Below are positions 1 to 64,000 of a DNA stretch of 64,000 nt, one piece after another. The DNA is taken from contig CANHQJ010000002.1 of the NCBI GenBank assembly GCA_947462875.1, positions 124,001 through 188,000 on the forward strand, in the 5' to 3' direction. Source of the DNA: Verrucomicrobiia bacterium. GTDB lineage: Bacteria > Verrucomicrobiota > Verrucomicrobiia > Verrucomicrobiales > Akkermansiaceae. Position 1 is the first letter of the stretch. Each line of letters begins with the position of its first letter. A model generated the notes under the pieces. It was not told the DNA's origin and ran no database searches. It saw nothing but the letters and a program-made list of their open reading frames with translations. The position numbers were made by a program, and so were the translations under genes.

Positions 1-2
1 TT

Positions 3-467
3 ACCGGACTCATCGGACAATACGCGCACGGCAACGAGCCGAGTCATCACATCGCCTACCTCTTTAACTGGGTCGAGCAACCTTGGCGCACGCAGGAGAT
101 CGTCCAAAAGATCATGACCGATTTCTACAAGGCGACTCCAGGAGGGATCATCGGTAATGAAGACTGTGGACAGATGTCGGCTTGGTTCATTCTCAGCTCC
201 ATGGGCCTCTACCAAGTAGCCCCGGGTGATCCGCGGTTTTCTCTGGGCGCCCCTCTTTTTACTGAGGCACGCATCCCTCTCAAGAGTGGTAAAACTTTCG
301 TGGTGAAGAAGAAAAATGAAGCAAAGCATCATCTCTATGTCCAGAAAGTCACACTGAATGGCAAACCATTGACAGTTCCCTTCATCGACTACGCAGAGAT
401 CATGTCCGGCGCAGAACTAATCTTCGAAATGGGCGCTCAAAAAACGGTCTTCTGGAAACAGCCATAA
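3..467 (+). CDS. GH92 family alpha-mannosidase, C-terminal fragment (partial)
   Basis: This is the C-terminal part of a glycoside hydrolase family 92 exo-alpha-mannosidase. The frame is open from base 3 of the window, so the gene starts upstream. The fragment holds the family hallmarks HGNEPSHH near the window edge, then GNEDCGQMSAW and SSMGLYQV. In this family these residues line the calcium-dependent mannose site. After them comes the short C-terminal beta-sandwich tail. GH92 enzymes are normally exported and trim alpha-mannosides from glycans. The nearby sulfatase and two-component system fit a glycan-use locus, but that link is inferred. The family call is firm; the linkage specificity cannot be read from this fragment. 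Confidence 0.93.
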   Translation, partial: TGLIGQYAHGNEPSHHIAYLFNWVEQPWRTQEIVQKIMTDFYKATPGGIIGNEDCGQMSAWFILSSMGLYQVAPGDPRFSLGAPLFTEARIPLKSGKTFVVKKKNEAKHHLYVQKVTLNGKPLTVPFIDYAEIMSGAELIFEMGAQKTVFWKQP

Positions 468-568
468 ACCATATATAAAGTTGATTGGTAATAATGTTAC
501 GAACAATATAGATTCTCGAATGCAGGAATTAACCTATTTTTATAGTTTTGTTCTTTGCCTCCATTCTA

Positions 569-3500
569 ATGAAAGCCCGATCCACTTATCACCGCGGTAG
601 AAGTCATCATCTCATCGCCAGCAATCCTGGGTTTACCCTGGTCGTGACGATATCGCTGTTGGTTTTATTGACGGTCATCGCACTAGGAATGCTTTCCCTC
701 ACCTCTGTTAGCCTTCGCAGCGGTTCGATGTTCGCGGCGCAGAAAAAAGCGCAGGCCAATGCACGCATGGCGCTTGTCTTCGCGTTGGGCGAACTGCAGA
801 GCGAACTGGGGCCAGATCAGCGCGTCTCGGCGTCCGGTGGTCAGCGACTCGAGGACGGCGACAAGTCTGGTGGAAATCACTGGACAGGCGTATACGATTC
901 ATGGCGGGCGAGCGACGAAAATAGGCCAGAGCCCGTTTTCAGACGGTGGTTGATTTCTGGTGCGCCTGAAGTGGTCGTCGATCCTAATGCTCCGAAAGAA
1001 GCCGCATCAGGAGTAAAAAAAATCACACTCGTGGCGTCCGATGCCGAACACAATGCGGTGGATGCAGAAATCACGGATCTGCCCGCGGGAGGCATCGCCT
1101 GGTGGGTAGGGGATGAGAATATGAAAGCCAAAATGGGCGGAGTTGTGGAGTCGACTGCCGATGTCACAGTGGCGCGCGCGCGCATGCAGGCCGCGCCGCG
1201 TGCGGGGCACGAGGTGTTTTTTGGCAACATGGTGGCAGCGGATGATCCGATCATGGATCGGTTGTGTTCGGGGAAGACCATCGATCTGGTGGGAAAACCC
1301 GAGAAGGCGATTTTTCATGATGCGACCAGCTTCTCGTTAGGCTTGTTGACCAACGTTCGCGGCGGCGGACTTCGTAAGGATTTGAATTTTCTTCTTGAAG
1401 CTCCCCAACCGAATCCCAACACACCTGAGGTGGCTCCGCTCTATTCGGTTGGCACTACACCGGGCATCAACCTAGGAGAACTATGGGTCGATCATAACAT
1501 CTGGGCGGAGATCGTTTATCCTTCGAATCCACCCCGACACGCTGATGGTAGCACGATTCCGTCCGGCATGCCCATTTTGGTATGCACTGACATCAAAAGT
1601 GATCCGTTCCTCTTATACAAGCACCTGCCCCGCTTGCAGTTGACGCTTCTTTACTCACTGATCAGTAAAAGCAGGATGGTCGGAAATGTGAAGCAATATG
1701 ATCTGTTTCTGGTGGCTGACCCCGTCTTTACTATTTGGAATCCGTTTGATGTCACACTGCACGTCCCCGCATCTGCTTTTGCTACGTTCAAAAGCTGGGC
1801 CATTCCCTATGACTTGAATCTCAGACTAGAAAATGGCCCTCTTGGGAGTAAAACGGCATTTACCCGCTCGATCAAACAACTCTCTAACAATCGGCTCTTC
1901 TTTTTTTATGGCCAACTCGGACGAGGACAGAGCTTGGTGATGCGTCCGGGAGAGGTGCAGGTCATCGCTCAGGGATTCGGCGAAAAAATCAAAGAAGTTC
2001 CCGGTGGATCATGGCAGTTTGATGGAAAACTCGGCTGGGAGTTTGCGTCAGGATATGCCTATCCGATCCCGTATGAAACTGCTCCCCAGTTAATGAATGG
2101 CACTCAGAAAATCACCTATTCGATGACGCCCAACACGGTGAAAAGTGATGCGGGTATGTTTCTCTGGAGTTACAATATCGGAGAGTTAGTAGATAGTTCG
2201 AATATTACGAAGTATGTTGGAAGCTTCAATATTGATCTTGTTTACTCCCGACTATCCAATGAATCGCCGATTGCGGCGGCCTCTTTTGCGAAGATTTTTC
2301 CCACATTGCCTCTCGACCCATCCGCGTCAAAAACGATTGCTCAGTTGGACGGAAACAAATGGCCTATTTGTGTATTCACTTACGGTCTGCGAACCGAGAC
2401 AGATCCGATGTTTGAAGGGAACCAGAATCCGGGAACACGCTTCACAGGGCGTGCCCTATTACGTGCGAACGAAACTTCGGTAGCGCAGGATTTGTATAAT
2501 CTCTCACCAGATATTGTGAGAGCATCACCATTGCAAGTTGGAATGAGGAGGGTAAACAGCCTGAACAGTCCTATCATTGAATGCGATGCTAACGGCCTTG
2601 GCTACTTCGGTGCGGAGTATGGTGCTGCCGGCGGGGTCTCTCACGTGATCACCCGCTCGATTCCTCGCGAACCCATTCATTCACTCGGTGCCCTGCAACA
2701 TGCTTCGGCTGAGGGAACGAAGTTTGGTCAGGGTCGTGGAGAGAGATCTTGGTTTTTGCAACCATCCGTTAGTCATGCGATCGCCAATTCCTTGGCGCCT
2801 TCTATCTTTCCTCCTGACGTCGTCCGAGGAAGGCTCGCAGGTAGGGATGCGGCAGATCATTCGTATCTTGCGAACCTAGCTCTCTGGGATCAGTATTTCT
2901 ACTCTTCGATCAAACCGCGTACCACTTCAGTGCATCGAAATAGTGTTATCGCTTACAAGGAGCAGAAAGAACGACTGCAAGCCTTTTTTGCAACGGATGC
3001 GAGCAGCTACCAACCTTTGCCGAACGAGCGGATGAGACGGTGGACTACGGATCCTCAGTCCGCGCTCGCGGCGATCTATCCGTCCAGCAAACCTGCAACC
3101 GACGCCGCCGAGCGCATCGCTGCGCATTTAATGGTGGACGGAATGTTCAATGTGAATTCCACGTCGGTGAACGCGTGGAAAGGATTTTTATCCGGACTCA
3201 AAGGTGCCGCAGTTCCTTACAGTCCCACTCCTGCTCTTGAAAAAAATCCGGATCTCGTTCAGACCGCCAATACGCCTGTAGCTTCGCTCCTTATGCCGGC
3301 TGCTCGTGAAATCGACCCTCGTCGCCTCAATGACTCCGCGGATAGAGACCAGTGGATTGGGTTCCGTGGTCTCACTGACGAGCAAATTGACGAACTTGCC
3401 ACAGCCATCGTCAAGCAAGTGCGAAAGCGCGGCCCGTTTCTTTCGATCGCTGATTTTGTCAACCGACGACTAGGTCGCGATAAAGAGTTGGCTCTCTCCG

Positions 3501-3931
3501 GTGCGCTGCAGAGTGCCCTTGATGACAATGAGGTTTCGATCAATGCGGCGTATCGACAGGGTGATCGCGCGCTTGCTGTTGCGGAAGCTGTTGCGCAAGG
3601 GTTTCCTTTTCCCGAGGCAGAGGCGGGGGCGAAGTCTGTCTGTGCGCCCGGATATGTCAAACAGGGTGATCTGCTTACCACACTGGGCCCTTTGATCAGC
3701 GTGCGTGGAGATACTTTTGTGATCCGGGCATACGGTGAGGTGAGGGAAGAGCTGAGCCAGGCTGTCTTGGCTCGTTCGTGGTGTGAGGCGATTGTTCAGC
3801 GAGTGCCCGATTATCTTGATCCTGCTGACAAGGCACACGTGGCAGTTCCCCAATCCAAGATCAACCAACTCTTCGGACGTCGTTTCAACATCATTTCCTT
3901 TCGTTACCTGAGTCCTCGGGAATGTTCTTGA
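569..3931 (+). CDS. Verru_Chthon cassette protein A-like giant pseudopilin
   Basis: The predicted protein is 1120 residues. Near the N-terminus it has a type IV prepilin-like signal: a short basic leader, then Gly21 followed by FTLVV and a roughly 20-residue hydrophobic helix. The Glu normally at mature position 5 is Val, as in GspK-like minor pseudopilins. Near the C-terminus is a segment reading LTDEQIDELATAI and RGPFLSIADFVNRRLG, resembling the helix-hairpin region of GspK/Verru_Chthon A proteins. The large middle part is unlike anything I recognise. I chose ATG 569 because the longer reading needs a TTG at 548. The next gene begins 22 bp downstream on the same strand. Verru_Chthon A normally sits with B, C and D genes, and those are absent here. 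Confidence 0.8.
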   Translation: MKARSTYHRGRSHHLIASNPGFTLVVTISLLVLLTVIALGMLSLTSVSLRSGSMFAAQKKAQANARMALVFALGELQSELGPDQRVSASGGQRLEDGDKSGGNHWTGVYDSWRASDENRPEPVFRRWLISGAPEVVVDPNAPKEAASGVKKITLVASDAEHNAVDAEITDLPAGGIAWWVGDENMKAKMGGVVESTADVTVARARMQAAPRAGHEVFFGNMVAADDPIMDRLCSGKTIDLVGKPEKAIFHDATSFSLGLLTNVRGGGLRKDLNFLLEAPQPNPNTPEVAPLYSVGTTPGINLGELWVDHNIWAEIVYPSNPPRHADGSTIPSGMPILVCTDIKSDPFLLYKHLPRLQLTLLYSLISKSRMVGNVKQYDLFLVADPVFTIWNPFDVTLHVPASAFATFKSWAIPYDLNLRLENGPLGSKTAFTRSIKQLSNNRLFFFYGQLGRGQSLVMRPGEVQVIAQGFGEKIKEVPGGSWQFDGKLGWEFASGYAYPIPYETAPQLMNGTQKITYSMTPNTVKSDAGMFLWSYNIGELVDSSNITKYVGSFNIDLVYSRLSNESPIAAASFAKIFPTLPLDPSASKTIAQLDGNKWPICVFTYGLRTETDPMFEGNQNPGTRFTGRALLRANETSVAQDLYNLSPDIVRASPLQVGMRRVNSLNSPIIECDANGLGYFGAEYGAAGGVSHVITRSIPREPIHSLGALQHASAEGTKFGQGRGERSWFLQPSVSHAIANSLAPSIFPPDVVRGRLAGRDAADHSYLANLALWDQYFYSSIKPRTTSVHRNSVIAYKEQKERLQAFFATDASSYQPLPNERMRRWTTDPQSALAAIYPSSKPATDAAERIAAHLMVDGMFNVNSTSVNAWKGFLSGLKGAAVPYSPTPALEKNPDLVQTANTPVASLLMPAAREIDPRRLNDSADRDQWIGFRGLTDEQIDELATAIVKQVRKRGPFLSIADFVNRRLGRDKELALSGALQSALDDNEVSINAAYRQGDRALAVAEAVAQGFPFPEAEAGAKSVCAPGYVKQGDLLTTLGPLISVRGDTFVIRAYGEVREELSQAVLARSWCEAIVQRVPDYLDPADKAHVAVPQSKINQLFGRRFNIISFRYLSPRECS

Positions 3932-3953
3932 AGTCGCCCCATTGATCTTACCC

Positions 3954-4649
3954 ATGATTCCCACCATGCCGCGTCACCGTTTTCTCATCGTCCTGATTTT
4001 TCTCGGTTTTATCTCAGCCGATCTTGTTGGTAAGGAGCCTGATCCCGCCAGCGTTCGAGCCTTGCTGCTTGTTCCTGGTGGGCCTATCGCCGAACTCCAC
4101 CCGATGTCAGGCGCGATCGTTGGCGAGGCGATCCAGGTTGGCGCGCGTGGTCTCAGCGAACCATTCAAGCCAAGCACCCGTGAGTTTTTTCTCACCATGC
4201 CCGACATCAAACAATCGTCGGGCTACCGTTCCGTCGCCAAGGTCGCATTGCCGCCAGAGGGTAAGGATTTCATTCTGCTGCTGGAGCCATCATCCACGAC
4301 CTTTCGCGTTCATATTGTCAATGGTAAGGAGTCCCGCTTCGGAGCTGACGCCTTATTATTTTTCAATGCAACGGATATCACGTTAGGCGCTACACTGGGC
4401 AACACCAAAGTCATCATGAAGCCACGTGAGGCAGTATTCGCTAAGGCGCCGCCGGTTGGCGAAAAACCTTTTTATCAGGTTACGTTCTATGAGTCCGACG
4501 ATGGCAAAGCCCGGATTTTCACCAATACTCGCTGGCCGCATCGGGCTGCGAGCCGCTGCTATGTTTTTCTCTATCGTAACGCATCCACCGGTCGATTGAC
4601 CTATCAGGCGGTGGACGAGGAGATCGCACCCGAGACCTCAACCGAATAA
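3954..4649 (+). CDS. Secreted protein of unknown function
   Basis: The predicted protein is 231 residues with a clear signal peptide: a basic start followed by the hydrophobic run FLIVLIFLGFISA. I do not recognise the mature part. It is mostly beta-type sequence with no cysteine pair or catalytic motif that I can name. It lies 22 bp after the giant pseudopilin gene on the same strand, so the two are probably co-transcribed and may act together at the cell envelope. ATG 3966 is an equally good start, because it opens directly at the basic residues of the signal peptide. The gene is convergent with the sulfatase gene, which ends 52 bp away. Confidence 0.6.
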   Translation: MIPTMPRHRFLIVLIFLGFISADLVGKEPDPASVRALLLVPGGPIAELHPMSGAIVGEAIQVGARGLSEPFKPSTREFFLTMPDIKQSSGYRSVAKVALPPEGKDFILLLEPSSTTFRVHIVNGKESRFGADALLFFNATDITLGATLGNTKVIMKPREAVFAKAPPVGEKPFYQVTFYESDDGKARIFTNTRWPHRAASRCYVFLYRNASTGRLTYQAVDEEIAPETSTE

Positions 4650-4701
4650 AAGTGTAACGATGTCGGATTTGATGGGGTGGTCCGTCATGTATGTGCTTTT
4701 G

Positions 4702-7700
4702 TTATTGCCCCGGAGGATCAATCATTTCGGCACGGATGAACTGGCGGGGAGTTTGCGTAAGCGGCGCGGCGCTGCGGAATATGATTTTGTCCGACCATTC
4801 TTCTGCGAGTGTGCAATGAGGTGGTCCGCTCTGCCAGTGAATCAAGTCGCTACTTACCGAGCCCCGAAATTGGACGCCACGGCGGCGGCTGCGTGGTAAG
4901 ACGTATTCCAAGAAGCTGTTTCCTGTCTCGTTTGTGATTCGCATCAGGGGCTTGGCCACGGACGAGGATGAGAGTGGATCCGTGCCAGCGGCGTATTCCC
5001 AGAGTGTCGTCACGCCGTCGCCGTCGGCGTCGTTGCCCCATTGGCTGCCCGGTTGGCTCAATGCGGGATCGTTTTTGCCAAAAGTGCGGTAGCGCCATGG
5101 TTCAGGAGATAGCAGATCTTGATTCACCACGGCATCACCCTGTGCGTTGTAGCTGGCGACTTGAAGCAGAATGTCTGAGATGCCGGGATCGAGTGCGACG
5201 GTTGCGTCGGTAGTGCCGGAAGGATATTCACCGATGATCTGGGGTGTGCCGCCATTTACGATTTTTCGAATCACGTAACCAAGCTCGCTACTCGCGGCAT
5301 CGCTCCATTGGAGTTTCACTTCATTGAGGTTGTTGAATGTCATGCGGAGTGAGTCGGGAGTCGGAGGCGATGCGTGAGGCGAAGGGGAAAATTCGGTGGA
5401 AGTATCGGCAAATTGACGGAAAGGGCGATGTGGTATGCTTCCAATATAACTAGCCAATCGTTTTTTCAATTGGTAAGCCATTGCTGGTTCTAATCCGTAG
5501 ATGTTGGTATTTTCCTCTGGATCATTGCTGAGATTGTAGAGTTGGTCTTCTTCAAAATAAGTCGGGTTGGTAGCAGCGACACCTGCTCCCAAGCCCGAGT
5601 TATTAATGTAGTAGGGACGTGGGATGGTTCCTCCTGTCAGTTGCGCATTCGCGTTGTATTCTGGCCAACGGAATCCATTTTCGATCTGGCTGTATATGCT
5701 CGGCGTGTAGCGAACGGCTATGTATTTGCGAGTCTTCGTGCGGACGGCGCGGGCGTAGCCGATCTCGCTGAAGACATCGCTTCGCACCGGAGCACTGCTG
5801 CCTTGAAGAACTGGTACGAGGGTGACGCCATCGACGGCGCGGGTCGGCAGGTCGGAGGCACCAGCGAGCGCAAGGAGGGTGGTCCCGATATCGACATGAC
5901 TCACCAATTCATTGTAGCTGCGGCCGGGATTGGTAATCCCATTCGGCCAACTCATCACCAAAGGAACCTTTAAGCCCAGATCGTAGAGAGAGGTTTTGCC
6001 CCAGATCGTCGGGCTGGAAAGCGTCTTCTCGCCATGGTCGGAGGTGAAGATGATCAGCGTGTCGTTGCGAATGCCGTAAGCGGTGAGTTTGTCGATGATG
6101 GCTTTGACCGAATGATCGAGCCAAGTTTCGCGCGCGGTGATGAGATCCTTTCCGGCGCTCTGCACCTGAGAGATGATGGATGCACGCGTGGGCATGAATG
6201 AATAATCTTCGTTAGGCAGGTATCCAGCACTGGTGTATCCATTGTTGGCGCGAAGCGTGAAGTCGAGATTGTTATTGACCGGTCCGTGATTGATGGTGGG
6301 TGCCATGTAGAGAAAAAAACGTTCATTACGGTTTTCCTCGATGAAACGGAGAGCCCGACTGGTGATCCACTCCTGGTTGTGCACATTCAATTGATCATTC
6401 CAGAGTTCCTTGAGATTTCCGTGGTAGAAGCCGTCGACATAATCAAAGCCCAGCATGCGCATGTTTTGGCAAACGACGCGGTGATTGTGCTGCATCGCAC
6501 CGTTGACTGTAGCATCGGTAGCTGGGTCAGCGGTTTTACTGTAGGTGATGAGTCCTTTTGCCGTCCAATTTGCTGTGGCACCCAACTCGTCATCGAGCAC
6601 ATGTGATTTTCCGACAAAGCCTGTGCGATAGCCTGCTTTTTGAAGCCACGCTCCGAGGTTTTGACCGTCATGCTCCAGTTCGGTATCCGACACACCGAAG
6701 CGACCGAGTGTGCCAAGCGGATATCGGGCGAGAAACGTATCACTCGTATTGCGAGAGGGCCAGCGACTGGTGAGTAGTGAGTAGCGCGACGCTCCGCACA
6801 CAGACGAGGCGCAGAATGCCAAATTGAATTTCACGCCGTTGGCAACCAGTGCGTCTAATGTCGGCGTGATGCAATTTCTTCCATCGAAGCCGAAATGTTG
6901 GTCGGCGGCTTGGTCGTCCGTGTTGATGATGATTATGTTTGGCCCGCTGGCGGGAGTCTGTGCTTTCACCTCGTAGTAGATCGAGTTTGCGGTAGATATC
7001 AATTCGAGACGACGATCGGAGGGAAGATCGAAATGGCGTGTGCGGAATGCCGAGGTGCTGCCTGCGAATGATCCGAAGTTTGCCAGCACAAAACGATCGC
7101 CGATCTGATACGGCCCGGAAACTTGGGAGCCATCGAGAACCCATTGCGAGCCGAGATCCATCACGAGCTTGGCAGGTCCGAGTTCGAGTGGTTCGCAACC
7201 GCTGCCATCTGGTTTGGTTTCCACCGTTGCGGCTGAGCCTACTACAAACTCGTCTGTTGCGGATGATCCAGAATAACGAAAAGATGCGCCTGAACCGCTG
7301 ACGGTCAAGCGGACAGACTGGGTGAGATCGCGACCAATGGTCATCGCCCGCATACTCAACGCTCCGGTTCCTGTCACGGTGAGCGAGCCATTGACGATGC
7401 GTAGTTCGTCGGGACTCGCGGATGCCGTGCTGTTGAGAATGACCTCGTAGCCATCAATGATGGCATCAGCAGGGAATGCCGGTATGCCATTGGGGTTCCA
7501 GTTGATGGGGTTCGTCCAGAGGTTGTTGAGTGCGCCGTTGTCAAAGCCCTCGGCGGCGGCGGGCGTCGTGACGGCGAAGCGGAAGCCAGCGACCCCTGCG
7601 CCGGTCGTCGATCCCACGCCAGGAATTTCTTTGAATGTCAGAGACTGACCGTTGGTCAGTGATAGATTGGTGAGAGCCAGTGTGCCGCTGGCTGCGCTCA

Positions 7701-8916
7701 TGTTGGTGAAGTCTTGGTTCGTCGCGCCGCTAGTGACACGGATGTCGCCACCGCTGCCCTCGACGTAGGACCAGCTTTGGAGAAACAGTTCGAGTCCAGC
7801 GGGAGCCGTCAGCGTCCATGTTAGTGTTTCTGGTGTTGAGGTGGTATCGCCCGTTCCGTAGTTGAGTCCATCAATTCGGTTAGAATTTTCTCCCTGAATG
7901 CCGATCCCTCCACCTCCCAGCTCAGAAATTGTGAGATTGGCGCCTCCGGACTGAGTTCCCGTGAGGGTGAAGGATTTCCCGAATAGTGATGGGTCCGCGA
8001 CTGAACCGACGTTGGCGTTGTCCCACTCAGCGACAATGGCAGAAAAAACGGCGTTGCTGCTGGTTGTGGATGCATCGAGTGAAATGACTCCAGCACCGTT
8101 GATCGAGAAGCGCAGAAGGATGGATGCCGTGGAGTCGTTAGCCGTGACGAAAGGTGGACTGGGACCGAAACCGTTGCCGCTGTTGGCGAAACTCACGACG
8201 ACATCGTTTGCGGTCGCTGGGGCACTGAGGATGTCGAAGGCGAACCCTGCGAGTGTCGCACCGTTACTCGAGCTCGGCGTTTCACCAAAGATCAGAGTGT
8301 CACCGCTGGTCAGACTCAGAGCATTGGTTACGAGATCAAAATGGCTGCTGCCGGAGGCCGCGATGTTGATAAAATCCTGTGAATCCGTACCATTGGAAAA
8401 ACGCATGTCTGCCCCCGTTCCGCTCACCCATGACCAAGATTGGAATTGCAACAGCATTCCCGCAGGAGCGGTTAGCTCAACATGCAGTGCTTCTGGGGCG
8501 CTCGTTGTCAGTGTCCTGCCGTCCACGCGATTGGAGTCTTGGCCCTCTATGCCGAGCCCTCCACCACTAACAGTGGTGATGCAAAGATTGGGGTTTAGCG
8601 GTCTTTTCGGTATGATTTTGAGACTGAATGAGGTCTGAAAAAACGCGCTGTGAGTTGTCGAGCCCGCCGTGCCGTTTGGTCGATCGAACTGGTTGACCAG
8701 ATTGACAAAAGTAGCGTTGCTGTTCGTGGTGGATGCATTGAGCGAAACGGCCCCTGTTTTGTCAATGCTGTAGGCAAGAGTAATCGTATCGTTGATTGTC
8801 GCCGATCGGAACGTTCCGCTGTCGACAGGCCCGACATTCGAAAAACTCGTTCTGACATCGGCCTGAGCGGATAAGATCAGCACCACGCAAATCAATAAAA
8901 GGGAAGTCAGATTCAT
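4702..8916 (-). CDS. Multidomain secreted sulfatase (1404 aa)
   Basis: This is an exported type I sulfatase with unusually large flanking regions. A signal peptide (residues 1-19) is followed by two tandem copies of a roughly 215-residue beta domain (about 20-235 and 238-455). Each copy carries GGGxGIxGxxSNRxDG and LTAPAGxxLxxQSWSxVxGxG. A beta-helix-like linker (about 460-650) begins LWTNPINWNPNGIP. The sulfatase domain (about 654-1150) has the metal-binding NTDD (Asp667, Asp668) and the formylglycine motif CGASR with Cys707. The C-terminus has a fibronectin-like stretch, a DADGDG calcium-type loop near residue 1297 and a final SSDLIHW...FIRAEM segment. It would hydrolyse sulfate esters outside the cytoplasm and needs a formylglycine-generating enzyme, not seen here. 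It lies 171 bp downstream of a response regulator gene on the same strand. Confidence 0.9.
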   Translation of the reverse strand: MNLTSLLLICVVLILSAQADVRTSFSNVGPVDSGTFRSATINDTITLAYSIDKTGAVSLNASTTNSNATFVNLVNQFDRPNGTAGSTTHSAFFQTSFSLKIIPKRPLNPNLCITTVSGGGLGIEGQDSNRVDGRTLTTSAPEALHVELTAPAGMLLQFQSWSWVSGTGADMRFSNGTDSQDFINIAASGSSHFDLVTNALSLTSGDTLIFGETPSSSNGATLAGFAFDILSAPATANDVVVSFANSGNGFGPSPPFVTANDSTASILLRFSINGAGVISLDASTTSSNAVFSAIVAEWDNANVGSVADPSLFGKSFTLTGTQSGGANLTISELGGGGIGIQGENSNRIDGLNYGTGDTTSTPETLTWTLTAPAGLELFLQSWSYVEGSGGDIRVTSGATNQDFTNMSAASGTLALTNLSLTNGQSLTFKEIPGVGSTTGAGVAGFRFAVTTPAAAEGFDNGALNNLWTNPINWNPNGIPAFPADAIIDGYEVILNSTASASPDELRIVNGSLTVTGTGALSMRAMTIGRDLTQSVRLTVSGSGASFRYSGSSATDEFVVGSAATVETKPDGSGCEPLELGPAKLVMDLGSQWVLDGSQVSGPYQIGDRFVLANFGSFAGSTSAFRTRHFDLPSDRRLELISTANSIYYEVKAQTPASGPNIIIINTDDQAADQHFGFDGRNCITPTLDALVANGVKFNLAFCASSVCGASRYSLLTSRWPSRNTSDTFLARYPLGTLGRFGVSDTELEHDGQNLGAWLQKAGYRTGFVGKSHVLDDELGATANWTAKGLITYSKTADPATDATVNGAMQHNHRVVCQNMRMLGFDYVDGFYHGNLKELWNDQLNVHNQEWITSRALRFIEENRNERFFLYMAPTINHGPVNNNLDFTLRANNGYTSAGYLPNEDYSFMPTRASIISQVQSAGKDLITARETWLDHSVKAIIDKLTAYGIRNDTLIIFTSDHGEKTLSSPTIWGKTSLYDLGLKVPLVMSWPNGITNPGRSYNELVSHVDIGTTLLALAGASDLPTRAVDGVTLVPVLQGSSAPVRSDVFSEIGYARAVRTKTRKYIAVRYTPSIYSQIENGFRWPEYNANAQLTGGTIPRPYYINNSGLGAGVAATNPTYFEEDQLYNLSNDPEENTNIYGLEPAMAYQLKKRLASYIGSIPHRPFRQFADTSTEFSPSPHASPPTPDSLRMTFNNLNEVKLQWSDAASSELGYVIRKIVNGGTPQIIGEYPSGTTDATVALDPGISDILLQVASYNAQGDAVVNQDLLSPEPWRYRTFGKNDPALSQPGSQWGNDADGDGVTTLWEYAAGTDPLSSSSVAKPLMRITNETGNSFLEYVLPRSRRRGVQFRGSVSSDLIHWQSGPPHCTLAEEWSDKIIFRSAAPLTQTPRQFIRAEMIDPPGQ

Positions 8917-9087
8917 GTATGGATTGAGGGAGTGAGATTCATAGGAAAAATTGTTAGGGATGGGGGGAAAGAGTGTATCACGTGAGACGATACAACATAG
9001 TCCACATAACGACGACAGAAGTCATTTCACCAGACCCAGTGGTGAACGACTCGAGACTCATGCCATGAGTTCCTGATGACTGAAGAT

Positions 9088-9720
9088 TCAGGAAAGGTAT
9101 TTGATGATCGCTTCCACTTTGCTGCGCACATGGAGCTTGAAGCAGATACGCTTCACGTATGTCCGGACGGTTGGCACCGTGAGGTCTAGTTGATCAGCCA
9201 CTTCTTTGTGGATGTATCCCGCGGCGAGTAGCTTGAGCACCTCCTTCTCACGTGGCGAGAGAGTTTCCCGCTCGTCTTCAATTTTTCGCTCTTCCCTGAA
9301 ATACATCGCCATCTTGCGTGCGATGGGACCGGAAAACGCAGAGGCGCCGGCGAAGACATCGCGGATCGCTGCCAGTATGTCTTTTGAATTGCACGATTTG
9401 ATAAGATAGCCGCTTGCACCCTCTTTCAGTGCGCGGAAAATGTTGTCCTCCTCTTCGTATGCCGTCAACATCACCACTTCGAGTTTGGGAAGGCGCTTTT
9501 TCAGTCCACGTATGCAGTCGATCCCAGACTTTCCGGGCAGCTTGATATCCATCAATACCACATCGGGTTGGAGCGCGGGGATCTTCAATTCCGCCTCTTC
9601 CGCGGAAGATACCGCACCCAAAAACGTAATGTCATCCGCCACCTTGATAATTTCAATGAGCTGCTGCTGAATGCGAAGATCGTCCTCGACGATAACGACA
9701 GTTTTTTTAGCGGGGATCAT
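9088..9720 (-). CDS. NarL/FixJ-family response regulator
   Basis: The predicted protein is 210 residues: an N-terminal receiver domain followed by a LuxR-type helix-turn-helix. The receiver has the acidic pair VEDD (Asp13, Asp14), the phospho-acceptor Asp58 in VVLMDIKLPG, a conserved Thr in VVMLTAYE and the Lys in GYLIKS. The DNA-binding part begins LSPREKEVLKLLAAGYIHKEVAD and ends in the recognition helix region TVRTYVKRI. I chose the start at 9720 because it gives a standard receiver N-terminus (MIPAKKTVVIVEDD). The longer reading would overlap the kinase gene. It begins 16 bp after the histidine kinase stop codon, so the two form one operon. It probably controls the sulfatase gene directly downstream, which is inference from position. 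Confidence 0.93.
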   Translation of the reverse strand: MIPAKKTVVIVEDDLRIQQQLIEIIKVADDITFLGAVSSAEEAELKIPALQPDVVLMDIKLPGKSGIDCIRGLKKRLPKLEVVMLTAYEEEDNIFRALKEGASGYLIKSCNSKDILAAIRDVFAGASAFSGPIARKMAMYFREERKIEDERETLSPREKEVLKLLAAGYIHKEVADQLDLTVPTVRTYVKRICFKLHVRSKVEAIIKYLS

Positions 9721-9736
9721 GGATTTTTGGAGTTGG

Positions 9737-11386
9737 TTATGCGACAGGTGCGGTGAAAATGATCTGCAGACCTCCGCCCGCAACGTGCTGGAATCGACAA
9801 TTGCCAGCGATGGATTTCATACGGTTTTCGAGACTGGTAAGGCCCAAGCCGTCGTTGCGAGGTGTTCCCACGATGCCAATGCCGTTGTCGGTGATACTGA
9901 TCACTAGAACGTTTTTTATCAGCTCGATTTTCATATCGAGGTTGGTGGCGTGAGAGTGTTTCAAAACGTTATTGACGCACTCTTTGACGGCGAGGCTGAC
10001 GTTGTGTCGGAATTCATAGCTGATGTCATGATTTTCCGTGATGAAGACCGCGTCCACTCGGCATCGGATGTTTTGCAATCGGCACAGTTCGGTGACCAGT
10101 CGATAGAGGAAATCGACAAGCGACTCTAAATCATTATTGTTAGGATTCAGCATCCAAACGGATTCGGAAAGAGCTCCGATCAGGTCTCGTGACATGGTGG
10201 AAATCTGTCCAAAGGCGCGGCCTGCCTCCTCGTGTGTGATGGTATTGCTCGCATGAGAAGCGACGAGAGAGATATGGGAAACACGCGTGCCAATGTCGTC
10301 ATGCAGATCTAACGCTATCCGACGTCTTTCCTCGAAAATCAAACGCTCTTGATCCAGATGGATGCGGATTTTCCGCCGGATCAAATAGCGCCCGACAACA
10401 ATCGAAATCGACGCGAGCGCGAGACCCACCACTCCCCAGAACCAGAAGCTTTTCCAGAAAACTCGAGGAACGAGCAATGAGATGCTATTTCCTGTGAGCA
10501 GAGGATCTCCCGTCAAGGTGAGATCTTCCACAAGAAATCGGTATTTCCCCGCGGGCAGGCGCTCGTAAATTGCCGTGAAATCGCCACCGAGACCTGTGCT
10601 ATATGCTTCTTTCCAGCGGATTTCCAACGTTTCTCGACCGGCGATCTCAGGAGGAAGCGGAAATCGAGTCAACCAGTCCGCGTGGGCATTGATGTCGTCA
10701 TCGATGATGAGGAGCGTCGGAGATGAATCCGTTTTATTGTCAAGGAGAAGCTTGGTCGCCATCGACGAGTGGGTGCCCGATTTGCTCCACGTCGATTTGG
10801 ATCCTTTCGGAAAACCGCCGTCGGACATTAGAACCATGGCGCGCGTTTCTGGCTTCTCCACCGTTGAGACTGTAATTTCTCTCGTGGCATAGATTCCCAC
10901 AAGTGTCGAAGGACCAGCGGTTGTCATGGTCAAAGACATGCTGATCGAGTCACGCGGCACTGGGACTTTTTCCCATCGATTGGTGAAATCCGAGTCCTCG
11001 ATCGTTTTTCTCCAGCCCGCACTTCGTCCACTTGCTGGGAAAAGATGCGTTTCGATCGGGTCACCATCTTGATTGAAAAAAACCACGCGAAAGAAAAAAG
11101 TATCGGCTCGCTGGTTCCATTCTTCATCCAGACCTTCGAGCTTGTATCGCACGGACAAGGACCGAGGTTTTACGAGGAATTGCAGGTCATTGGTGCCTGC
11201 TGGAACAGTTAGATTAGGGCCCCGCAAGGCTTTGGGATCGCGGTTCACGAAGACATCAATAGACGTATTTTCCGCCGCTGCAAGTATCCCTAGCAGCAAG
11301 AAAAATAACGCGGCGAGCCGCAGGGGTGGTGGAAACGCACTCAACTGGCTAACCATCATACGAATACCAGAACACGATTCAATCAT
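9737..11386 (-). CDS. Sensor histidine kinase, HisKA_3 type, with reduced Y_Y_Y-like sensor
   Basis: The predicted protein is 549 residues. An N-terminal signal/anchor segment (LRLAALFFLLLGILAA) leads into about 280 residues of extracytoplasmic sensor. One transmembrane helix follows near residues 309-334 and then the cytoplasmic kinase. The H-box is RRRIALDLHDDIGTRVSH with His362. The ATP-binding part has N-box VKECVNNVLKHSHA and G-box TDNGIGI plus GLGLTSLENR, which mark the NarX/LytS-like HisKA_3 group. The sensor contains VRYKLEGLDEEWN and ends just before the membrane in a Y_Y_Y-like pattern, but lacks the beta-propeller usual in that class. The start at ATG 11386 is a choice; ATG 11359 is possible. 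It is the upstream partner of the adjacent response regulator. Confidence 0.9.
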   Translation of the reverse strand: MIESCSGIRMMVSQLSAFPPPLRLAALFFLLLGILAAAENTSIDVFVNRDPKALRGPNLTVPAGTNDLQFLVKPRSLSVRYKLEGLDEEWNQRADTFFFRVVFFNQDGDPIETHLFPASGRSAGWRKTIEDSDFTNRWEKVPVPRDSISMSLTMTTAGPSTLVGIYATREITVSTVEKPETRAMVLMSDGGFPKGSKSTWSKSGTHSSMATKLLLDNKTDSSPTLLIIDDDINAHADWLTRFPLPPEIAGRETLEIRWKEAYSTGLGGDFTAIYERLPAGKYRFLVEDLTLTGDPLLTGNSISLLVPRVFWKSFWFWGVVGLALASISIVVGRYLIRRKIRIHLDQERLIFEERRRIALDLHDDIGTRVSHISLVASHASNTITHEEAGRAFGQISTMSRDLIGALSESVWMLNPNNNDLESLVDFLYRLVTELCRLQNIRCRVDAVFITENHDISYEFRHNVSLAVKECVNNVLKHSHATNLDMKIELIKNVLVISITDNGIGIVGTPRNDGLGLTSLENRMKSIAGNCRFQHVAGGGLQIIFTAPVA

Positions 11387-12061
11387 GAAAGACCCCAATA
11401 TAAACGTATTTTCATATGTGCATAAAAAGAAAAGGGGGGTAGCGTATATATCATGAGAACGTGATTGGGTCTGATTCATTGACGCGTAAATGTATTGGCT
11501 GCTAGTCACACTCCATCGGCGAATGCCTGAAAGAGAATTTCCTGCTATGATCGAAGATTCATTAAGAGTCAAATTATCAGCATTGAGAATCGTTCTCACG
11601 TATGTTGGCGTGGCATGCGGCACGAGTGCACTACCATTTTCCGCAACGTTTCAAAGGAGGGCGATTCAGGATCCAGGATTCCGCAGAAGTTATGTCGAAT
11701 GCCTTTTACGGAAAGATTAGTGCGTTTCTTTATTTTGGCGGGCGCATCAGCACAGAGCTTTTTCTGTTCTGTTAGGTGTCCGAGTCAAAAACGCGCAATG
11801 CCGCAAAGTTGCTGACTATTGATGATGCTGCAATGGATAAAGCGCTCCTGGCGATAAGGAGGGAAAGAAAATGTTCGGGTGAGAGGGCATGCCGGAGATC
11901 AAGCGCCGATTGAAAAACGGCACTTGTCAGTTGTCATGCAAAAGCGGGAATTCTTGCAGGTGGATGAATGCGAAGAGAGTTATTTCTCCGGAACAGCTTG
12001 CATCCCGTTTTGGGCAGATCTGCCTTTACGCGGCAAGGATTCCTGATAGGATCGTCCCATC
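11387..12061. other. 675-bp gap without a convincing gene
   Basis: No open frame here shows protein-like composition or family motifs. The short frames at 11490-11720 and 11615-11815 look random. Near the kinase start the sequence is AT-rich and probably holds the two-component promoter. At about 11858-11884 there is a strong Shine-Dalgarno-like AAGGAGG followed by ATG, but the frame stops after three codons (Met-Phe-Gly). The gap coincides with the change from the less GC-rich first 12 kb to the GC-rich housekeeping block, so it may be decayed DNA at an island edge. That is inference. Confidence 0.5.
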
Positions 12062-12574
12062 ATGAACAACATGTTTCGCACCTTTGCCGCTCTGACGGCG
12101 ATCTCTTTGGTTTCCTCATGTGTTGATCCGGGCGCGCAGTCGGCGAGTCAGCGTGTGTCGCTTTGCCAGCCCGGCCTCGCCATGCGATGGTCGGCGCAGG
12201 AAGAAAGCGATGGCGTGCGCTACGTCGATCCCAAGTCCTCGCTGACGTTCTTTTTCATCCGCAAAATGGCGGGCCCCGGTCCTGTGCTGGGACAGCCTCC
12301 GCGCATTCAGCCGATGTATTCCGGTGAAACGCCTCAGCCGCCTCCGGGCAAACCGCAGTTCTGGAAATATACCAAAATCCTCGGACAAACCGTGCGCTGG
12401 TATCAGGAAGACGAAGGGAGCGGTGCCGACTTCCCCGCATTCGTCACCGAGGTTTTCCCCATCACCAACGCGCAAGGCAAACGTGAATACTATAAAATCG
12501 TGGTCTGCCACGGCATGGGCGCGAACTATGTGAACGAGATCGACTCCTGGATGCGCGGTGTGGCGTTGCGCTGA
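12062..12574 (+). CDS. Putative lipoprotein of unknown function
   Basis: The predicted protein is 170 residues. It begins with a lipoprotein signal peptide: basic start, hydrophobic core, then the lipobox LVSSC with the acylated Cys at residue 20. It should be anchored in the inner or outer membrane. The mature part contains a proline-rich stretch around residues 75-100 and aromatic-rich segments, and I do not recognise the family. It stands alone, 82 bp upstream of the tRNA-Pro gene and on the same strand. Confidence 0.65.
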   Translation: MNNMFRTFAALTAISLVSSCVDPGAQSASQRVSLCQPGLAMRWSAQEESDGVRYVDPKSSLTFFFIRKMAGPGPVLGQPPRIQPMYSGETPQPPPGKPQFWKYTKILGQTVRWYQEDEGSGADFPAFVTEVFPITNAQGKREYYKIVVCHGMGANYVNEIDSWMRGVALR

Positions 12575-12656
12575 GGCGTGGCGCGTGCGCATTCGTTAGA
12601 AATTTCTTGCTTGCCCGTGCGGAATTTTTTTTATTTTCTATCGCCGTTGCCAACAA

Positions 12657-12733
12657 CGGGCTGTAGCGCAGTCTGGTAGCGCGCTTCGTTCGGGACGAAG
12701 AGGCCGTGGGTTCGAATCCCGCCAGCCCGACCA
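12657..12733 (+). tRNA. tRNA-Pro (anticodon CGG)
   Basis: This is a complete 77-nt cloverleaf. The acceptor stem CGGGCTG pairs with CAGCCCG, the D arm is GCGC...GCGC, and the anticodon stem CTTCG/CGAAG encloses the loop TTCGGGA with CGG at 12691-12693. The T arm GTGGG-TTCGAAT-CCCGC is standard. The discriminator is A and the CCA end is encoded (12731-12733). Confidence 0.97.
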
Positions 12734-12784
12734 TTTGGTCAGACAAACGCAAGCAATGTCAGAGCCGGGATCCGATCGATGGAA

Positions 12785-13315
12785 TCATCCGGCGTTTTTC
12801 TTTGGGCGCAGCCGGTTCAGGAGATGCTTCATGACCTGATGGCAGACGAGCAAGCCTTGGGCGCACCACCAGTAGAGCCCGAGCGGGATGAGGTTGAGAA
12901 AAAACAAGGTGCCACCGATCAGCAGGCGTTCACTCAGGGGGACTGTGGGATTTTCCCTGATGACAAGAACCGCGATCAGGTGCAGCAGCGCGAAGATGCC
13001 GATGCAAATCGCGATCTGCCAGACAAAGGAACGTTGGAACTTTTTCGCCAATCCGGCGGCGATCGCGGTCGCGGGAAAATACAGGCAGACCGACATCGCC
13101 AGGCTCAGGAGAAAAAACGCGAGCAGTCCCGCGGGGTAGGCGAGTGGCCCGCCCAGTCCTTCGTTGGTGATGATGGCCCAGAGCAGCAAGGCGAGGTAAC
13201 AAAGCGTCCACAGAGCGCAAGCCGTGACCACCATCACCGCGATGGCAAAACCATGCCGCAAGACGAAGCTGCTGCCTTGCCAAACGATTGCGGCGATCTG
13301 GGAGATACGGCTCAC
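12785..13315 (-). CDS. Polytopic membrane protein of unknown function
   Basis: The predicted protein is about 176 residues with four strongly hydrophobic segments, roughly FAIAVMVVTACALWTLCY, AGLLAFFLLSLAMSVCLY, IAICIGIFALLHLIAVLVI and IGGTLFFLNLIPLGLYWW. A short basic C-terminus (NRLRPKKNAG) is probably cytoplasmic. The frame stays open further upstream, to 13393. That longer reading would start inside the rpsI terminator hairpin, so I prefer GTG 13315, which lies downstream of it. The start remains uncertain. No catalytic residues are evident. It is on the same strand as rplM-rpsI, but the terminator between them suggests separate transcription. Confidence 0.6.
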   Translation of the reverse strand: MSRISQIAAIVWQGSSFVLRHGFAIAVMVVTACALWTLCYLALLLWAIITNEGLGGPLAYPAGLLAFFLLSLAMSVCLYFPATAIAAGLAKKFQRSFVWQIAICIGIFALLHLIAVLVIRENPTVPLSERLLIGGTLFFLNLIPLGLYWWCAQGLLVCHQVMKHLLNRLRPKKNAG

Positions 13316-13380
13316 GGTTGAGAGAAAAGATGACGTATTGGTCGCGCGAGTCGATGCTAAAGCGCCCCCGCCACAGGCAC

Positions 13381-13405
13381 AAAAAAACCGCACCCTGCGG
13401 TGCGG
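13381..13405 (-). terminator. Rho-independent terminator of rplM-rpsI
   Basis: Read on the minus strand, a perfect 7-bp stem (CCGCACC/GGTGCGG, 13388-13405) with a 4-nt loop is followed immediately by seven T residues (13387-13381). It lies 22 bp past the rpsI stop codon. Confidence 0.92.
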
Positions 13406-13427
13406 CTCTTTTGTAAGCGGGAAACGA

Positions 13428-13823
13428 TTAGCGTTTCGAGAACTGGAAGCGTTTGCGGGCGCCGGGGCGGCCTGCTTTTTTGCGCTCCTTCATGCGACCG
13501 TCGCGGGTGAGGAGGCCGTGTGGCTTGATCAGCTTGCGGATCTCAGGATTGAGCTGCGTCAGCGCGCGGGAGATGCCGAGGCTGATCGCGCCAACCTGGC
13601 CGTGGATGCCACCGCCCTTGGCCACGACTTTCACGTCGAACTTGTTGATCAAGTGACCGTGTTGGAAGGGAAGCAAAACGGAGTTTTGCAGGGGGATGGT
13701 GGGCAGGTATTCTTCAAACGTGCGACCGTTGATGATGATTTGACCGGAGCCTTCGGAGAGCCAGACGTGTGCGATGGCGTTTTTGCGGCGGCCGGTGGCG
13801 GATGCTGTGGTGATTTCGCTCAT
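13428..13823 (-). CDS. rpsI: 30S ribosomal protein S9
   Basis: The predicted protein is 131 residues, the normal length for bacterial S9. It shows GRRKNAIAHV near the N-terminus, the central GGGIHGQVGAISLGISRAL, and the conserved basic C-terminus DGRMKERKKAGRPGARKRFQFSKR-type tail. In the ribosome that tail reaches the P-site tRNA. It follows rplM by 29 bp, the standard L13-S9 order, and is closed by a strong terminator. Confidence 0.98.
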   Translation of the reverse strand: MSEITTASATGRRKNAIAHVWLSEGSGQIIINGRTFEEYLPTIPLQNSVLLPFQHGHLINKFDVKVVAKGGGIHGQVGAISLGISRALTQLNPEIRKLIKPHGLLTRDGRMKERKKAGRPGARKRFQFSKR

Positions 13824-13852
13824 GGAATTAGGGAAAGGTGATGATGGGAAAA

Positions 13853-14284
13853 TCAGGCGATGACGCGCTCGACGGGTTGTTGTGCGGCGTGCGGATGATC
13901 GGCGCCGGCATAGACTTTCAGTTTGGTGTATTGCTGGCGGCCGAGGCTGCCTTTGGGAAGCATGCCCCAGACGGCGCGCTCCAGCATGAGAACCGGACGA
14001 CGCTTGCGCACCATGCGGGGAGTTTCCACTTTCTTACCGCCGACGAAGCCGGTGAAGCGGGTGTAGATTTTGTCATTTTCCTTGGTGCCGCTCAATTTCA
14101 CCTGATCGGCATTGATGATCACCACGAAGTCGCCTGTATCGATGTGCGTTGTGAAGATCGGCTTGTGTTTGCCACGGAGCAGAACGGCGGCTTCAACAGC
14201 CACGGCGCCGAGGATCTTGTCCTTGGCATCGATGATGTGCCATGTGCGTTGCACGTCCTGTGGCTTGGCGGAAAATGTTTTCAT
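13853..14284 (-). CDS. rplM: 50S ribosomal protein L13
   Basis: The predicted protein is 143 residues from ATG 14284 (MKTFSAKP...). Family features are RTWHIIDAKDKILGAVA at the start, FTTHIDTGDFVVIINADQVKLSG in the middle, and a C-terminal half with AVWGMLPKGSLGRQ. The length matches the usual 140-145. The ORF can be read further upstream, but the extra residues are not L13-like. It forms the conserved rplM-rpsI operon. The 225-bp region upstream separates it from the divergently transcribed infA. Confidence 0.98.
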   Translation of the reverse strand: MKTFSAKPQDVQRTWHIIDAKDKILGAVAVEAAVLLRGKHKPIFTTHIDTGDFVVIINADQVKLSGTKENDKIYTRFTGFVGGKKVETPRMVRKRRPVLMLERAVWGMLPKGSLGRQQYTKLKVYAGADHPHAAQQPVERVIA

Positions 14285-14509
14285 ACAGACTGAGAAATAA
14301 CAATTGGTGTGAATAAGAGACCGCGGCAACCGTCATGTCGCTGCGGGGGCGCGAAAACTAGAGGTCACGCCGTGCGATGTCAATGCAAAATCTCAAAATT
14401 CCGGCGATTTTTTATTTTAGGATTGCCAAATGCTTAAAATTCGTGAGAATCGTGGTGCGCTAAGGAATAAAAGTTTATCTTTGGACGCGACGACACACAT
14501 TCCCACACT

Positions 14510-14830
14510 ATGGCAAATTTCAACAGACCGGCAGGAAGATCACAGGGCAGATCCGCACGTCCTTCGGGACCACGTCCTGATGCCGGACCCAAAATCCGCA
14601 AAGGAATCAAAGGGGGAGAAGACAAGGCCGTGGAAGTGGAGGGAACGGTTTCGGCGGTTCTCGCCGGCACCATGTTCAAGGTCAAAATGACCAACGGCCA
14701 TGAAGTGCTCGCTCACATCTCGGGCAAAATGCGCAAGCGTTTCATCCGCCTGGTGGTGGGTGATGTGGTGCGCATGGAAATGTCACCCTACGACACGACG
14801 AAGGCACGCATCGTGTTTCGTGTGGGGTGA
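14510..14830 (+). CDS. infA: Translation initiation factor IF-1 with N-terminal extension
   Basis: Residues from about 38 to 106 are a full IF-1 S1/OB-fold domain, with EGTVSAVLAGTMFKVKMTNGHEV, the hallmark AHISGKMRKRFIRL, GDVVRMEMSPYD and the end ARIVFR. IF-1 occupies the ribosomal A site during initiation. It is normally about 72 residues; here some 35 extra residues precede it, rich in Arg, Gly, Pro and Ser and probably disordered. No Met lies between the extension and the domain that would restore the short form, so the extension is likely real. It is a single gene followed by a rho-independent terminator. Confidence 0.94.
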   Translation: MANFNRPAGRSQGRSARPSGPRPDAGPKIRKGIKGGEDKAVEVEGTVSAVLAGTMFKVKMTNGHEVLAHISGKMRKRFIRLVVGDVVRMEMSPYDTTKARIVFRVG

Positions 14831-14859
14831 TTGGAAACGCTGCAACAGCAAGAAGATGA

Positions 14860-14883
14860 AAGGCGGCTGATGGCCGCCTTTTT
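14860..14883 (+). terminator. Rho-independent terminator of infA
   Basis: An 8-bp perfect stem (AAGGCGGC/GCCGCCTT) with a 5-nt loop runs into a T-run (14879-14883), 29 bp after the infA stop. It also lies just past the end of the convergent murA gene. Confidence 0.85.
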
Positions 14884-14899
14884 CTGTTCTGGGTTGGTG

Positions 14900-16171
14900 T
14901 TACTCTTTGACTCGCTCGACGCGGGCGTGGAGCTGCAGGAGTTTTTCATCGATGTGCTCGTAGCCGCGATCGATGTGATAGAGGCGGGAAATGGTGGTGG
15001 TACCTTTGGCGGTCAAGCCGGCCAATACCAGAGCGGCTGAGGCGCGCAGATCGCTGGCCATGACAGGGGCGGCGGAGAGTTGTTTCACGCCCTTGATGAT
15101 GGCGGTGCCGCTGTCCACATTGATGTCGGCACCCATGCGCTTCATTTCGGCACAGTGCATGAAGCGCTGCGGGAAGATGGTGTCCTTTACCACGGAAATG
15201 CCGGGCGTGGTGGCGAATACGGCGGTCATTTGCGCCTGCATGTCGGTGGGGTAGCCGGGATAGGGGGCGGTGTTGATTTCGGCGCCCACGGGGTTCTCGC
15301 CGCGATGAATGGTGACGCTGTCGCCCGCTTCGTTGAAGATAATCTTGTGGCCGCAGTCTTCGAAAATTTTCGTGATGGCGGTCATTTGTTCGCGGCAGAT
15401 GCGGTGCAGGGTCACGCCCTCACCCGCGATGACGGCCGCGGCCATGAAGGTGCCCGCCTCGATGCGGTCGGGGATGACGGTGTGCTCGATGCTGCCTAAC
15501 GAAGTGACGCCCTCGATGGTGATGCGGCGGGTGCCGGCCCCCTGGATTTTCGCGCCCAGACCGTTGAGGAAATTGGCGAGGTCTTCCACTTCCGGCTCGG
15601 CGGCGGCGGATTCGATCACCGTGGTGCCCTCGGCAAACACGGCGGCCATCATGACGTTATCGGTGCCGAGAACGGTGGGGCCGTGAGTGCCGCGCAGGTT
15701 GATTTCCGCGCCCTTGAGGCCGCCCTTCGGTGCGGTGATGATGATGTTTCCGGAGTCGAACTCCGTCGTCGCGCCGAGAGCTTCCAGCCCGCGCAGGTGA
15801 AGATCCACAGGGCGATCGCCGATGATGCAGCCGCCGGGCAGCGAGACCACCGCGCGGCCGGTGCGGGCGAGCAAGGGCCCCATCACGCAGATCGAGGCAC
15901 GCATGCGGCGCACGAGATCGTAGGGGGCGGTATCGACGATGCTCTTGTTATGAATGCGCACCGTGCCGGAGCTGCGTTCGATTTCGCCACCGAGCGCGGA
16001 GATGATTTGCACCATGTAGTTGGTGTCGGAGACATCGGGCACGCGGCGGATGATCACTTCCTCATCGGTGAGCAGGGACGCCGCGAGGATGGGAAGAGAG
16101 GCGTTTTTCGAGCCGGAAATGTTGATGCTGCCGCGCAAGGTGGCGCCGCCGTGTACGAGAAGTTTGTCCAT
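14900..16171 (-). CDS. murA: UDP-N-acetylglucosamine 1-carboxyvinyltransferase
   Basis: The predicted protein is 423 residues from ATG 16171, typical MurA length. It catalyses the first committed step of peptidoglycan synthesis, transferring enolpyruvate from PEP to UDP-GlcNAc in the cytoplasm. The active-site Cys is at residue 115 in LPGGCIIGDRPVDLH, so fosfomycin sensitivity is expected. The substrate-binding Lys22-Asn23 pair is in SGSKNA. The repeated inside-out barrel pattern is visible, for example PGYPTDMQAQ. The start was chosen at MDKLLVHGG because upstream residues are not MurA-like. It begins 13 bp after prmC ends, so the two are probably one transcript. Confidence 0.97.
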   Translation of the reverse strand: MDKLLVHGGATLRGSINISGSKNASLPILAASLLTDEEVIIRRVPDVSDTNYMVQIISALGGEIERSSGTVRIHNKSIVDTAPYDLVRRMRASICVMGPLLARTGRAVVSLPGGCIIGDRPVDLHLRGLEALGATTEFDSGNIIITAPKGGLKGAEINLRGTHGPTVLGTDNVMMAAVFAEGTTVIESAAAEPEVEDLANFLNGLGAKIQGAGTRRITIEGVTSLGSIEHTVIPDRIEAGTFMAAAVIAGEGVTLHRICREQMTAITKIFEDCGHKIIFNEAGDSVTIHRGENPVGAEINTAPYPGYPTDMQAQMTAVFATTPGISVVKDTIFPQRFMHCAEMKRMGADINVDSGTAIIKGVKQLSAAPVMASDLRASAALVLAGLTAKGTTTISRLYHIDRGYEHIDEKLLQLHARVERVKE

Positions 16172-16184
16172 AGGTCTGGGAAAA

Positions 16185-17057
16185 TCAAGAGGTTGCCCCC
16201 GCCGCGGTAGCGTTTGAGGAATGGGGGAGTTTGGCAAGGGGAAAACGCGCGATGCCGGAAATGTCCTTCATGACCTGCACTTCAGTGAGGCCGCCGTCGC
16301 GCAGCAGCGCACTGGTGATTTCGCCCTGGTCGTGCCCGATTTCCATGGCAACGATACCGCCGGGCTGAAGAAATTGTTTCACTTGTTGGCAAAACTGCCG
16401 AATCAGATCGAGACCATCCGTGCCGGAAAAGAGAGCGAGCGCGGGATCGTGCAGCACCTCCGGCGTGAGCGTGGCGCGATCGGCCTCCGGCACGTAGGGC
16501 AGATTCGCGACGATGAGATCGAAGCGACCCGTGAGCGAGGAAAAGAGCGACGTTTCGCAAAAGTCCACGTTTTCCAAGCCGAGTGCGGTCGCATTCTCGC
16601 GGGCGAGGCTGAGCGCCTCCGGTGAGACATCGGCGAGTGTGACTTGCGCCTCGGGCCACGCTGCGGCGAGACTGAGCCCGATCACGCCGGAGCCACAACC
16701 GAGATCCAGCACCGTGGCTGGCGCGGGGGTGGTGTGAGCGATCAGCCATTCCACCAACTCTTCCGTTTCCGGCCGTGGGATCAGCGCCCGGGCATCGATC
16801 TTGAAGTCGTGCTTGTGAAACGCCACACTGCCGAGCAAGTGCTGCAAGGGGATGCGTTCGCCGCGTTTTTTCAGGTCGATGCGCAGGGGCGCCAGGACCT
16901 CTTCCATGAGCGGCTCATCGAAGCGTAGGTAGAGCTGCATGCGCGTGCATTTCATGTGGTGCGCCACCAGCATCTGCATGTTGCGCCGCGCATCTTCGAC
17001 CCCGCGTTTTTCCAGATAGGCGGTGCCTGCATCGATGCATTCCAACACGGTGGTCAT
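16185..17057 (-). CDS. prmC: Peptide chain release factor N5-glutamine methyltransferase
   Basis: The predicted protein is 290 residues. It methylates the GGQ glutamine of release factors RF1 and RF2 using S-adenosylmethionine. An N-terminal helical domain is followed by a Rossmann methyltransferase with IPRPETEELVEW, the SAM loop VLDLGCGSGVIGLSLA, and the catalytic NPPY-type motif present as NLPYVPE. NLPY in place of NPPY is a variant worth noting, but the family call is secure from the surrounding blocks (EIGHDQG). murA follows 13 bp downstream. Confidence 0.94.
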   Translation of the reverse strand: MTTVLECIDAGTAYLEKRGVEDARRNMQMLVAHHMKCTRMQLYLRFDEPLMEEVLAPLRIDLKKRGERIPLQHLLGSVAFHKHDFKIDARALIPRPETEELVEWLIAHTTPAPATVLDLGCGSGVIGLSLAAAWPEAQVTLADVSPEALSLARENATALGLENVDFCETSLFSSLTGRFDLIVANLPYVPEADRATLTPEVLHDPALALFSGTDGLDLIRQFCQQVKQFLQPGGIVAMEIGHDQGEITSALLRDGGLTEVQVMKDISGIARFPLAKLPHSSNATAAGATS

Positions 17058-17177
17058 GTGCCGCGACGATGGAGGGAAAAGGCGCTAGTGAAAAGAAAAA
17101 ACGGTGAGGGGATCGCGATATGAGCAGAAACATTCTGCTTGCGCTCCTGCGTCAATGGCGTATGTTTTCTGTGAGGC

Positions 17178-17495
17178 ATGATATTCTATGAAACGGACAT
17201 ATTCACAGAGCAGATTGTCGAATACATCGATGATCAGTCCTATTCGTCTTTGCAAGCTGTGCTCGTTGCCGATCCCGAAGCTGGGGATCTTATCCCCAAG
17301 ACTGGTGGATTGCGCAAGATCCGGTGGCTGGGGAGCGGCAGGGGCAAGCGCGGTGGAATACGAATCATATACTACCTCATATGCCACAACGAGATTTTCA
17401 TGCTCTATGCCTACGCTAAGAATCAAGAATCAGATCTCAGTCCACGACATCTCAAGATGCTCAAAGACTTGGTCGAAAAACATCTAGAACTATGA
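17178..17495 (+). CDS. RelE/HigB-like type II toxin
   Basis: The predicted protein is 105 residues with the RelE/ParE fold pattern: an N-terminal helix pair, GLRKIRW, the basic strand GSGRGKRGGIRIIYYL, then MLYAYAKNQESDL and a C-terminal helix. Such toxins usually cleave mRNA at the ribosome. The exact activity cannot be read from sequence. The stop overlaps the next start by 4 bp (ATGA), the usual coupling of toxin and antitoxin in the toxin-first HigBA or RelE/NadS arrangement. Confidence 0.88.
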   Translation: MIFYETDIFTEQIVEYIDDQSYSSLQAVLVADPEAGDLIPKTGGLRKIRWLGSGRGKRGGIRIIYYLICHNEIFMLYAYAKNQESDLSPRHLKMLKDLVEKHLEL

Positions 17496-17782
17496 ACGAA
17501 AAAGACTTCCAACGACTTTGTCAAAGCATACGCCAAGCTGGTGAAATTCGCCAAGGCAAACGCAAGCCTGCACGAACCTTTGCTGTCGAAGATCCTAACC
17601 CCAAGGCAATCAGAGAGCGCCTGGGGTTATCGCAATCTCGTTTTGCCGCAATCATCGGAGTCAGTGTTCGCACGCTGCAAAATTGGGAACAGGGCCGGCG
17701 AGAACCCGAAGGACCTGCAAAGGCTTTGTTACGCGTGGTTGATCGAGAACCTCAGGCCGTCCTGCAGGCTCTTCATGCTTGA
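17492..17782 (+). CDS. XRE-family (NadS-like) antitoxin
   Basis: The predicted protein is 96 residues. A Cro/C1 helix-turn-helix is visible as IRERLGLSQSRFAAIIGVSVRTLQNWEQGRREPEG, followed by the typical AKALLRVVDREP tail. It should bind the upstream toxin and repress their shared promoter. Translation is coupled to the toxin gene by the 4-bp overlap. Confidence 0.9.
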   Translation: MNEKDFQRLCQSIRQAGEIRQGKRKPARTFAVEDPNPKAIRERLGLSQSRFAAIIGVSVRTLQNWEQGRREPEGPAKALLRVVDREPQAVLQALHA

Positions 17783-17927
17783 GAGCAAGGCGGAACTTCT
17801 ACCTAACTTACCTGTTGGAATCTATCTGAATGAATCACGAATGGGATCATTCTTCTGATGGAAAATTCCGTCTCGATCCTCTCAGGGTGCTGCTGGCAGC
17901 ATCAGATTTGAACTTGCAACCTGAACC

Positions 17928-18485
17928 ATGAGCAATCATTTTTACGGAGCCTATCATTGGGAGTTCGTACCGGTGGAGGATCGATATCTTTTGCTCGATG
18001 CCCTCCAAGTGTTTTGCGGGGAGGATTGCAATCTATTCATCGAAGTTGTATCGCCCTCAGTATGGCGGCGTTTTCGATTCTGGCGGATGCGATCTCGCTA
18101 CCGTACCACGCTTTTTCCTGATATGCTAAGCCCTCTTCCTTCGGTCTTTCACGTAAGACTTACTGAGAAAAATCTCCGCGCGCTTCGGGCTATGTTACAA
18201 CGCGACGGTCTGAGTGAACGTAGCATCGCCCACATCAAGGGATATCGCCAATCGCTTGGATTGTTTTGGTTCCACGGGTTTTGTGACAATGGCGATCAGA
18301 CCTTATGCTGTAGCAGGCATGTCGATGAAGCCACGGTAGGCAAGCTGGAAGAGCGCTTGAAGGTGAAGGCGGAAAAGAAGTGGGGAGAATTGAAGTCGGA
18401 CCGAGAGCGAAAGGAAGATCTTGAACGCATCCTCGCTGCCATGAAACGCTTTCCCGCATCGCAAATCTCCGGGGAAGAGAAGTGA
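17928..18485 (+). CDS. Protein of unknown function
   Basis: The predicted protein is 185 residues with no signal peptide and no membrane segment. It starts MSNHFYGAYHWEF, has a basic aromatic patch (VWRRFRFWRMRSRYR) around residues 46-60, and ends in a charged helix (about 135-180). I do not recognise the family. It lies 145 bp after the antitoxin gene on the same strand, with a clearly lower GC content than the BFN gene that follows. It may therefore have arrived with the toxin-antitoxin pair, but nothing shows a functional link. Confidence 0.55.
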   Translation: MSNHFYGAYHWEFVPVEDRYLLLDALQVFCGEDCNLFIEVVSPSVWRRFRFWRMRSRYRTTLFPDMLSPLPSVFHVRLTEKNLRALRAMLQRDGLSERSIAHIKGYRQSLGLFWFHGFCDNGDQTLCCSRHVDEATVGKLEERLKVKAEKKWGELKSDRERKEDLERILAAMKRFPASQISGEEK

Positions 18486-18577
18486 GATGATGTTTCGCTA
18501 GGACATGACTCGGCGCTGGGATTGCAGCGGCGCGATTCGGCTTGTATGGCATTGGCGGATGGTGTAGGGTGCCAAGC

Positions 18578-19027
18578 ATGCCTGACCTGACCCGAGTGGA
18601 GCCGATCGCCCTGATGCCGACGCAGGCGGGGTGTGCCGTTTTTTTGGGCGACGGGCACAAGGTGATTTCGTTTTTCATCGATCCCGCGATCGGCGCATCG
18701 ATCAATGCCGTGCTGGCGGGGCAGAAGCCGGAGCGGCCGCTGACGCATGATTTGTTTCTGATGAGCCTGGAGGCCTTCGGCGCGCGTTTGCAGCGGGTGG
18801 TGATCGTCAGCATGAAGGACGAGGTGTATTTCGCGCGGGTGATTTTCCAGGTGGAGAATGAGATTCAGGAAAAAAAGATCGTCGAGCTGGATGCGCGGCC
18901 CAGCGATTGCATCGCGCTGGCGGTGCGGGCGCATGCGCCGATGTATGTGGTGACGGATCTGTGGGATTCGCTGGCGGATGTATCCGATACGCTGGAGGAA
19001 ATGCGGCGCGAGGGAGAAGAATCCTGA
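18578..19027 (+). CDS. BFN-domain (DUF151) protein
   Basis: The predicted protein is 149 residues, almost entirely a BFN (bifunctional nuclease, DUF151) domain. Family blocks are FIDPAIGASINAVLAGQKPERPLTHDL, FARVIFQ and the signature LDARPSDCIALAVRAHAP. The family is named after a plant nuclease with DNase and RNase activity. The bacterial members are poorly understood, and biochemical activity here is only inferred. ATG 18578 starts the domain directly and I prefer it to the TTG at 18542. The TerC-like gene follows after 59 bp on the same strand. Confidence 0.9.
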   Translation: MPDLTRVEPIALMPTQAGCAVFLGDGHKVISFFIDPAIGASINAVLAGQKPERPLTHDLFLMSLEAFGARLQRVVIVSMKDEVYFARVIFQVENEIQEKKIVELDARPSDCIALAVRAHAPMYVVTDLWDSLADVSDTLEEMRREGEES

Positions 19028-19086
19028 CGCGCGCGTGATTCGTCCTTTACCAAAGCGCGCATTCGCCATTGAATCGCCGCGAGCTT

Positions 19087-20139
19087 ATGACTGTTCACAC
19101 TGTGCATTATCCCGTTTGGTGTTGGGTCACCTTTTTTGTGGTCGTGTTTCTGGCCTTGTTCGTCGATCTCGGCATTGCCAATCGCCGGGCTCACGCGCCT
19201 TCGCGGCGTGAGACCTTGCTGTGGAGCGGCGTGTGGATTTCGCTGGCGCTGCTGTTCAACGGCTTCGTGTATGGCGCGGTGACGCATGCGAATGGCTCGG
19301 AGATGGGATTTTTCAAAGCGAAGGAATTCCTGACGGGCTATCTGATCGAGCTCTCGCTATCGGTGGACAATCTGTTTGTCTTCCTGCTGATTTTCAGCTA
19401 CTTCAAGGTGCCGAAAAAATACCAGCACCGCGTGCTGTTCTGGGGCATCATGGGGGCGCTGGCGATGCGCATGATCATGATCTTCACCGGTGCGGAACTG
19501 GTCGAGCGCTTCCACTGGATTCTCTATGTCTTCGGCGCGTTCCTGCTGTGGACCGGTGTGAAAATGTTCGGCAGTGACGATGATGGGTTCAATCCGGAGG
19601 AGAGCCGCCTGGTGACATTCATCACGCGCTTCGTGCGCATCTCGAAGCACTACGATGGCAGCCAGTTCACGGTGATCAAGGATGGCAAACGCACGGGCAC
19701 CTTGTTGTTGCTGGTGCTGATCGTGGTGGAGCTTTCCGATGTGATGTTTGCCGTGGACTCGATCCCGGCGATCTTCGGCATCACGACGGACAAATTCATC
19801 GTCTATACCTCGAACATTTTTGCGATTCTCGGCTTGCGTACGTTTTTCTTTTTGCTCGCGGACCTCGCGGACCGCTTCCACTACCTGAAAATCGGACTGG
19901 CCTTCATCCTGAGTTTCATCGGGGTGAAAATGCTCCTGCCGCTGGCTGCGGCGGGCGTGATGAAACTGCATGAGGGGCCTGCCGAGGCGGGTTTCTACTC
20001 GCTGGTCCAGCGTTATCTCAATCATGAGTTCCATCAGTCCATGGTGAACATCTCGTTGGGTGTGGTGCTGGGCGCCTTGGTGCTCTCGGTGGTGGCTTCG
20101 CTGGTGTGGCCGAAGAAAGAGGAAACTCCGGAATCCTGA
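19087..20139 (+). CDS. TerC/Alx-family membrane protein, probable metal exporter
   Basis: The predicted protein is 350 residues with about eight or nine membrane helices. TerC/Alx family motifs are visible: SLSVDNLFVFLLIFSYFKVP, HRVLFWGIMGALAMR and VELSDVMFAVDSIPAIFGITTDKFIVYTSNIFAILGLR. The conserved acidic residues within the membrane (Asp in SVDN and DSIP) are those implicated in metal transport. Alx-type members export manganese, and TerC was first linked to tellurite resistance. No manganese riboswitch fits in the 59-bp leader. ATG 19087 was chosen over the TTG at 19069. A pseudouridine synthase gene follows after 10 bp. Confidence 0.93.
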   Translation: MTVHTVHYPVWCWVTFFVVVFLALFVDLGIANRRAHAPSRRETLLWSGVWISLALLFNGFVYGAVTHANGSEMGFFKAKEFLTGYLIELSLSVDNLFVFLLIFSYFKVPKKYQHRVLFWGIMGALAMRMIMIFTGAELVERFHWILYVFGAFLLWTGVKMFGSDDDGFNPEESRLVTFITRFVRISKHYDGSQFTVIKDGKRTGTLLLLVLIVVELSDVMFAVDSIPAIFGITTDKFIVYTSNIFAILGLRTFFFLLADLADRFHYLKIGLAFILSFIGVKMLLPLAAAGVMKLHEGPAEAGFYSLVQRYLNHEFHQSMVNISLGVVLGALVLSVVASLVWPKKEETPES

Positions 20140-20149
20140 TCGCGGTATC

Positions 20150-20716
20150 GTGCTGATCGCGTTTCACAAGCCCTTCGATGTGCTCTCGCAATTCACGCGC
20201 GAGCTGCCGGAGCATCGCACCTTGGCGGATTTTTCCCTGCCCAAGGACGTGTATGCCATCGGCCGGCTCGATCGCGATTCCGAGGGCCTGTTGTTGTTGA
20301 GCGATGAAAAGCCGCTGGTGGATCGCTTGCTGAACCCGCGTCATGAGCACCCGCGCACCTACTGGGCGCAGGTGGAGGGCACTCCGGATGAGGCTTCCTT
20401 GCGGCGCTTGAGCGATGGTACGCTGGTGATTCAAGGGCATCGTGTCGCCAAGGCGAAGGCGCGGTGTTTGCCGGGCGAGCCGGACCTTCCGCCGCGCACG
20501 CCACCCATCCGCTATCGCGCGGCGATTCCCACGGCGTGGATCGAGCTGACCTTGACCGAGGGGAAAAACCGCCAGGTCCGTCGCATGACCGCAGCGGTGG
20601 GCCTGCCCACCTTGCGGCTGGTGCGGGTGGCGATCGGTGGATTTCTGTTAGGCGAGCTGGCGCCGGGGCAGTGGCGGGAGTTGGAGGCGGCGGACCGGCG
20701 CTTGCTGGGCGTGTGA
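20150..20716 (+). CDS. RsuA/RluE-type rRNA pseudouridine synthase
   Basis: The predicted protein is 188 residues and lacks the N-terminal S4 domain of RsuA and RluB, as in the short RluE type. The catalytic Asp is in YAIGRLDRDSEGLLLL. The downstream family motif GKNRQVRRMTAAVGLPTLRLVRVAIG is complete. It would convert a uridine in rRNA to pseudouridine; the exact position (U2457 for RluE of 23S) is only a guess. I chose GTG 20150, 10 bp past the TerC-like gene, because the open frame upstream is an alternate reading of that gene. Confidence 0.9.
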   Translation: MLIAFHKPFDVLSQFTRELPEHRTLADFSLPKDVYAIGRLDRDSEGLLLLSDEKPLVDRLLNPRHEHPRTYWAQVEGTPDEASLRRLSDGTLVIQGHRVAKAKARCLPGEPDLPPRTPPIRYRAAIPTAWIELTLTEGKNRQVRRMTAAVGLPTLRLVRVAIGGFLLGELAPGQWRELEAADRRLLGV

Positions 20717-20761
20717 AGGAAAAAATTCTTTAGGCTTGGCATTGCGCTGTGGTGCGCTTTG

Positions 20762-21211
20762 ATGAGTCCGATGTTCTCCACCAGCCAACTCAGCGAAGAC
20801 CAGAAAAATGCCATACGCCAGTGGGCCGAAGACGGCGCGCAAATGGCCGAGATCCAGAAGCGCATGAATGACGAGTGGCAGATCCGCGTCACCTACATGG
20901 ACACGCGTTTTCTGATCCTCGATCTGGGCATCACGCTGAAGACCGAGGTCAAGGAGGAGCCTGAAAAAGAACAGCCCGTCCCCGGTGAGGACGCGGATGC
21001 CACCGCCGGTGACGTGCGCGTGAGCCGTGATGAGATCGTGATTCCCGGCATGCTGTTCAGCGGCAAGGTCGTGTTCAGCGATGGCGAAAAGGCGCTCTGG
21101 TATGTCGATGAAACCGGTCGCCTCGGCCTGGATCCCGATACCTCGGGGTATCGGCCGAATCAGGATGACATCATCGCCTTCCAGACACAGCTCAAGCAAA
21201 TGCTGCGCTGA
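20762..21211 (+). CDS. Conserved-looking protein of unknown function
   Basis: The predicted protein is 149 residues, soluble and acidic. The N-terminal third looks helical with a helix-turn-helix-like flavour (LSEDQKNAIRQWAEDGAQMAEIQKRMNDEW). It is followed by an acidic Glu/Pro-rich linker (about 66-85) and a beta-rich end with LWYVDETGRLGLDPD. I do not recognise the family. ATG 20771 is another possible start. It sits between the pseudouridine synthase and the membrane hydrolase gene on the same strand. Confidence 0.65.
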   Translation: MSPMFSTSQLSEDQKNAIRQWAEDGAQMAEIQKRMNDEWQIRVTYMDTRFLILDLGITLKTEVKEEPEKEQPVPGEDADATAGDVRVSRDEIVIPGMLFSGKVVFSDGEKALWYVDETGRLGLDPDTSGYRPNQDDIIAFQTQLKQMLR

Positions 21212-21225
21212 TGCAGTGAGGGGAT

Positions 21226-22233
21226 ATGGACAATCTAACGCACGGACTCCTGGGCATGGCTGTCGCGGTGTGCGTGGTGCCGCGTGAGAGCGTCAGGCAC
21301 GCGGCGGCGGTGGGATTTCTCGCGGGTGAATTTCCCGATCTCGATATCCTCTTGCGTTCCGAGAGCGACCCGCTGTTTGCGCTGGAAATGCACCGGCATT
21401 TCACCCACTCGCTGCTGATGGCCCCGGTGATCGGCGCGGCGATGGCGTGGCTGGTGATGCTGTGGCAGCGCTGGCGCGGGCGCGCCTATGCGGGCAAGGC
21501 CTTGCTGCTCGCCGGAGTGATGGCGGCATTCAGTCATGGGCTCTGCGATGTGTGGACCAGCTACGGCACGCGCTGGTACTGGCCGTTTGCGGATACGCGG
21601 GTGGCGTGGGATCTCATCTCGGTGATTGATCCGCTCTTCACCCTGCCGCTCTTGTTGCCGGTGTGCCTCGCGATCAAGCGCCGCGCGCGGAAGTGGGCGG
21701 CGGTTGCCTTGTTGTGGGCGATGTTTTATCTTTGCTGCAGTGTCCTGCAACAAGTGAGGGTTCTGATCGCGGCGAATGATGCGGCGGTGGAGCGCGGCCA
21801 TGACGCACGGCGACTGACGGTGAAACCGTCCTTTGGCAACATCATCGTATGGCGTGCGCTGTATGAATGCCGGGGTGAGGCGCATGTGCTGTGCTTTCGC
21901 GCCACGGGGGAGGTTAAGTTGTTAGGGGAAAGCCGTGCGACCCTGGTCAAGCCCGCGGTTCTGCGCGAGATCGCGCCCGGCTCCGTATTGGCGCGAGACA
22001 TCGAGCGTTTCGCGCATTTTTCGGATGGCTGGCTGGGCTGGCATCCGCAGCAGGCGGGAGTGCTCGGAGATCTGCGCTATGCCATGCGGCCGGATGCCGT
22101 TTCGCCGCTCTGGGGCATCGTGGTGGATGCCTCGAAGCCGGAGGCCCACGCCCCGTTCGCCACTTTCCGCCGCACTCGAGATGAATCGTGGCAGGTGCTC
22201 TGGCAGATGATTTGGCACGGAGAGGTGCCGTGA
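21226..22233 (+). CDS. YdjM/DUF457-like membrane-bound metal-dependent hydrolase
   Basis: The predicted protein is 335 residues. The N-terminal half has the family pattern: MDNLTHGLLGMA with His6, FLAGEFPDLDILL with two Asp, then MHRHFTHSLLM and SHGLCDVWTSYGTRWYWPF. These His and Asp residues are the presumed metal ligands. They lie between four or so membrane helices in the first 180 residues. A soluble C-terminal domain of about 160 residues follows. The family resembles LexA-regulated YdjM; the substrate is unknown. A good ribosome site (GAGGGGAT) precedes ATG 21226. Confidence 0.88.
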   Translation: MDNLTHGLLGMAVAVCVVPRESVRHAAAVGFLAGEFPDLDILLRSESDPLFALEMHRHFTHSLLMAPVIGAAMAWLVMLWQRWRGRAYAGKALLLAGVMAAFSHGLCDVWTSYGTRWYWPFADTRVAWDLISVIDPLFTLPLLLPVCLAIKRRARKWAAVALLWAMFYLCCSVLQQVRVLIAANDAAVERGHDARRLTVKPSFGNIIVWRALYECRGEAHVLCFRATGEVKLLGESRATLVKPAVLREIAPGSVLARDIERFAHFSDGWLGWHPQQAGVLGDLRYAMRPDAVSPLWGIVVDASKPEAHAPFATFRRTRDESWQVLWQMIWHGEVP

Positions 22234-22237
22234 CGGT

Positions 22238-22507
22238 TTAGTAGCGCGTGTGCCACCATGAGTATGCCGCCGCGCCGAGAGCGGCGAGGCCGAGGATGAT
22301 GTCCACGGCTGTTCCGTGGGTGATTCCCGTCAGCAGCAGCATGGCACCCGTGATGATGAGCCAGACCAGACCGATCACGCGGGCGATGACTTTTTCCACA
22401 TTCATCGCCGCGCCGAAGGCGACAAGCGCCACGCCAATGCGCATGACATAGCTCATGGGCTTCAAGGCAGTGAGGGCACCGATGGTGAGGAAATCGTCGA
22501 GTTGCAT
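22238..22507 (-). CDS. Small membrane protein of unknown function
   Basis: The predicted protein is 89 residues from ATG 22507, with three hydrophobic segments and a short tail ending YSWWHTRY. It contains no recognisable catalytic residues. It is convergent with the metal-dependent hydrolase gene, with only 4 bp between the stops. The ORF can be extended to 22546, but the added residues are hydrophilic and unlikely. Confidence 0.6.
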   Translation of the reverse strand: MQLDDFLTIGALTALKPMSYVMRIGVALVAFGAAMNVEKVIARVIGLVWLIITGAMLLLTGITHGTAVDIILGLAALGAAAYSWWHTRY

Positions 22508-22598
22508 GGGTGTGTGGTCGATGGGTGATGATTCGCCTGAGCGCATTCTTTGGAAAATAATGATTGCGCGATGCGGGTGCGCAGTGTTTGCTTTCGCC

Positions 22599-22703
22599 GC
22601 TGTCAGGGGCTGTGGAGGTTCGGCAGGCGAACCCCGCCAGGTCCTAATCGAAGCAACGGTAGTTTGTCCGGGCTTGCCACGGATTCCCTGACAGCACTTT
22701 TTT
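22599..22703 (+). ncRNA. ffs: Signal recognition particle RNA (4.5S type)
   Basis: The ends form a perfect 10-bp stem, GCTGTCAGGG (22599-22608) with CCCTGACAGC (22686-22695). A TTTTTT run follows (22698-22703), which would stop transcription. Inside are the conserved SRP landmarks: GGTTCGGCAGGCGAACC, then CCCCGCCAGGTCC, then GAAGCAACGGTAG on the 3' side of the apical helix. This is the core that binds Ffh. The apical loop is unusual: where most bacteria have GGTCC-GGAA-GGAAGC, this RNA has GGTCC-TAAT-CGAAGC. It lies between two minus-strand protein genes. The 5' end is placed by the stem and may be a few bases off. Confidence 0.9.
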
Positions 22704-22717
22704 CGAGTCGCCAGCGT

Positions 22718-24163
22718 TTACTCTTCATCCTCCTTGTCCTCTTTGTCATCCCTTGGCACGAGAATTTGCACAGCGGAGTGTTTTGCCAATTCAATGATGC
22801 CATTGGGAGAAGAGGGTTTGGTGGAGGCAATGTTGATGCGTTCGGATCCGCTCTTGCTGAAATCCTCCACGAATCCATGAAGGGCGGAGCCCTTGATCGC
22901 GTAACTCACGTTCTGCGCCGAACGGCCGTCCGAGGTGTTTTCCAGTCGCAAGGTGATCACTCCCACGACCCAACCCGTATCGGCGTCCACCAGCGCGCCG
23001 CCGGAGTTGCCCGGTTGGACCGGAACGGAAACCTGGTAGTAATTCTTGTCGTCACCCAGGCCCGCGGTAGCACTCACTTTGCCATCCGTGTACTTGGGCT
23101 CGATGCCCTGCAACATGGGGTTCGGAAAGCCGATGGTGAAAACCTCGCGCCCGAGCCCCATGTCGGTAGTGCCTTTGGAAACGGGTAGGCATTGCGGGGC
23201 CTTTGCCTCCACCTTGATCAGAGCCAAATCGAAATCGTCCGACTTCTTCACGACCTTGGCGCGATGCGTGGTGCCATCGCTCATGCGAACGTCCACTTCA
23301 TTGGCCGTACCCACCACGTGCCGGTTCGATACGATCCAGCCATCCGTCGCGATGAAAAATCCGGTGCCAAAGGACTTGTATTGGCTCAAGAAAGCCATCG
23401 GCCCTTTTTTGTTGTTCGAGTTTGGCAGTTCGTCGAGCTTGGCGATGAAGGGCTTGAGGGCCGGGTTTTTCGTCATTTCCTCGCGCAACAATTTTTCCGC
23501 CTGATCCTCGGATTCGGGCATCATTTTCATCACCTCTTCAATGGCCAGAACCATTTGATAACCGAGCTTTTCATCGCCATCGAAGATTTTCTCCGCATAC
23601 ATTTCAGCGAGCATGGTTCTGCGCTCTTCCTGCATTTCCTCGAATACGGCCTGTTCTTCTTTGGCTTTTTCGACAGCGCGCTCCACACTGGGAGCGCTGG
23701 CATCAAGCATCTCCTGGGCTTTTTCCTCAATGCTTTTGCGAACATCCGTTTGTGTTGGCTTGGCTGCCACCTGGGGCGCGGCCGGCACCGGTTCCGGTTT
23801 CTTGGAGTTCATGACAACCAGCGTAACGCACACGATGCTGAGCGCCGCGAGAGAGCCGATGATGACCGGAATCGTTTTGTCCGATGGTTTGGGGGCGAAG
23901 GATGGTTGCTGGTAGCTCGGCAGACCAGGCCGCGAAAGGCTTGGCGCCTGTGGCTGAACCGCTCCCGTATGGAGGGGAGGAGTGGCCAGCATCGGCTTCC
24001 GGAGCGCAGGTTGCGGCTGGGGAGCTGGCTCGGGCTGGGCGGCCTGCGGTGCTTCGATTTGGAAATGCGTGGCGCAGGATGGGCAAGCGTAAACTCCGCT
24101 TGCCGACGATTGTTCGATCGTCATTTCAATGCCGCAACTCGGACAGGCAATCTGTGTTGTCAT
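22718..24163 (-). CDS. Membrane-anchored trypsin-like serine protease with zinc ribbon
   Basis: The predicted protein is 481 residues. The N-terminus is a zinc ribbon (CPSCG at about 6-10 and CPSC at about 27-30). A Pro/Gln-rich linker and one membrane helix (about 96-115, IIGSLAALSIVCVTLVV) follow, then a charged helical or coiled-coil stretch. The HtrA-like protease domain has the triad His282 (SNRHVVG), Asp312 (FDLALI) and Ser387 (PGNSGGAL). No PDZ domain is visible. The topology suggests a cytoplasmic zinc ribbon and a periplasmic protease, possibly relaying a signal. ATG 24163 was chosen because it opens directly at the zinc ribbon. It is a single gene. Confidence 0.9.
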   Translation of the reverse strand: MTTQIACPSCGIEMTIEQSSASGVYACPSCATHFQIEAPQAAQPEPAPQPQPALRKPMLATPPLHTGAVQPQAPSLSRPGLPSYQQPSFAPKPSDKTIPVIIGSLAALSIVCVTLVVMNSKKPEPVPAAPQVAAKPTQTDVRKSIEEKAQEMLDASAPSVERAVEKAKEEQAVFEEMQEERRTMLAEMYAEKIFDGDEKLGYQMVLAIEEVMKMMPESEDQAEKLLREEMTKNPALKPFIAKLDELPNSNNKKGPMAFLSQYKSFGTGFFIATDGWIVSNRHVVGTANEVDVRMSDGTTHRAKVVKKSDDFDLALIKVEAKAPQCLPVSKGTTDMGLGREVFTIGFPNPMLQGIEPKYTDGKVSATAGLGDDKNYYQVSVPVQPGNSGGALVDADTGWVVGVITLRLENTSDGRSAQNVSYAIKGSALHGFVEDFSKSGSERINIASTKPSSPNGIIELAKHSAVQILVPRDDKEDKEDEE

Positions 24164-24374
24164 GGTAAGATATGATAAAATTTCGTTAGAAGGAATGCGC
24201 GTGTCAGACAATGCACGAGCGAAGGGAAAACGTAACGATCTCTCGTCGGGTCATTGCTGATGCTATCAGTAATAATATCGCACGCAGTCTAACGGTGTGG
24301 TCATACCCGTCAAGAAAGATTTGGCTGTTCGGCGGGGAGCGATCGATTTGATTCATGACAGGACACATTTCCCA

Positions 24375-24848
24375 TCAGACACGCGTGTGGCGTTTTACGG
24401 TGAATTCCGGATGTTCGAGTATCATTTCCTCGTTCGGAAATTCGGTTTCATAACCGGGAAAGCGCGTATCGCCCGGATAGTCCGCCTTGACGTGGGTGAT
24501 GAGCAGGGCATGCATGTGGGGGAGGAATGCCTGGTAAATTTCCGCACCGCCGATGATGTAGGCCTCGCCGGGCTGGGCGATGACTTTGCCCAGATCTTCC
24601 GGCATGTGGATCACCTCCACACCGGGATGACTCCAGCCGCGGTCGCGGGTGAGCACAATGTTCTGACGCTTCGGCAGGGGTCTGCCGATGGAGTCGAAGG
24701 TTTTTCGGCCCATGACGATGGCGTGGCCGCTGGTGGTTTTTTTGAAAAACGCCAGGTCATCGGGCAGGTGCCAGGGCAAGGTGCCATCGCGACCGATGAT
24801 GCGGTCCGCGGTCATGGCGACGATGCCGATGAGGGTGTGTGTGTTCAC
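24375..24848 (-). CDS. folA: Dihydrofolate reductase
   Basis: The predicted protein is 157 residues from GTG 24848. It reduces dihydrofolate to tetrahydrofolate with NADPH. Family motifs are LIGIVAMTADRIIGRDGTLPWHLPDDLAFFK (catalytic Asp in LPDD), VMGRKTFDSIG and YIIGGAEIYQAFLP. The GTG start lies 5 bp after the thyA stop, so the genes are coupled. Together they produce and recycle dihydrofolate in dTMP synthesis. The frame extends further upstream inside thyA, but that part is a shadow. Confidence 0.97.
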   Translation of the reverse strand: MNTHTLIGIVAMTADRIIGRDGTLPWHLPDDLAFFKKTTSGHAIVMGRKTFDSIGRPLPKRQNIVLTRDRGWSHPGVEVIHMPEDLGKVIAQPGEAYIIGGAEIYQAFLPHMHALLITHVKADYPGDTRFPGYETEFPNEEMILEHPEFTVKRHTRV

Positions 24849-24853
24849 GGTGC

Positions 24854-25666
24854 TTAGACGGAGATGGGTGCCTTGATGGCGGGGTGGGGATCGTAGTTGT
24901 CGAGACGGAAGTGCTCGAAGCGGAAGTCGTGGATGTGTTTGATGGACGGATCCATCCACATCTGCGGCAAGGCGCGCGGCTCGCGGGTGAGCTGGAGTTT
25001 GGTTTGCTCGATGTGATTTTGATAGAGATGGAGGTCGCCGAAGGTGTGGACGAAATCGCGTGCCTCGTAGCCGCAAACCTGCGCGATCATCATCGTCAGC
25101 AAGGCATAGGAGGCGATGTTGAAGGGCACGCCGAGAAAAAGATCCGCACTGCGCTGGTAGAGCTGGCAGGAAAGACCGCGTATGCCATTTTCATTCGGAG
25201 CGTGCACAAAAAATTGAAACAGGCAGTGGCAGGGAGGGAGCGCCATGTGATCGACATCCGCCACGTTCCACGCGGAGACGATGTGGCGGCGGGAATCGGG
25301 TTTGTGCTGGAGGTTGTGGATGAGTTGCTCGATCTGATCGACCACGCGGCCATCGGGGCAAACCCACGAGCGCCACTGCCGGCCGTACACCGGGCCGAGG
25401 TCGCCATTTTCATCCGCCCATTCGTCCCAGATGCTGACGCCATTTTCCTTGAGGTAAGCGATGTTGGTGCTGCCCTGGAGAAACCACAGCAGTTCGTGGA
25501 TGATGGAGCGCAGGTGGAGTTTTTTGGTGGTGAGGCAGGGAAAACCCTGCCGCAAGTCATAGCGCACCTGGCGGCCAAAGACCGCGATGGTGCCCGTGCC
25601 CGTGCGGTCGGGGCGCGACTCGCCGTTCTCCAACACATCACGCAACAAATCCAGATAGGTCTGCAT
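24854..25666 (-). CDS. thyA: Thymidylate synthase
   Basis: The predicted protein is 270 residues from ATG 25666. It makes dTMP from dUMP using methylenetetrahydrofolate. The catalytic Cys is at residue 146 in [11 protein letters not shown], the same number as in the E. coli enzyme. Other family blocks are RTGTGT near the N-terminus, [26 protein letters not shown] and HLYQNH. The upstream TTG reading adds 12 residues and is unlikely. It is followed after 5 bp by folA and preceded by ruvX. Confidence 0.98.
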
Positions 25667-25714
25667 GGCGGTGAGCTTGTGCGGAAATCGGTTGCATTTC
25701 AAGGACGGAGATTT

Positions 25715-26146
25715 TCAGGCCGGATGCCGCTCCATCCAGGATTGGAGGATCTCGACGGCGGCGGCCTGATCGATGAGCGCCTTCTGGCGCTTGGTGTTTT
25801 TCCCCGCCTCGTGCAGCTTGGCGGCGGCGGTGACGGTGGTGTAGGCCTCATCGATGAGATGGATGGGCAGTTGCGGGTGCTGCGCTTGCAGTTGGCCGAC
25901 AAAACGGCGGACTTTTTGCGCGGATTCGCCCTCGCGCCCGTCGAGATGGCAGGGCAGGCCCACCACGATGGTCTTGATGCCGCGCTGGGCGATAAGGGTG
26001 GCGATGCGCTCGAAGGCGTCCTGTTTTGCCAGATGGATCGTTTCCACCGGATGCGCCATGATGCCGACCGGATCCGAGGCGGCGATGCCGATGCGGGCGA
26101 GGCCGAAGTCGATGCCGAGTGCCGGGTGCGGAAAGGGATCGCTCAC
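25715..26146 (-). CDS. ruvX: Putative Holliday junction resolvase / pre-16S rRNA nuclease (YqgF)
   Basis: The predicted protein is 143 residues with the RNase H-like fold of YqgF/RuvX. Visible blocks are LGIDFGLARIGIAASD (first catalytic Asp), IVVGLPCHLDGREGE, the HLIDEAYTTV strand and the closing IDQAAAVEILQSW. In most members the third motif reads DERxTT/S; here the Arg is replaced by Ala, which may tune rather than abolish activity. The family processes the 5' end of 16S rRNA and may also act on recombination intermediates. It begins 5 bp after manC and precedes thyA by 48 bp. Confidence 0.92.
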   Translation of the reverse strand: MSDPFPHPALGIDFGLARIGIAASDPVGIMAHPVETIHLAKQDAFERIATLIAQRGIKTIVVGLPCHLDGREGESAQKVRRFVGQLQAQHPQLPIHLIDEAYTTVTAAAKLHEAGKNTKRQKALIDQAAAVEILQSWMERHPA

Positions 26147-26151
26147 TTCTG

Positions 26152-27234
26152 TTAGAGGAGGTGTTCGGGTAGCAGCGGGGACAATTTTTTGATGTCATCC
26201 GCCTGGTGGCGGTTGGCGATGAGCAGGGCGTCATCGGTCTGCACCACTATCAGGTCATCGACCCCCAACAAGGCGATGCGGGAACCCTTGCGGGCGTTGA
26301 AGACGATGTTGTTTTCCGAGTCGATCTCGGAAATTTCGCTGTTGGTGGAGTTCTGATTCCCCTGGACGGGAAGATATTTCGCGATGGAGATCCACGAACC
26401 GACATCGTCCCAGTCGAAGGTGGCTTCCAGATTGAGCACGCGTTTGGCTTTTTCCATCAGGGCGTAGTCGATGGAGATCGGAGTCAGTGCCGGAAATTGT
26501 TTGGCCATGGTGGCCATGACGTCTTTCGATTGGCGGAGCTCCGAGATGAAGTGCGCCAGTTGCGGCGTCTGGCGGGTGAGTTCGCCCATCACGGCGGGGA
26601 TGGACCAGACAAACATGCCCGCGTTCCAACTGAATCCACCCTGCGCGAGGAACTGCTCGGCGAGATCCGCACTCGGTTTTTCGCGGAAGCGTTTCACTTC
26701 GTAGGGCAGGTTTTCGCAATCGAGACCGGTGATGCTGGCGCGCTCGCCGCGCTCGATGTAGCCGTACGACGGGCAGGGCCAGGTGGGCTTGATGCCGATG
26801 GTGATGAGGCCGTCACATTTGCCGGCGATGGTGAGGGCATCGCGCATGACGGATTGGTAGGCTTCGGTATTCGTGATGAGCTGATCGGAGGGCAGCACCA
26901 TCATGATCGCCTCGGGATCGCGCGCGGCGATGAGGCCCACGCCGAGAGCGACGGCGGGTGCCGTGTCGCGCTTCGCGGGCTCGGCGATGATGTTTTCCAG
27001 CGGCAGCTGCGGGGCGACCTCGCGCACGGCGGCGACCTGTTTCTCATTGGTGAGAATCAGGATGTTTTCCACCGGTACCAGTCCGTCAAGGCGGGCGATG
27101 GTCTGCGCCAGCAAGGTGCCGGTGCCGAAAAGATCGAGCAGTTGTTTCGGTTTATGGTCACGGCTGAGAGGCCAAAAACGCGTGCCGGAACCACCGGCGA
27201 GGATCAGGGCGTAGGTATGGGAAAGATCGGACAC
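26152..27234 (-). CDS. manC: Mannose-1-phosphate guanylyltransferase
   Basis: The predicted protein is 360 residues, consistent with a single-domain enzyme without the phosphomannose isomerase part. It makes GDP-mannose from mannose 1-phosphate and GTP. The nucleotide-binding signature is LILAGGSGTRFWPLSRDHKPKQLL; VLPSDQLI, FREKP and NAGMFVW follow at the usual spacing, and the C-terminus has the left-handed helix segment NNIVFNARKG. GTG 27234 was chosen because it starts just ahead of the signature; a TTG at 27258 is the alternative. It lies between recG and ruvX on one strand. Confidence 0.93.
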   Translation of the reverse strand: MSDLSHTYALILAGGSGTRFWPLSRDHKPKQLLDLFGTGTLLAQTIARLDGLVPVENILILTNEKQVAAVREVAPQLPLENIIAEPAKRDTAPAVALGVGLIAARDPEAIMMVLPSDQLITNTEAYQSVMRDALTIAGKCDGLITIGIKPTWPCPSYGYIERGERASITGLDCENLPYEVKRFREKPSADLAEQFLAQGGFSWNAGMFVWSIPAVMGELTRQTPQLAHFISELRQSKDVMATMAKQFPALTPISIDYALMEKAKRVLNLEATFDWDDVGSWISIAKYLPVQGNQNSTNSEISEIDSENNIVFNARKGSRIALLGVDDLIVVQTDDALLIANRHQADDIKKLSPLLPEHLL

Positions 27235-27294
27235 GGCTCGAGGGTAGGAAGAATTCAAGGCGGAAGAAAGAGCAAACTTGTGGCAGTTTCACTT

Positions 27295-29403
27295 TCAATC
27301 GCGTTGCTCGCGTAGGGCGAGTTCCTCGGAGATCCAGGGGCGCAGCGCGGCGTGTTGTTGGTCCAGGTGAGGGTCGCGGGCGATGACTTCATCGGCGAGG
27401 GCGCGCGCTTCTCGTAGCAGCGTGGGGTCGGCGAGGAAGTCGGCGAATTTCAGGTCGGCGATGCCGCTTTGGGCGGTGCCTAACACATCGCCGGGACCGC
27501 GCAGGCGCAGGTCCACTTCGGCGATGACAAAACCATCGTGGCTATCGACAAGAGCCTGGAGTTTTTCCAAAGCCTCGGGCGTTTTGGAATCGGTGAGTAG
27601 GATGCAGTAGGACTTGTGTTCGCCGCGGCCGATGCGTCCGCGCAACTGATGCAACTGCGCGAGGCCGAAGCGTTCGGCGTGGTGGATGATCATGATGTTC
27701 GCATTCGGCACATCGACGCCTACCTCGATCACCGTGGTGGAGACCAAGGCGTGGATTTCCCCGGCGCGAAAGGCCTGCATGGTTTGTTCTTTTTCCTCCG
27801 CGCTCATTTTGCCGTGCAGCAAGCCCGTGCTGTGCGGCTTGAGGCGCTTTTGCCACTTGGCGAATGCTTCGGTGGCGGACTCCGCCTTCACCGTTTCCGA
27901 TTCCTCGACCAGCGGGTAAACGAGATAGGCTTGGCGGCCTTCGGTGAGATGCTGTTTGAGAAAAGCGGTGATGTCGGTGATCTTCGGGTCCTTGCGCAGG
28001 GCGGTGATGACTTTGCCACGGTTCGCCGGGCGCTCATCGAGCACGGAGACATCCAGATCGCCGTAGAGCGTGAGGGTGAGCGTGCGGGGGATGGGTGTGG
28101 CGGTCATCACGAGCACATCGGGCTTCACGCCGTGGGAAATCAGGCGCGCGCGCTGCGAGACACCGAACTTGTGCTGTTCATCGATGACGACAAAGCCGAG
28201 ATCCGGAAACGCGCTGGCATCGTAGAGCAGCGCGTGCGTGCCGATGATGATTTGCGCATCGCCCTCCTCGTGCGCGTGGGATTGCTCCTCGCGGTTCCCG
28301 GTGCGCAGGGATAAGCGCACGCCTAACGGAGCGAGCCATTTCCGGAACGTGAGGTAATGCTGCTCGGCGAGGATTTGCGTGGGGGCCATCAGCGCGGCCT
28401 GGCAGCCGGAATCGATGGCGAGCAGCATGGCGGCCATGGCGACGAACGTTTTTCCCGAGCCGACATCGCCCTGCAGCAAGCGGTTCATCGGGCGCGGGCT
28501 GCGCATGTCGGCGAGGATTTCCTTGATCGAGCGCTTCTGAGCGCCCGTGAGATCGAAGGGCAGTGATTCGTAAAACGCCTTGAGCAAGGTGGTCTTGCGG
28601 CCTAACACACGACCCGCGACATCGAAATGCCTTGCGCGCCGCCAGACGACATTGAGCTGCAGGGCGAAAAATTCTTCCAACGCAAAACGGCGTCGCGCCT
28701 GTTGTGCTTCCGCGAGATCCTCGGGAAAATGGGCGAGGCGCAAATCCGCAAAACGATCGCGACCGGGACTCACATCGATAGGAAAAGCGAAGCTGGCGGG
28801 GTTCACGCGATGCAGCAGCAGGTGCTGGATCTCGCGCAAGCGGCGCTGGGCGATGCCGCTCACGTTTTTATAGATCGGCACGATGCGATCGACGTGGATG
28901 GACTCCGCACCTTCATCGCGGATGATTTCGAACTCCGGGTGATCGATGACCAGCTTGCCTTTGAAATCCTTGACCTTGCCGTAAACGATCACCTCGTGCC
29001 CCGCGGCGAGCATTTTCGAGAGAAACGGCATGTTGAACCAACGGCAGGTGATTTTGTTAGAGCCGAAAACCCCGCCGCTGCCATTGAGAATGATCGCCTC
29101 ATAGGCGGCGTAGGAGGACGAAAAACGCATGGAGCGGGCATCGATCACCATGCCGCGCAGGCACACGGCGTGCGCGGTGGGCATGACGGGAAAGGCATCG
29201 AACTGCCGCCTGTCCTCGTGGCGCTTCGGCAGGTGCATGAGCAGGTCTCCATAGGTCGATAGACCGATCGTCTTGAACGCCGCGATTTCCTTCGGCGTGA
29301 GGAAGGAAGATTGCTCCAGCAAATTGCCGGCGGGAAGTAGAAGAGAGGCGTCCACGATCGTGTGGAAACAGCATGAGGACAAAGCATGGCATTTGCCAAT
29401 CAT
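27295..29403 (-). CDS. recG: ATP-dependent DNA helicase RecG
   Basis: The predicted protein is 702 residues, close to the usual 690. It remodels stalled replication forks and Holliday junctions. An N-terminal wedge/OB domain (for example LMHLPKRHEDRR) is followed by the helicase core with Walker A LLQGDVGSGKTFVA, the DEQH box VVIDEQHKFGV, TATPIPRTL, and the C-terminal motifs STTVIEVGVDVPNA and QLRGRIGRG. The end ELALREQRD is normal. A GTG at 29355 would give a slightly shorter protein. It heads the recG-manC-ruvX-thyA-folA run and is divergent from the glyoxalase gene. Confidence 0.97.
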   Translation of the reverse strand: MIGKCHALSSCCFHTIVDASLLLPAGNLLEQSSFLTPKEIAAFKTIGLSTYGDLLMHLPKRHEDRRQFDAFPVMPTAHAVCLRGMVIDARSMRFSSSYAAYEAIILNGSGGVFGSNKITCRWFNMPFLSKMLAAGHEVIVYGKVKDFKGKLVIDHPEFEIIRDEGAESIHVDRIVPIYKNVSGIAQRRLREIQHLLLHRVNPASFAFPIDVSPGRDRFADLRLAHFPEDLAEAQQARRRFALEEFFALQLNVVWRRARHFDVAGRVLGRKTTLLKAFYESLPFDLTGAQKRSIKEILADMRSPRPMNRLLQGDVGSGKTFVAMAAMLLAIDSGCQAALMAPTQILAEQHYLTFRKWLAPLGVRLSLRTGNREEQSHAHEEGDAQIIIGTHALLYDASAFPDLGFVVIDEQHKFGVSQRARLISHGVKPDVLVMTATPIPRTLTLTLYGDLDVSVLDERPANRGKVITALRKDPKITDITAFLKQHLTEGRQAYLVYPLVEESETVKAESATEAFAKWQKRLKPHSTGLLHGKMSAEEKEQTMQAFRAGEIHALVSTTVIEVGVDVPNANIMIIHHAERFGLAQLHQLRGRIGRGEHKSYCILLTDSKTPEALEKLQALVDSHDGFVIAEVDLRLRGPGDVLGTAQSGIADLKFADFLADPTLLREARALADEVIARDPHLDQQHAALRPWISEELALREQRD

Positions 29404-29479
29404 AAATGCTCATAAGAACACCTTTTTCTCCGGCGCTGCCGGGCTTGCGTGGTCGGAGATCCTGCGCTAGGCTGAGATC

Positions 29480-29857
29480 ATGATTCGTTTTTTACACACC
29501 CGCATTCGCGTCAAGGACATCGAGGCATCGATCGCATTTTACCAAAAACTCGGTTACACCGAAGGCGTGCGCAAGGCTTCCCCGCAGGGCAACCAGTTGG
29601 CCTTTCTTGAACTGCCGGGCAATGATGTGTTTCTGGAACTGTGCCATTCTCCCGACTACACCGCCACCTGCCCCGAGGATCTGATGCACACCTGTCTCGG
29701 CGTGCCCGATATCATCGCCTACTGCGATCAGGTCGAAAAGGCGGGCATCGAGATCTGGCCATCGGCCTGGCGCGAAAAATTCCTCAACGACGAGAAAAAA
29801 ATGGCCTTCGTCACCGATCCGGATGGCTACGAGGTCGAGATTCTCGAGCGCCGGTAA
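29480..29857 (+). CDS. Lactoylglutathione lyase-like glyoxalase (VOC family)
   Basis: The predicted protein is 125 residues with two beta-alpha-beta-beta-beta repeats typical of the VOC fold. Likely metal ligands are His6 (LHTRIRV), Glu in FLELCHS, His in DLMHTCLGV and Glu in DGYEVEILER, the H-E-H-E set of nickel-type glyoxalase I. It probably detoxifies methylglyoxal; related ring-cleaving or isomerase activities are not excluded. It is convergent with the porin gene, and a strong hairpin lies between the two. Confidence 0.88.
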   Translation: MIRFLHTRIRVKDIEASIAFYQKLGYTEGVRKASPQGNQLAFLELPGNDVFLELCHSPDYTATCPEDLMHTCLGVPDIIAYCDQVEKAGIEIWPSAWREKFLNDEKKMAFVTDPDGYEVEILERR

Positions 29858-29879
29858 TCCGTCGTGTTTTTCCACTCAT

Positions 29880-29902
29880 CTGAGTGCCAGAGCGGCACTC
29901 AG
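29880..29902. terminator. Hairpin between convergent genes
   Basis: A perfect 9-bp stem (CTGAGTGCC/GGCACTCAG) with a 5-nt loop overlaps the porin stop codon. It has no T-run on either side in the right position, so it may act as a bidirectional stop or as a 3'-end protector. Confidence 0.6.
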
Positions 29903-31218
29903 AAGCTCAGTTTGGCACCCGTTTGCCACATCAGGCTGGTGGTGTCCGTTTCGGAATCGAGGTCATCGCGGAACAGCGTGTACTCGAGGCCGTTGCTGAT
30001 GATCATGCGGTTCTCATAAAGATGGACATTGGCACCGAGGTAGAACGAGTGATACTCATCGCCGCTGACGATGGGACTATCGCCCTGATAGAACGGATCC
30101 GCGCCGGGACCGTAGCCACCGTAGATCGCATCCTGTTTGTCGGTATCGGCATAGTGATACCGGGCGACCAACTGGATGGTGCTGGGCATGATCCAGTAGG
30201 TGGGCATCAGCGTGAGGCCCCAGGCGTTGTTGTCACCGCGGGCGACGGTGAAGTCACCGATGAAACCGAAACGGTCCTGTTGCAGGCTGAAGCCGGTGGA
30301 GTAGAGATCACTGTAGCCGGTGGCACCGGCATAGCGGTGGCGCGGTAACACGTCGCTGCCGTCCTGATCGAGATTGTGGACATAGTTCAGATACCAGCGC
30401 GTGCGCAGCGGCGCGCCCGATTCCGCCTTGCCGACCTTTTCGTAGGAAACGCCGGCATTGATCAATCCATCGTTTTTGATGCCGGGGATGTTATCGCTGA
30501 AATCACCCGAGAACCAACCGAGTTGATAGGTCCAGCCTTTGTTGGTGGCATCGAACATCACGCCGAGGCTGTCGGCGGGGGCGATCATGTTCGAGAGCAG
30601 CGAGCGTTCGCTGATGAGCAGTTCCGCATCCGGCGTGTTGTTTTCGATCGTGCTGAGCGGGCGGAATTTGCCGAAAGTCACGCCGGTGTTTTCCGTCATT
30701 TCCGTGCGCGCCTTGAGCGTCTGGATCCCGTTCATGCGCGAGGGGCCGGCCATTTCGACCACGCCGGTGACTTCCGTGCGGTAAAAGGCCTTCATGCGGG
30801 CGCCGAGTTGGGCGCGGCGCATTTGCATGTCATTGACGTTTTGATTGAGGGGGGAGGTCTTGAGATCGTTATCGATCGAACCCCAGGCACCCGCGCCCTC
30901 GAACAATCCGGTGAGGGAAAATTCCTGCACGTAGGGATTTTTTTCATTTTGATAAAGCAAGGCGCGCGACCAGATCGGGTCGAACATTTCATGGGACTTG
31001 ACCGAGAATTCGGACGGCACCATGGCTTTGTAGGGCTTGGTGCTTTTGCCTTCGGCATCGGTGGCTCCGATGGCACCGCTCAGCACGGGGGCATCCTCGG
31101 GCTGCGGCGGCACCGTGACCGCGGCGGCGTCTTTTTTGCCCTCGAGGATATCGAGCGCTTCGTTGGCCAGCAGCGGGGCTGACAGCGAAAAGAGCATGAC
31201 AACAGAGTGAAGTTTCAT
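29899..31218 (-). CDS. Outer-membrane porin, PorinO/P-like
   Basis: The predicted protein is 439 residues. It has a signal peptide (cut after about residue 18, ending LLANE), a short Ala/Pro-rich periplasmic lead (about 20-60) and then a beta-barrel of about 16 strands, with alternating aromatic and polar residues and a C-terminal Phe (TGAKLSF). The barrel pattern, including GVTFGKFRPL and YQLGWFSGDFSDN, resembles phosphate-selective porins O and P. The ligand cannot be fixed from sequence. It is the last gene of the minus-strand TonB cluster, 23 bp after the TPR gene, and probably passes small solutes through the outer membrane beside the energised receptor. Confidence 0.85.
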   Translation of the reverse strand: MKLHSVVMLFSLSAPLLANEALDILEGKKDAAAVTVPPQPEDAPVLSGAIGATDAEGKSTKPYKAMVPSEFSVKSHEMFDPIWSRALLYQNEKNPYVQEFSLTGLFEGAGAWGSIDNDLKTSPLNQNVNDMQMRRAQLGARMKAFYRTEVTGVVEMAGPSRMNGIQTLKARTEMTENTGVTFGKFRPLSTIENNTPDAELLISERSLLSNMIAPADSLGVMFDATNKGWTYQLGWFSGDFSDNIPGIKNDGLINAGVSYEKVGKAESGAPLRTRWYLNYVHNLDQDGSDVLPRHRYAGATGYSDLYSTGFSLQQDRFGFIGDFTVARGDNNAWGLTLMPTYWIMPSTIQLVARYHYADTDKQDAIYGGYGPGADPFYQGDSPIVSGDEYHSFYLGANVHLYENRMIISNGLEYTLFRDDLDSETDTTSLMWQTGAKLSF

Positions 31219-31241
31219 AAGTGGGTGTGTTAGGGTAAAAG

Positions 31242-32726
31242 TTATTTCGGCGGTTGAGCGTTCGCGCGCTCGGCTTGTTCACGTTCCAGACGCGCTTTTT
31301 CGCGATCGGCAGCGCGGCGCACACGGCTGGCATACTGTTCGAGGGACTCCGTCTTCTTGAGTGAAAGCGCTTTTTCGATGAACGGAAGAGCCTCCAGTGC
31401 GCGGTTGTCGCGAATCAGCAACTGACCGTATCCGAGGTTGGCGGCATAGGCCGTGGCATCGTGCTGCATGGCCAGCATGTAATTGGTTTTCGCCTCGCCG
31501 ATGTGCTTGCGGATTTTATCCTCGTCCGTCTCAATCTTCGCGCATTGATCGTAGTGTCTGGCAGTCTCTAACAAAATATCGGGATTGGTTGGATTGTCTT
31601 GAAGCAACCGTGCGAGAATGCTGCCGACCACATCCGGTTGGTTGTTGTTACGGGCGATTTTCACTGCCGTGAGATCCAGAGCCAGTCGGTCGGCGGGAGT
31701 GATCTTGTCACCCGCCTTTGCGCGGATTTTTTGCAACATCTCGCCTGCTTCCTTGGGATTGCCGTTGTCGTTGAGGATTTTCGCCGACTTCAAGGCCTGT
31801 GCCACATCAAACTGCGTGGCACGGCTCATGGCATCCGCAAAGGCATCGAGCGCCAGCCGCGGTTGCGTTTGGTCAATGTAGATGTTTCCCAACAGAACGA
31901 GGCTCTTCTCATCGGCCAGGCCAAGCAGGCGCATCATTTCCAGATTGATGATCGCCTCGTCGAATTTTTCCATGGCGAGATACGCGCTGGTCTGACGCAT
32001 CCACAACTGGCGGTCCTGGGAATTTTCCTTGATCAGGATGCCGAACATGCTGGCCGCATCCTCATACTTGTCCTGCATGAGCAATGTCTGCGCCAGTCCC
32101 AGCTTCCAATCGCGCGAGTTGGGGTCGATCAAATACGCCTGTCGATAGGCGTTCTCGGCCGCCACGGCATTTTGTTTGAACATGTAGCAATAGCCCAACA
32201 TGCCCATCACACGCGCGGATTTTTCTCCCAGCTCGACCGATTTCTGGAAGGCGGCGAGGGCGTCATCCATTTTGTTTTGCGATGTGTAGAGAAACCCGAG
32301 GTTGGTGTAGGTGCGGCGGAACTTGGGAAAGCGGCGGATGGCCTCTTTGAACGAACGCTCGGCTTCATTGAGACGTTCCGATTGGAAATAGAGATTGCCC
32401 AACACGAAGACGAGCGCCGGACTGATTTCCCCCGGTTGCAAATTCGGATCGGTGGGTGCGGTGGTTTCCTTGATGTAGAGAACCAGTTGGTTTTCCGCAT
32501 CCTTGAATTTCGATTCCGCAAACAACGCTTGCAGGCGACCCAACAGCTTTTGTTCGGTATCGGTGACATCCGGCTCGACCTCGGAGAGAATGCCGTAACT
32601 GCCGACAAACTCTTTGGCAAAACCCGGTTGGCGGAACAAGGGCGCGGGAGCAATCAATGACTCCTCTGCCAGGGACGAATGAATCCCCCAGATGCCTAAC
32701 AAGGATAGAATGATGTGTTTTGTCAT
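31242..32726 (-). CDS. TPR-repeat protein of the TonB cluster
   Basis: The predicted protein is 494 residues with a signal peptide (ending HSSLAEES), then a long array of tetratricopeptide repeats (about residues 55-470), for example AERSFKEAIRRFPKFRRTYTNLGFLYTSQ and NAYRQAYLIDPNSRDWKLGLAQTLL. It ends in a charged, Lys/Arg/Glu-rich helix. It should be periplasmic and act as a docking scaffold. It begins 2 bp after the tonB stop. TPR proteins in this position are known from TonB3/TtpC-type clusters of Proteobacteria, where they support the TonB complex. Confidence 0.9.
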   Translation of the reverse strand: MTKHIILSLLGIWGIHSSLAEESLIAPAPLFRQPGFAKEFVGSYGILSEVEPDVTDTEQKLLGRLQALFAESKFKDAENQLVLYIKETTAPTDPNLQPGEISPALVFVLGNLYFQSERLNEAERSFKEAIRRFPKFRRTYTNLGFLYTSQNKMDDALAAFQKSVELGEKSARVMGMLGYCYMFKQNAVAAENAYRQAYLIDPNSRDWKLGLAQTLLMQDKYEDAASMFGILIKENSQDRQLWMRQTSAYLAMEKFDEAIINLEMMRLLGLADEKSLVLLGNIYIDQTQPRLALDAFADAMSRATQFDVAQALKSAKILNDNGNPKEAGEMLQKIRAKAGDKITPADRLALDLTAVKIARNNNQPDVVGSILARLLQDNPTNPDILLETARHYDQCAKIETDEDKIRKHIGEAKTNYMLAMQHDATAYAANLGYGQLLIRDNRALEALPFIEKALSLKKTESLEQYASRVRRAADREKARLEREQAERANAQPPK

Positions 32727-32728
32727 AA

Positions 32729-33436
32729 TCAGCTGTTTTTAACTTCGAATGTGTAAGGGATGAGACAGTTGCTCTGCACGGGTTTGCCGTCGCGCGAACC
32801 GGGTTTGAATTTCCATTTTTGCACGGCCGCGACCACCGCTTTGTCTAGCTCCGCCTGGCCCGAGCTTTGTTTGATGCTGACCTTGGTGACAGCGCCTGAG
32901 GAATCGACGGTGGCGGATACCACCACCTTGCCGCCTATTTTTTTGCGCAACAAGGCGCTGGGATACGTCGGCTGCACCTTGAGGGTAGGCACGGGGGGCT
33001 CGGTGTCGCCGCCATCGCCCATGAGATCGTCTTCCTCGGAATCACCGGCTCTGCCGCGTCTGCCGAATCGCGGAACATCCATCACAAAGCCGCCCGCTCC
33101 CTCGCCCATGGCCATTTCGCCGAGGTCAAGGCCCAGGTCGTTCACGGGCTCGTCGGGTGAAACATCCGCATCCTCGGGGATTTCCACGGGCTCCAGAGGT
33201 TCATCATATTCCTCGGGTTCGGGTTTCTGCTCTTCAGGCGCGGGTGGTGGCGGAGGTGGGGGTGGCGGAGGAGCGAACTCCACGAATTGGAATTCCTCCT
33301 CCTGGCCCTGCTCATCCACTGTCGAGCCATTGATGAAAAGTGACGTCACACCTCCCGCGATCACCAAACCAAGAAGAACAAGGATGGCCTTGACCTTTTT
33401 GGGCTTGTCATCGGATATGGTGGAAAATTGCCTCAT
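32729..33436 (-). CDS. tonB: TonB energy transducer
   Basis: The predicted protein is 235 residues. A short cytoplasmic start and one membrane anchor (about 16-34) lead to a periplasmic linker with ten consecutive prolines (about 55-65) and many Pro-Glu repeats. A Gly-rich stretch follows, and then the C-terminal TonB domain (about 150-233) with VQPTYPSALLRKKIGGKVVVSATVDSSG and the end QKWKFKPGSRDGKPV. It carries energy from ExbB/ExbD to outer-membrane receptors, here most likely the receptor encoded at 38429-41848. It is 9 bp downstream of exbD. Confidence 0.95.
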   Translation of the reverse strand: MRQFSTISDDKPKKVKAILVLLGLVIAGGVTSLFINGSTVDEQGQEEEFQFVEFAPPPPPPPPPPAPEEQKPEPEEYDEPLEPVEIPEDADVSPDEPVNDLGLDLGEMAMGEGAGGFVMDVPRFGRRGRAGDSEEDDLMGDGGDTEPPVPTLKVQPTYPSALLRKKIGGKVVVSATVDSSGAVTKVSIKQSSGQAELDKAVVAAVQKWKFKPGSRDGKPVQSNCLIPYTFEVKNS

Positions 33437-33445
33437 GAATCGTGA

Positions 33446-33850
33446 TTATTGGTTAGGCTGGGTTGCCAGACCGATTTTGGTGATCCCGTTTTTTCCCAGC
33501 ATCGTCACCACGGCCATGATTTTCTGATATTGCGTGGAGCTGTCCCCGCGCACCACTACGGGCAGGTCGGGTGTCACGGCCACCATGCCGGAAATCTTGC
33601 TTTCCAGTTCTTCCAGCGACATGGGCGTCAGGTTCAAGGTGATCTTGCCTTCCGAGTCGATGGTGATCGCCTGGATTTTCGGTGCGCTGATGTCTGCCGC
33701 CGCTTTGCTGCCCGCTTTGGGCAGATCGACTTTCACGCCCTTCACTCCCGCCGCGGTCATCACGATGAAAATGAGCAGCAACACCAGATACAGGTCCACC
33801 ATCGGTGTGACGTTGATATCATCAAAACTTTTATCGTCTCCAGAGGCCAT
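33446..33850 (-). CDS. exbD: ExbD/TolR-family proton channel subunit
   Basis: The predicted protein is 134 residues with one membrane helix near the N-terminus. The helix holds the proton-carrying Asp19 in VTPMVDLYLVLLLIFIV, the key residue of the family. The periplasmic domain ends with the usual VVVRGDSSTQYQKIMAVVTMLGKNGITKIGLAT pattern. It forms the ion-driven motor with the long ExbB encoded 21 bp upstream and energises TonB encoded just downstream. Confidence 0.96.
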   Translation of the reverse strand: MASGDDKSFDDINVTPMVDLYLVLLLIFIVMTAAGVKGVKVDLPKAGSKAAADISAPKIQAITIDSEGKITLNLTPMSLEELESKISGMVAVTPDLPVVVRGDSSTQYQKIMAVVTMLGKNGITKIGLATQPNQ

Positions 33851-33871
33851 GATAAGGATTGGTTGGAAATG

Positions 33872-35413
33872 TCAGATGTCCTCGCTATCGCTGAACTTCG
33901 GTGCGGTGGCTTCGTTGACTTGAGGATAAAACTCCGCCATTTTGGAAACAAACTCATCAATGAACACTTTCACTTCCGATGTGATGTTCTTGATGCGGTT
34001 GTTCAGGTAGGAGTAGGCGAAGAGTGCGGGGATCGCGACGATCAGGCCCGCCACGGTGGCAAGCAGAGCCGAGGCGATACCCGGCGCGATCGCGTTCACA
34101 TTGACCTCGCCCTCTTTGGAAATGATGGCGAAGGTGATCATCACGCCTACCACCGTGCCCAGCAGGCCGACATAGGGGCCACCGGCGATGCTGATGGTCA
34201 GATACACCAGACCGTTGGTGAGCTTGTGCTGGAGATTGACAAGACCGGCGTCCAGTGCGGCGCGAACGGCCTGGATCGAACGTCCGGAGAGTCCTTTGTG
34301 GCCGGACTTCACGGAACTCACCCGAGCGGTGATCTCTCCGGCACCGATGTGATAGATCTCATAAAAGGGCGAACGTTTCATCGCCGGCGTTTCGGTCAAG
34401 GTCTGCGCCTCGGCATTGCGCTCGAGAGTGGTGAGGTCGTTGGCCATTTTGCGCCACTCGCGCATGAAGTCGTGATTGCCTTTCTCGATCTTGTTCAGAT
34501 AGAGGATCTTGCGTGCGGCAACGGTCCATCCGACGCCGATCATGGCGACACAAATCGCGATCGCGATCCAGCCGTCGAACATCATGTTCTTGGCGATATC
34601 GCCGAAGAGCATCACGTGTTCGAGCGCTTTGTTTTGACCGCCCGGATGTTTCATCTCTGCCGTGATCGCTTTGCCCATGGTGCCATCGATCGGCAGCATG
34701 CCGGTGCCACTGGCGATCACCTGCGCGATCGCTCCGCCCGACTTGTTGATGGAAACGAAGGCCGGGTAGCCCGATCCGGTGTCGGACATGGGGCAGATGC
34801 CCTCCGAGATCTTGTCCTGGGCGGCGAAGAATACCGATGGCCCCATGATCAGAAAACTTCCTTCGATCGATCTTCCGGCGAATCCGAAAGCCTTGCCTGT
34901 GTAGGTGTGTCCGCCAGCGAGATCGGCGAGGCGTTTGATGCCAAGGGACAGCACTTTGACGCGCTCGTTGATTTCCTTCACCGGCTCGTTCACGGCGTTG
35001 AGCGCGCTTTGATCGATGTTGGCCACTTCCTCTTTGTATTGCTGATACTCCGCCGGATGGATGCGGGTCATGAAGGCCTTCGAATACTGATTGAGCAATC
35101 CCGATGCGTAGGTGAACTGTGCTTTGCGCTGATCCACTTCCTTTTCCAGCGTTTTCGTCTTGATGGTGCGCATCTCTTCGTCGCGCTCCAGAGCTCGCAA
35201 TTCCTTGGTCAGTGCGATGACCTCATCGTCGAGCTTGTTGATTTCATTGTAGGTGAAACGGCGCAGATCGCTGTTTTGCGCCACCGTTTTGTTCAGATCC
35301 TGGGCAGCTTGCTCGATACGGTTTTTGGATTCCGTCAGCGTGTCTGACTCCGCGGCGAATGCCAATGGCACCAGAACTGCGGAGAGAATCGTGTGAGTGA
35401 TCAAATGTTTCAT
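33872..35413 (-). CDS. Long ExbB/TolQ/MotA-family protein with periplasmic coiled coil (TtpC-like)
   Basis: The predicted protein is 513 residues, about twice the size of ordinary ExbB. A signal peptide (residues 1-20) and a long coiled coil (about 20-110) precede a periplasmic region (about 120-270). Three membrane helices (about 277-298, 400-430 and 448-468) then carry the MotA/TolQ/ExbB signature, including GPYVGLLGTVVGVMITF and IASALLATVAGLIVAIPALFAY. This layout matches the long ExbB (TtpC) of TonB3-type systems. Those clusters usually have a second, short ExbB as well; none is present here. ATG 35413 was chosen because it opens a good signal peptide. It lies between the DUF3450-like and exbD genes. 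Confidence 0.92.
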   Translation of the reverse strand: MKHLITHTILSAVLVPLAFAAESDTLTESKNRIEQAAQDLNKTVAQNSDLRRFTYNEINKLDDEVIALTKELRALERDEEMRTIKTKTLEKEVDQRKAQFTYASGLLNQYSKAFMTRIHPAEYQQYKEEVANIDQSALNAVNEPVKEINERVKVLSLGIKRLADLAGGHTYTGKAFGFAGRSIEGSFLIMGPSVFFAAQDKISEGICPMSDTGSGYPAFVSINKSGGAIAQVIASGTGMLPIDGTMGKAITAEMKHPGGQNKALEHVMLFGDIAKNMMFDGWIAIAICVAMIGVGWTVAARKILYLNKIEKGNHDFMREWRKMANDLTTLERNAEAQTLTETPAMKRSPFYEIYHIGAGEITARVSSVKSGHKGLSGRSIQAVRAALDAGLVNLQHKLTNGLVYLTISIAGGPYVGLLGTVVGVMITFAIISKEGEVNVNAIAPGIASALLATVAGLIVAIPALFAYSYLNNRIKNITSEVKVFIDEFVSKMAEFYPQVNEATAPKFSDSEDI

Positions 35414-35433
35414 GAATGATAAAAGTAAAGGTT

Positions 35434-36231
35434 TCAAGGGGTGGGAACAGGCAGGGTGGTGAATGATGTGTCTTTTTCCGTGGTGGCGGTGACGATCAGT
35501 TTTTTGACATCGGCGGCGATCTCATTGCGCTCGGTGAATTTCCAACCGCTTGCCTGGGGACTGCCGATCAGCGCGAAACTGGCATCTTCATTGACGGCAT
35601 ACGCGGCGGCCATTCCGATATAAACCACCTGCATGTTGAATTCCTGCCCGGCGGCATTCTTGTGAAGCTCGTTGCTAACCGTGACGTTCTGTTGGAATTT
35701 CTCCACTTCCGCGATCATTTCCGTGAGATTCGCCGAACGCTTGCCGACATCATCGGTCTGTTGGTCGGCGGGCAGCGATAGATTCTTTTTCAGCGTTTCC
35801 AGGCCTACGGCCATCTTGGACATTTTGATGAGAGGTGCGGGCAAAGAAGGGATCTGCTTGGCGAATTCCTCTTCCATGGTGCGCAAGTGCGCGGCCAATG
35901 CTTTTTCCGCCGCGATGAATTGATCGCGCTGGCTGATTTTGTCGGTCGATTGCTGGTCAGCCGCCTGAGCGCGCTGTTTCGCCTCTTCGATTTGCTTTTG
36001 GTAGGCAGCCTTTTCCGCGAGGAGACCTTCTTTGTAGTTGGTAAGAATCTCTTGATCGGTTTTCCAGGCATTTTCTTCCGCTTGACGTTTTTGCGCCGTC
36101 TCCAGCCACAGGCGCATGTTCTCTTTCGACTGGTCAAGGGGATGAGCGTTCTGAGCCTCACAGATCGTGGCGTTGGTGAAAAGCAACGATGTTGTCAGAG
36201 TTAGGAATTTGATGCGTGTCGTAACTGTCAT
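35434..36231 (-). CDS. DUF3450-like periplasmic coiled-coil protein
   Basis: The predicted protein is 265 residues. It has a signal peptide (to about residue 27), a long coiled coil (about 60-135) rich in Gln, Glu, Lys and Ala, and a C-terminal beta-rich part with NMQVVYIGMAAAYAVNEDASFALIG and SGWKFTERNEIAADVKKL. This is the pattern of DUF3450 proteins, which sit next to long ExbB genes in TonB3-type clusters. It is likely a periplasmic partner of that ExbB's coiled coil. The upstream hairpin at 36248-36277 is only 17 bp from the chosen ATG. Confidence 0.8.
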   Translation of the reverse strand: MTVTTRIKFLTLTTSLLFTNATICEAQNAHPLDQSKENMRLWLETAQKRQAEENAWKTDQEILTNYKEGLLAEKAAYQKQIEEAKQRAQAADQQSTDKISQRDQFIAAEKALAAHLRTMEEEFAKQIPSLPAPLIKMSKMAVGLETLKKNLSLPADQQTDDVGKRSANLTEMIAEVEKFQQNVTVSNELHKNAAGQEFNMQVVYIGMAAAYAVNEDASFALIGSPQASGWKFTERNEIAADVKKLIVTATTEKDTSFTTLPVPTP

Positions 36232-36247
36232 AGTGCGGAAAGTGTGG

Positions 36248-36277
36248 AAGGGCCGTCGGCGTGGGCCGACGACCCTT
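36248..36277. promoter_or_regulatory. Intercistronic hairpin in the TonB cluster
   Basis: A 13-position stem with 12 pairs and one C-A mismatch (arms 36248-36260 and 36265-36277) has a 4-nt GTGG loop. It lies between the beta-helix gene (ending 36308) and the DUF3450 gene (starting 36231). On the minus strand it has no following T-run, so it may be a partial stop or an mRNA-processing/stability element. Confidence 0.65.
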
Positions 36278-36307
36278 TGATTTGTTTTTGGTTTCTCTTG
36301 GGGGAAA

Positions 36308-38305
36308 TTAGGGATTCGGCGCGTTATTGCTGAGATCAACGCGGAAGAACTGCTTGCCCGGAGGTGTTGCGACAGTGGCTGTCGCATTGCCTGCTGGCGT
36401 CCAGTTCGTCAAATTGTCCGACTTGAACAGAGGCAATGTCAGCACCGCGTTGCCGCCCGGAGTCACAGGACCGATCATCATGCCGGTGCCGCGCAGGTTC
36501 TGGATGCTGGACTGCGTGTAAAGCGAGTCAAACAAGCTGGTGCCGGAAACACCGCCGTGGTTGGTGACGTTGTTCACTGTGGGGCTAAAGCCGAGTGCGA
36601 CGAGGTCGGATGTTGCTTCCAGAACGTCATCGATGCCGTCACCGTCCACGTCCACCACAGAGCTGGGTGCGGAACCCTGCAGCAAGCCAAGTTGGCTGAT
36701 CTTGGTCCAGCCTGCGGCCCAGTTCGAGGTGCCGAAGGCGCCACGATAAGGGGCATACACAGGAGCGCCACCCAATACGGTGCTGGTGAGCAACGGTGAC
36801 CCCGCGGCGGGCACGGGATTCAGTGCGGTTAGCACGTTGTTGGTGTTACGGGTGTAAGAGGTGAACATGGGACTCACACCGACGCTGCTGTTGTTATTCT
36901 GGGCAACGCCTGTCAGGGTGTAGGGGGCGAAGCCTTTGGTGCGGGCGTCACTCACTCCGCTTCCAACCAACACGGTGGTGTTCGTTCCGACAGTGGTGGT
37001 GGAGGCGTTGTTCACTCCGATCGAGCCGATGGTGTTGTGCGAGAATTTCGCCTCGGCGCCGATACTGTTCGTATCGATCAAACGCATCAGGCCATGGGAG
37101 AAATCGTGGAACACGGAGTTGTAGATCTCGCCGTTGAAGTAATCCTCGATGATCATCGCGTAGTTGCCCTTTTCCGTGTTGACGTTCTTGCCGCTGACGC
37201 GGGTCGGAATCGTGGTGACGGTGTTATCGGCACCGGCTCCGATGAAGGTCGCGTTGTGGATCACAGGACGGGCATGGTGTTCGTTGTTGAGGGTGCCAAT
37301 CGTGGGGTAGCCGGCGCTCGTTCCGCTCACGCCGTCCCACTCGCCACCGCCGTCGGTATCACCGGGATTCTGGAGGCAGAGCCAGAACTGGTTGATGCCG
37401 CGGTATCCTTCATCGATGTCGAACGAATCGTCCTGGTTGAACGCCATCACCATGTTTTTGGTATTCACGCGTCCGCCGAAAAATTCGATGCCATCGTCCT
37501 GGTTGGCGAAAACTTCGACATTTTCGATGACCGTGCCAGAACCCACCCCGCCGAGAGTCAGACCGTTGATCTCGCGGCCTGTTTCAAACTCGTAACCGCC
37601 GTGTCTGATCGAGACAAAACGAATTACTCCGCTGCTGTCGGTGTCATTGCGAGGAAAGTTGGTGCTGACACCGTATTGCGTGGCGTCTGGAATGGTATCG
37701 CCTTCGTAACTCGCCGTGCCGGCAGGAGCGAATCCCTCGATTTGGTTGGTGCCCGCATTGACGCCCGTGTTGTTGACGGTGGAGATAAACGCCTGACCGA
37801 GGAGCACGATGCCGCCCCACAGGCCGCCGTCCGCCGTCGTAGGTGCGGGTCCCACCGCGCTATCGGGGTCGAAAGCCGAATCGACGCTGTTCAAGGCCTC
37901 CCACTCCCGCACGCTGGTGAACACGATGGGTTCCGCCGCCGTGCCGTTGGCGATCAGTCTGCCGCCACGGCAGGCAACAATCGAGCCCACCTTGTCATCG
38001 GTGCGGACCGAGGGCGTGCCGTTGTCGTTGGTGGAGGAATAGATTACCGTTCCAGGCTCAATCGTGAGCGTGGCGCCACGGGGTATGAAAAGGCGGTCGG
38101 TGAGAAAGTAGGCATTGTTTTTGGTCCAGGTCACGTTGGTGCCTTTCAGCACGCGGACGTTGGTGCCGAGTCCGCCATCCACTCCTCCGTTGAGAGAGGC
38201 GAAGCTGTTCTCGCTGTAGTTGCTGTCGCCGATCACATCGATGTTCGCGGCGTAGAGGGCCGGGGTCATGAGTGCTGCGATGAGTAAGTTGTTTCTTGCT
38301 TTCAT
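36308..38305 (-). CDS. Secreted parallel beta-helix protein with C-terminal module
   Basis: The predicted protein is 665 residues. A signal peptide (to about residue 19, ALYAANIDV) leads to a long Asn/Gly/Thr-rich region that looks like a right-handed parallel beta-helix, with repeated turns such as GATLTIEPGTVIYS, GGRLIANGTAAEPIVFTS and FGGRVNTKNMVMAFNQDDSFDIDEGY. Near residues 548-560 is a calcium-type DVDGDGIDD loop, then a C-terminal module with SDNLTNWTP and QFFRVDLSNN. I found no obvious enzyme signature. Sitting directly after the TonB receptor gene, it may be a surface ligand-binding partner or exported cargo. The function is inference. Confidence 0.8.
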   Translation of the reverse strand: MKARNNLLIAALMTPALYAANIDVIGDSNYSENSFASLNGGVDGGLGTNVRVLKGTNVTWTKNNAYFLTDRLFIPRGATLTIEPGTVIYSSTNDNGTPSVRTDDKVGSIVACRGGRLIANGTAAEPIVFTSVREWEALNSVDSAFDPDSAVGPAPTTADGGLWGGIVLLGQAFISTVNNTGVNAGTNQIEGFAPAGTASYEGDTIPDATQYGVSTNFPRNDTDSSGVIRFVSIRHGGYEFETGREINGLTLGGVGSGTVIENVEVFANQDDGIEFFGGRVNTKNMVMAFNQDDSFDIDEGYRGINQFWLCLQNPGDTDGGGEWDGVSGTSAGYPTIGTLNNEHHARPVIHNATFIGAGADNTVTTIPTRVSGKNVNTEKGNYAMIIEDYFNGEIYNSVFHDFSHGLMRLIDTNSIGAEAKFSHNTIGSIGVNNASTTTVGTNTTVLVGSGVSDARTKGFAPYTLTGVAQNNNSSVGVSPMFTSYTRNTNNVLTALNPVPAAGSPLLTSTVLGGAPVYAPYRGAFGTSNWAAGWTKISQLGLLQGSAPSSVVDVDGDGIDDVLEATSDLVALGFSPTVNNVTNHGGVSGTSLFDSLYTQSSIQNLRGTGMMIGPVTPGGNAVLTLPLFKSDNLTNWTPAGNATATVATPPGKQFFRVDLSNNAPNP

Positions 38306-38428
38306 GTTTTTCGTTAGTTTTTGTGGGCCATGTGTTGCTTGAACTGGTGGCAACGGCGGGAATCTGAATCAGTGGAAGGCAAATGTCGTGGATTGCTGTG
38401 AAACAGAATTGTCACTTGGTGGAATATG

Positions 38429-41400
38429 TTAGAAGTTGAGCTGGATCTCGCACCAGTAGTTCCGCCCCAGATTGGTGCTGTCGAAAACCTTGTCGTTGAG
38501 CGTGTAGGTGTCCACCGCGTTGAAAAGATTGCGCACGCCGCCGCGCAGGGTGTATTGCACGTATTCGGTATCGATCACCTTGGCGAGGATCAGGTCGAAG
38601 GTGTGGATGGCATTGCGCGTGACCTCGAAGTCTTCGGGCGTGAGCTTGAGAACAGTGGGATATTCGCCGTTGTAATTGTAAACCAGGTTGGCGTTGAGTT
38701 TCCACGGTTCGTATTCGTAGCCGAGATTGATGTTGGCGATATGCGATGGCTGGAACGGCAGCTGGCTGGTGACGGCGGTGGTCTGGCCGTTTTGCACGTA
38801 GAAGTAATTCAACTGGGCGTCGATGTAGGTGAAGTTGCTGCGGATGCTGAAAGGACCGAGGTCGGTGATGCTGTATTCCAGTTCGATGCCGTTGAGATTG
38901 GCGGTGAAGTCCTCCTGGGTGTTGGCGAGATTGTCCCGATAGGAATCCGCATACAGCAAGGTGCCGTTTTCGACGAAGGTGACGAGCGGACGCACCAGGT
39001 TTTTATGAAAGAAGCTGGCGCGCAGGCTGGTGTTTTCCGAGGGATTGTAGGTGATGGCGAGATCGAAGTTATCGATGTCCGTTTGGCCCAGGATGTTGTT
39101 GCCCCGGCGTTGCAGTCCGGTGGTCTGATCCAGCGAGATCGAAGGAATGAATTCCCAGAACGTGGGGCGTGCGACGGTTTGCGACCACGCCACCTGGAAG
39201 TTGAGCAGTTTGTCAAAAATGGACGTGCCGGCGCTGATGGCGGGGAGAATGGCCTCCTGAGGTTCGCGGTTTTCCCATCCGTTGCCGATGATCTGTTCTT
39301 CGGTGAACGCGGAGAGCGGATTGGGAGCGATGTCAATGTCGTACGTTTCCTTCTCCATTCTCACACCCGCGTTGAAAAACGTCTCATGATGGCGGAAGAG
39401 GAAATTGGCGAAGTAGGCGGTTTGGTCGAGCCGGGTGGAAATGTTTTCCAATCCGTTTTGTTGCAGGAAATTCAGATAGTAAGGACTGCCTGAAACATTG
39501 CCATTGAGATAGTCACGGATGAGATTCGGATTGTTGGCGATGGCTTCTCCCAAGCCACCGGGGCCTGAGAGGGCTCCATTGTTGAAACCGGGTTCCGTGG
39601 GTGAGGAACTGCTGAGCACCAGATCATAGGCGCGGGCGCGGGCCACGCGGTCTTTTGTTAGGGAAGAGGCGCCCAAGCCGAATTCGATGAAGCGCTCGTC
39701 GTCATCGTCGAAATAAAAGGGCACCCCCATGCTCATCTGGCGATGGCTGCTATCTTCGGTGGTGCGGTCCAGGCGGCGAGAGATCCGCTGCTTGCCGGGA
39801 ATGGAACCGGAGGCGGTGTGGTCCGAGGTGTTGACGGGAGGACGGTTGTCATCGGGGATCACGGCAATGCCGCGCTCGATGTCCTCATACAGGCTGCCCA
39901 GACCGAGATCGACGAGAGGCTGTTCAATGGTCTCCCATGTATAGCTTTGCGGATTGGCCAGACCCAGTTCGCCGGCGAGAATGACGGCATTCTCATTGAG
40001 GATTTTGTTTGCCGCCGCAATCTGAGTGGCGAGCGCGGCGGAGGAGAAATCGAGAACGCCGTACTCGAAGTGCGTGCTGTGAGGTCGTGACTCCACCGCA
40101 CTGCTGCGCGTGATGGCCCAATCAAGACGGGGCCCGCGCTCATCCATGCGGTGGCTGCCCTTGAACTGATAGATTTGCAGATCGCGTTCCAGTGGCGAGA
40201 TGTCCCATGCGGCGCCGTAGTAGATGTAGTCCGGTCCATAGACATTCTGCGGATTCGCGTTCGAGTTCTGGACATGGACCCCGTAGTTCAGGTTCTCCTC
40301 ATCATCGAAAATCTGGGTGGTGTGGAAAATGTCATCCTGGGCGATGTGCTTGTTGAAGTAAGTGGCCTGGAGGGTGTGGTTTTCGTTGATTTGAAGGGCT
40401 GCGGAAAGATAGGCCGTCCACTCGGCGCTGCGGCTGTATTCATCGCGAAGGAAGCTGCGAACCTGGTTGTTGACCGGAGTGGTGTTGAAGGTGTCGAGAG
40501 TGCCTCTGCTGAAGGCGGTCATGACGCCCAATTTCATTTGATGCGGCAATTCAAAGACATCACCGTAGGCAAACGATTGGGAATAGTTCAGCTGGCTATC
40601 ACTTTCTTTTGGCAGGAAATTCTGAGATTCATCCAATTTGCGCCAGCGTTCGCCCAACTCGGGGGCGGGGGTGTTTCCGCTGTCCAGAAACTTGACGCTG
40701 CCATCGGGGTTGCTCTCTTCCAGCACGTCGGGCATGTCATCGCCGATGTCACCCCACATGCCCAGATCGCGATTCGGATGCACAAGGGTTTTGCTCTGCA
40801 AGGCATCATTGTAACTCAGGCGGCTGTTGAACTGAATCAGGCGTTCCTGTGGCATGGATCGTGAAATGATATCGATCGCGCCACCGCCGAAGTCTCCCGG
40901 AAGATTCGGGGAATAGGTCTTGTCGACCTTGATTTGTTCGATGGCCGTGGTGGGGAAAAGGTCGAGCTGCACCGCCTTGCGCGAGGGATCGGAGGAGGCG
41001 ATTTGAGCACCGTTGAAGGTGGTGGTGACATAGCGATCGGCGAGTCCGCGCACGACGGCATACTTGCCATCCACAATATTGGCACCGGATACCTTGGCTA
41101 CGGCTTCGCCCGCATCCGATACGGCGTTTTTGGTAAATTCTTCACGACCCATGACGGCGGTCAATTTGGGCGCATCCATGTTGATGTTCAGATTGAAGTC
41201 GCCCTGATTGTTTTCCTGGTATTCACCGACCACCGTTTCCTCATCCAGCATGGTTTCTTCCGCGGCGGCATCGGCGGCCTTGACCTTGAGCACCAGGCGG
41301 ATGGTCAGTTTTTGGCCGGGCATGGCGGTGGCGGATTGGGTGCCGCTGGAGTAGCCGAGTTTGGATGCTTCCAGGGTGAGATTTCCCGAGGCTACGGCGG

Positions 41401-41848
41401 AAAAGGAAAAGGAACCATCGGCATTGGTGGTGGCGGTTTTTCCCGTGCCGAGAATCTCGACTGCCGCACCGCGAACGGGCTCCAGTTTGTCATCGGACAC
41501 CTCGCCGATGATTTCGCAAAATCCCGCAGGCACGACTGGCACTTGCACGGGGGGCGGCAGATTGGGCGGCGGCTCGGCGGCCACCATGCGGGTGCGCACG
41601 AGCAGTGGCTGGCGGGCAATGGTGCGCTGTACCTGATAGGATTCCACGAGGGTCTTGCCCTGCCATTGCGGCTTGATGCCCCATGACTCCGCGGCGATGA
41701 TGCCCGCGCGCTCGGGAAACCAACCCCAGTCTTCCACGAGGCTGCCGGTGAATGCCTGTGCGTTTGCCGCAAGGGCAAGCACCATGCCCGTGAACCACAA
41801 GGCGAGTCGTGGCAAAATCAGCAGCAGGGGCGAGAAAATCTTCTTCAT
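38429..41848 (-). CDS. TonB-dependent outer-membrane receptor (1139 aa)
   Basis: A signal peptide (to about residue 32) is followed by an unusual lead domain with WGIKPQWQGKTLVESYQ, a Pro-rich link, and a carboxypeptidase regulatory-like beta domain (about 108-190, with AAVEILGTGKTATTNADGSFSF). Next is DEETVVGEY, a possible TonB box, and the plug (about 225-330) with KYAVVRGLADRYVTTTFNGAQIASSDP and GDFGGGAIDIISR. The rest is a 22-strand barrel ending in Phe (EIQLNF). Ligand type cannot be read. It is the first gene of the minus-strand cluster with its own DUF3450-like protein, long ExbB, ExbD and TonB downstream, so a dedicated pairing is likely. Confidence 0.95.
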   Translation of the reverse strand: MKKIFSPLLLILPRLALWFTGMVLALAANAQAFTGSLVEDWGWFPERAGIIAAESWGIKPQWQGKTLVESYQVQRTIARQPLLVRTRMVAAEPPPNLPPPVQVPVVPAGFCEIIGEVSDDKLEPVRGAAVEILGTGKTATTNADGSFSFSAVASGNLTLEASKLGYSSGTQSATAMPGQKLTIRLVLKVKAADAAAEETMLDEETVVGEYQENNQGDFNLNINMDAPKLTAVMGREEFTKNAVSDAGEAVAKVSGANIVDGKYAVVRGLADRYVTTTFNGAQIASSDPSRKAVQLDLFPTTAIEQIKVDKTYSPNLPGDFGGGAIDIISRSMPQERLIQFNSRLSYNDALQSKTLVHPNRDLGMWGDIGDDMPDVLEESNPDGSVKFLDSGNTPAPELGERWRKLDESQNFLPKESDSQLNYSQSFAYGDVFELPHQMKLGVMTAFSRGTLDTFNTTPVNNQVRSFLRDEYSRSAEWTAYLSAALQINENHTLQATYFNKHIAQDDIFHTTQIFDDEENLNYGVHVQNSNANPQNVYGPDYIYYGAAWDISPLERDLQIYQFKGSHRMDERGPRLDWAITRSSAVESRPHSTHFEYGVLDFSSAALATQIAAANKILNENAVILAGELGLANPQSYTWETIEQPLVDLGLGSLYEDIERGIAVIPDDNRPPVNTSDHTASGSIPGKQRISRRLDRTTEDSSHRQMSMGVPFYFDDDDERFIEFGLGASSLTKDRVARARAYDLVLSSSSPTEPGFNNGALSGPGGLGEAIANNPNLIRDYLNGNVSGSPYYLNFLQQNGLENISTRLDQTAYFANFLFRHHETFFNAGVRMEKETYDIDIAPNPLSAFTEEQIIGNGWENREPQEAILPAISAGTSIFDKLLNFQVAWSQTVARPTFWEFIPSISLDQTTGLQRRGNNILGQTDIDNFDLAITYNPSENTSLRASFFHKNLVRPLVTFVENGTLLYADSYRDNLANTQEDFTANLNGIELEYSITDLGPFSIRSNFTYIDAQLNYFYVQNGQTTAVTSQLPFQPSHIANINLGYEYEPWKLNANLVYNYNGEYPTVLKLTPEDFEVTRNAIHTFDLILAKVIDTEYVQYTLRGGVRNLFNAVDTYTLNDKVFDSTNLGRNYWCEIQLNF

Positions 41849-41937
41849 TCAAAAAGGGTGAAACGTGCAGTTGGCGATGCCGCGTGCGGAGGCGGGAATG
41901 CATAGGTCAGGTGTGCAACAATCAGAATCATGTGTGT

Positions 41938-41953
41938 GTGACACATTCGTCAC
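41938..41953. promoter_or_regulatory. Palindrome GTGAC-N6-GTCAC, copy 1
   Basis: The spacer is ACATTC and both 5-bp arms are perfect. It lies in the 202-bp region between the divergent receptor and ketosynthase genes, 90 bp from the receptor start. It is probably an operator for a dimeric regulator; the regulator is unknown. Confidence 0.6.
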
Positions 41954-42015
41954 GCTCCGGATTTTGCGCTGATTTTGCGCCATTTTCCGCTGCCAGTGGA
42001 GTTTGAGTTGACACT

Positions 42016-42031
42016 GTGACGGGGATGTCAC
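42016..42031. promoter_or_regulatory. Palindrome GTGAC-N6-GTCAC, copy 2
   Basis: It has the same arms and spacer length as copy 1 (spacer GGGGAT), 78 bp away. It ends 19 bp before the ketosynthase ATG, where a bound protein would block transcription or lie over the promoter. Confidence 0.6.
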
Positions 42032-42050
42032 CTATTCCCTTCCGCACGTT

Positions 42051-43181
42051 ATGTCTTATTTGATTCGCGGTCTTGGCGCTCTATCCGCTCTCGGGGAAAC
42101 AGTCTCCGGGCATCGCGAGGCGTTGCGGGAAGGACGTGATTCATTTCGGGAATTGGGCACCTTGCTGGAGTGCTCGATCCCCACACTGCCTGCGTCATGG
42201 ATTCAAAATCGTGCGCTGCTCACGCATCGCAAGTGGTCGCCGGCGGCGATGGCGGCACTGCATGTAGCGCGCGAGGCGGTGGCGGCCGCGGGGTGGACGG
42301 ACGAGGAAACGCGCGATGCGGTGATTCTGCTAGGCACCTCGCGCGGGGGAGCCGCCGGCTGGCTGGAGCCGTGGCCGAAGCGTCGGGGATTCCCCCTCAT
42401 GCAGGCCAGCAACTCGATGCATGGCGAGGCGGCGGCGGCCGTCAGCATAGCGCTGGGCATACGCGGTGCCTATCAGGTCATTTCCACCGGATGCTCGGCT
42501 GGCCTCGATGCGCTGGGTATGGCGGCGATGCACCTGCAATGCGGCATGGCCGAGCGGGCCCTGGTCGTGGCGGTGGATCTGCCTCTGGTGAAGGTCATCC
42601 TCGATGGCTACCAATCCGCCGGGATTCTCTCGAAAAACGGTATGAATGATCCGTATCATCCCGATACCGGAGGCATTTTTCCCGCCGAAGCCGCCGCTGC
42701 TCTGACCTTGGAAAAAAACGATGCATCGCCGGGCGTGAGGCTGCTTGGTTATTTGGCGAATTCCGATGCGATGGATCCCTTGTCGCTCTCGCCCGCCAGC
42801 GGGCAATTGGTCGCCTTGCTGGAAAAAGCCCGTGCGATGTTCGGCGAACCGGCGGCGCTTTGTCCGCATGCCACAGGCACGGCATCGCATGCGGTGGCGG
42901 AACCGCAGTGCCTCGCGCAGGCATTTCCCGCCGCCACTCCCAGCCTGCATTTGCTCAAGCCCTATCTCGGCCACGGCATCGGCGCCGGTTCTTTGCTGGA
43001 AACGGTGATCCTCTGCGATAGCCTCGAACGCGGTCTGTTGCCGCCGAATCGCCCCGGTCTTCATGCGCCGCCACGGTTTTCCCTGCCGGATCAGGAAACG
43101 GCCTGTGACGGTGCGGTGTGGAAAATCGCCGCGTCACTCGGCGGACACAATGCGATGGTAGCCTTGCAGCGTCGGCCCTGA
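42051..43181 (+). CDS. Beta-ketoacyl-ACP synthase-like ketosynthase (orphan)
   Basis: The predicted protein is 376 residues with the thiolase fold of FabF-like condensing enzymes. The catalytic set is complete: Cys148 in STGCSAGLDALG, His273 in CPHATGTASHAV (the THGTGT position) and His308 in LKPYLGHGIGAG. It is somewhat shorter than FabF (about 410), and the first His motif is atypical. No acyl carrier protein, ketoreductase or dehydratase gene is nearby, so the pathway is unknown. It is divergent from the TonB receptor gene with two identical palindromes between. The following DUF6797 gene starts 62 bp downstream. Confidence 0.9.
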   Translation: MSYLIRGLGALSALGETVSGHREALREGRDSFRELGTLLECSIPTLPASWIQNRALLTHRKWSPAAMAALHVAREAVAAAGWTDEETRDAVILLGTSRGGAAGWLEPWPKRRGFPLMQASNSMHGEAAAAVSIALGIRGAYQVISTGCSAGLDALGMAAMHLQCGMAERALVVAVDLPLVKVILDGYQSAGILSKNGMNDPYHPDTGGIFPAEAAAALTLEKNDASPGVRLLGYLANSDAMDPLSLSPASGQLVALLEKARAMFGEPAALCPHATGTASHAVAEPQCLAQAFPAATPSLHLLKPYLGHGIGAGSLLETVILCDSLERGLLPPNRPGLHAPPRFSLPDQETACDGAVWKIAASLGGHNAMVALQRRP

Positions 43182-43243
43182 GCGGAGCAGAATCCTGCGA
43201 TCTTCTGCAAAGTTCATCCCGTACGTCGCGTAGAAGGACGGGG

Positions 43244-46027
43244 ATGTCCGCCACAATCGCAACGTATCAATCGCTGATCATCGCACTCATGAGCGGCGTG
43301 GCTTTCGCTCAAGGGACCTACGATGAAAAACCGCTGCGAGGAAATCTGGCGGATGTTCCTTTTGCTCACACGGCGCTGGGCAGGGAATCGCATCGTTTCG
43401 CCCCTGCCGAGGTGAACCGTTACCGCATCTATGATTTTTACCAACGCCAGGCGCAGTGGCATCTGGAACAGCCAAGTCCCCAGGATGAACTGCTGCTGCC
43501 CTTCACCGGTCTCGATGGCGGACGGCGCGGGCATTGGGGCGTGACCAATGAGGCTTCGATCCAGGCGCTGAAACGCCAGACGCCTCCCACACTCCCGACC
43601 ATGCTCTCGCGCGGTGAGTATGGATTGCAGTACCTGACATGCCCGCAAAACGGAGCCGTGCTCGTTTATGATGTGCGATTGCCCGGTGTGCGGAGAGTGC
43701 TGACGAATGCCCGACTGCTCTCGCCGCCCGGGCCGTTCCGTGGGGCGGTGGACTGCTGGGGTTTTTCCGTGCAGGCTGCGGGAAATGAGTGGATGCAGGC
43801 CAATGCCAGCGAGTGGACGGCGGGGCCGCAAGCGGTCGTCTGCCGCAGCTATCACATGAGTGCCGGTGATGTCGCGTTTGCGCATCAGGTGGGAAATGCC
43901 GAATTTTTCGAACAAATCACGCTGCATGGAAAAGGCGATGACCTCGTGATGGTGCGGCGTTTTGCTTTGGCAAAGGGGATGCCGGAACTGCATTTCGCGC
44001 CCGCGGGTGCCGGGACGCATCAGGAGATCGCGGGAGGAGTCATGGTCACACCAGCGCAAGAAGGCGGTCATCATCATGTGCTCACCACGGGCGGTGGCGT
44101 GACCATGACCTTCGATGCCACAAGCAAAAAAATTCTGTTAGGCGCGGCGGCTGCCGAGGGATGGCTGGAAGTGCGCAGCTGGAAAGGCAACAAGGGAGCC
44201 GATGAAATCGCACGCATCAGGGAACTGCCAGCGCGCGATCCCATGGCCACCGTCCGGCAGAAAAAGCCGAGCTACCCGCAGGTGCTGCTCACGAAGGGAG
44301 TGATCCATGCCGATCCCGCCGCCGCCACATCGGCCTATCAGATCGATGACATACAAATCCCGTTCGAAAATCCCTGGCAGCAACCAATGACCCTGAGCGG
44401 CATCGATTTTGATCAAAACGGCATCGCCTATGTTTGCACGATGGTGGGGGATGTGTGGCGTGTGGAAGGCCTGGACGGCGGCCTGCGCGAAGTGAAATGG
44501 CGGCGCTATGCCTCGGGGCTGAATTTACCTCTGGGGCTGGTGGTCGTGGAGGGTGTGCCCTTTGTGAGCTGTCGCAAGCAGATCATGAAACTCCATGATC
44601 ACAATCAAGATGGCGAGGCGGATGAATATGAAACATTCAACCGCGTCGATCTTCCGCTGGGTGCCGATAACGGCGGTGATCTGCGGCGTGATCAACAGGG
44701 GACATTCTATCGCAATGGCGGTGCAGGCATTTTTTCCATCAGTGCCGATGGCAGCCAGATCAAGCAAGTGGGCAGCGGCTCGCGCAATCCGCTGGGCATC
44801 GGCGTGCGCAAGGATGGGCTGGTGCTTTCGGACTCCTCCGAGGGCGAGAACTACAACGGCACCTGCACGATTTTCGAATCGATGCATCCGGAAAACGCCC
44901 ACTCCCTCAGCAAAAAAAAGCGCATTCTCTATTTGCCGCGCGGCATCGATAGCTCGCCGGGCAGCCGTCTGTTTGTCAAGGAGCCGCGCTTCGGTCCCCT
45001 GGGCGATGCCATCATCGGCCTGAGCTTCGGCACGGGCACTTGGTATCAGATTCTGCGCGATGAAAACGAAGGCACTCCGCAGGCCGCGCTGCAGGCACTG
45101 CCAGGTGAGTTTGCCAGCGGAGCCATGCGGCTTGCGAAAAATCCCGCGGATGGCCAGATCTACTGCGTGGGGCTCGATGGCTGGGGCGACTATGCGGTGC
45201 AAGAAGGATGTTTCCATCGCCTGAGATTCACGGGGAAACAGTCGCTCCTGCCGCAGAGCTGGCAAGCGCATCGCAATGGCATCCTGGTGCGGTTTTCCCA
45301 ACCCATCGATGCCGCCTCTCTCCCAACGAAGAAGTTTTTCGCGCAACAATGGAATACCGTCGATTACCGCATGACCTACGGCTCGGCGGATTATTCCGTG
45401 CGTTCGCCGCAGGAAATCGGGCACGACCGCCTGACCATTTCGCGCGTCATGCTGCCGTCAGATCCCCACGTCGTTTTTTTCGAGATACCGGATCTGCGCC
45501 CTGCGATGTACACACAGCTGCATGGCCGTATCGTGGCGCGTTCGGGTGATGTGCTGGATCTGGACCTCTACTGCACTATCAACCGCCTGCGCGCCGATTT
45601 TCCCGGCGCGGTGGCATCCGCGCCTGAAAAACCCGATGCCCTGGTCGTGCGCGAGGAAGAGCAAAACGGCAACACCTACGAGGTCGTCACCGGATTTTTC
45701 GATCGCAAAGCGGGACGCGATGTGGTCAAGCGCCCGGTCGCGGAGGAAATTCCCTGGGACAAGGAAAAAATCGATTACGCGTGGGTGCGCAGCCACATCA
45801 TCGAGCAAAAATGCATCCTCTGCCATCAAGCGGGCACGCCGCATGATCTATCGACGTATGAAACACTCACCACAAAGCTCGTGCCGGGAAACCCGGCGAA
45901 GAGCCATCTGATCGGCCTCGTGAAAACCAGCACCATGCCGCCCTATCCGCTCCCCTTGCTGCACCCCTCCAGCATCGAAGCGCTGGAGCACTGGATCAAA
46001 ATCGGAGCGCCGCGAGAGCGGAAATGA
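43244..46027 (+). CDS. DUF6797-domain protein with C-terminal cytochrome c
   Basis: The predicted protein is 927 residues, exported (signal peptide to about residue 22, SGVAFAQ). The N-terminal part resembles DUF6797. The middle (about 350-650) is beta-propeller-like with FDQNGIAYVCTMVGDVWRVEGLDGG and GSRNPLGIGVRKDGLVLSDSS, as in sugar dehydrogenase-like PVC proteins. The C-terminus carries one c-type heme site, Cys857-Cys860-His861 in KCILCHQAG, and a likely axial Met in TSTMPPYP. It may oxidise a sugar or other substrate in the periplasm; the substrate is unknown. ATG 43244 was chosen for its good ribosome site (AAGGA) and signal peptide. Confidence 0.88.
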   Translation: MSATIATYQSLIIALMSGVAFAQGTYDEKPLRGNLADVPFAHTALGRESHRFAPAEVNRYRIYDFYQRQAQWHLEQPSPQDELLLPFTGLDGGRRGHWGVTNEASIQALKRQTPPTLPTMLSRGEYGLQYLTCPQNGAVLVYDVRLPGVRRVLTNARLLSPPGPFRGAVDCWGFSVQAAGNEWMQANASEWTAGPQAVVCRSYHMSAGDVAFAHQVGNAEFFEQITLHGKGDDLVMVRRFALAKGMPELHFAPAGAGTHQEIAGGVMVTPAQEGGHHHVLTTGGGVTMTFDATSKKILLGAAAAEGWLEVRSWKGNKGADEIARIRELPARDPMATVRQKKPSYPQVLLTKGVIHADPAAATSAYQIDDIQIPFENPWQQPMTLSGIDFDQNGIAYVCTMVGDVWRVEGLDGGLREVKWRRYASGLNLPLGLVVVEGVPFVSCRKQIMKLHDHNQDGEADEYETFNRVDLPLGADNGGDLRRDQQGTFYRNGGAGIFSISADGSQIKQVGSGSRNPLGIGVRKDGLVLSDSSEGENYNGTCTIFESMHPENAHSLSKKKRILYLPRGIDSSPGSRLFVKEPRFGPLGDAIIGLSFGTGTWYQILRDENEGTPQAALQALPGEFASGAMRLAKNPADGQIYCVGLDGWGDYAVQEGCFHRLRFTGKQSLLPQSWQAHRNGILVRFSQPIDAASLPTKKFFAQQWNTVDYRMTYGSADYSVRSPQEIGHDRLTISRVMLPSDPHVVFFEIPDLRPAMYTQLHGRIVARSGDVLDLDLYCTINRLRADFPGAVASAPEKPDALVVREEEQNGNTYEVVTGFFDRKAGRDVVKRPVAEEIPWDKEKIDYAWVRSHIIEQKCILCHQAGTPHDLSTYETLTTKLVPGNPAKSHLIGLVKTSTMPPYPLPLLHPSSIEALEHWIKIGAPRERK

Positions 46028-46042
46028 TCCGTCTCGCGGCGC
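46007..46042. terminator. Strong hairpin at convergent 3' ends
   Basis: An 11-bp perfect stem (GCGCCGCGAGA, 46007-46017, with 46032-46042), plus three further inner CGG/CCG pairs, overlaps the stop codon of the DUF6797 gene and precedes the clpB end by 16 bp. No T-run follows, so it may stop transcription from both sides together with another factor. Confidence 0.65.
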
Positions 46043-46057
46043 CGCCACGTTTCACTG

Positions 46058-48637
46058 TCACGCCGATTTCACGAACGTCAGCGCGTTGTTTTCCATGCCG
46101 ACTTCGATCACGTCGCCTTCGCTGAATTTGCCATCGAGCACGGCCATGCTGAGGGGGTCGAGCAGGTGGTGTTGGATGGCGCGTTTGAGCGGGCGGGCAC
46201 CGTAGATCGGGTCGTAGCCTTGGGTGGCGAGGTATTCTTTGGCTTCGCTGCTGAGGGCGAGGGCCAGGCCTTGTTTGGCAAGGCGTTGGCGCAGGCGCGT
46301 CAGTTGGATCTCGACGATGCTGGTGATTTCCTCGCGGGCGAGGCGGTCGAAGATGATCGTTTCATCGATGCGGTTCAAGAACTCCGGGCGGAAATGCGCG
46401 CGCAGGGCTTCTAACACTTTGGCTTCGCGTTGCTCGGCGTTTTCCTCGTGGAGGATGAATTGCGAGCCGATGTTCGAGGTCAGGATGATGACGGTGTTGC
46501 GGAAGTCCACGGTGCGGCCCTGGCCATCGGTGATGCGGCCATCATCGAGCACTTGCAGCAAGACGTTGAAGACATCGCTGTGCGCTTTTTCGATCTCATC
46601 GAAAAGGATCACGCTGTAGGGCTTGCGGCGCACGCGTTCGCTGAGTTGTCCGCCTTCTTCGTAGCCGACGTATCCCGGAGGCGCGCCGATCAAGCGGGCG
46701 ACGCTGTGTTTTTCCATATACTCTGACATGTCGAGGCGGACCATCGCGTTTTCGTCATCGAAGAGGAACTCCGCGAGGGCTTTCGAGAGCTCGGTTTTGC
46801 CGACGCCGGTGGGGCCGAGGAAAAGGAACGAGCCGACGGGGCGGTTCTCATCCTGCAAGCCCGAGCGCGCGCGGCGCACGGCATTCGATACAGCAGTGAT
46901 CGCTTTTTTCTGACCGATCACGCGGTCGCCGAGGCGGGCTTCCATCGTGAGCAGTTTCGTGCGTTCGCCCTCTTGCAAGCGGTTCACGGGGATGCCCGTC
47001 CACGCCGAAACGACGCGGGCGATGTCATCTTCCGTGACTTCCTCTTTGAGGATGCCGCCGTTGAGTTGGTATTGTGTGAGTTTTTCTTTCGCGGCTTCCA
47101 GCTCGCGCTGCACGTTCGGCAATTCGCCGTAGGTGATTTCCGAGGCACGCGTCAGGTTGCCGATGCGCTGCGCTTGCTCGGCCTGGGTTTTGAGCGACTC
47201 GATTTTTTCCTGGGCGGCACGCACTTCATCGATGACGGCTTTTTCATTGCGCCATTGTGTGATCAAGGCCGCGCTCTGCTCCTTGAGGTTCGATTGCTCT
47301 TCTTTGACTTTTTCCAAACGGGCGAGGGAGGGCTTGTCCTTCTCCTTCTCTAACGCTTTTTTCTCCATTTCGAGTTGCAGCACCTGGCGCTCGATCTGGT
47401 CGATCTCGGTGGGCATGGAGTCGAGCTCGATTTTCAAGCGAGATGCAGCCTCGTCGATCAAGTCCACGGCCTTGTCGGGCAGGAAACGATCGGAAATGTA
47501 GCGGTCGGAGAGAGTGGCGGCGGCGACGAGGGCGCTATCCTGGATGCGCACGCCGTGGTGCACCTCGTAGCGCTCCTTCAGTCCGCGCAAGATGGCGATG
47601 GTGTCTTCCGCCGAGGGCTCGCCGACGAGCACGGGCTGGAAACGGCGCTCGAGTGCGGCGTCTTTTTCGATGTGCTTGCGATACTCATCGAGCGTGGTCG
47701 CGCCGATGGTGGAGAGTTCGCCGCGGGCGAGTTGCGGCTTGAGCAAATTCGAGGCATCGACCGCGCCCTCGCTGGCTCCTGCGCCGACGATGGTATGCAG
47801 CTCATCGATGAACAAAATGATTTCTCCTGCCGATTCGGTGACTTCCTTGAGGAAAGCTTTCAGGCGGTCCTCGAACTCGCCGCGATACTTCGCGCCCGCG
47901 AGCATGCCGCCGACATCCATGACGATGATGCGTTTGTTTTTCATCGAGTCCGGCACGTCGCCCGAAACGATGCGGCGGGCGAGACCTTCGACGATGGCGG
48001 TTTTGCCAACGCCGGGTTCGCCGATGAGCACGGGGTTGTTTTTCGTGCGGCGCGAGAGCACCTGCATCACGCGGCGGATTTCGTTATCGCGGCCGATGAC
48101 GGGATCGATCTTGCCCTCGCGGGCGCGGGCGGTGAGGTCGGTGCCGTATTTTTCGAGTGTCTGGTATTTTCCTTCGGGATTTTCGTCGGTGACCTTTTGG
48201 CTGCCGCGCACCGATTGGATCGCCTCGCGTGCTTTTGCCTCGGTGAGGCCGGCGGTTTTCAGGAGCTTGCCAGCGGGGGAGTCCGACTTCAACACACCTA
48301 ACACAAAGTGCTCGACGCTGAGGAAATCATCGCCGAGAGCTTCGCGCGCTTCATCGGCGGCATCGAGGTTCGCGCGCAGGCCGTAGCTGAGCTGCGGTTG
48401 CGAGGTGGAGCCTTGCACCTTGGGCTCGGCGGCGAGGTTATCGCGCACGGCGGCCTTCAGCTTGGCGAGATCGACGCCGGCCTTTTGCAGGATGGGGAGC
48501 AGGATGCCGCCGTCCTGTTCCAAGAGGGTTTGCAGCACGTGCGCGCTCTTGAGTTCCGCATGGCTCGATTTTGAGGCGAGTCGCTGCGCTTGCTGAAGAG
48601 CTTCCTGGAGTTTCTGTGTGATTTTATCGAGTCCCAT
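46058..48637 (-). CDS. clpB: Chaperone ClpB (Hsp100 disaggregase)
   Basis: The predicted protein is 859 residues, the normal ClpB length. The N-domain (about 1-145) is followed by AAA1 with [15 protein letters not shown] and the Walker [14 protein letters not shown], the coiled-coil middle domain (about 400-520) that distinguishes ClpB from ClpA/C, and AAA2 with [19 protein letters not shown] and Walker [11 protein letters not shown]. With DnaK it dissolves protein aggregates in the cytoplasm after heat stress. No CIRCE element is visible upstream. It is a single gene. Confidence 0.98.
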
Positions 48638-48823
48638 GGTCTTGGTTCTTTCTTGATTGTGGGTAATGTAAGTGAGGAGGCGTGGTTCCGCTACGCTGGG
48701 GTTGCGATTTTGTGCGCCTTTTTTATTGTCATGGGTAGGATGTCATAGAGAAAAGTTTATTCAAATTATTTTCGTAAAAATTTTGCTATGATGCGATCAG
48801 TCTGATCAGGCCGATGAGACGAA

Positions 48824-49648
48824 CTAGTCTGATCGTGTTCGCCGACGAATGGCGAAGGGCAGCAGCACCGCGAGCGTGAGTGCGGCGGAAATGGCGGCGG
48901 CTTGGGGGAGATTGCGGTCGTTGAAATTGCGTTGGGCGATTTTATTGCCGATCATTTCACTTTCCTTGCCACCGACGAGATCGGGGATGATATAGGAGCC
49001 GAGCATGGGGATGAAGACCACGATGGCGGCGGTGCTGATGCCGCGGCGGATGCCGGGCAGAAAGACCTGGCGCAGGGCGCGGGCACGCGAGGCCCCGAGG
49101 TCGCGGGCGGCATCCAGCAGGGTGAAATCGAATTTTTCCGCGGTGGCATAGAGCGGCAAGATCGCAAAGGGCAGGAAGCTGTAAATGCTGACCACGATCA
49201 CGGTGGCGGGGTGATAGAGCAGCATGGCGTTCGCTTCTAACAGATGCATGTTCCGTAACAGCATGGCGAGAGGACCCTCGGTATGGAGGATTTGTTTCCA
49301 GGCGAACACGCGGATCAAAAAGTTCGTCCAAAACGGCACCACGACGAGCAGCAGCAGCCAGTTCTTTGCCGAAGCCGAAGCGCGTGCCATCGTCCAGGCC
49401 ACGGGCAGCGCGAGCAGCAAACAGGCGGCGGTGGTGATCAGCGCGATGACGACGGTGCGAGCGATGATGGTCGGGAAAAAGGGATCCGCCAGCGTCTTGA
49501 ATGCCGAGAGCGACCAACCCGCCGCGATGCCGCCATTGCTGGTGGCGGGCTTGAAGGCGATGTAACACACCAGCAAGGTGGGGATGGCGACGAAGACGAG
49601 AAGCCACAACAAGCTGGGAAGTGAGGCGCGGAGTTCCCGGGATTTCAT
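48824..49648 (-). CDS. potB: Polyamine-type ABC transporter permease
   Basis: The predicted protein is 274 residues with six membrane helices and the cytoplasmic EAA-like loop DAARDLGASRARALRQVFLPGIRRG that contacts the ATPase. The PotB-type features are ANAMLLYHPATVIV and PMLGSYIIPDLVGGKESEMIGNKI. Its start overlaps the end of potA by 4 bp (ATGA). A normal spermidine/putrescine system also has potC and potD; neither follows here, since the next gene is clpB. Confidence 0.93.
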   Translation of the reverse strand: MKSRELRASLPSLLWLLVFVAIPTLLVCYIAFKPATSNGGIAAGWSLSAFKTLADPFFPTIIARTVVIALITTAACLLLALPVAWTMARASASAKNWLLLLVVVPFWTNFLIRVFAWKQILHTEGPLAMLLRNMHLLEANAMLLYHPATVIVVSIYSFLPFAILPLYATAEKFDFTLLDAARDLGASRARALRQVFLPGIRRGISTAAIVVFIPMLGSYIIPDLVGGKESEMIGNKIAQRNFNDRNLPQAAAISAALTLAVLLPFAIRRRTRSD

Positions 49649-50799
49649 GGCGCGGCGTCGTGGGGTTCTTCGTCCAGCTCGGTGAGCAGAGCCTCGTCCT
49701 GCGCATCGTAGGATTCTAACAGAAAACTGTCATCCGCCTGCCAATGCACCCACACGGCATCGCCCTCGGCGAGGGAGGCATCGGACGCGCTGAACTTCTG
49801 GTGCTGCACTTCGGCGGTGAGAAGCAGCGGTCCGCAGCGCACGCGGTAGCGGGTGTGTGAGCCGAAATAAATGCGGTCCTCGATGAGGCCTTGCGCGCGA
49901 TTGCGATCAGGCGCGGGTTCCGGTTCGCTGCGGCTGAGGTGGATTTTTTCCGGGCGCAGCGAGAGGTGCACCGAGTCGCCGGGGCGCAGCGGGCGCTCGT
50001 GTTTTACGATGATGGACCTTTCCGCATCGATCCGCGCGCGCGAGTGATGCGGGTCCAGCGAGCTCTCCAGAGTGGCATTGAGAAAATTCGTATCGCCGAT
50101 GAAAGCGGCCACAAACGAATTGTGCGGGGTCTCGTAAATTTGCGTGGGCGTGCCGATTTGCTGGATGCGGCCGTGATTCATCACCGCGATCTGATCCGAG
50201 ATGGAAATGGCCTCGCTTTGATCGTGCGTGACGTAGAGGAAGGTGATGCCGACTTCCTCGTGGATGGCGTTCAGCTCCATCAGCAGGCGCTGGCGGAGTT
50301 TCAGGTCGAGCGCGGCGAGCGGCTCATCCAGCAACAGCACCTGCGGGCGGTTCACCAGCGCGCGGGCGATGGCGACGCGTTGCTTTTGTCCGCCGGAAAT
50401 GGCCCCGATGCCCTTGTCCGCATGCGCTTCCAGATCGACGAGCGCAAGCATGCGATCGACTTCCCGACGGATCGTGTTTTTGTCGTGCCCGGCGATTTTC
50501 AGGCCGAAGGCGATGTTTTCGCGCACCGTGAGATGGGGGAACAGCGCGTAGTTTTGAAACACCGTATTGACCTTGCGGCGTTCGGGCGGCAGGTCGGTGA
50601 TATCGATGCCATCCAAAAAAATCCGGCCCTGATCCGGTTTGTCAAAGCCCGCCGCCATGCGCAGCAGGGTCGTCTTGCCGCTGCCCGATGGCCCCAGCAG
50701 CGAAAACACCTGGCCTTTTTCGATCGAAAGGGAAACATCATCCACCGCCCGGAACGAGCCGTACGATTTGCGGATGTTTTCAAAACGAAGAAACGACAT
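49645..50799 (-). CDS. potA: Polyamine-type ABC transporter ATPase
   Basis: The predicted protein is 384 residues. The nucleotide-binding domain (about 1-240) has Walker A GPSGSGKTTLL, Q-loop FQNYALFPHL, the signature ISGGQKQRVAIARAL, Walker B LLLDEPLAALD and the H-loop VTHDQ. A C-terminal TOBE-type domain follows (about 245-350). This matches PotA, the ATPase of spermidine/putrescine importers. Related importers for other compounds share the architecture. It forms a two-gene operon with potB and is divergent from the GspE/PilB gene. Confidence 0.93.
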   Translation of the reverse strand: MSFLRFENIRKSYGSFRAVDDVSLSIEKGQVFSLLGPSGSGKTTLLRMAAGFDKPDQGRIFLDGIDITDLPPERRKVNTVFQNYALFPHLTVRENIAFGLKIAGHDKNTIRREVDRMLALVDLEAHADKGIGAISGGQKQRVAIARALVNRPQVLLLDEPLAALDLKLRQRLLMELNAIHEEVGITFLYVTHDQSEAISISDQIAVMNHGRIQQIGTPTQIYETPHNSFVAAFIGDTNFLNATLESSLDPHHSRARIDAERSIIVKHERPLRPGDSVHLSLRPEKIHLSRSEPEPAPDRNRAQGLIEDRIYFGSHTRYRVRCGPLLLTAEVQHQKFSASDASLAEGDAVWVHWQADDSFLLESYDAQDEALLTELDEEPHDAAP

Positions 50800-50966
50800 G
50801 ACCTACGGCCACAACCCACCAAAGCCCGGCGCTGATGACAAGGACATTTGTCGCCGATTTGCCCCTGGCGAATGAGTGGGCATGCCATTTTTCCTCAGAC
50901 TGGCAAAAACTTTTCCAAGACAAGTTTGCCAAACCGCGGTTTTTGTAAGAGAAGAGTCTTGTCACC

Positions 50967-52682
50967 ATGATGGAAATACTGATCGATCCCGCTCGCCGCT
51001 CCGGTTGCGAGGACATTGAAAATTTGGAAAAAGTCATTGAGGCTTCGTCGCTGCGGCAACGTTCGCCCTTGGATGACATTCTCGATGCCAATGTGGTGGA
51101 TGAGGAAAAATACCTGCGCGAACTGGCGAACGACATCGGCATGGAGTGGCTGGAGAGCATTCCTGCGGTGGAGCACCCGTTGCCGCTGCGCGAGCTTTGT
51201 GGGCCGCGTATCGCCTTGCGGCATCGCCTTCTGCCCATCGCCATCATCGAGGAAGGGGAGAAAAAACGCCTTCGCCTCGCGACTTTCGATCCCTTCAATC
51301 TCGTCGCCCGCCAGGCCGCTTCGCAGTCGCTGGAAGTGCCCATCGAATGGTGCATGGCTTCGCGCCGTCGCATCCACGAATCCCTGCGCCGCCTGTATGG
51401 TGTGGGTGCGGACACGTTCGAACAAATTCTCGAAGGCCGCGACCTCGATTACGAGCGACTGGAATCGCACGATGAGGCCAACGTCATCGACAAGGACGAC
51501 GATGAAGAGGCCAGCGTGGTGAAATTTGTCAACCAGATCATCCGCGAATCGCTGGAGCAGCGCGCCACCGATATTCACGTGGAGCCGCTGAGCACCAACC
51601 TGCGCATCCGTTACCGCATCGACGGCAAGCTGGTCGAGGTGACCGTGCCGGAAAACATCAAGGCCTTGCAAAGTTCGGTGATCGCCCGTTTGAAAATCAT
51701 GGCGCGTCTCGACATCGCCGAGCGCCGCATGCCGCAGGACGGTCGTATCAACCTGCAGTTCGAAGGGCAGACCATCGACGTCCGTGTCGCCACCGTGCCC
51801 ACGGTCGAGGGCGAGAGTGTCTCCCTGCGTTTGCTCAACCAGGAGAAATTCAGCCTCGACAAGCTGGGCATGGAGCCCTTTGTGCGCAAGCGCATCGAGT
51901 CCCTGCTGCACCTGTCCAACGGCATCATCCTCATCACCGGACCGACGGGTTCCGGTAAATCGACCAGCCTCTACAGCTTCCTCACCGAGGTGAACCACCC
52001 GGACCGCCGCATCGTGACCGTGGAAGATCCGGTGGAAAACAAACTGCCCGGCGTGATGCAGATCGCGGTGAAGTCGGAGATCGGTCTCACTTTCGCCACC
52101 GCCCTGCGTTCCATCCTGCGTGCCGACCCGAACATTGTCATGATCGGTGAGATTCGCGACCTGGAAACGGCCGAGATCGCGATCCGCGCCTCGCTCACGG
52201 GTCACCTTGTGTTTTCCACCCTGCACACCAACGATGCGCTCGGCGGCTTGAGCCGTTTGATCGACATGGGTGTGGAGCCGTTCCTGGTAGCGGCGGCGGT
52301 TCGTGCTTTCCTCGCCCAGCGTCTGGTGCGTCGCCTTTGCCCGCATTGCAAGGTGCCGCGCGAGGTGACTCCGCAAATGCGCGAGGAATTCGGCATCCCA
52401 CACGACATCCCCGGCCAGGCCTACAGCCCGCGTGGCTGCGATCGCTGCCGGAACACGGGATTTTCCGGTCGATTGGCGATTTATGAAGCGGCGCTCATTT
52501 CGCCTGCGATCCAGGAAATGGTGACCCATCAGGCTCCCGCAGCCGAAATCCGTGCCCAGGCGCTCAAGGATGGCTACATACCGATGCGCATCTACGGCTG
52601 GCACAAGGTCATGCAAGGGCAGACTACCATCGAAGAAATCATCTCCGTCACCGCTACCGACATCGGCGGTGATGACGCATAA
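50967..52682 (+). CDS. Type II secretion/type IV pilus assembly ATPase (GspE/PilB)
   Basis: The predicted protein is 571 residues. An N-terminal MshEN-like domain (about 1-150) precedes the ATPase core with ATDIHVEP, Walker A ITGPTGSGKSTSLYS, the Asp box TVEDPVE, the Walker B GEIRDLETAEIAIRASLTGHLVFSTLHTND and a zinc cluster CPHC...CDRC. It powers assembly of pilus or pseudopilus fibres. The next gene, 11 bp downstream, encodes the matching membrane platform. The Verru_Chthon-A pseudopilin at 569-3931 is a possible client, though distant. Confidence 0.95.
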   Translation: MMEILIDPARRSGCEDIENLEKVIEASSLRQRSPLDDILDANVVDEEKYLRELANDIGMEWLESIPAVEHPLPLRELCGPRIALRHRLLPIAIIEEGEKKRLRLATFDPFNLVARQAASQSLEVPIEWCMASRRRIHESLRRLYGVGADTFEQILEGRDLDYERLESHDEANVIDKDDDEEASVVKFVNQIIRESLEQRATDIHVEPLSTNLRIRYRIDGKLVEVTVPENIKALQSSVIARLKIMARLDIAERRMPQDGRINLQFEGQTIDVRVATVPTVEGESVSLRLLNQEKFSLDKLGMEPFVRKRIESLLHLSNGIILITGPTGSGKSTSLYSFLTEVNHPDRRIVTVEDPVENKLPGVMQIAVKSEIGLTFATALRSILRADPNIVMIGEIRDLETAEIAIRASLTGHLVFSTLHTNDALGGLSRLIDMGVEPFLVAAAVRAFLAQRLVRRLCPHCKVPREVTPQMREEFGIPHDIPGQAYSPRGCDRCRNTGFSGRLAIYEAALISPAIQEMVTHQAPAAEIRAQALKDGYIPMRIYGWHKVMQGQTTIEEIISVTATDIGGDDA

Positions 52683-52693
52683 TACCAGGGATC

Positions 52694-54013
52694 ATGGCAG
52701 TTTTTACCTACAAAGCACTCAACAGCAAGGGCGCGGTCAGTCAGGGCGATATCGATGCCACCGACCGCACCGAGGCCCTGCGCTTGCTCGATCGCAAAGG
52801 CCTGCAACCCGTCTCCATCAAGGAAGCATCCGCCGTGAATTCGGCATCGGCGAAGCCCGCGAAAGCCGCCAAGCCCGCGGCCAAGCCGCAGCCTCGCCCG
52901 TCCTCTCGCAGCAGTGCCGCTGAGGGCGAAAAGGCGAAGCCCACCGAGAAAAGCGAAGGCTTGCTGAAAATGAAGCGCGCCGATGTGGTGATGTTCACCG
53001 AGGAGCTTTCCGACATGTTGGGTGGTGGCTTGCAGCTGGAACCGGCCCTGCTGGCCATGGAGAGTCGGCAAGAACTCGGCAACCTGAAAGCGATCGCCCA
53101 GCGCCTGCGCCAGGACGTGCGCGATGGCATGAATTTCTCGAACGCCCTGCGCCGCACCAGTGCCGGATTCGACCAACTCTATTGCAGCCTCGCCGCCGCC
53201 GGTGAAGCATCGGGTGCCCTCGATACCATCCTGCGTCGCCAGGCGCACTACCTGAAGACCCTGCAAGAGCTGCAATCGAAGTTCGTGCTCGCGCTGATTT
53301 ATCCTGCTTTCTTGGTGCTCTCTTGCATCGGCGTTTCCATCCTTCTGGTCACGACCCTGATTCCGCAGCTCACCTCGCTGATCCAGAGCACGCCGGGTGC
53401 GAAAGTGCCTCTGGGTGCCGCGATCATGATCGGTGCCTCGGATTTCCTCAAGGAATGGTGGCATGTGATCACGCTGGTGCTGGTGGCGGCGGCGATCTTT
53501 TTCAAAGCATGGAAGGACAATCCCGCGAACAAATTCGCATGGGACGGCATGAAATTGAAAATGCCACTCTTCGGCAAGCTCATCTCCAGTCGCTTTTACG
53601 TGCAGTTTCTCGAAACCATGGCCAACCTCGTGGGCAACGGACTGCCCTTGCTGCGATCGCTGGAGCTATCGCGCGATGCCACGGGCAATCTGGTCATGCG
53701 CAAGCAGCTCGATCAGGTGATCGCACTCGTCGGTGACGGGCGCTCGTTCACCAAAGCCATGACGCGCGCCGGGGTCTTTCCGCCGCTCTTGATCGATATG
53801 GTCGCGGTCGGCGAGCAGACGGGGAAAATCGACATCTCCCTGCGTCGCGCCGCCGAGCGCTACGACCGCGAGATGGCGAAGGACATGCAGCGCCTGATGG
53901 CACTGGTGACGCCGGTGATTCTGGTCATCATGGCCGGCCTGATCGGCAGCATGATGTATCTGATCTTCACCTCGATCTTCCAGACGATTTCGGGCCTGAG
54001 CGGGCGTTCCTGA
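52694..54013 (+). CDS. Type II secretion/type IV pilus inner-membrane platform (GspF/PilC)
   Basis: The predicted protein is 439 residues. After a short N-terminal domain (FTYKALNSKGAVSQGDI...) there is an Ala/Lys/Pro-rich linker (about 45-90). Two GspF domains follow, each with its helical cytoplasmic part and membrane helices. Motifs include FTEELSDMLGGGLQLEPAL, LYCSLAAAGEASGALDTILRR and the second-domain FVQFLETMANLVGNGLPLLRSLELS-like repeat, followed by DMVAVGEQTGKID. It pairs with the adjacent GspE/PilB ATPase. The linker is longer than usual. The two genes likely form one operon. Confidence 0.95.
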   Translation: MAVFTYKALNSKGAVSQGDIDATDRTEALRLLDRKGLQPVSIKEASAVNSASAKPAKAAKPAAKPQPRPSSRSSAAEGEKAKPTEKSEGLLKMKRADVVMFTEELSDMLGGGLQLEPALLAMESRQELGNLKAIAQRLRQDVRDGMNFSNALRRTSAGFDQLYCSLAAAGEASGALDTILRRQAHYLKTLQELQSKFVLALIYPAFLVLSCIGVSILLVTTLIPQLTSLIQSTPGAKVPLGAAIMIGASDFLKEWWHVITLVLVAAAIFFKAWKDNPANKFAWDGMKLKMPLFGKLISSRFYVQFLETMANLVGNGLPLLRSLELSRDATGNLVMRKQLDQVIALVGDGRSFTKAMTRAGVFPPLLIDMVAVGEQTGKIDISLRRAAERYDREMAKDMQRLMALVTPVILVIMAGLIGSMMYLIFTSIFQTISGLSGRS

Positions 54014-54176
54014 GAGTGTTCACCGCAGGAAAATGTCACGATCTTTCGGGAAAACGAAATTTTTTGACGATTTCGGAACGTTTTTCCTTGCCGCCTGCAA
54101 ATTCGGTCGGTAGTAGCTCGGAGTCGTTTTTGTACGGTCACAAACGCGCGTTTTTTCTCCCAACACATTTGTAAAC

Positions 54177-54812
54177 ATGCGAAACTTTCTTTTTCCCTTC
54201 GGTTCGGCCCTCATGGTGGCCTTTCTTCTCTCGAACTGTTCTTCCAATTCACTGACGATCGTCAAGCCTAACGGCCACTACGGCGCGCCCCAGTCCATCG
54301 TGACGGCTCCGCCATCGGCCCATCTGGTGGCGGCCGCGCAGTCGAAGCCGAAAGATCGTCACAACATGCCGGTGTATACCTTCGGCGAAAGAAACCGCGT
54401 GGTCCGCACCACGGCCTACACCTGCTCGGAAGATGACCACATCCAGTATGGCTCCGCCAGCGCGATCGGCACGCCACTGAAATTCACCAACCGCGTTCGC
54501 TCGGCCGCCGCTGACTGGTCCTTTTACCCGATGGGCACCGTGTTCAAGATCAAAGGCGAATCGCAACTCTACGTCGTGGACGATTACGGCTCGGCCTTGA
54601 CCGGCACCGGCACGATCGACATCTACAAACCCAGCCGCGACTGGATGAATGCCTGGGGCCGTCGCAACGTGGAAATCGTGGTCATGCAGTGGGGCTCTCT
54701 CGAGCGCAGTGCCGAGGTGCTTTCCAAGCGCGTTCACCATCCGCATTGCCGCCAGATGTACGCCAACATCCAGCGCCTGCGCGGCGGCAAGAGCACCACA
54801 GCGATGCGCTGA
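54177..54812 (+). CDS. 3D-domain lipoprotein
   Basis: The predicted protein is 211 residues. A lipobox (LLSNC, Cys20) marks it as a lipoprotein. A low-complexity region follows, then a double-psi barrel 3D domain (about 75-170) with TAYTCSEDDH, AADWSFYPMGTVFKI and the three aspartates of YVVDDYGSALTGTGTIDIYK. Domains of this kind occur in MltA, RlpA and germination-related wall enzymes, so it may act on peptidoglycan; activity is unproven. It lies after gspF on the same strand, 163 bp away. Confidence 0.85.
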   Translation: MRNFLFPFGSALMVAFLLSNCSSNSLTIVKPNGHYGAPQSIVTAPPSAHLVAAAQSKPKDRHNMPVYTFGERNRVVRTTAYTCSEDDHIQYGSASAIGTPLKFTNRVRSAAADWSFYPMGTVFKIKGESQLYVVDDYGSALTGTGTIDIYKPSRDWMNAWGRRNVEIVVMQWGSLERSAEVLSKRVHHPHCRQMYANIQRLRGGKSTTAMR

Positions 54813-55020
54813 TGGGAGGGCAGGGAGAGCCGTCCGTCCCGGCGGCTTCAAGCTCGTTAGATATTTGTCGCCTGTTAACCAGTGATATCGCTGAAATCAC
54901 TGAATTTTTGAGAGGGCTGAAATGCTTTGGCCTCATGGGGGCTTACGGGTTCACTTATTCGCCCAGATCGGCATGGGCGGATTTTTGCGATTTTTCAGCT
55001 TGCTCATTACGTTGATATAA

Positions 55021-55042
55021 TTTACTCAGTGTCTTGAGTAAA
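55021..55042. promoter_or_regulatory. Perfect palindrome before the DUF4143 ATPase gene
   Basis: TTTACTCA-N6-TGAGTAAA: both 8-bp arms match exactly. It ends 4 bp before the ATG at 55047, and a TATAAT-like sequence lies directly upstream. It is likely an operator, possibly autoregulatory. Confidence 0.6.
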
Positions 55043-55046
55043 AAAT

Positions 55047-56240
55047 ATGAAGCGTTCCAAACTCTACCAGTTGCTGCTTGCTCGCGTGAGGGAGCCAAGG
55101 CGTTTTGTCCAGGTTCTTGCTGGTCCGAGGCAGGTGGGTAAGACGACTTTGGTCCGTCAAGTGATGGCGGATTGCGGATTGCCATCGCACTATGCGTCGG
55201 CGGATGAACCATCACTTCGCGATCAAGCTTGGCTGGAGCAGCAGTGGGATCTCGGCCGGCTGAAAGCTCGCAATCACCCGGATGGCGCGCTGCTGATCAT
55301 CGATGAAATCCAAAAAGCGGCCCGATGGACGGAAGTGGTGAAACTGCTCTGGGATGCGGATACTCACAGCGCTACACCTCTCAAAGTCATATTGTTAGGT
55401 TCTTCGCCGCTACTGATCCAGTCCGGCCTTACCGAAAGTCTCGCGGGACGCTTTGAAACAATTCCCGTTCCGCACTGGTCTTTCGCTGAAATGAGTGAGT
55501 GCTTCGGTTGGGATCTGGAAAAATTTCTTCTTTATGGCGCTTACCCGGGAGCGGCACCTCTGGCGGATGATCCAGAGCGCTGGCGGAGCTATATCAACGA
55601 TTCGCTCATCGAAACCACGCTGTCCCGTGACATCCTGCTGCTCACCCGGGTCGATAAGCCCGCATTGCTGCGCCGACTGTTTCAGCTCGCCTGTTGCTAC
55701 TCCGGACAAATTCTGGCCTATCAGAAAATGTTAGGTCAGCTCGTAGATGCGGGAAATACCGTCACTCTGGCACACTACCTACAACTTCTCGAAGGCGCGG
55801 GCATGGTTGCTGGATTGCAGAAATTTTCCGGCAACCAATTGCGTCAACGAGCCTCCAGCCCGAAGCTACAAGTCCTGAATACCGCGCTCATGACTGCCCA
55901 GTCCGGCCGCACTCCAGATGCGTGGCGTGGTGATGGGGACGCGTGGGGGCGTTTGATCGAGTCAGCGGTGGGAGCACATCTTTGCAACACGAGTATAGGC
56001 ACCGGTATCACCGTCACCTATTGGCGTGAGAAAAATCTGGAAGTCGATTTTGTCTTACAGCGCGGCGATGCACTGGTCGCCATTGAGGTGAAAAGCGGCG
56101 GTCGCAAGCAGACTTTGCCTGGCATAGCTGCCTTTGACAAAGAATATCATCCGACCGCAAAACTCCTCGTCGGCGGCCAAGGCATACCCATCAGCGAATT
56201 CCTCCAAGCCCCTGCAGCTCATTGGCTGGGCGATCGGTGA
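55047..56240 (+). CDS. DUF4143-type AAA ATPase
   Basis: The predicted protein is 397 residues. The N-terminal ATPase has Walker A AGPRQVGKTTLVRQ, Walker B ALLIIDEIQKA and sensor LLGSSPLL. The C-terminal half is the DUF4143-type domain with TLSRDILLL, LAHYLQLLEGAGMV, GRLIESAVGAHL and VDFVLQRGDALVAIEVKSG, which looks like a PD-(D/E)XK nuclease-like core. The family is very common in bacteria and archaea; its role is unclear. It is a single gene behind a perfect palindrome and may be horizontally acquired. Confidence 0.9.
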   Translation: MKRSKLYQLLLARVREPRRFVQVLAGPRQVGKTTLVRQVMADCGLPSHYASADEPSLRDQAWLEQQWDLGRLKARNHPDGALLIIDEIQKAARWTEVVKLLWDADTHSATPLKVILLGSSPLLIQSGLTESLAGRFETIPVPHWSFAEMSECFGWDLEKFLLYGAYPGAAPLADDPERWRSYINDSLIETTLSRDILLLTRVDKPALLRRLFQLACCYSGQILAYQKMLGQLVDAGNTVTLAHYLQLLEGAGMVAGLQKFSGNQLRQRASSPKLQVLNTALMTAQSGRTPDAWRGDGDAWGRLIESAVGAHLCNTSIGTGITVTYWREKNLEVDFVLQRGDALVAIEVKSGGRKQTLPGIAAFDKEYHPTAKLLVGGQGIPISEFLQAPAAHWLGDR

Positions 56241-56249
56241 AATCACTCC

Positions 56250-57143
56250 TCACATCGGCAAGTGATCGCGGCAGTATTCTTTGCCGTCGTTCGGATGCAC
56301 GTAGAATTCCAGGTCGGGATCGTCGTGTTCGGTGCGGGAGCAGGTGGCGCATTGGTGCAGGGCGTGATCGCTTTTGCGCAGCGCGCTGCGGAATTGTCTT
56401 TTGCGTTTGAGCAAGGCCCAGGCACCGCCTTGCAGGGCATTGACGATGCCCACCAGTCCGCCGCTGGCGAAGCCGACGACGTGTGCCGTATTGGCGACAG
56501 GACCGAGCAGGCCGGTAAAGCACACCACAAGCCAGATCAGGAGCATGGTCGCTGTCTGGCGGTTGATGACAAAGCCGGGATCGGGATGGAGCTTCGAGCG
56601 GGCTAACAGAAATCCGAACAGTCCGTAGTTCACGCCGGACATGCCGCCGAAATTGGTGCCGCTGACGAAGGCCTGCGCGGTGTTGGAGAGAATCGCGGTG
56701 AAGAGCACCAGCGCGAGGAATCGCAGCGAACGGAAGCGGGTTTCCAGCACGCGCCCGAAGTCCCACAGCCACATCATGTTGAAAACGATGTGCATGATGC
56801 CGAAGTGGAGAAACATCGGCGTGACGGCGCGCCAGACCTGGCCTTTTTGCAGATCGCGTGCGGGGTGTTCAAGGATTTCCTCGATTTGTGCATTGCGCAG
56901 GAGGATTTCCGCCTGCGGGATGGACTGCCAGTTTGCCAGTTCCTCCTCCGTGAACATCACTTCCTTCAGCTCGTGCTGGGAGGAAAAAAACAACACATCG
57001 ACTTTTTCCGTTTTGCTGCCGAGTTGGCTCAGGGCCGCGACGATGATGCTCACGCCCATGAGGATCATCGTGACGGTGTAGTAGTGCGTGGCATCGCGCC
57101 AGGTGCGGTTGCCGCCGGAGCGGGACGGAAAGGGATGGCTCAT
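56250..57143 (-). CDS. Rhomboid intramembrane protease with C-terminal Cys/His cluster
   Basis: The predicted protein is 297 residues with about six membrane helices. Catalytic Ser169 lies in GGMSGVNYGLFGF and His221 in NTAHVVGFASGG, the rhomboid dyad. The L1 loop element WRAVTPMFLHFGIMHIVFNMMWL is present. An inserted periplasmic/loop segment (about 45-95) is unusual. The C-terminus ends with CATCSRTE and YCRDHLPM, a possible metal-binding cluster. It cleaves membrane proteins; the substrate is unknown. It is convergent with the DUF4143 ATPase gene and divergent from gcvT. Confidence 0.92.
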   Translation of the reverse strand: MSHPFPSRSGGNRTWRDATHYYTVTMILMGVSIIVAALSQLGSKTEKVDVLFFSSQHELKEVMFTEEELANWQSIPQAEILLRNAQIEEILEHPARDLQKGQVWRAVTPMFLHFGIMHIVFNMMWLWDFGRVLETRFRSLRFLALVLFTAILSNTAQAFVSGTNFGGMSGVNYGLFGFLLARSKLHPDPGFVINRQTATMLLIWLVVCFTGLLGPVANTAHVVGFASGGLVGIVNALQGGAWALLKRKRQFRSALRKSDHALHQCATCSRTEHDDPDLEFYVHPNDGKEYCRDHLPM

Positions 57144-57223
57144 GAAAATTTAGTGTGCGGCACAAGCTATCGGACGGGAAGGGGATTGACAAGAGGGCAA
57201 CGCGTGTCATTTTCTGCGTCGAA

Positions 57224-58321
57224 ATGTCAGACAATTTGCTTCACACCCCGTTAGAGTCAGTACACGTCGAACTGGGTGCCAAGATGGTGCCATTCGGCGG
57301 GTGGTACATGCCGGTGCAATACACCTCCATCCTCGATGAACACGCTGCTGTGCGGCAGCAGGTGGGGATCTTTGACATCTCGCACATGGGACAGATCGTC
57401 ATCAACGGCGCGGGCGCGGAGGCGTGGCTGAACCGCATGCTGGCGAACAATGTGGCCAAACTCCAACCAGGCCAGGGGCAGTACAGTTTTCTCCTGAACG
57501 AGCGCGGTGGCGTGATCGATGACCTCATCATCTATCGCGAGGCAGCGGATCGTTTTTTTGCGGTGGTGAATGCCTCTCGCATCGAGCAGGATTTTTTCTG
57601 GCTGGCACAACACCAGCCGGAGGATGTGGCGCTGGCGAATGAAAGTGATCTGTGGGCCGGTCTGGCGGTGCAGGGTCCGCTGGCAGCGGCGGTGTTCGCG
57701 CGATTGTTCACGGGCGTGGCCTTGCCGCCGCGCAATGGCATTTTGCGCTTCACGCACGAAGGACAAGAGCTGGTGGTCTGCCGCACGGGCTATACGGGCG
57801 AAGATGGCTATGAATTTTTCAGCGCCGCGAGCCATGGCCCGGCGTGGCTGAAGGCCTTCGTGGCAGCGGGGGCGAAACCCTGCGGACTGGGAGCGCGCGA
57901 TAGCCTGCGTCTGGAAATGGGCTATCCGCTCAATGGCAGCGATCTCTCGGAGGATCTGACACCGATCGAGGCGGGTCTGGGATTTTTTGTCGATCTCGAA
58001 AAGGGCGACTTCATCGGTCGCGATGTGCTGATCGCACAAAAGGAAAACGGCCTCACGCGCAAGCTGGTGGGCCTGCAGTATCTCGAAAAAGGCGCTCCGC
58101 CGCGCTCGCACTACGCGGTGGAAAGCACCGATGGCCAGGTCATCGGCGAGCTGTGCAGTGGCGTGCTTTCCCCGAGCCTGATGACGGGAATCGGCATGGC
58201 ATACCTGCCCATGGAATTCACCAAACTCGGCACCGTGGTGAACATCGATGTGCGCGGTCGCAAGTTTTCCGCCAAGGTTGTCAAAAAACCATTTTACAAA
58301 CCCGCCCCCAAACAGGCATAA
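57224..58321 (+). CDS. gcvT: Aminomethyltransferase (glycine cleavage T protein)
   Basis: The predicted protein is 365 residues from ATG 57224. It transfers the one-carbon unit from aminomethyl-lipoyl-GcvH to tetrahydrofolate and releases ammonia. Motifs include VPFGGWYMPVQY, GIFDISHMGQI, GQGQYSFLLNERGGVIDDLI, the catalytic Asp in that segment, and RTGYTGEDGYEFF. There is no glycine riboswitch in the 80-bp leader. gcvH follows after 11 bp. The third component, gcvP, is not in the window. Confidence 0.97.
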   Translation: MSDNLLHTPLESVHVELGAKMVPFGGWYMPVQYTSILDEHAAVRQQVGIFDISHMGQIVINGAGAEAWLNRMLANNVAKLQPGQGQYSFLLNERGGVIDDLIIYREAADRFFAVVNASRIEQDFFWLAQHQPEDVALANESDLWAGLAVQGPLAAAVFARLFTGVALPPRNGILRFTHEGQELVVCRTGYTGEDGYEFFSAASHGPAWLKAFVAAGAKPCGLGARDSLRLEMGYPLNGSDLSEDLTPIEAGLGFFVDLEKGDFIGRDVLIAQKENGLTRKLVGLQYLEKGAPPRSHYAVESTDGQVIGELCSGVLSPSLMTGIGMAYLPMEFTKLGTVVNIDVRGRKFSAKVVKKPFYKPAPKQA

Positions 58322-58332
58322 ACCTCTCAGAC

Positions 58333-58710
58333 ATGAACATTCCAAGCGATCTCCGATACAATAACTCCCACGAATGGGTGCGCCTCGAAGGCGATGTGGC
58401 CACGGTTGGCATCACCGATCACGCGCAAGCCGAGCTCACCGATGTGGTGTTCGTCGAGCTCCCCGCTGTGGGCCGTCAGGTGGACATGGGTGACCCGACC
58501 GCCGTTGTCGAATCGGTGAAAGCCGCCAGCGACATCTATGCGCCGATCTCGGGAGAAATCATCGAAGGCAATCCGGAAGTGGAAGCGGATCCCGCCCTTG
58601 TGAACACCGATCCGTATGGCAAAGGCTGGATTTTCAAGATGCGCGTCAAGGATGCCGCCGCCGTCGAGAAGCTGATGGATGCCGCCGCGTATCAGGCGAT
58701 GATTTCCTGA
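58333..58710 (+). CDS. gcvH: Glycine cleavage system H protein
   Basis: The predicted protein is 125 residues, normal GcvH length. It carries the lipoyl group on Lys63 in VVESVKAASDIYAPISGE, which shuttles the aminomethyl group between P, T and L proteins. Other family blocks are SHEWVRLEGDVATVGITDHAQ and LVNTDPYGKGWIFKM. It is 11 bp after gcvT and part of the same operon. A 59-residue frame follows 13 bp later. Confidence 0.98.
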   Translation: MNIPSDLRYNNSHEWVRLEGDVATVGITDHAQAELTDVVFVELPAVGRQVDMGDPTAVVESVKAASDIYAPISGEIIEGNPEVEADPALVNTDPYGKGWIFKMRVKDAAAVEKLMDAAAYQAMIS

Positions 58711-58723
58711 GGCCTGGCACGGC

Positions 58724-58903
58724 ATGAGGTGGTATCTGTTGCAGTCGATTCAGTTTCTTCTGCTACTGGGTTCCACCCGGCTGTTTCCCACGGAACCATT
58801 TTGCACATGGCAGCTATGGGGGCAGATCGCTCTCTGGGCGCTGTTGGCGGCTGCGATCATGGGGCTTTTTTTCTTGCTGGCACGTTGGTGCAAGCTGGAC
58901 TGA
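58724..58903 (+). CDS. Small membrane protein (59 aa)
   Basis: This short frame starts with ATG 58724 (MRWYLLQSIQFL...) and stops at 58903. It contains two hydrophobic segments, about residues 5-17 and 33-54, and ends ARWCKLD. Its position, 13 bp after gcvH and on the same strand, and its hydrophobicity make it a plausible small inner-membrane protein. No clear ribosome site is visible. It could instead be a chance frame in GC-rich DNA, so confidence is limited. Confidence 0.5.
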   Translation: MRWYLLQSIQFLLLLGSTRLFPTEPFCTWQLWGQIALWALLAAAIMGLFFLLARWCKLD

Positions 58904-59000
58904 GCGAGACTTGTTAGGTCGCTTTTGTGCCGGCCCGGAGACAGGGAAAATTTTTGCTTCGGCGGTTGCGGCGGCGGGCAAAGTATCGCATACTGGCTGG

Positions 59001-59852
59001 GTGAAAGTCGGTATCATGGTGAATGAGCGCAAGGCGGACGCACGCGATGCCGTTTCCGCGCTGCGGGATGTGTTGCGGTCGCGTGGGATCGAGGTGTTGC
59101 TGCATCATCCGGCGGCTTCCTTGATTTCCTCCACGGATTCCTTCGATGCCTCGGAGCTCGCTGCGCAGAGCGATGTCATCGCCGTGCTGGGAGGAGATGG
59201 CACGATGCTGTCCGCGATGGAGAAACTGGGCAGCACGGACAAGCCGGTGGCGGGCATCAATATCGGCACGCTGGGCTTTCTCACGAGCTGCACGGAAAAT
59301 GAGCTGGAACTCTTCGCCGATGCGCTGCTGAGCGGCGACTACCGCACGAGCGAGCGGACCTTGTTGCAGTCGGTGATCCTGCATGCGGATGGTTCGCGGC
59401 AGGAGTTTGCCGCCTTGAACGAAGTGGTGCTCGCACGGGGACAAACCGGCAAGCTGGTGAGTCTGAGCGCACGCATCAATGGCGAAATTCTCAATCACTA
59501 TCGCGCGGATGGCCTGATCGTCACCACGCCCACCGGCTCCACGGCCTACAATCTCTCAGCGGGTGGCCCGCTCATCAGCCCGGATGCGCGGGTGTTTGTG
59601 ATCACTCCGATCTGTCCGCATTCGTTGAGTTATCGCTCGCTGGTGATCGATGACGCCGCCGAGGTGGAAATCATTCCCGAGGGCTCGGCCGATGAGCCGA
59701 TGTTTTTTACCGTGGACGGGCGGGACATCGTGCAAATCTTCGCGGGCAGCCGCATCCAGGTGAAAAAGTCGAGCCGCTCGTTTCACCTGCTGCGACTCAA
59801 GAACCGTTCCTTCTACGAAGCGCTGCGCCAGAAGCTCGGCTGGCGCGGATAA
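59001..59852 (+). CDS. nadK: NAD kinase
   Basis: The predicted protein is 283 residues from GTG 59001. It phosphorylates NAD to NADP. The signature GGDGTML is intact (VLGGDGTMLSAME), as are NIGTLGFLT, NEVVLARG and the C-terminal DGLIVTTPTGSTAYNLSAGGPL. The longer TTG reading upstream is not NadK-like. It lies 97 bp after the small membrane frame and 60 bp before pepP, on the same strand as gcvTH. Confidence 0.96.
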   Translation: MKVGIMVNERKADARDAVSALRDVLRSRGIEVLLHHPAASLISSTDSFDASELAAQSDVIAVLGGDGTMLSAMEKLGSTDKPVAGINIGTLGFLTSCTENELELFADALLSGDYRTSERTLLQSVILHADGSRQEFAALNEVVLARGQTGKLVSLSARINGEILNHYRADGLIVTTPTGSTAYNLSAGGPLISPDARVFVITPICPHSLSYRSLVIDDAAEVEIIPEGSADEPMFFTVDGRDIVQIFAGSRIQVKKSSRSFHLLRLKNRSFYEALRQKLGWRG

Positions 59853-59912
59853 TTTTCCGCGATACACACATTGTGATTGGAGTTTGCGGGACTCTTTGTT
59901 TTGATCACGGGC

Positions 59913-61202
59913 ATGCGCTACAAGGCCATTGATCCGCAACTTTTCATCCGCAACCGGGAAAAACTCCGCGCCCTGCTGCCGCCTAACAGCATCGTGATCG
60001 TGGTGGCGAATGATGTTTATCCGACCAATGCCGATGGCTCTATGCCCTTCAAGCAGAATGCCGATTTGTTCTATCTCTGCGGCGTCGATCAGGAGGAAAC
60101 GGCACTGGTTTTGTTCCCCGATGCGATAGATCCCAAGCAGCGCGAAATTTTGTTTGTCAAAGAGACCAGCGAACACATCGCGATCTGGGAAGGCGAAAAA
60201 CTCAGCAAGGAACAGGCGCGCGCGGCCACGGGGATCGAACGCATCGAGTGGATCACCTCATTCGAGCCGATGCTGCATCAGCTCATCCCGCAAGCGAACA
60301 ACATCTTCCTCACCACCAACGAGTATCTGCGTGCGCACTTGATCGTGGAAACGGCGAACGACCGCTTCATCAAAAAATGCCAGCAACGCTATCCCTTGCA
60401 TCGCTACGAGCGCCTCGCGCCGCTGATGCACCAACTCCGCATCATCAAGGAGCCGCAGGAAATCGCCATCATGCAGCATGCCTGCGATATCACGGAGGCG
60501 GGCTTCCGCCGCTTGTTATCGTTCGTCAAGCCGGGCGTGGGCGAGTGGGAAGTGGAGGCGGAATTGCTGCATGAGTTCGTGCGTCGCGGTTCGCGCGGTT
60601 TCGCCTATCAGCCCATCATCGGTTCGGGCAAAAACGCCTGCGTGCTGCACTACATCACCAACGAAGCCGTTTGTCAGGATGGTGACATGCTTCTGTTGGA
60701 CGTGGCTGCCGAATACGCCGGCTGGGCCTCCGACCTCACGCGCACCATCCCCGTCAATGGCCGCTTCACCAAGCGGCAGCGTGCCGTGTATGATGCCGTA
60801 TTGCGCGTCTTGCGTGGTGCCAATCAAATTCTGCGCCCCGGCAACACGCCCGCGCTCTATCAGCAACAGGTGCTGGAGTTGATGGAAAAGGAACTGGTGG
60901 ATCTCGGATTGATCGAGATGAAGGAGGCGAAAAAACAAGGTCCGGACAAACCGCTGGTGAAAAAATACTTCATGCACGGCACCTCGCATCATCTCGGGTT
61001 GGATGTGCACGACGTTTTCCCGCCGCATCAACCGTTCGGCGTGGGCATGGTCTTCACCATCGAGCCGGGCATTTACATCCGCGAGGAAAACATGGGCATC
61101 CGTCTGGAAAACGACGTGGTCATCGGCGAGACCGGCAACTTCGACCTCATGGGCAAGATCCCCATCGAGGCCGAACAAATCGAAGCGCTGATGAACGCGT
61201 GA
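59913..61202 (+). CDS. pepP: Xaa-Pro aminopeptidase
   Basis: The predicted protein is 429 residues from ATG 59913. It removes N-terminal residues next to proline and needs two metal ions. The N-terminal creatinase-like domain has FKQNADLFYLCGVDQEETALVL. The pita-bread domain has the metal ligands: Asp in LLLDVAAEYAGWASDLTRT, His in MHGTSHHLGLDVHDV, Glu in TIEPGIYI and Glu in NDVVIGE. The length matches E. coli PepP (about 440). It is convergent with the thioredoxin-like gene, with one base between the stops. Confidence 0.96.
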   Translation: MRYKAIDPQLFIRNREKLRALLPPNSIVIVVANDVYPTNADGSMPFKQNADLFYLCGVDQEETALVLFPDAIDPKQREILFVKETSEHIAIWEGEKLSKEQARAATGIERIEWITSFEPMLHQLIPQANNIFLTTNEYLRAHLIVETANDRFIKKCQQRYPLHRYERLAPLMHQLRIIKEPQEIAIMQHACDITEAGFRRLLSFVKPGVGEWEVEAELLHEFVRRGSRGFAYQPIIGSGKNACVLHYITNEAVCQDGDMLLLDVAAEYAGWASDLTRTIPVNGRFTKRQRAVYDAVLRVLRGANQILRPGNTPALYQQQVLELMEKELVDLGLIEMKEAKKQGPDKPLVKKYFMHGTSHHLGLDVHDVFPPHQPFGVGMVFTIEPGIYIREENMGIRLENDVVIGETGNFDLMGKIPIEAEQIEALMNA

Positions 61203-61203
61203 T

Positions 61204-61662
61204 TTATTTCACCGCCGCCTTTTTGTTTTTGTCGATCAGCTCCTGCAGGTGCTTGGTGTAGGCCTCGGGGCCGCCTTCGCGGTAGCCGATTTCCTCGCTG
61301 ATTTTTTTGCCTTCGGCATCGAGCAGATAGACCGTGGGGTAACCCTCGATGGCGAATTCCTTATCGAGCGCCTTGTTCTGTTTTTTCAGCTCAGGGGATT
61401 GCTCTTTTTTCTTGGGGAAATCGACTTCCATGAGCACGAGATTTTTTTCTGCATACTCCTTGAATTCTTTTTTCGAGAAGACTTCTTTTTCGATCTTGAT
61501 GCACCAGCCGCACCAATCGGTTCCGGTGAAATTGATGAGGATGGGCTTGTTCTCGGCTTTCGATTTGGCCTTGGCGGCTTCCCAATCGGTCATCCAGCCT
61601 TCGGCCAAGGCGAGGGTGGAGGTGAGCATGAGGGCGAGAGCGCTGCGCAGGATGGTTTTCAT
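61204..61662 (-). CDS. Secreted thioredoxin-like protein
   Basis: The predicted protein is 152 residues from ATG 61662. A signal peptide (to about residue 20, TLALAEG) precedes a thioredoxin-like domain with the redox motif WCGWC in GTDWCGWCIKIEKEVF and the cis-Pro loop GYPTVYLLD. It should act in the periplasm as a disulfide reductase or isomerase. It starts 8 bp after the end of the PPC-domain gene, so they probably form one transcript. Confidence 0.93.
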   Translation of the reverse strand: MKTILRSALALMLTSTLALAEGWMTDWEAAKAKSKAENKPILINFTGTDWCGWCIKIEKEVFSKKEFKEYAEKNLVLMEVDFPKKKEQSPELKKQNKALDKEFAIEGYPTVYLLDAEGKKISEEIGYREGGPEAYTKHLQELIDKNKKAAVK

Positions 61663-61670
61663 AATCGGAT

Positions 61671-64000
61671 TCAGTTGTTTTGTTGTTTTTGTCGGAGTTG
61701 TTCGAGTCGGCTGAGTGGTTTGGCGGCGGGAGCCGCGGCAGGTGCTGCGGGAGCGGGCTTGGCCTCGGCGGCGGGGGCTGCCGGTTTGGGCGCGGCGGCT
61801 ACCGTGGGGGCATCGATGCGCAGCACGCCACCGTAGGCGACCTGATGCACGATGGTTTGCCCGTTCTGGGGAATGAGCACTTTGCAGAAAAGATTCTGGT
61901 GTTTGCCAACAGTGGCATCGGCGGCGACAGCCACCTGGAAAAGCAGCTCCTTGGTGTCCTTGTTGAATGTCATGGGCGCGGCCTTGGTGCCGTGCGGCAG
62001 GCCCATGAGCTCGGCGGTGGCGTTGCCTTCGAAGGGCGTGGTGACATCCATCTTGCAAAGCAGCCCCGTGGGTTTGTTTTGTTCGGTGGCGCAGAGCTCG
62101 ATGTTCATGGTGAGGAATGGCTCGGCGACGGTGAGGGTAGCGAATTGGGAGGAGATGAGCACGGGGCCTTTGGGCGTGGGGGCCTCGGCGAGAATGACGA
62201 TGGGCCACTGTCCGGTGGCGGCATCGGCACTGGCGTTGATTTCGTAAATCGCTTCGTTCGCGCCCTTGGCGAGATCGATGGTGACGGGCGCGCCTATGCC
62301 CGGCGGGATCCAGAGGAAACGCAGCTTCACGGCCTCATCGTAGCCGGCCTGGCGCGTGGCTTTGATGCGCAGCGGCAGTATGCCGTTTTTCACGATGGGG
62401 ATGGCGGGCTGTTCCAGGTCGATGCGCAGCGGGGCCTCCTCGGTGACCGCCATGCTGATGCGATCGACGGAGGTGCCGTGGTAGGAACCCTGGTTGTTGA
62501 TATCCACGTGTTCGATGCGCTCGTTCAACGCGCCTAAGAGGTTCGGCGGAGCTCCTTCGCCTGTGGGCTTGAGGCCGATGCGATAGAGTCCGCCTGCGAC
62601 GGGGGCGTCTGCCGCGGCCTCGATGAGGATGGGAAAGGATGTGGCATTCTTCGGCACGGGAGGCGCGGTGAGTGTCATGCCGGCGGGCAGGGAATCCGCG
62701 TAGAGCTGGAGGGCGCAGCCGACATTTTCGCGGGTGAAATTCACGACGCTGGCGTAGCGGTTGCCGCGCGGGACGGTCAGCATTTTCCATTTTTGCGTTT
62801 GCACGCGCTCCACGGTGGGCAAGGCGGCGGCGATGCTGGCGGACTTGCGGGTGATCTCGATGCGGTAGGTGAAATCCGGTTGTCCCTTGCGCAGCTTGTC
62901 CTGGATGCGCAGGAAATATTCGCCATCGGCCGGGCAGGTCCAGGCGATGGTGCTATCGAGATTGCCCTGGTCGTCATTGGTGGTGAGATTTTTCCCTGTG
63001 GTGTCGCGGATGCTGAGCACGGAGTCGAGCGGCGAGCGCAGTCCCAGGGCACGCGCCTTGATCACGAGCGCTTCGTTTTTTTTCGCTTCGAAGCGGAACC
63101 AATCGGTGTCGCCATTTTCCCCGATGATGCCATGCGCCGCGCAGGGGATGGCGGGCAGATGGGTCGATTCCTTGCTGTTCGAGTTCGGTTCGACTTCGTT
63201 GGCGTAGTCGAGGGGGCTGAGCGCGATCCAGTTCGGAGAAGGAGCGGAGAGGCCATCGGCCTGGGCAAACACGGGGAACGGATTCGGGCCCGCCGCAGGC
63301 AGTGTGACGCTTTGTTTGATCGGTCCGGAAGGATCGCCGATGAAGGTGAACTCGATGGTTTCGCCGGGCTTTCCGCCGGGCGGATAGATGACGGCCGGAC
63401 GCGGAGCGCCGCAGATGTGCAGGCGGTAGCGGCAGTTGTCATTGCCCTCGTAGGCAGCCTCGCGCACGACAACCCGGTAATCGCCATCGGCGGGGGCGAC
63501 GATGGAGGCATAACAATCCGTGCGCAAGAGCGGCGAGTCGTCGCGGCCGCTCAGTTCGAAGCGCTGCGGATCGAGGATGGCGACGTAGGCATCGAACATT
63601 TCCTGCCCGAGACGGATCGCTTCCACTTCCGCCGTGAGGCGTTGGCCTTTTTTGAGATGGCAGACAAAATAATCCTCGTCCTCGAGTTTCGCGACACCAT
63701 GCACGGTGGTATTGAGCTCCACCCGCTGCGGCTGATCGAACTGGTTGTTCGGCTCCACTTCATCAACGCAGCGGAACTGACCGACGAGAAACAGGCGCAT
63801 CTCGGAAATGCCACCGGGCCCGCGCAGGCGGAACTGGTGCTCGCCCAGCGGGGCATCGGCCGCGATGGTGGCAATGGCGGTGATGTGTTTCGCATCGATG
63901 ACCTTGAAGTCGCGGAAGGTGATGCCCGGCTGGTAACAAAGCACCTCCTGCGTATCCGTGAGGCGCTCGCCGTGAAAATGCATTTCCACCTCCGTGCCGC
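61671..64000 (-). CDS. PPC-domain secreted protein (partial, N-terminus outside the window)
   Basis: The frame is open to the window end, so the N-terminus is missing. Reading from the edge it goes GTEVEMHFHGERL, a start-of-repeat pattern common in PVC secreted proteins. Two or more pre-peptidase C-terminal (PPC) domains are visible, with NEVEPNNQFDQP-like and NEVEPNSNSKESTHLPAI segments followed by DTDWFRFEAKKNE. Further beta domains follow, and an Ala/Pro-rich tail (about the last 50 residues) ends LSRLEQLRQKQQNN. These domains are usually binding or folding modules of exported hydrolases. The function here is unknown. Confidence 0.85.
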   Translation of the reverse strand, partial: GTEVEMHFHGERLTDTQEVLCYQPGITFRDFKVIDAKHITAIATIAADAPLGEHQFRLRGPGGISEMRLFLVGQFRCVDEVEPNNQFDQPQRVELNTTVHGVAKLEDEDYFVCHLKKGQRLTAEVEAIRLGQEMFDAYVAILDPQRFELSGRDDSPLLRTDCYASIVAPADGDYRVVVREAAYEGNDNCRYRLHICGAPRPAVIYPPGGKPGETIEFTFIGDPSGPIKQSVTLPAAGPNPFPVFAQADGLSAPSPNWIALSPLDYANEVEPNSNSKESTHLPAIPCAAHGIIGENGDTDWFRFEAKKNEALVIKARALGLRSPLDSVLSIRDTTGKNLTTNDDQGNLDSTIAWTCPADGEYFLRIQDKLRKGQPDFTYRIEITRKSASIAAALPTVERVQTQKWKMLTVPRGNRYASVVNFTRENVGCALQLYADSLPAGMTLTAPPVPKNATSFPILIEAAADAPVAGGLYRIGLKPTGEGAPPNLLGALNERIEHVDINNQGSYHGTSVDRISMAVTEEAPLRIDLEQPAIPIVKNGILPLRIKATRQAGYDEAVKLRFLWIPPGIGAPVTIDLAKGANEAIYEINASADAATGQWPIVILAEAPTPKGPVLISSQFATLTVAEPFLTMNIELCATEQNKPTGLLCKMDVTTPFEGNATAELMGLPHGTKAAPMTFNKDTKELLFQVAVAADATVGKHQNLFCKVLIPQNGQTIVHQVAYGGVLRIDAPTVAAAPKPAAPAAEAKPAPAAPAAAPAAKPLSRLEQLRQKQQNN

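Follow-up and report, generated by a model that had tools for sequence, protein, structure and literature searches.

Apart from the classical porins, the routes by which starved cells take phosphorus across the outer membrane are poorly understood. Among the closest described systems, the Caulobacter crescentus protein ElpS (CC0170) is a lipoprotein that is made on phosphate starvation and encoded beside a TonB-dependent receptor (CC0171) and a type II secretion cluster (PMC2996285). In Flavobacterium johnsoniae, the lipoproteins FI and FII are encoded beside low-phosphate receptors (PUSIII and PUSIV), FII together with phoBR; a pectin-lyase/polygalacturonase-like exoprotein is here combined with a CarboxypepD_reg receptor and strongly induced by phosphate depletion, and the passages of PMC8115612 on these clusters name no motor. 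A TonB motor block of six genes, ttpB-ttpC-exbB-exbD-tonB-ttpD, is known from Vibrio, where the TonB2 motor serves siderophore uptake and, in Vibrio vulnificus, the first gene of the TonB3 cluster encodes an outer-membrane receptor (PMC6957404). In the largely open-access literature searched, no published connection to such a Ttp motor was found for ElpS-like pairs or for phosphate.

Phosphate reportedly limits the ability of a verrucomicrobial isolate to break down fucoidan, and PstSABC is present in 211 of 246 Akkermansiaceae genomes; the passages of the same recent paper name no phosphate-specific outer-membrane partner (PMC12872454). The operon described here, which lies in a window of 64,000 nucleotides (the whole stretch of DNA that was analysed), is a candidate for such a partner in Akkermansiaceae. 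We consider it likely that the cluster is a PHO-regulated (phosphate-starvation) operon building an outer-membrane line for phosphorus capture and import.

Gene content and motor of the locus

The open reading frames of the window include all eight genes of the preliminary description, on the minus strand and in the order that it gave, together with two PHO-box-like sites:

38429..41848, minus strand: TonB-dependent receptor, 1139 aa, with a CarboxypepD_reg-like domain at residues 113-187 and a Plug domain at 224-321 (Pfam)
36308..38305, minus strand: secreted parallel beta-helix protein, 665 aa, assigned to an ElpS-like family, with one beta-helix domain
35434..36231, minus strand: DUF3450 protein (TtpB position; Pfam 2.1e-17)
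33872..35413, minus strand: long ExbB (TtpC-like; Pfam MotA_ExbB), with a signal-like N-terminus and a long N-terminal extension
33446..33850, minus strand: ExbD/TolR family protein (Pfam ExbD)
32729..33436, minus strand: TonB with a proline stretch (Pfam TonB_C)
31242..32726, minus strand: TPR protein (TtpD position; Pfam TPRs)
29899..31218, minus strand: outer-membrane barrel that has some 16 strands in a weak model and distantly resembles porin O/P
41938..41953, minus strand: PHO-box-like site GTGACGAATGTGTCAC, located some 90 bases ahead of the receptor start
42016..42031, plus strand: second PHO-box-like site, adjoining the start of a divergent ketoacyl-synthase-like gene

From receptor to porin-like gene, the intergenic gaps are 123, about 76, about 20, 21, 9, 2 and 23 bases when plausible ATG starts are adopted for three genes with too long a start from the ORF caller (38305 for the beta-helix gene, 36231 for DUF3450 and 35413 for ExbB). 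Promoter-like sites occur at chance level, and terminator-like sites number 21 against 16.2 (s.d. 3.9). The view that a receptor and beta-helix unit is joined to a TonB motor in one likely operon is borne out. Moreover, DUF3450 adjoins the beta-helix domain on the same contig in 22 of 29 genomes of the same family, being absent there in three and broken there in four (a tally made by hand, with contig breaks verified in two genomes), so that within the family of the source genome the gene arrangement is more than chance.

The five middle genes (DUF3450, long ExbB, ExbD, TonB and TPR protein, by Pfam and ORF order) stand in the same order as in the Vibrio vulnificus TonB2 and TonB3 clusters (PMC6957404), in agreement with the match already proposed. 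This block forms a Ttp-type motor, which we class as a single-ExbB variant that works like TonB2/TonB3 and not as TonB3. The second, short ExbB that follows TtpC in Vibrio is absent from the window cluster, which adds the beta-helix protein and the porin-like gene, and a PHO-box-like site is present where a putative Fur box is reported for Vibrio TonB2 (PMC6957404). Two of the contrasts drawn in the preliminary description fare less well. Possession of one ExbB is true of the window cluster but not of the system: many relatives have two, including the same-genus genome G006, and we reject a single ExbB as a hallmark. Linkage of receptor and motor is likewise rejected as a unique feature, given the receptor gene at the start of TonB3 (PMC6957404) and a Pseudoalteromonas donghaensis plasmid (NZ_CP032091.1, locus L179) that carries DUF3450, two ExbBs, ExbD, TonB, TPR, a three-domain ElpS-like protein and a receptor in one run. 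This latter cluster, from another phylum, differs in that the pair lies downstream of the motor and a porin-like gene is absent from the run. What is new is the complete coupling of pair, motor and porin-like gene within one PHO-type operon.

The receptor and its beta-helix partner

No credible match to the beta-helix protein is seen in Pfam, NCBIfam or PDB sequence searches; the PDB sequence search for its family gives a single weak match at 0.65, and a Pfam scan of 23 family members gives one match, at 0.096, in one member. The AlphaFold2 model (mean pLDDT 72; 240 of the 665 residues reach at least 90) aligns with parallel beta-helix enzymes at a VIA-align Z of 21, the nearest folds being alginate epimerases and lyases, tailspikes and Pel9A, and this upholds the earlier call of a secreted parallel beta-helix protein; Foldseek alone finds no match to the model under 0.001. 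Asp and Glu residues are strongly kept in the motifs DDG-E-F-GG, DD-FD-D and E-DGG. A profile of the window relatives finds a Sphingomonas protein at 1.1e-57 and an Indioceanicola protein at 3.1e-121, and in both cases the beta-helix gene is followed by a receptor gene and then by type II secretion (gsp) genes, which is the order published for Caulobacter elpS (PMC2996285). Through these homologues in elpS gene context, we assign the protein to an ElpS-like family. Its N-terminus, read by eye, is signal-like and has no lipobox cysteine, and we therefore call it ElpS-like rather than ElpS. Some family members are large and multi-domain, with up to five tandem copies of the beta-helix domain in relatives of the window protein, which has one; this tandem multiplication is new.

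The locus resembles that of ElpS and CC0171 in having a secreted protein of apparently one family, an adjacent TonB-dependent receptor and a link to phosphate starvation; it differs in that the lipoprotein ElpS lies beside a type II secretion cluster (PMC2996285), whereas the window protein lacks a lipobox and is accompanied by a TonB motor, a TPR protein and a porin-like gene. The likeness to PUSIII and PUSIV, by description, lies in the types of exoprotein and receptor. A likeness to the SusCD/PusCD systems of Bacteroidota probably lies in the use of an extracellular capture protein with a TonB-dependent receptor, although the partner here is a beta-helix protein without a Pfam match and not a SusD lipoprotein.

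Across 80 loci from many phyla, 61 have a TonB-dependent receptor at most two genes away from the relative of the beta-helix gene; in 13 of the remaining 19, the contig ends at the beta-helix gene. The genes that separate beta-helix and receptor in other families of the order (428, 431 and 372 aa) have no Pfam match. The receptor barrel itself resembles TIGR01782 with a score below the cut-off of that model. Within the genus, receptor and beta-helix identities are correlated at 0.93 (Mantel p 0.004). Those of receptor and ExbB are uncorrelated (-0.05), and this speaks against a receptor tightly specific for its motor. The receptor gene is exchanged jointly with the beta-helix gene, irrespective of the motor: the same-genus genomes G001 and G004 have exchanged the pair and kept the motor, and G006 has identities to the window of 36, 31 and 25 percent for DUF3450, ExbB and ExbD, of 60 percent for the TPR protein, and of 64-82 percent for the receptor, beta-helix start and porin. 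The source genome encodes eight receptors, seven of them shorter than that of the cluster (open frames of 655-753 aa), against two TonB genes with a TonB_C domain, one being the cluster's own.

The preliminary description expected the pair and the motor to stay together in relatives. This is the case within the family, where 22 of 25 judgeable genomes keep the motor; a cultured relative with the cluster is Luteolibacter pohnpeiensis (locus L080). Beyond the family, the pair usually appears on its own: in the limited flanks covered, a motor lies near the pair in three of 11 genomes from other families of the order and in five of the 80 named loci, three of these five being from the same family. 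As a result, the pair is the unit, and the motor looks like an add-on to it.

PHO-box-like sites and the porin-like gene

When up to two mismatches are allowed, 23 of the 26 upstream regions contain the PHO-box-like motif, compared with 1.1 for shuffled sequences, and so do 21 of 24 once a duplicate genome and one other-family locus are dropped. The pattern had been derived from the regions later counted, so that only the pst and pho matches are independent. The motif upstream of the receptor also precedes pst and pho genes of the source genome, and is a predicted PhoB site. There the exact pattern occurs at 11 places, seven of which belong to pstS, pstC, the pstB-phoU-phoB-phoR operon, a glycosyltransferase-phosphoesterase fusion, an unknown 583-aa gene and the cluster (two sites); strand matches number 15, against 4 for the reversed pattern. 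The same-genus G006 repeats the motif at pstS, pstB-phoU-phoB-phoR, the fusion gene and the 583-aa gene. Among 20 regions fetched from five genomes besides the source genome (23 of 37 places lie outside the cluster), pst/pho homologues are found in five, the fusion or 583-aa gene in two more, and none of these in 13. In addition, DNA-binding response regulators account for 11 of the 116 genes directly next to the pair, compared with 2 of 110 farther ones (Fisher p 0.019), and seven of 10 neighbours chosen by length score best with PhoB models, with scores under curated cut-offs. Neighbours in relatives include PhoB-like, polyphosphate kinase, Na/Pi and porin O/P genes. The earlier hint at phosphorus compounds is thus borne out by a motif common to pst/pho genes, by these phosphate-type neighbours, and by the passages on ElpS (PMC2996285) and FI/FII (PMC8115612).

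The last gene has no match in Pfam at 0.01, Porin O/P (PF07396) included, in NCBIfam or in PDB sequence searches, and we reject membership in PorinO/P by sequence. Profile comparison with four PF07396 proteins gives a probability of 81.8 (E 1.1e-5), the top three Foldseek matches in the PDB for a weak model (pLDDT 57, TM 0.3) are OprP and OprO, and VIA-align ties OprB, OprP and OprO for the same barrel. The likeness to PorinO/P proposed earlier therefore has indirect backing, from profile comparison and weak-model structure matches, and lacks a family assignment; we describe the product as probably porin-like without classing it as a Porin O/P member, and the link from porin to phosphorus is weak. 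The sole gene of the genome that passes the Porin_O_P model is located outside the cluster.

Phosphorus capture and import weighed against other readings

In the mechanism that we favour, PhoB would switch on all eight genes together via the box upstream of the receptor gene. The ElpS-like protein, given its signal-like N-terminus, is predicted to be exported and, if it behaves like ElpS and the FI and FII proteins of flavobacteria, may reside at or near the cell surface. It would be the first to bind the substrate, as previously supposed, capturing a phosphorus-bearing ligand (perhaps an organophosphate polymer, nucleic acid or phosphorylated glycan) and handing it to the cognate receptor, which the Ttp-type motor would open by proton-motive force; the porin O/P-like barrel would let phosphate released outside diffuse in. 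The direction of import, the ligand and the exclusivity of the motor are what we infer here. Several observations run counter to this scheme: the 13 motif regions of other genomes with none of the expected genes, the PhoB-model scores under the cut-offs, the missing correlation of receptor and ExbB, and the weak porin link. Moreover, the window protein lacks the lipobox of ElpS and of the lipoproteins FI and FII, and in Caulobacter ElpS was tied to phosphatase activity rather than import, while its partner receptor was reported to be constitutive (PMC2996285).

The motor might instead be a general one that stands in a PHO-type operon by descent and energises several receptors, with the pair working with any TonB. 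The absence of a motor beside the pair in most named loci, the exchange of the G006 motor with the pair unchanged and of the G001 and G004 pairs without the motor, and the presence of DUF3450 in genomes of the order that have no beta-helix gene are all consistent with this idea. Nevertheless, we think it rather unlikely, as the genome has a second TonB gene, co-regulation with the phosphate regulon would be odd, and the pair keeps a motor in 22 of 25 judgeable family genomes. TonB-dependent receptors are importers as a class, which makes it quite improbable that the role of motor and receptor is to display or release the beta-helix protein as a phosphatase activator outside the cell, with no import of a ligand. 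Caulobacter cells release ElpS from their surface and have more extracellular phosphatase activity when they overproduce it, and the large, multi-domain family members would suit display; ElpS release, however, depended on type II secretion and apparently on a protease, and ElpS was still produced after receptor deletion (PMC2996285).

Somewhat less doubtful than display, though still unlikely, is an enzymatic role in which the beta-helix protein attacks a phosphorylated glycan as a lyase or hydrolase and the receptor imports the products, in the manner of a PUL without SusD. The nearest folds and the kept Asp and Glu residues are compatible with this, but a shared fold shows no function, no Pfam match names an enzyme family, and refolded ElpS was without alkaline phosphatase activity (PMC2996285). 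Import of iron or another nutrient, unrelated to phosphorus, has its precedent in siderophore uptake by a motor of this type (Vibrio TonB2; PMC6957404) and is very improbable in view of the PHO-box-like sites and phosphate-gene neighbours; the seven shorter receptors could be the iron ones.

The capture-importer pair, though widespread, has received little study, and the version in the window shows that a dedicated motor can be attached to it and that the modules can be reshuffled. We tentatively suggest, as a possibility with somewhat less than even chances, that it represents a widespread, unnamed kind of phosphorus importer beside SusCD and stand-alone receptors: a cognate receptor-beta-helix cassette exchanged between related species, with a capture domain multiplied in tandem into a multi-domain surface array and, in the source family (which holds Luteolibacter), wired to its own exchangeable TonB motor. 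The operon also suggests what a beta-helix family found across many phyla, with no credible Pfam model in the 23 members scanned, may do. Module swapping among close relatives is moreover a natural experiment, through which the specificity of the receptor for its partner and for its motor can be tested directly.

In 11 of 29 genomes a contig breaks within the beta-helix gene, where random breaks in a 3-kb gene would give 3.3, and chance is rejected as the cause of these breaks (hand-made list, two verified). Paired contig ends share 31-mers in three of five tested pairs and none in two, so that near-identical repeats explain the breaks in part only. Contig ends also fall within the receptor gene (G002, G048) and tonB (G010), and a C-terminal stretch of about 110 aa in the beta-helix protein has matches in further reading frames of the genus.

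Gene cluster and its proteins

The cluster most likely serves as a phosphate-starvation capture-and-import line, and sequence comparisons lend support to its regulation and to the pairing of receptor with beta-helix protein. All eight genes of the preliminary description were found on the minus strand in the order that it gave.

29899-41848, minus strand: eight-gene cluster, read from 41848 down to 29899 as TonB-dependent receptor, beta-helix protein, DUF3450 protein, long ExbB, ExbD, TonB, TPR protein and barrel
36308-36670: last ~110 residues, at the C-terminus, of the beta-helix protein
42051-43181, plus strand: ketoacyl-synthase-like gene that is divergent to the receptor gene and has a PHO-box-like site of its own (candidate PhoB-binding motif) at 42016-42031

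Assuming plausible ATG starts, no intergenic gap exceeds 123 bases, and exact PHO-box-like sites in this region are confined to the DNA ahead of the receptor gene; the eight genes are therefore likely to form one transcript. The receptor consists of CarboxypepD_reg, Plug and then a barrel that resembles TIGR01782 under that model's cut-off. No credible match to the beta-helix protein was obtained in Pfam, NCBIfam or PDB sequences; its model is a parallel beta-helix (mean pLDDT 72, 240 of 665 residues at or above 90) that VIA-align superimposes on an alginate epimerase/lyase (Z 21.1, rmsd 3.7, 276 aligned) and on Pel9A (Z 19.2, rmsd 4.5, 310 aligned). Its C-terminal ~110 residues also match further frames of the genus (open frames of 755, 1306 and 1391 aa), and may represent an export or anchoring domain common to these proteins.

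The last gene had been called a PorinO/P-like barrel. A porin-like character is still predicted, but the protein falls outside PorinO/P by the Pfam criterion; a single gene in the genome does pass the PorinO/P model, and it is located outside the cluster. The barrel model is weak (pLDDT 57, about 16 strands); with it, Foldseek returned OprP and OprO as the top three PDB matches, and VIA-align gave a tie between OprB (13.4), OprP (13.0) and OprO (12.8). Profile comparison with four PF07396 proteins located near the receptor/beta-helix pair in other bacteria gave a probability of 81.8 (E 1.1e-5).

Probable phosphate control

Scanning upstream regions with the Pho-box spacing (at most one mismatch) gave hits in 15 of 121 regions versus 1.6 in shuffles, and a PHO-box-like pattern was derived from these hits. 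Allowing up to two mismatches, this pattern is present in 23 of the 26 upstream regions listed under the family, compared with 1.1 in mononucleotide shuffles. Two related families give 3 of 16 (shuffles 0.4) and the remaining regions 20 of 79 (shuffles 3.5). The 26 include L041, from another family, and L080, a duplicate of genome L075, without which the count is 21 of 24. L080 is Luteolibacter pohnpeiensis, which belongs to the family and has upstream DNA identical to that of G033. These upstream counts are partly circular; the rest of the genome is an independent test.

In the window's own genome, the exact pattern gives 15 strand matches at 11 places, versus 4 strand matches when the pattern is reversed. 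Two places fall within the promoter region of the receptor gene. One lies ahead of pstS and a further one in the interval from pstS to pstC; another coincides with the beginning of a second pstB, which shares 58 percent identity with the first and has phoU, phoB-like and phoR-like genes behind it. A glycosyltransferase-phosphoesterase fusion and a 583-aa gene are each preceded by one place, and four places are located elsewhere. PstS, PstC, PstA, PstB and PhoU pass curated cut-offs, and PhoB and PhoR fail them. Five other genomes contain 60 strand matches versus 17 for the reversed pattern, with 8 of their 45 places (by our count) at the cluster. Twenty regions, covering 23 of the 37 places outside the cluster, were inspected: pst or pho homologues occur in 5, the fusion or 583-aa gene in a further 2, and no gene of either kind in 13. 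The same-genus genome G006 supplies pstS and pstB-phoU-phoB-phoR as well as both the fusion and the 583-aa gene.

We also compared 116 immediate neighbours of the pair (120-1200 aa; from L082-L158 of the named loci, excluding three with a motor) with 110 of 165 genes at positions 4 and 5. Among the 25 families listed for each set, DNA-binding response regulators account for 11 of 116 neighbours versus 2 of 110 controls (p 0.019), and polyphosphate kinase (3), porin O/P (3), Na/Pi cotransporter (2) and PHO4 (2) also adjoin the pair; PPK2 and PhoD each occur once at control positions. Seven of ten neighbours chosen by length score best with PhoB models, under curated cut-offs, and three do not.

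The 583-aa protein (L173:4173-5921, G000:C13; L218 in G006) is encoded directly behind a PHO-box-like site in two species, its two versions being 87 percent identical and yielding no Pfam or NCBIfam match; it is a candidate new member of the phosphate regulon. The fusion, also behind such a site (L170:1769-3697, G000:C2), joins a GT4-type glycosyltransferase and a metallophosphoesterase in 643 aa, and could serve replacement of phospholipid by glycolipid in one polypeptide.

The receptor/beta-helix pair

A beta-helix match is present in 41 of 116 related genomes, being confined to the C-terminal domain in G064. By hand count the domain occurs in 29 same-family genomes: DUF3450 adjoins the beta-helix gene on the same contig in 22, is not beside it in three (G040, G050, G057), and the contig is broken at the junction in four (G009, G028, G036, G060). 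The complete gene order through the porin recurs within the family. In other families of the order, DUF3450 lies within about 6 kb in 3 of 11 genomes (G090, G096, G110). At least 585 stretches of the named collection encode beta-helix relatives, and the best 80, analysed here, come from Verrucomicrobiota, Bacteroidota, Latescibacterota, Ignavibacteria, Chlorobiota, Gemmatimonadales, Zixibacteria, Acanthopleuribacter and others. Since a same-strand receptor gene lies at most two genes away in 61 of these 80 loci (31 upstream, 30 downstream), and a motor beside the pair, within limited flanks, in only five (L079, L080 and L140 of the same family, L107 and L108), the pair appears to be the unit and the motor an addition. 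Of the 19 loci lacking a receptor gene at that distance, 13 are cut by a contig end at the beta-helix gene.

Within the genus (8 genomes, 28 pairs; G007 had no usable fragment), receptor and beta-helix identities correlate at 0.93 (Mantel p 0.004), receptor and ExbB at -0.05, and DUF3450 and ExbB at 0.95; across the family (190 pairs) the receptor correlates at 0.88 with the beta-helix protein and at 0.62-0.72 with other genes. In G001 and G004, receptor and beta-helix protein are of a second type (81 and 89 percent identity between these two genomes, 42-45 percent to the window), and the accompanying motor shares 85-99 percent identity with that of the window. Conversely, the receptor, beta-helix start and porin of G006 are 64-82 percent identical to those of the window and its motor is different (25-36 percent).

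Of 19 complete beta-helix genes, from the family and one near relative, nine encode one domain (three of these also a partial second), six encode two, three encode three and one encodes five; all eight further genes, from two other families, encode one. The 88 frames of the named loci, some cut, contain one, two or three full domains in 64, 10 and 6 cases and none in 8. Copies inside one gene share 65-100 percent DNA identity, and a contig end splits the gene in 11 of 29 genomes versus 3.3 expected. The domain copies of L111 and L136 (two per gene, 100 and 99.8 percent identical in DNA) reflect either very recent duplication or an assembly artefact.

Plasmid relatives from Sphingomonas and Indioceanicola (profile E-values 1.1e-57 and 3.1e-121) have the beta-helix gene, then the receptor gene, and type II secretion genes; a Marinobacter record has a beta-helix protein (1.5e-65) and lacks an adjacent annotated receptor. 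The Sphingomonas order is that published for Caulobacter crescentus: elpS (cc0170), receptor cc0171 and gsp genes (PMC2996285). There, ElpS is described as a surface lipoprotein produced on phosphate starvation and linked to alkaline phosphatase, apparently without being one itself, and elpS/receptor co-occurrence was already interpreted as pointing to an interaction. In Flavobacterium johnsoniae, lipoproteins FI and FII are reported to be clustered with low-phosphate receptors (FII alongside phoBR) and 31-36 percent identical to the Caulobacter protein across half their length, FI being the most abundant exoprotein under phosphate depletion (PMC8115612). The window protein, likened to these through the gene order of its relatives and the published descriptions, is called ElpS-like because, unlike ElpS and FI/FII, it has no lipobox.

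The motor and a proposed mechanism

The DUF3450-TtpC-ExbD-TonB-TPR block corresponds to the Vibrio TonB2 operon as described in PMC6957404, which reports TtpB2 and TtpD2 to be essential for iron transport and a receptor as first gene of TonB3; the short ExbB of the Vibrio-type motor, however, is absent from the cluster. Of the 25 plasmid records found, 6 match the channel part of the window ExbB at 42-50 percent identity, two of these matches being in proteins annotated DUF2341. A Pseudoalteromonas plasmid encodes in a single run DUF3450 (by record annotation; our DUF3450 profile did not find it), two ExbBs, ExbD, TonB, TPR, a three-domain ElpS-like protein and a receptor; the pair is therefore coupled to a Ttp-type motor in a second phylum too. 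What is new here is an ElpS-receptor pair joined to a Ttp-type motor with a single ExbB.

In the proposed line, the beta-helix protein would be located outside the cell and capture a putative ligand, which would then presumably move inward via the cognate receptor. The porin would serve released phosphate, and the operon's own motor would drive the receptor, perhaps exclusively; the genome has 8 Plug-domain receptors alongside 2 TonB_C genes.
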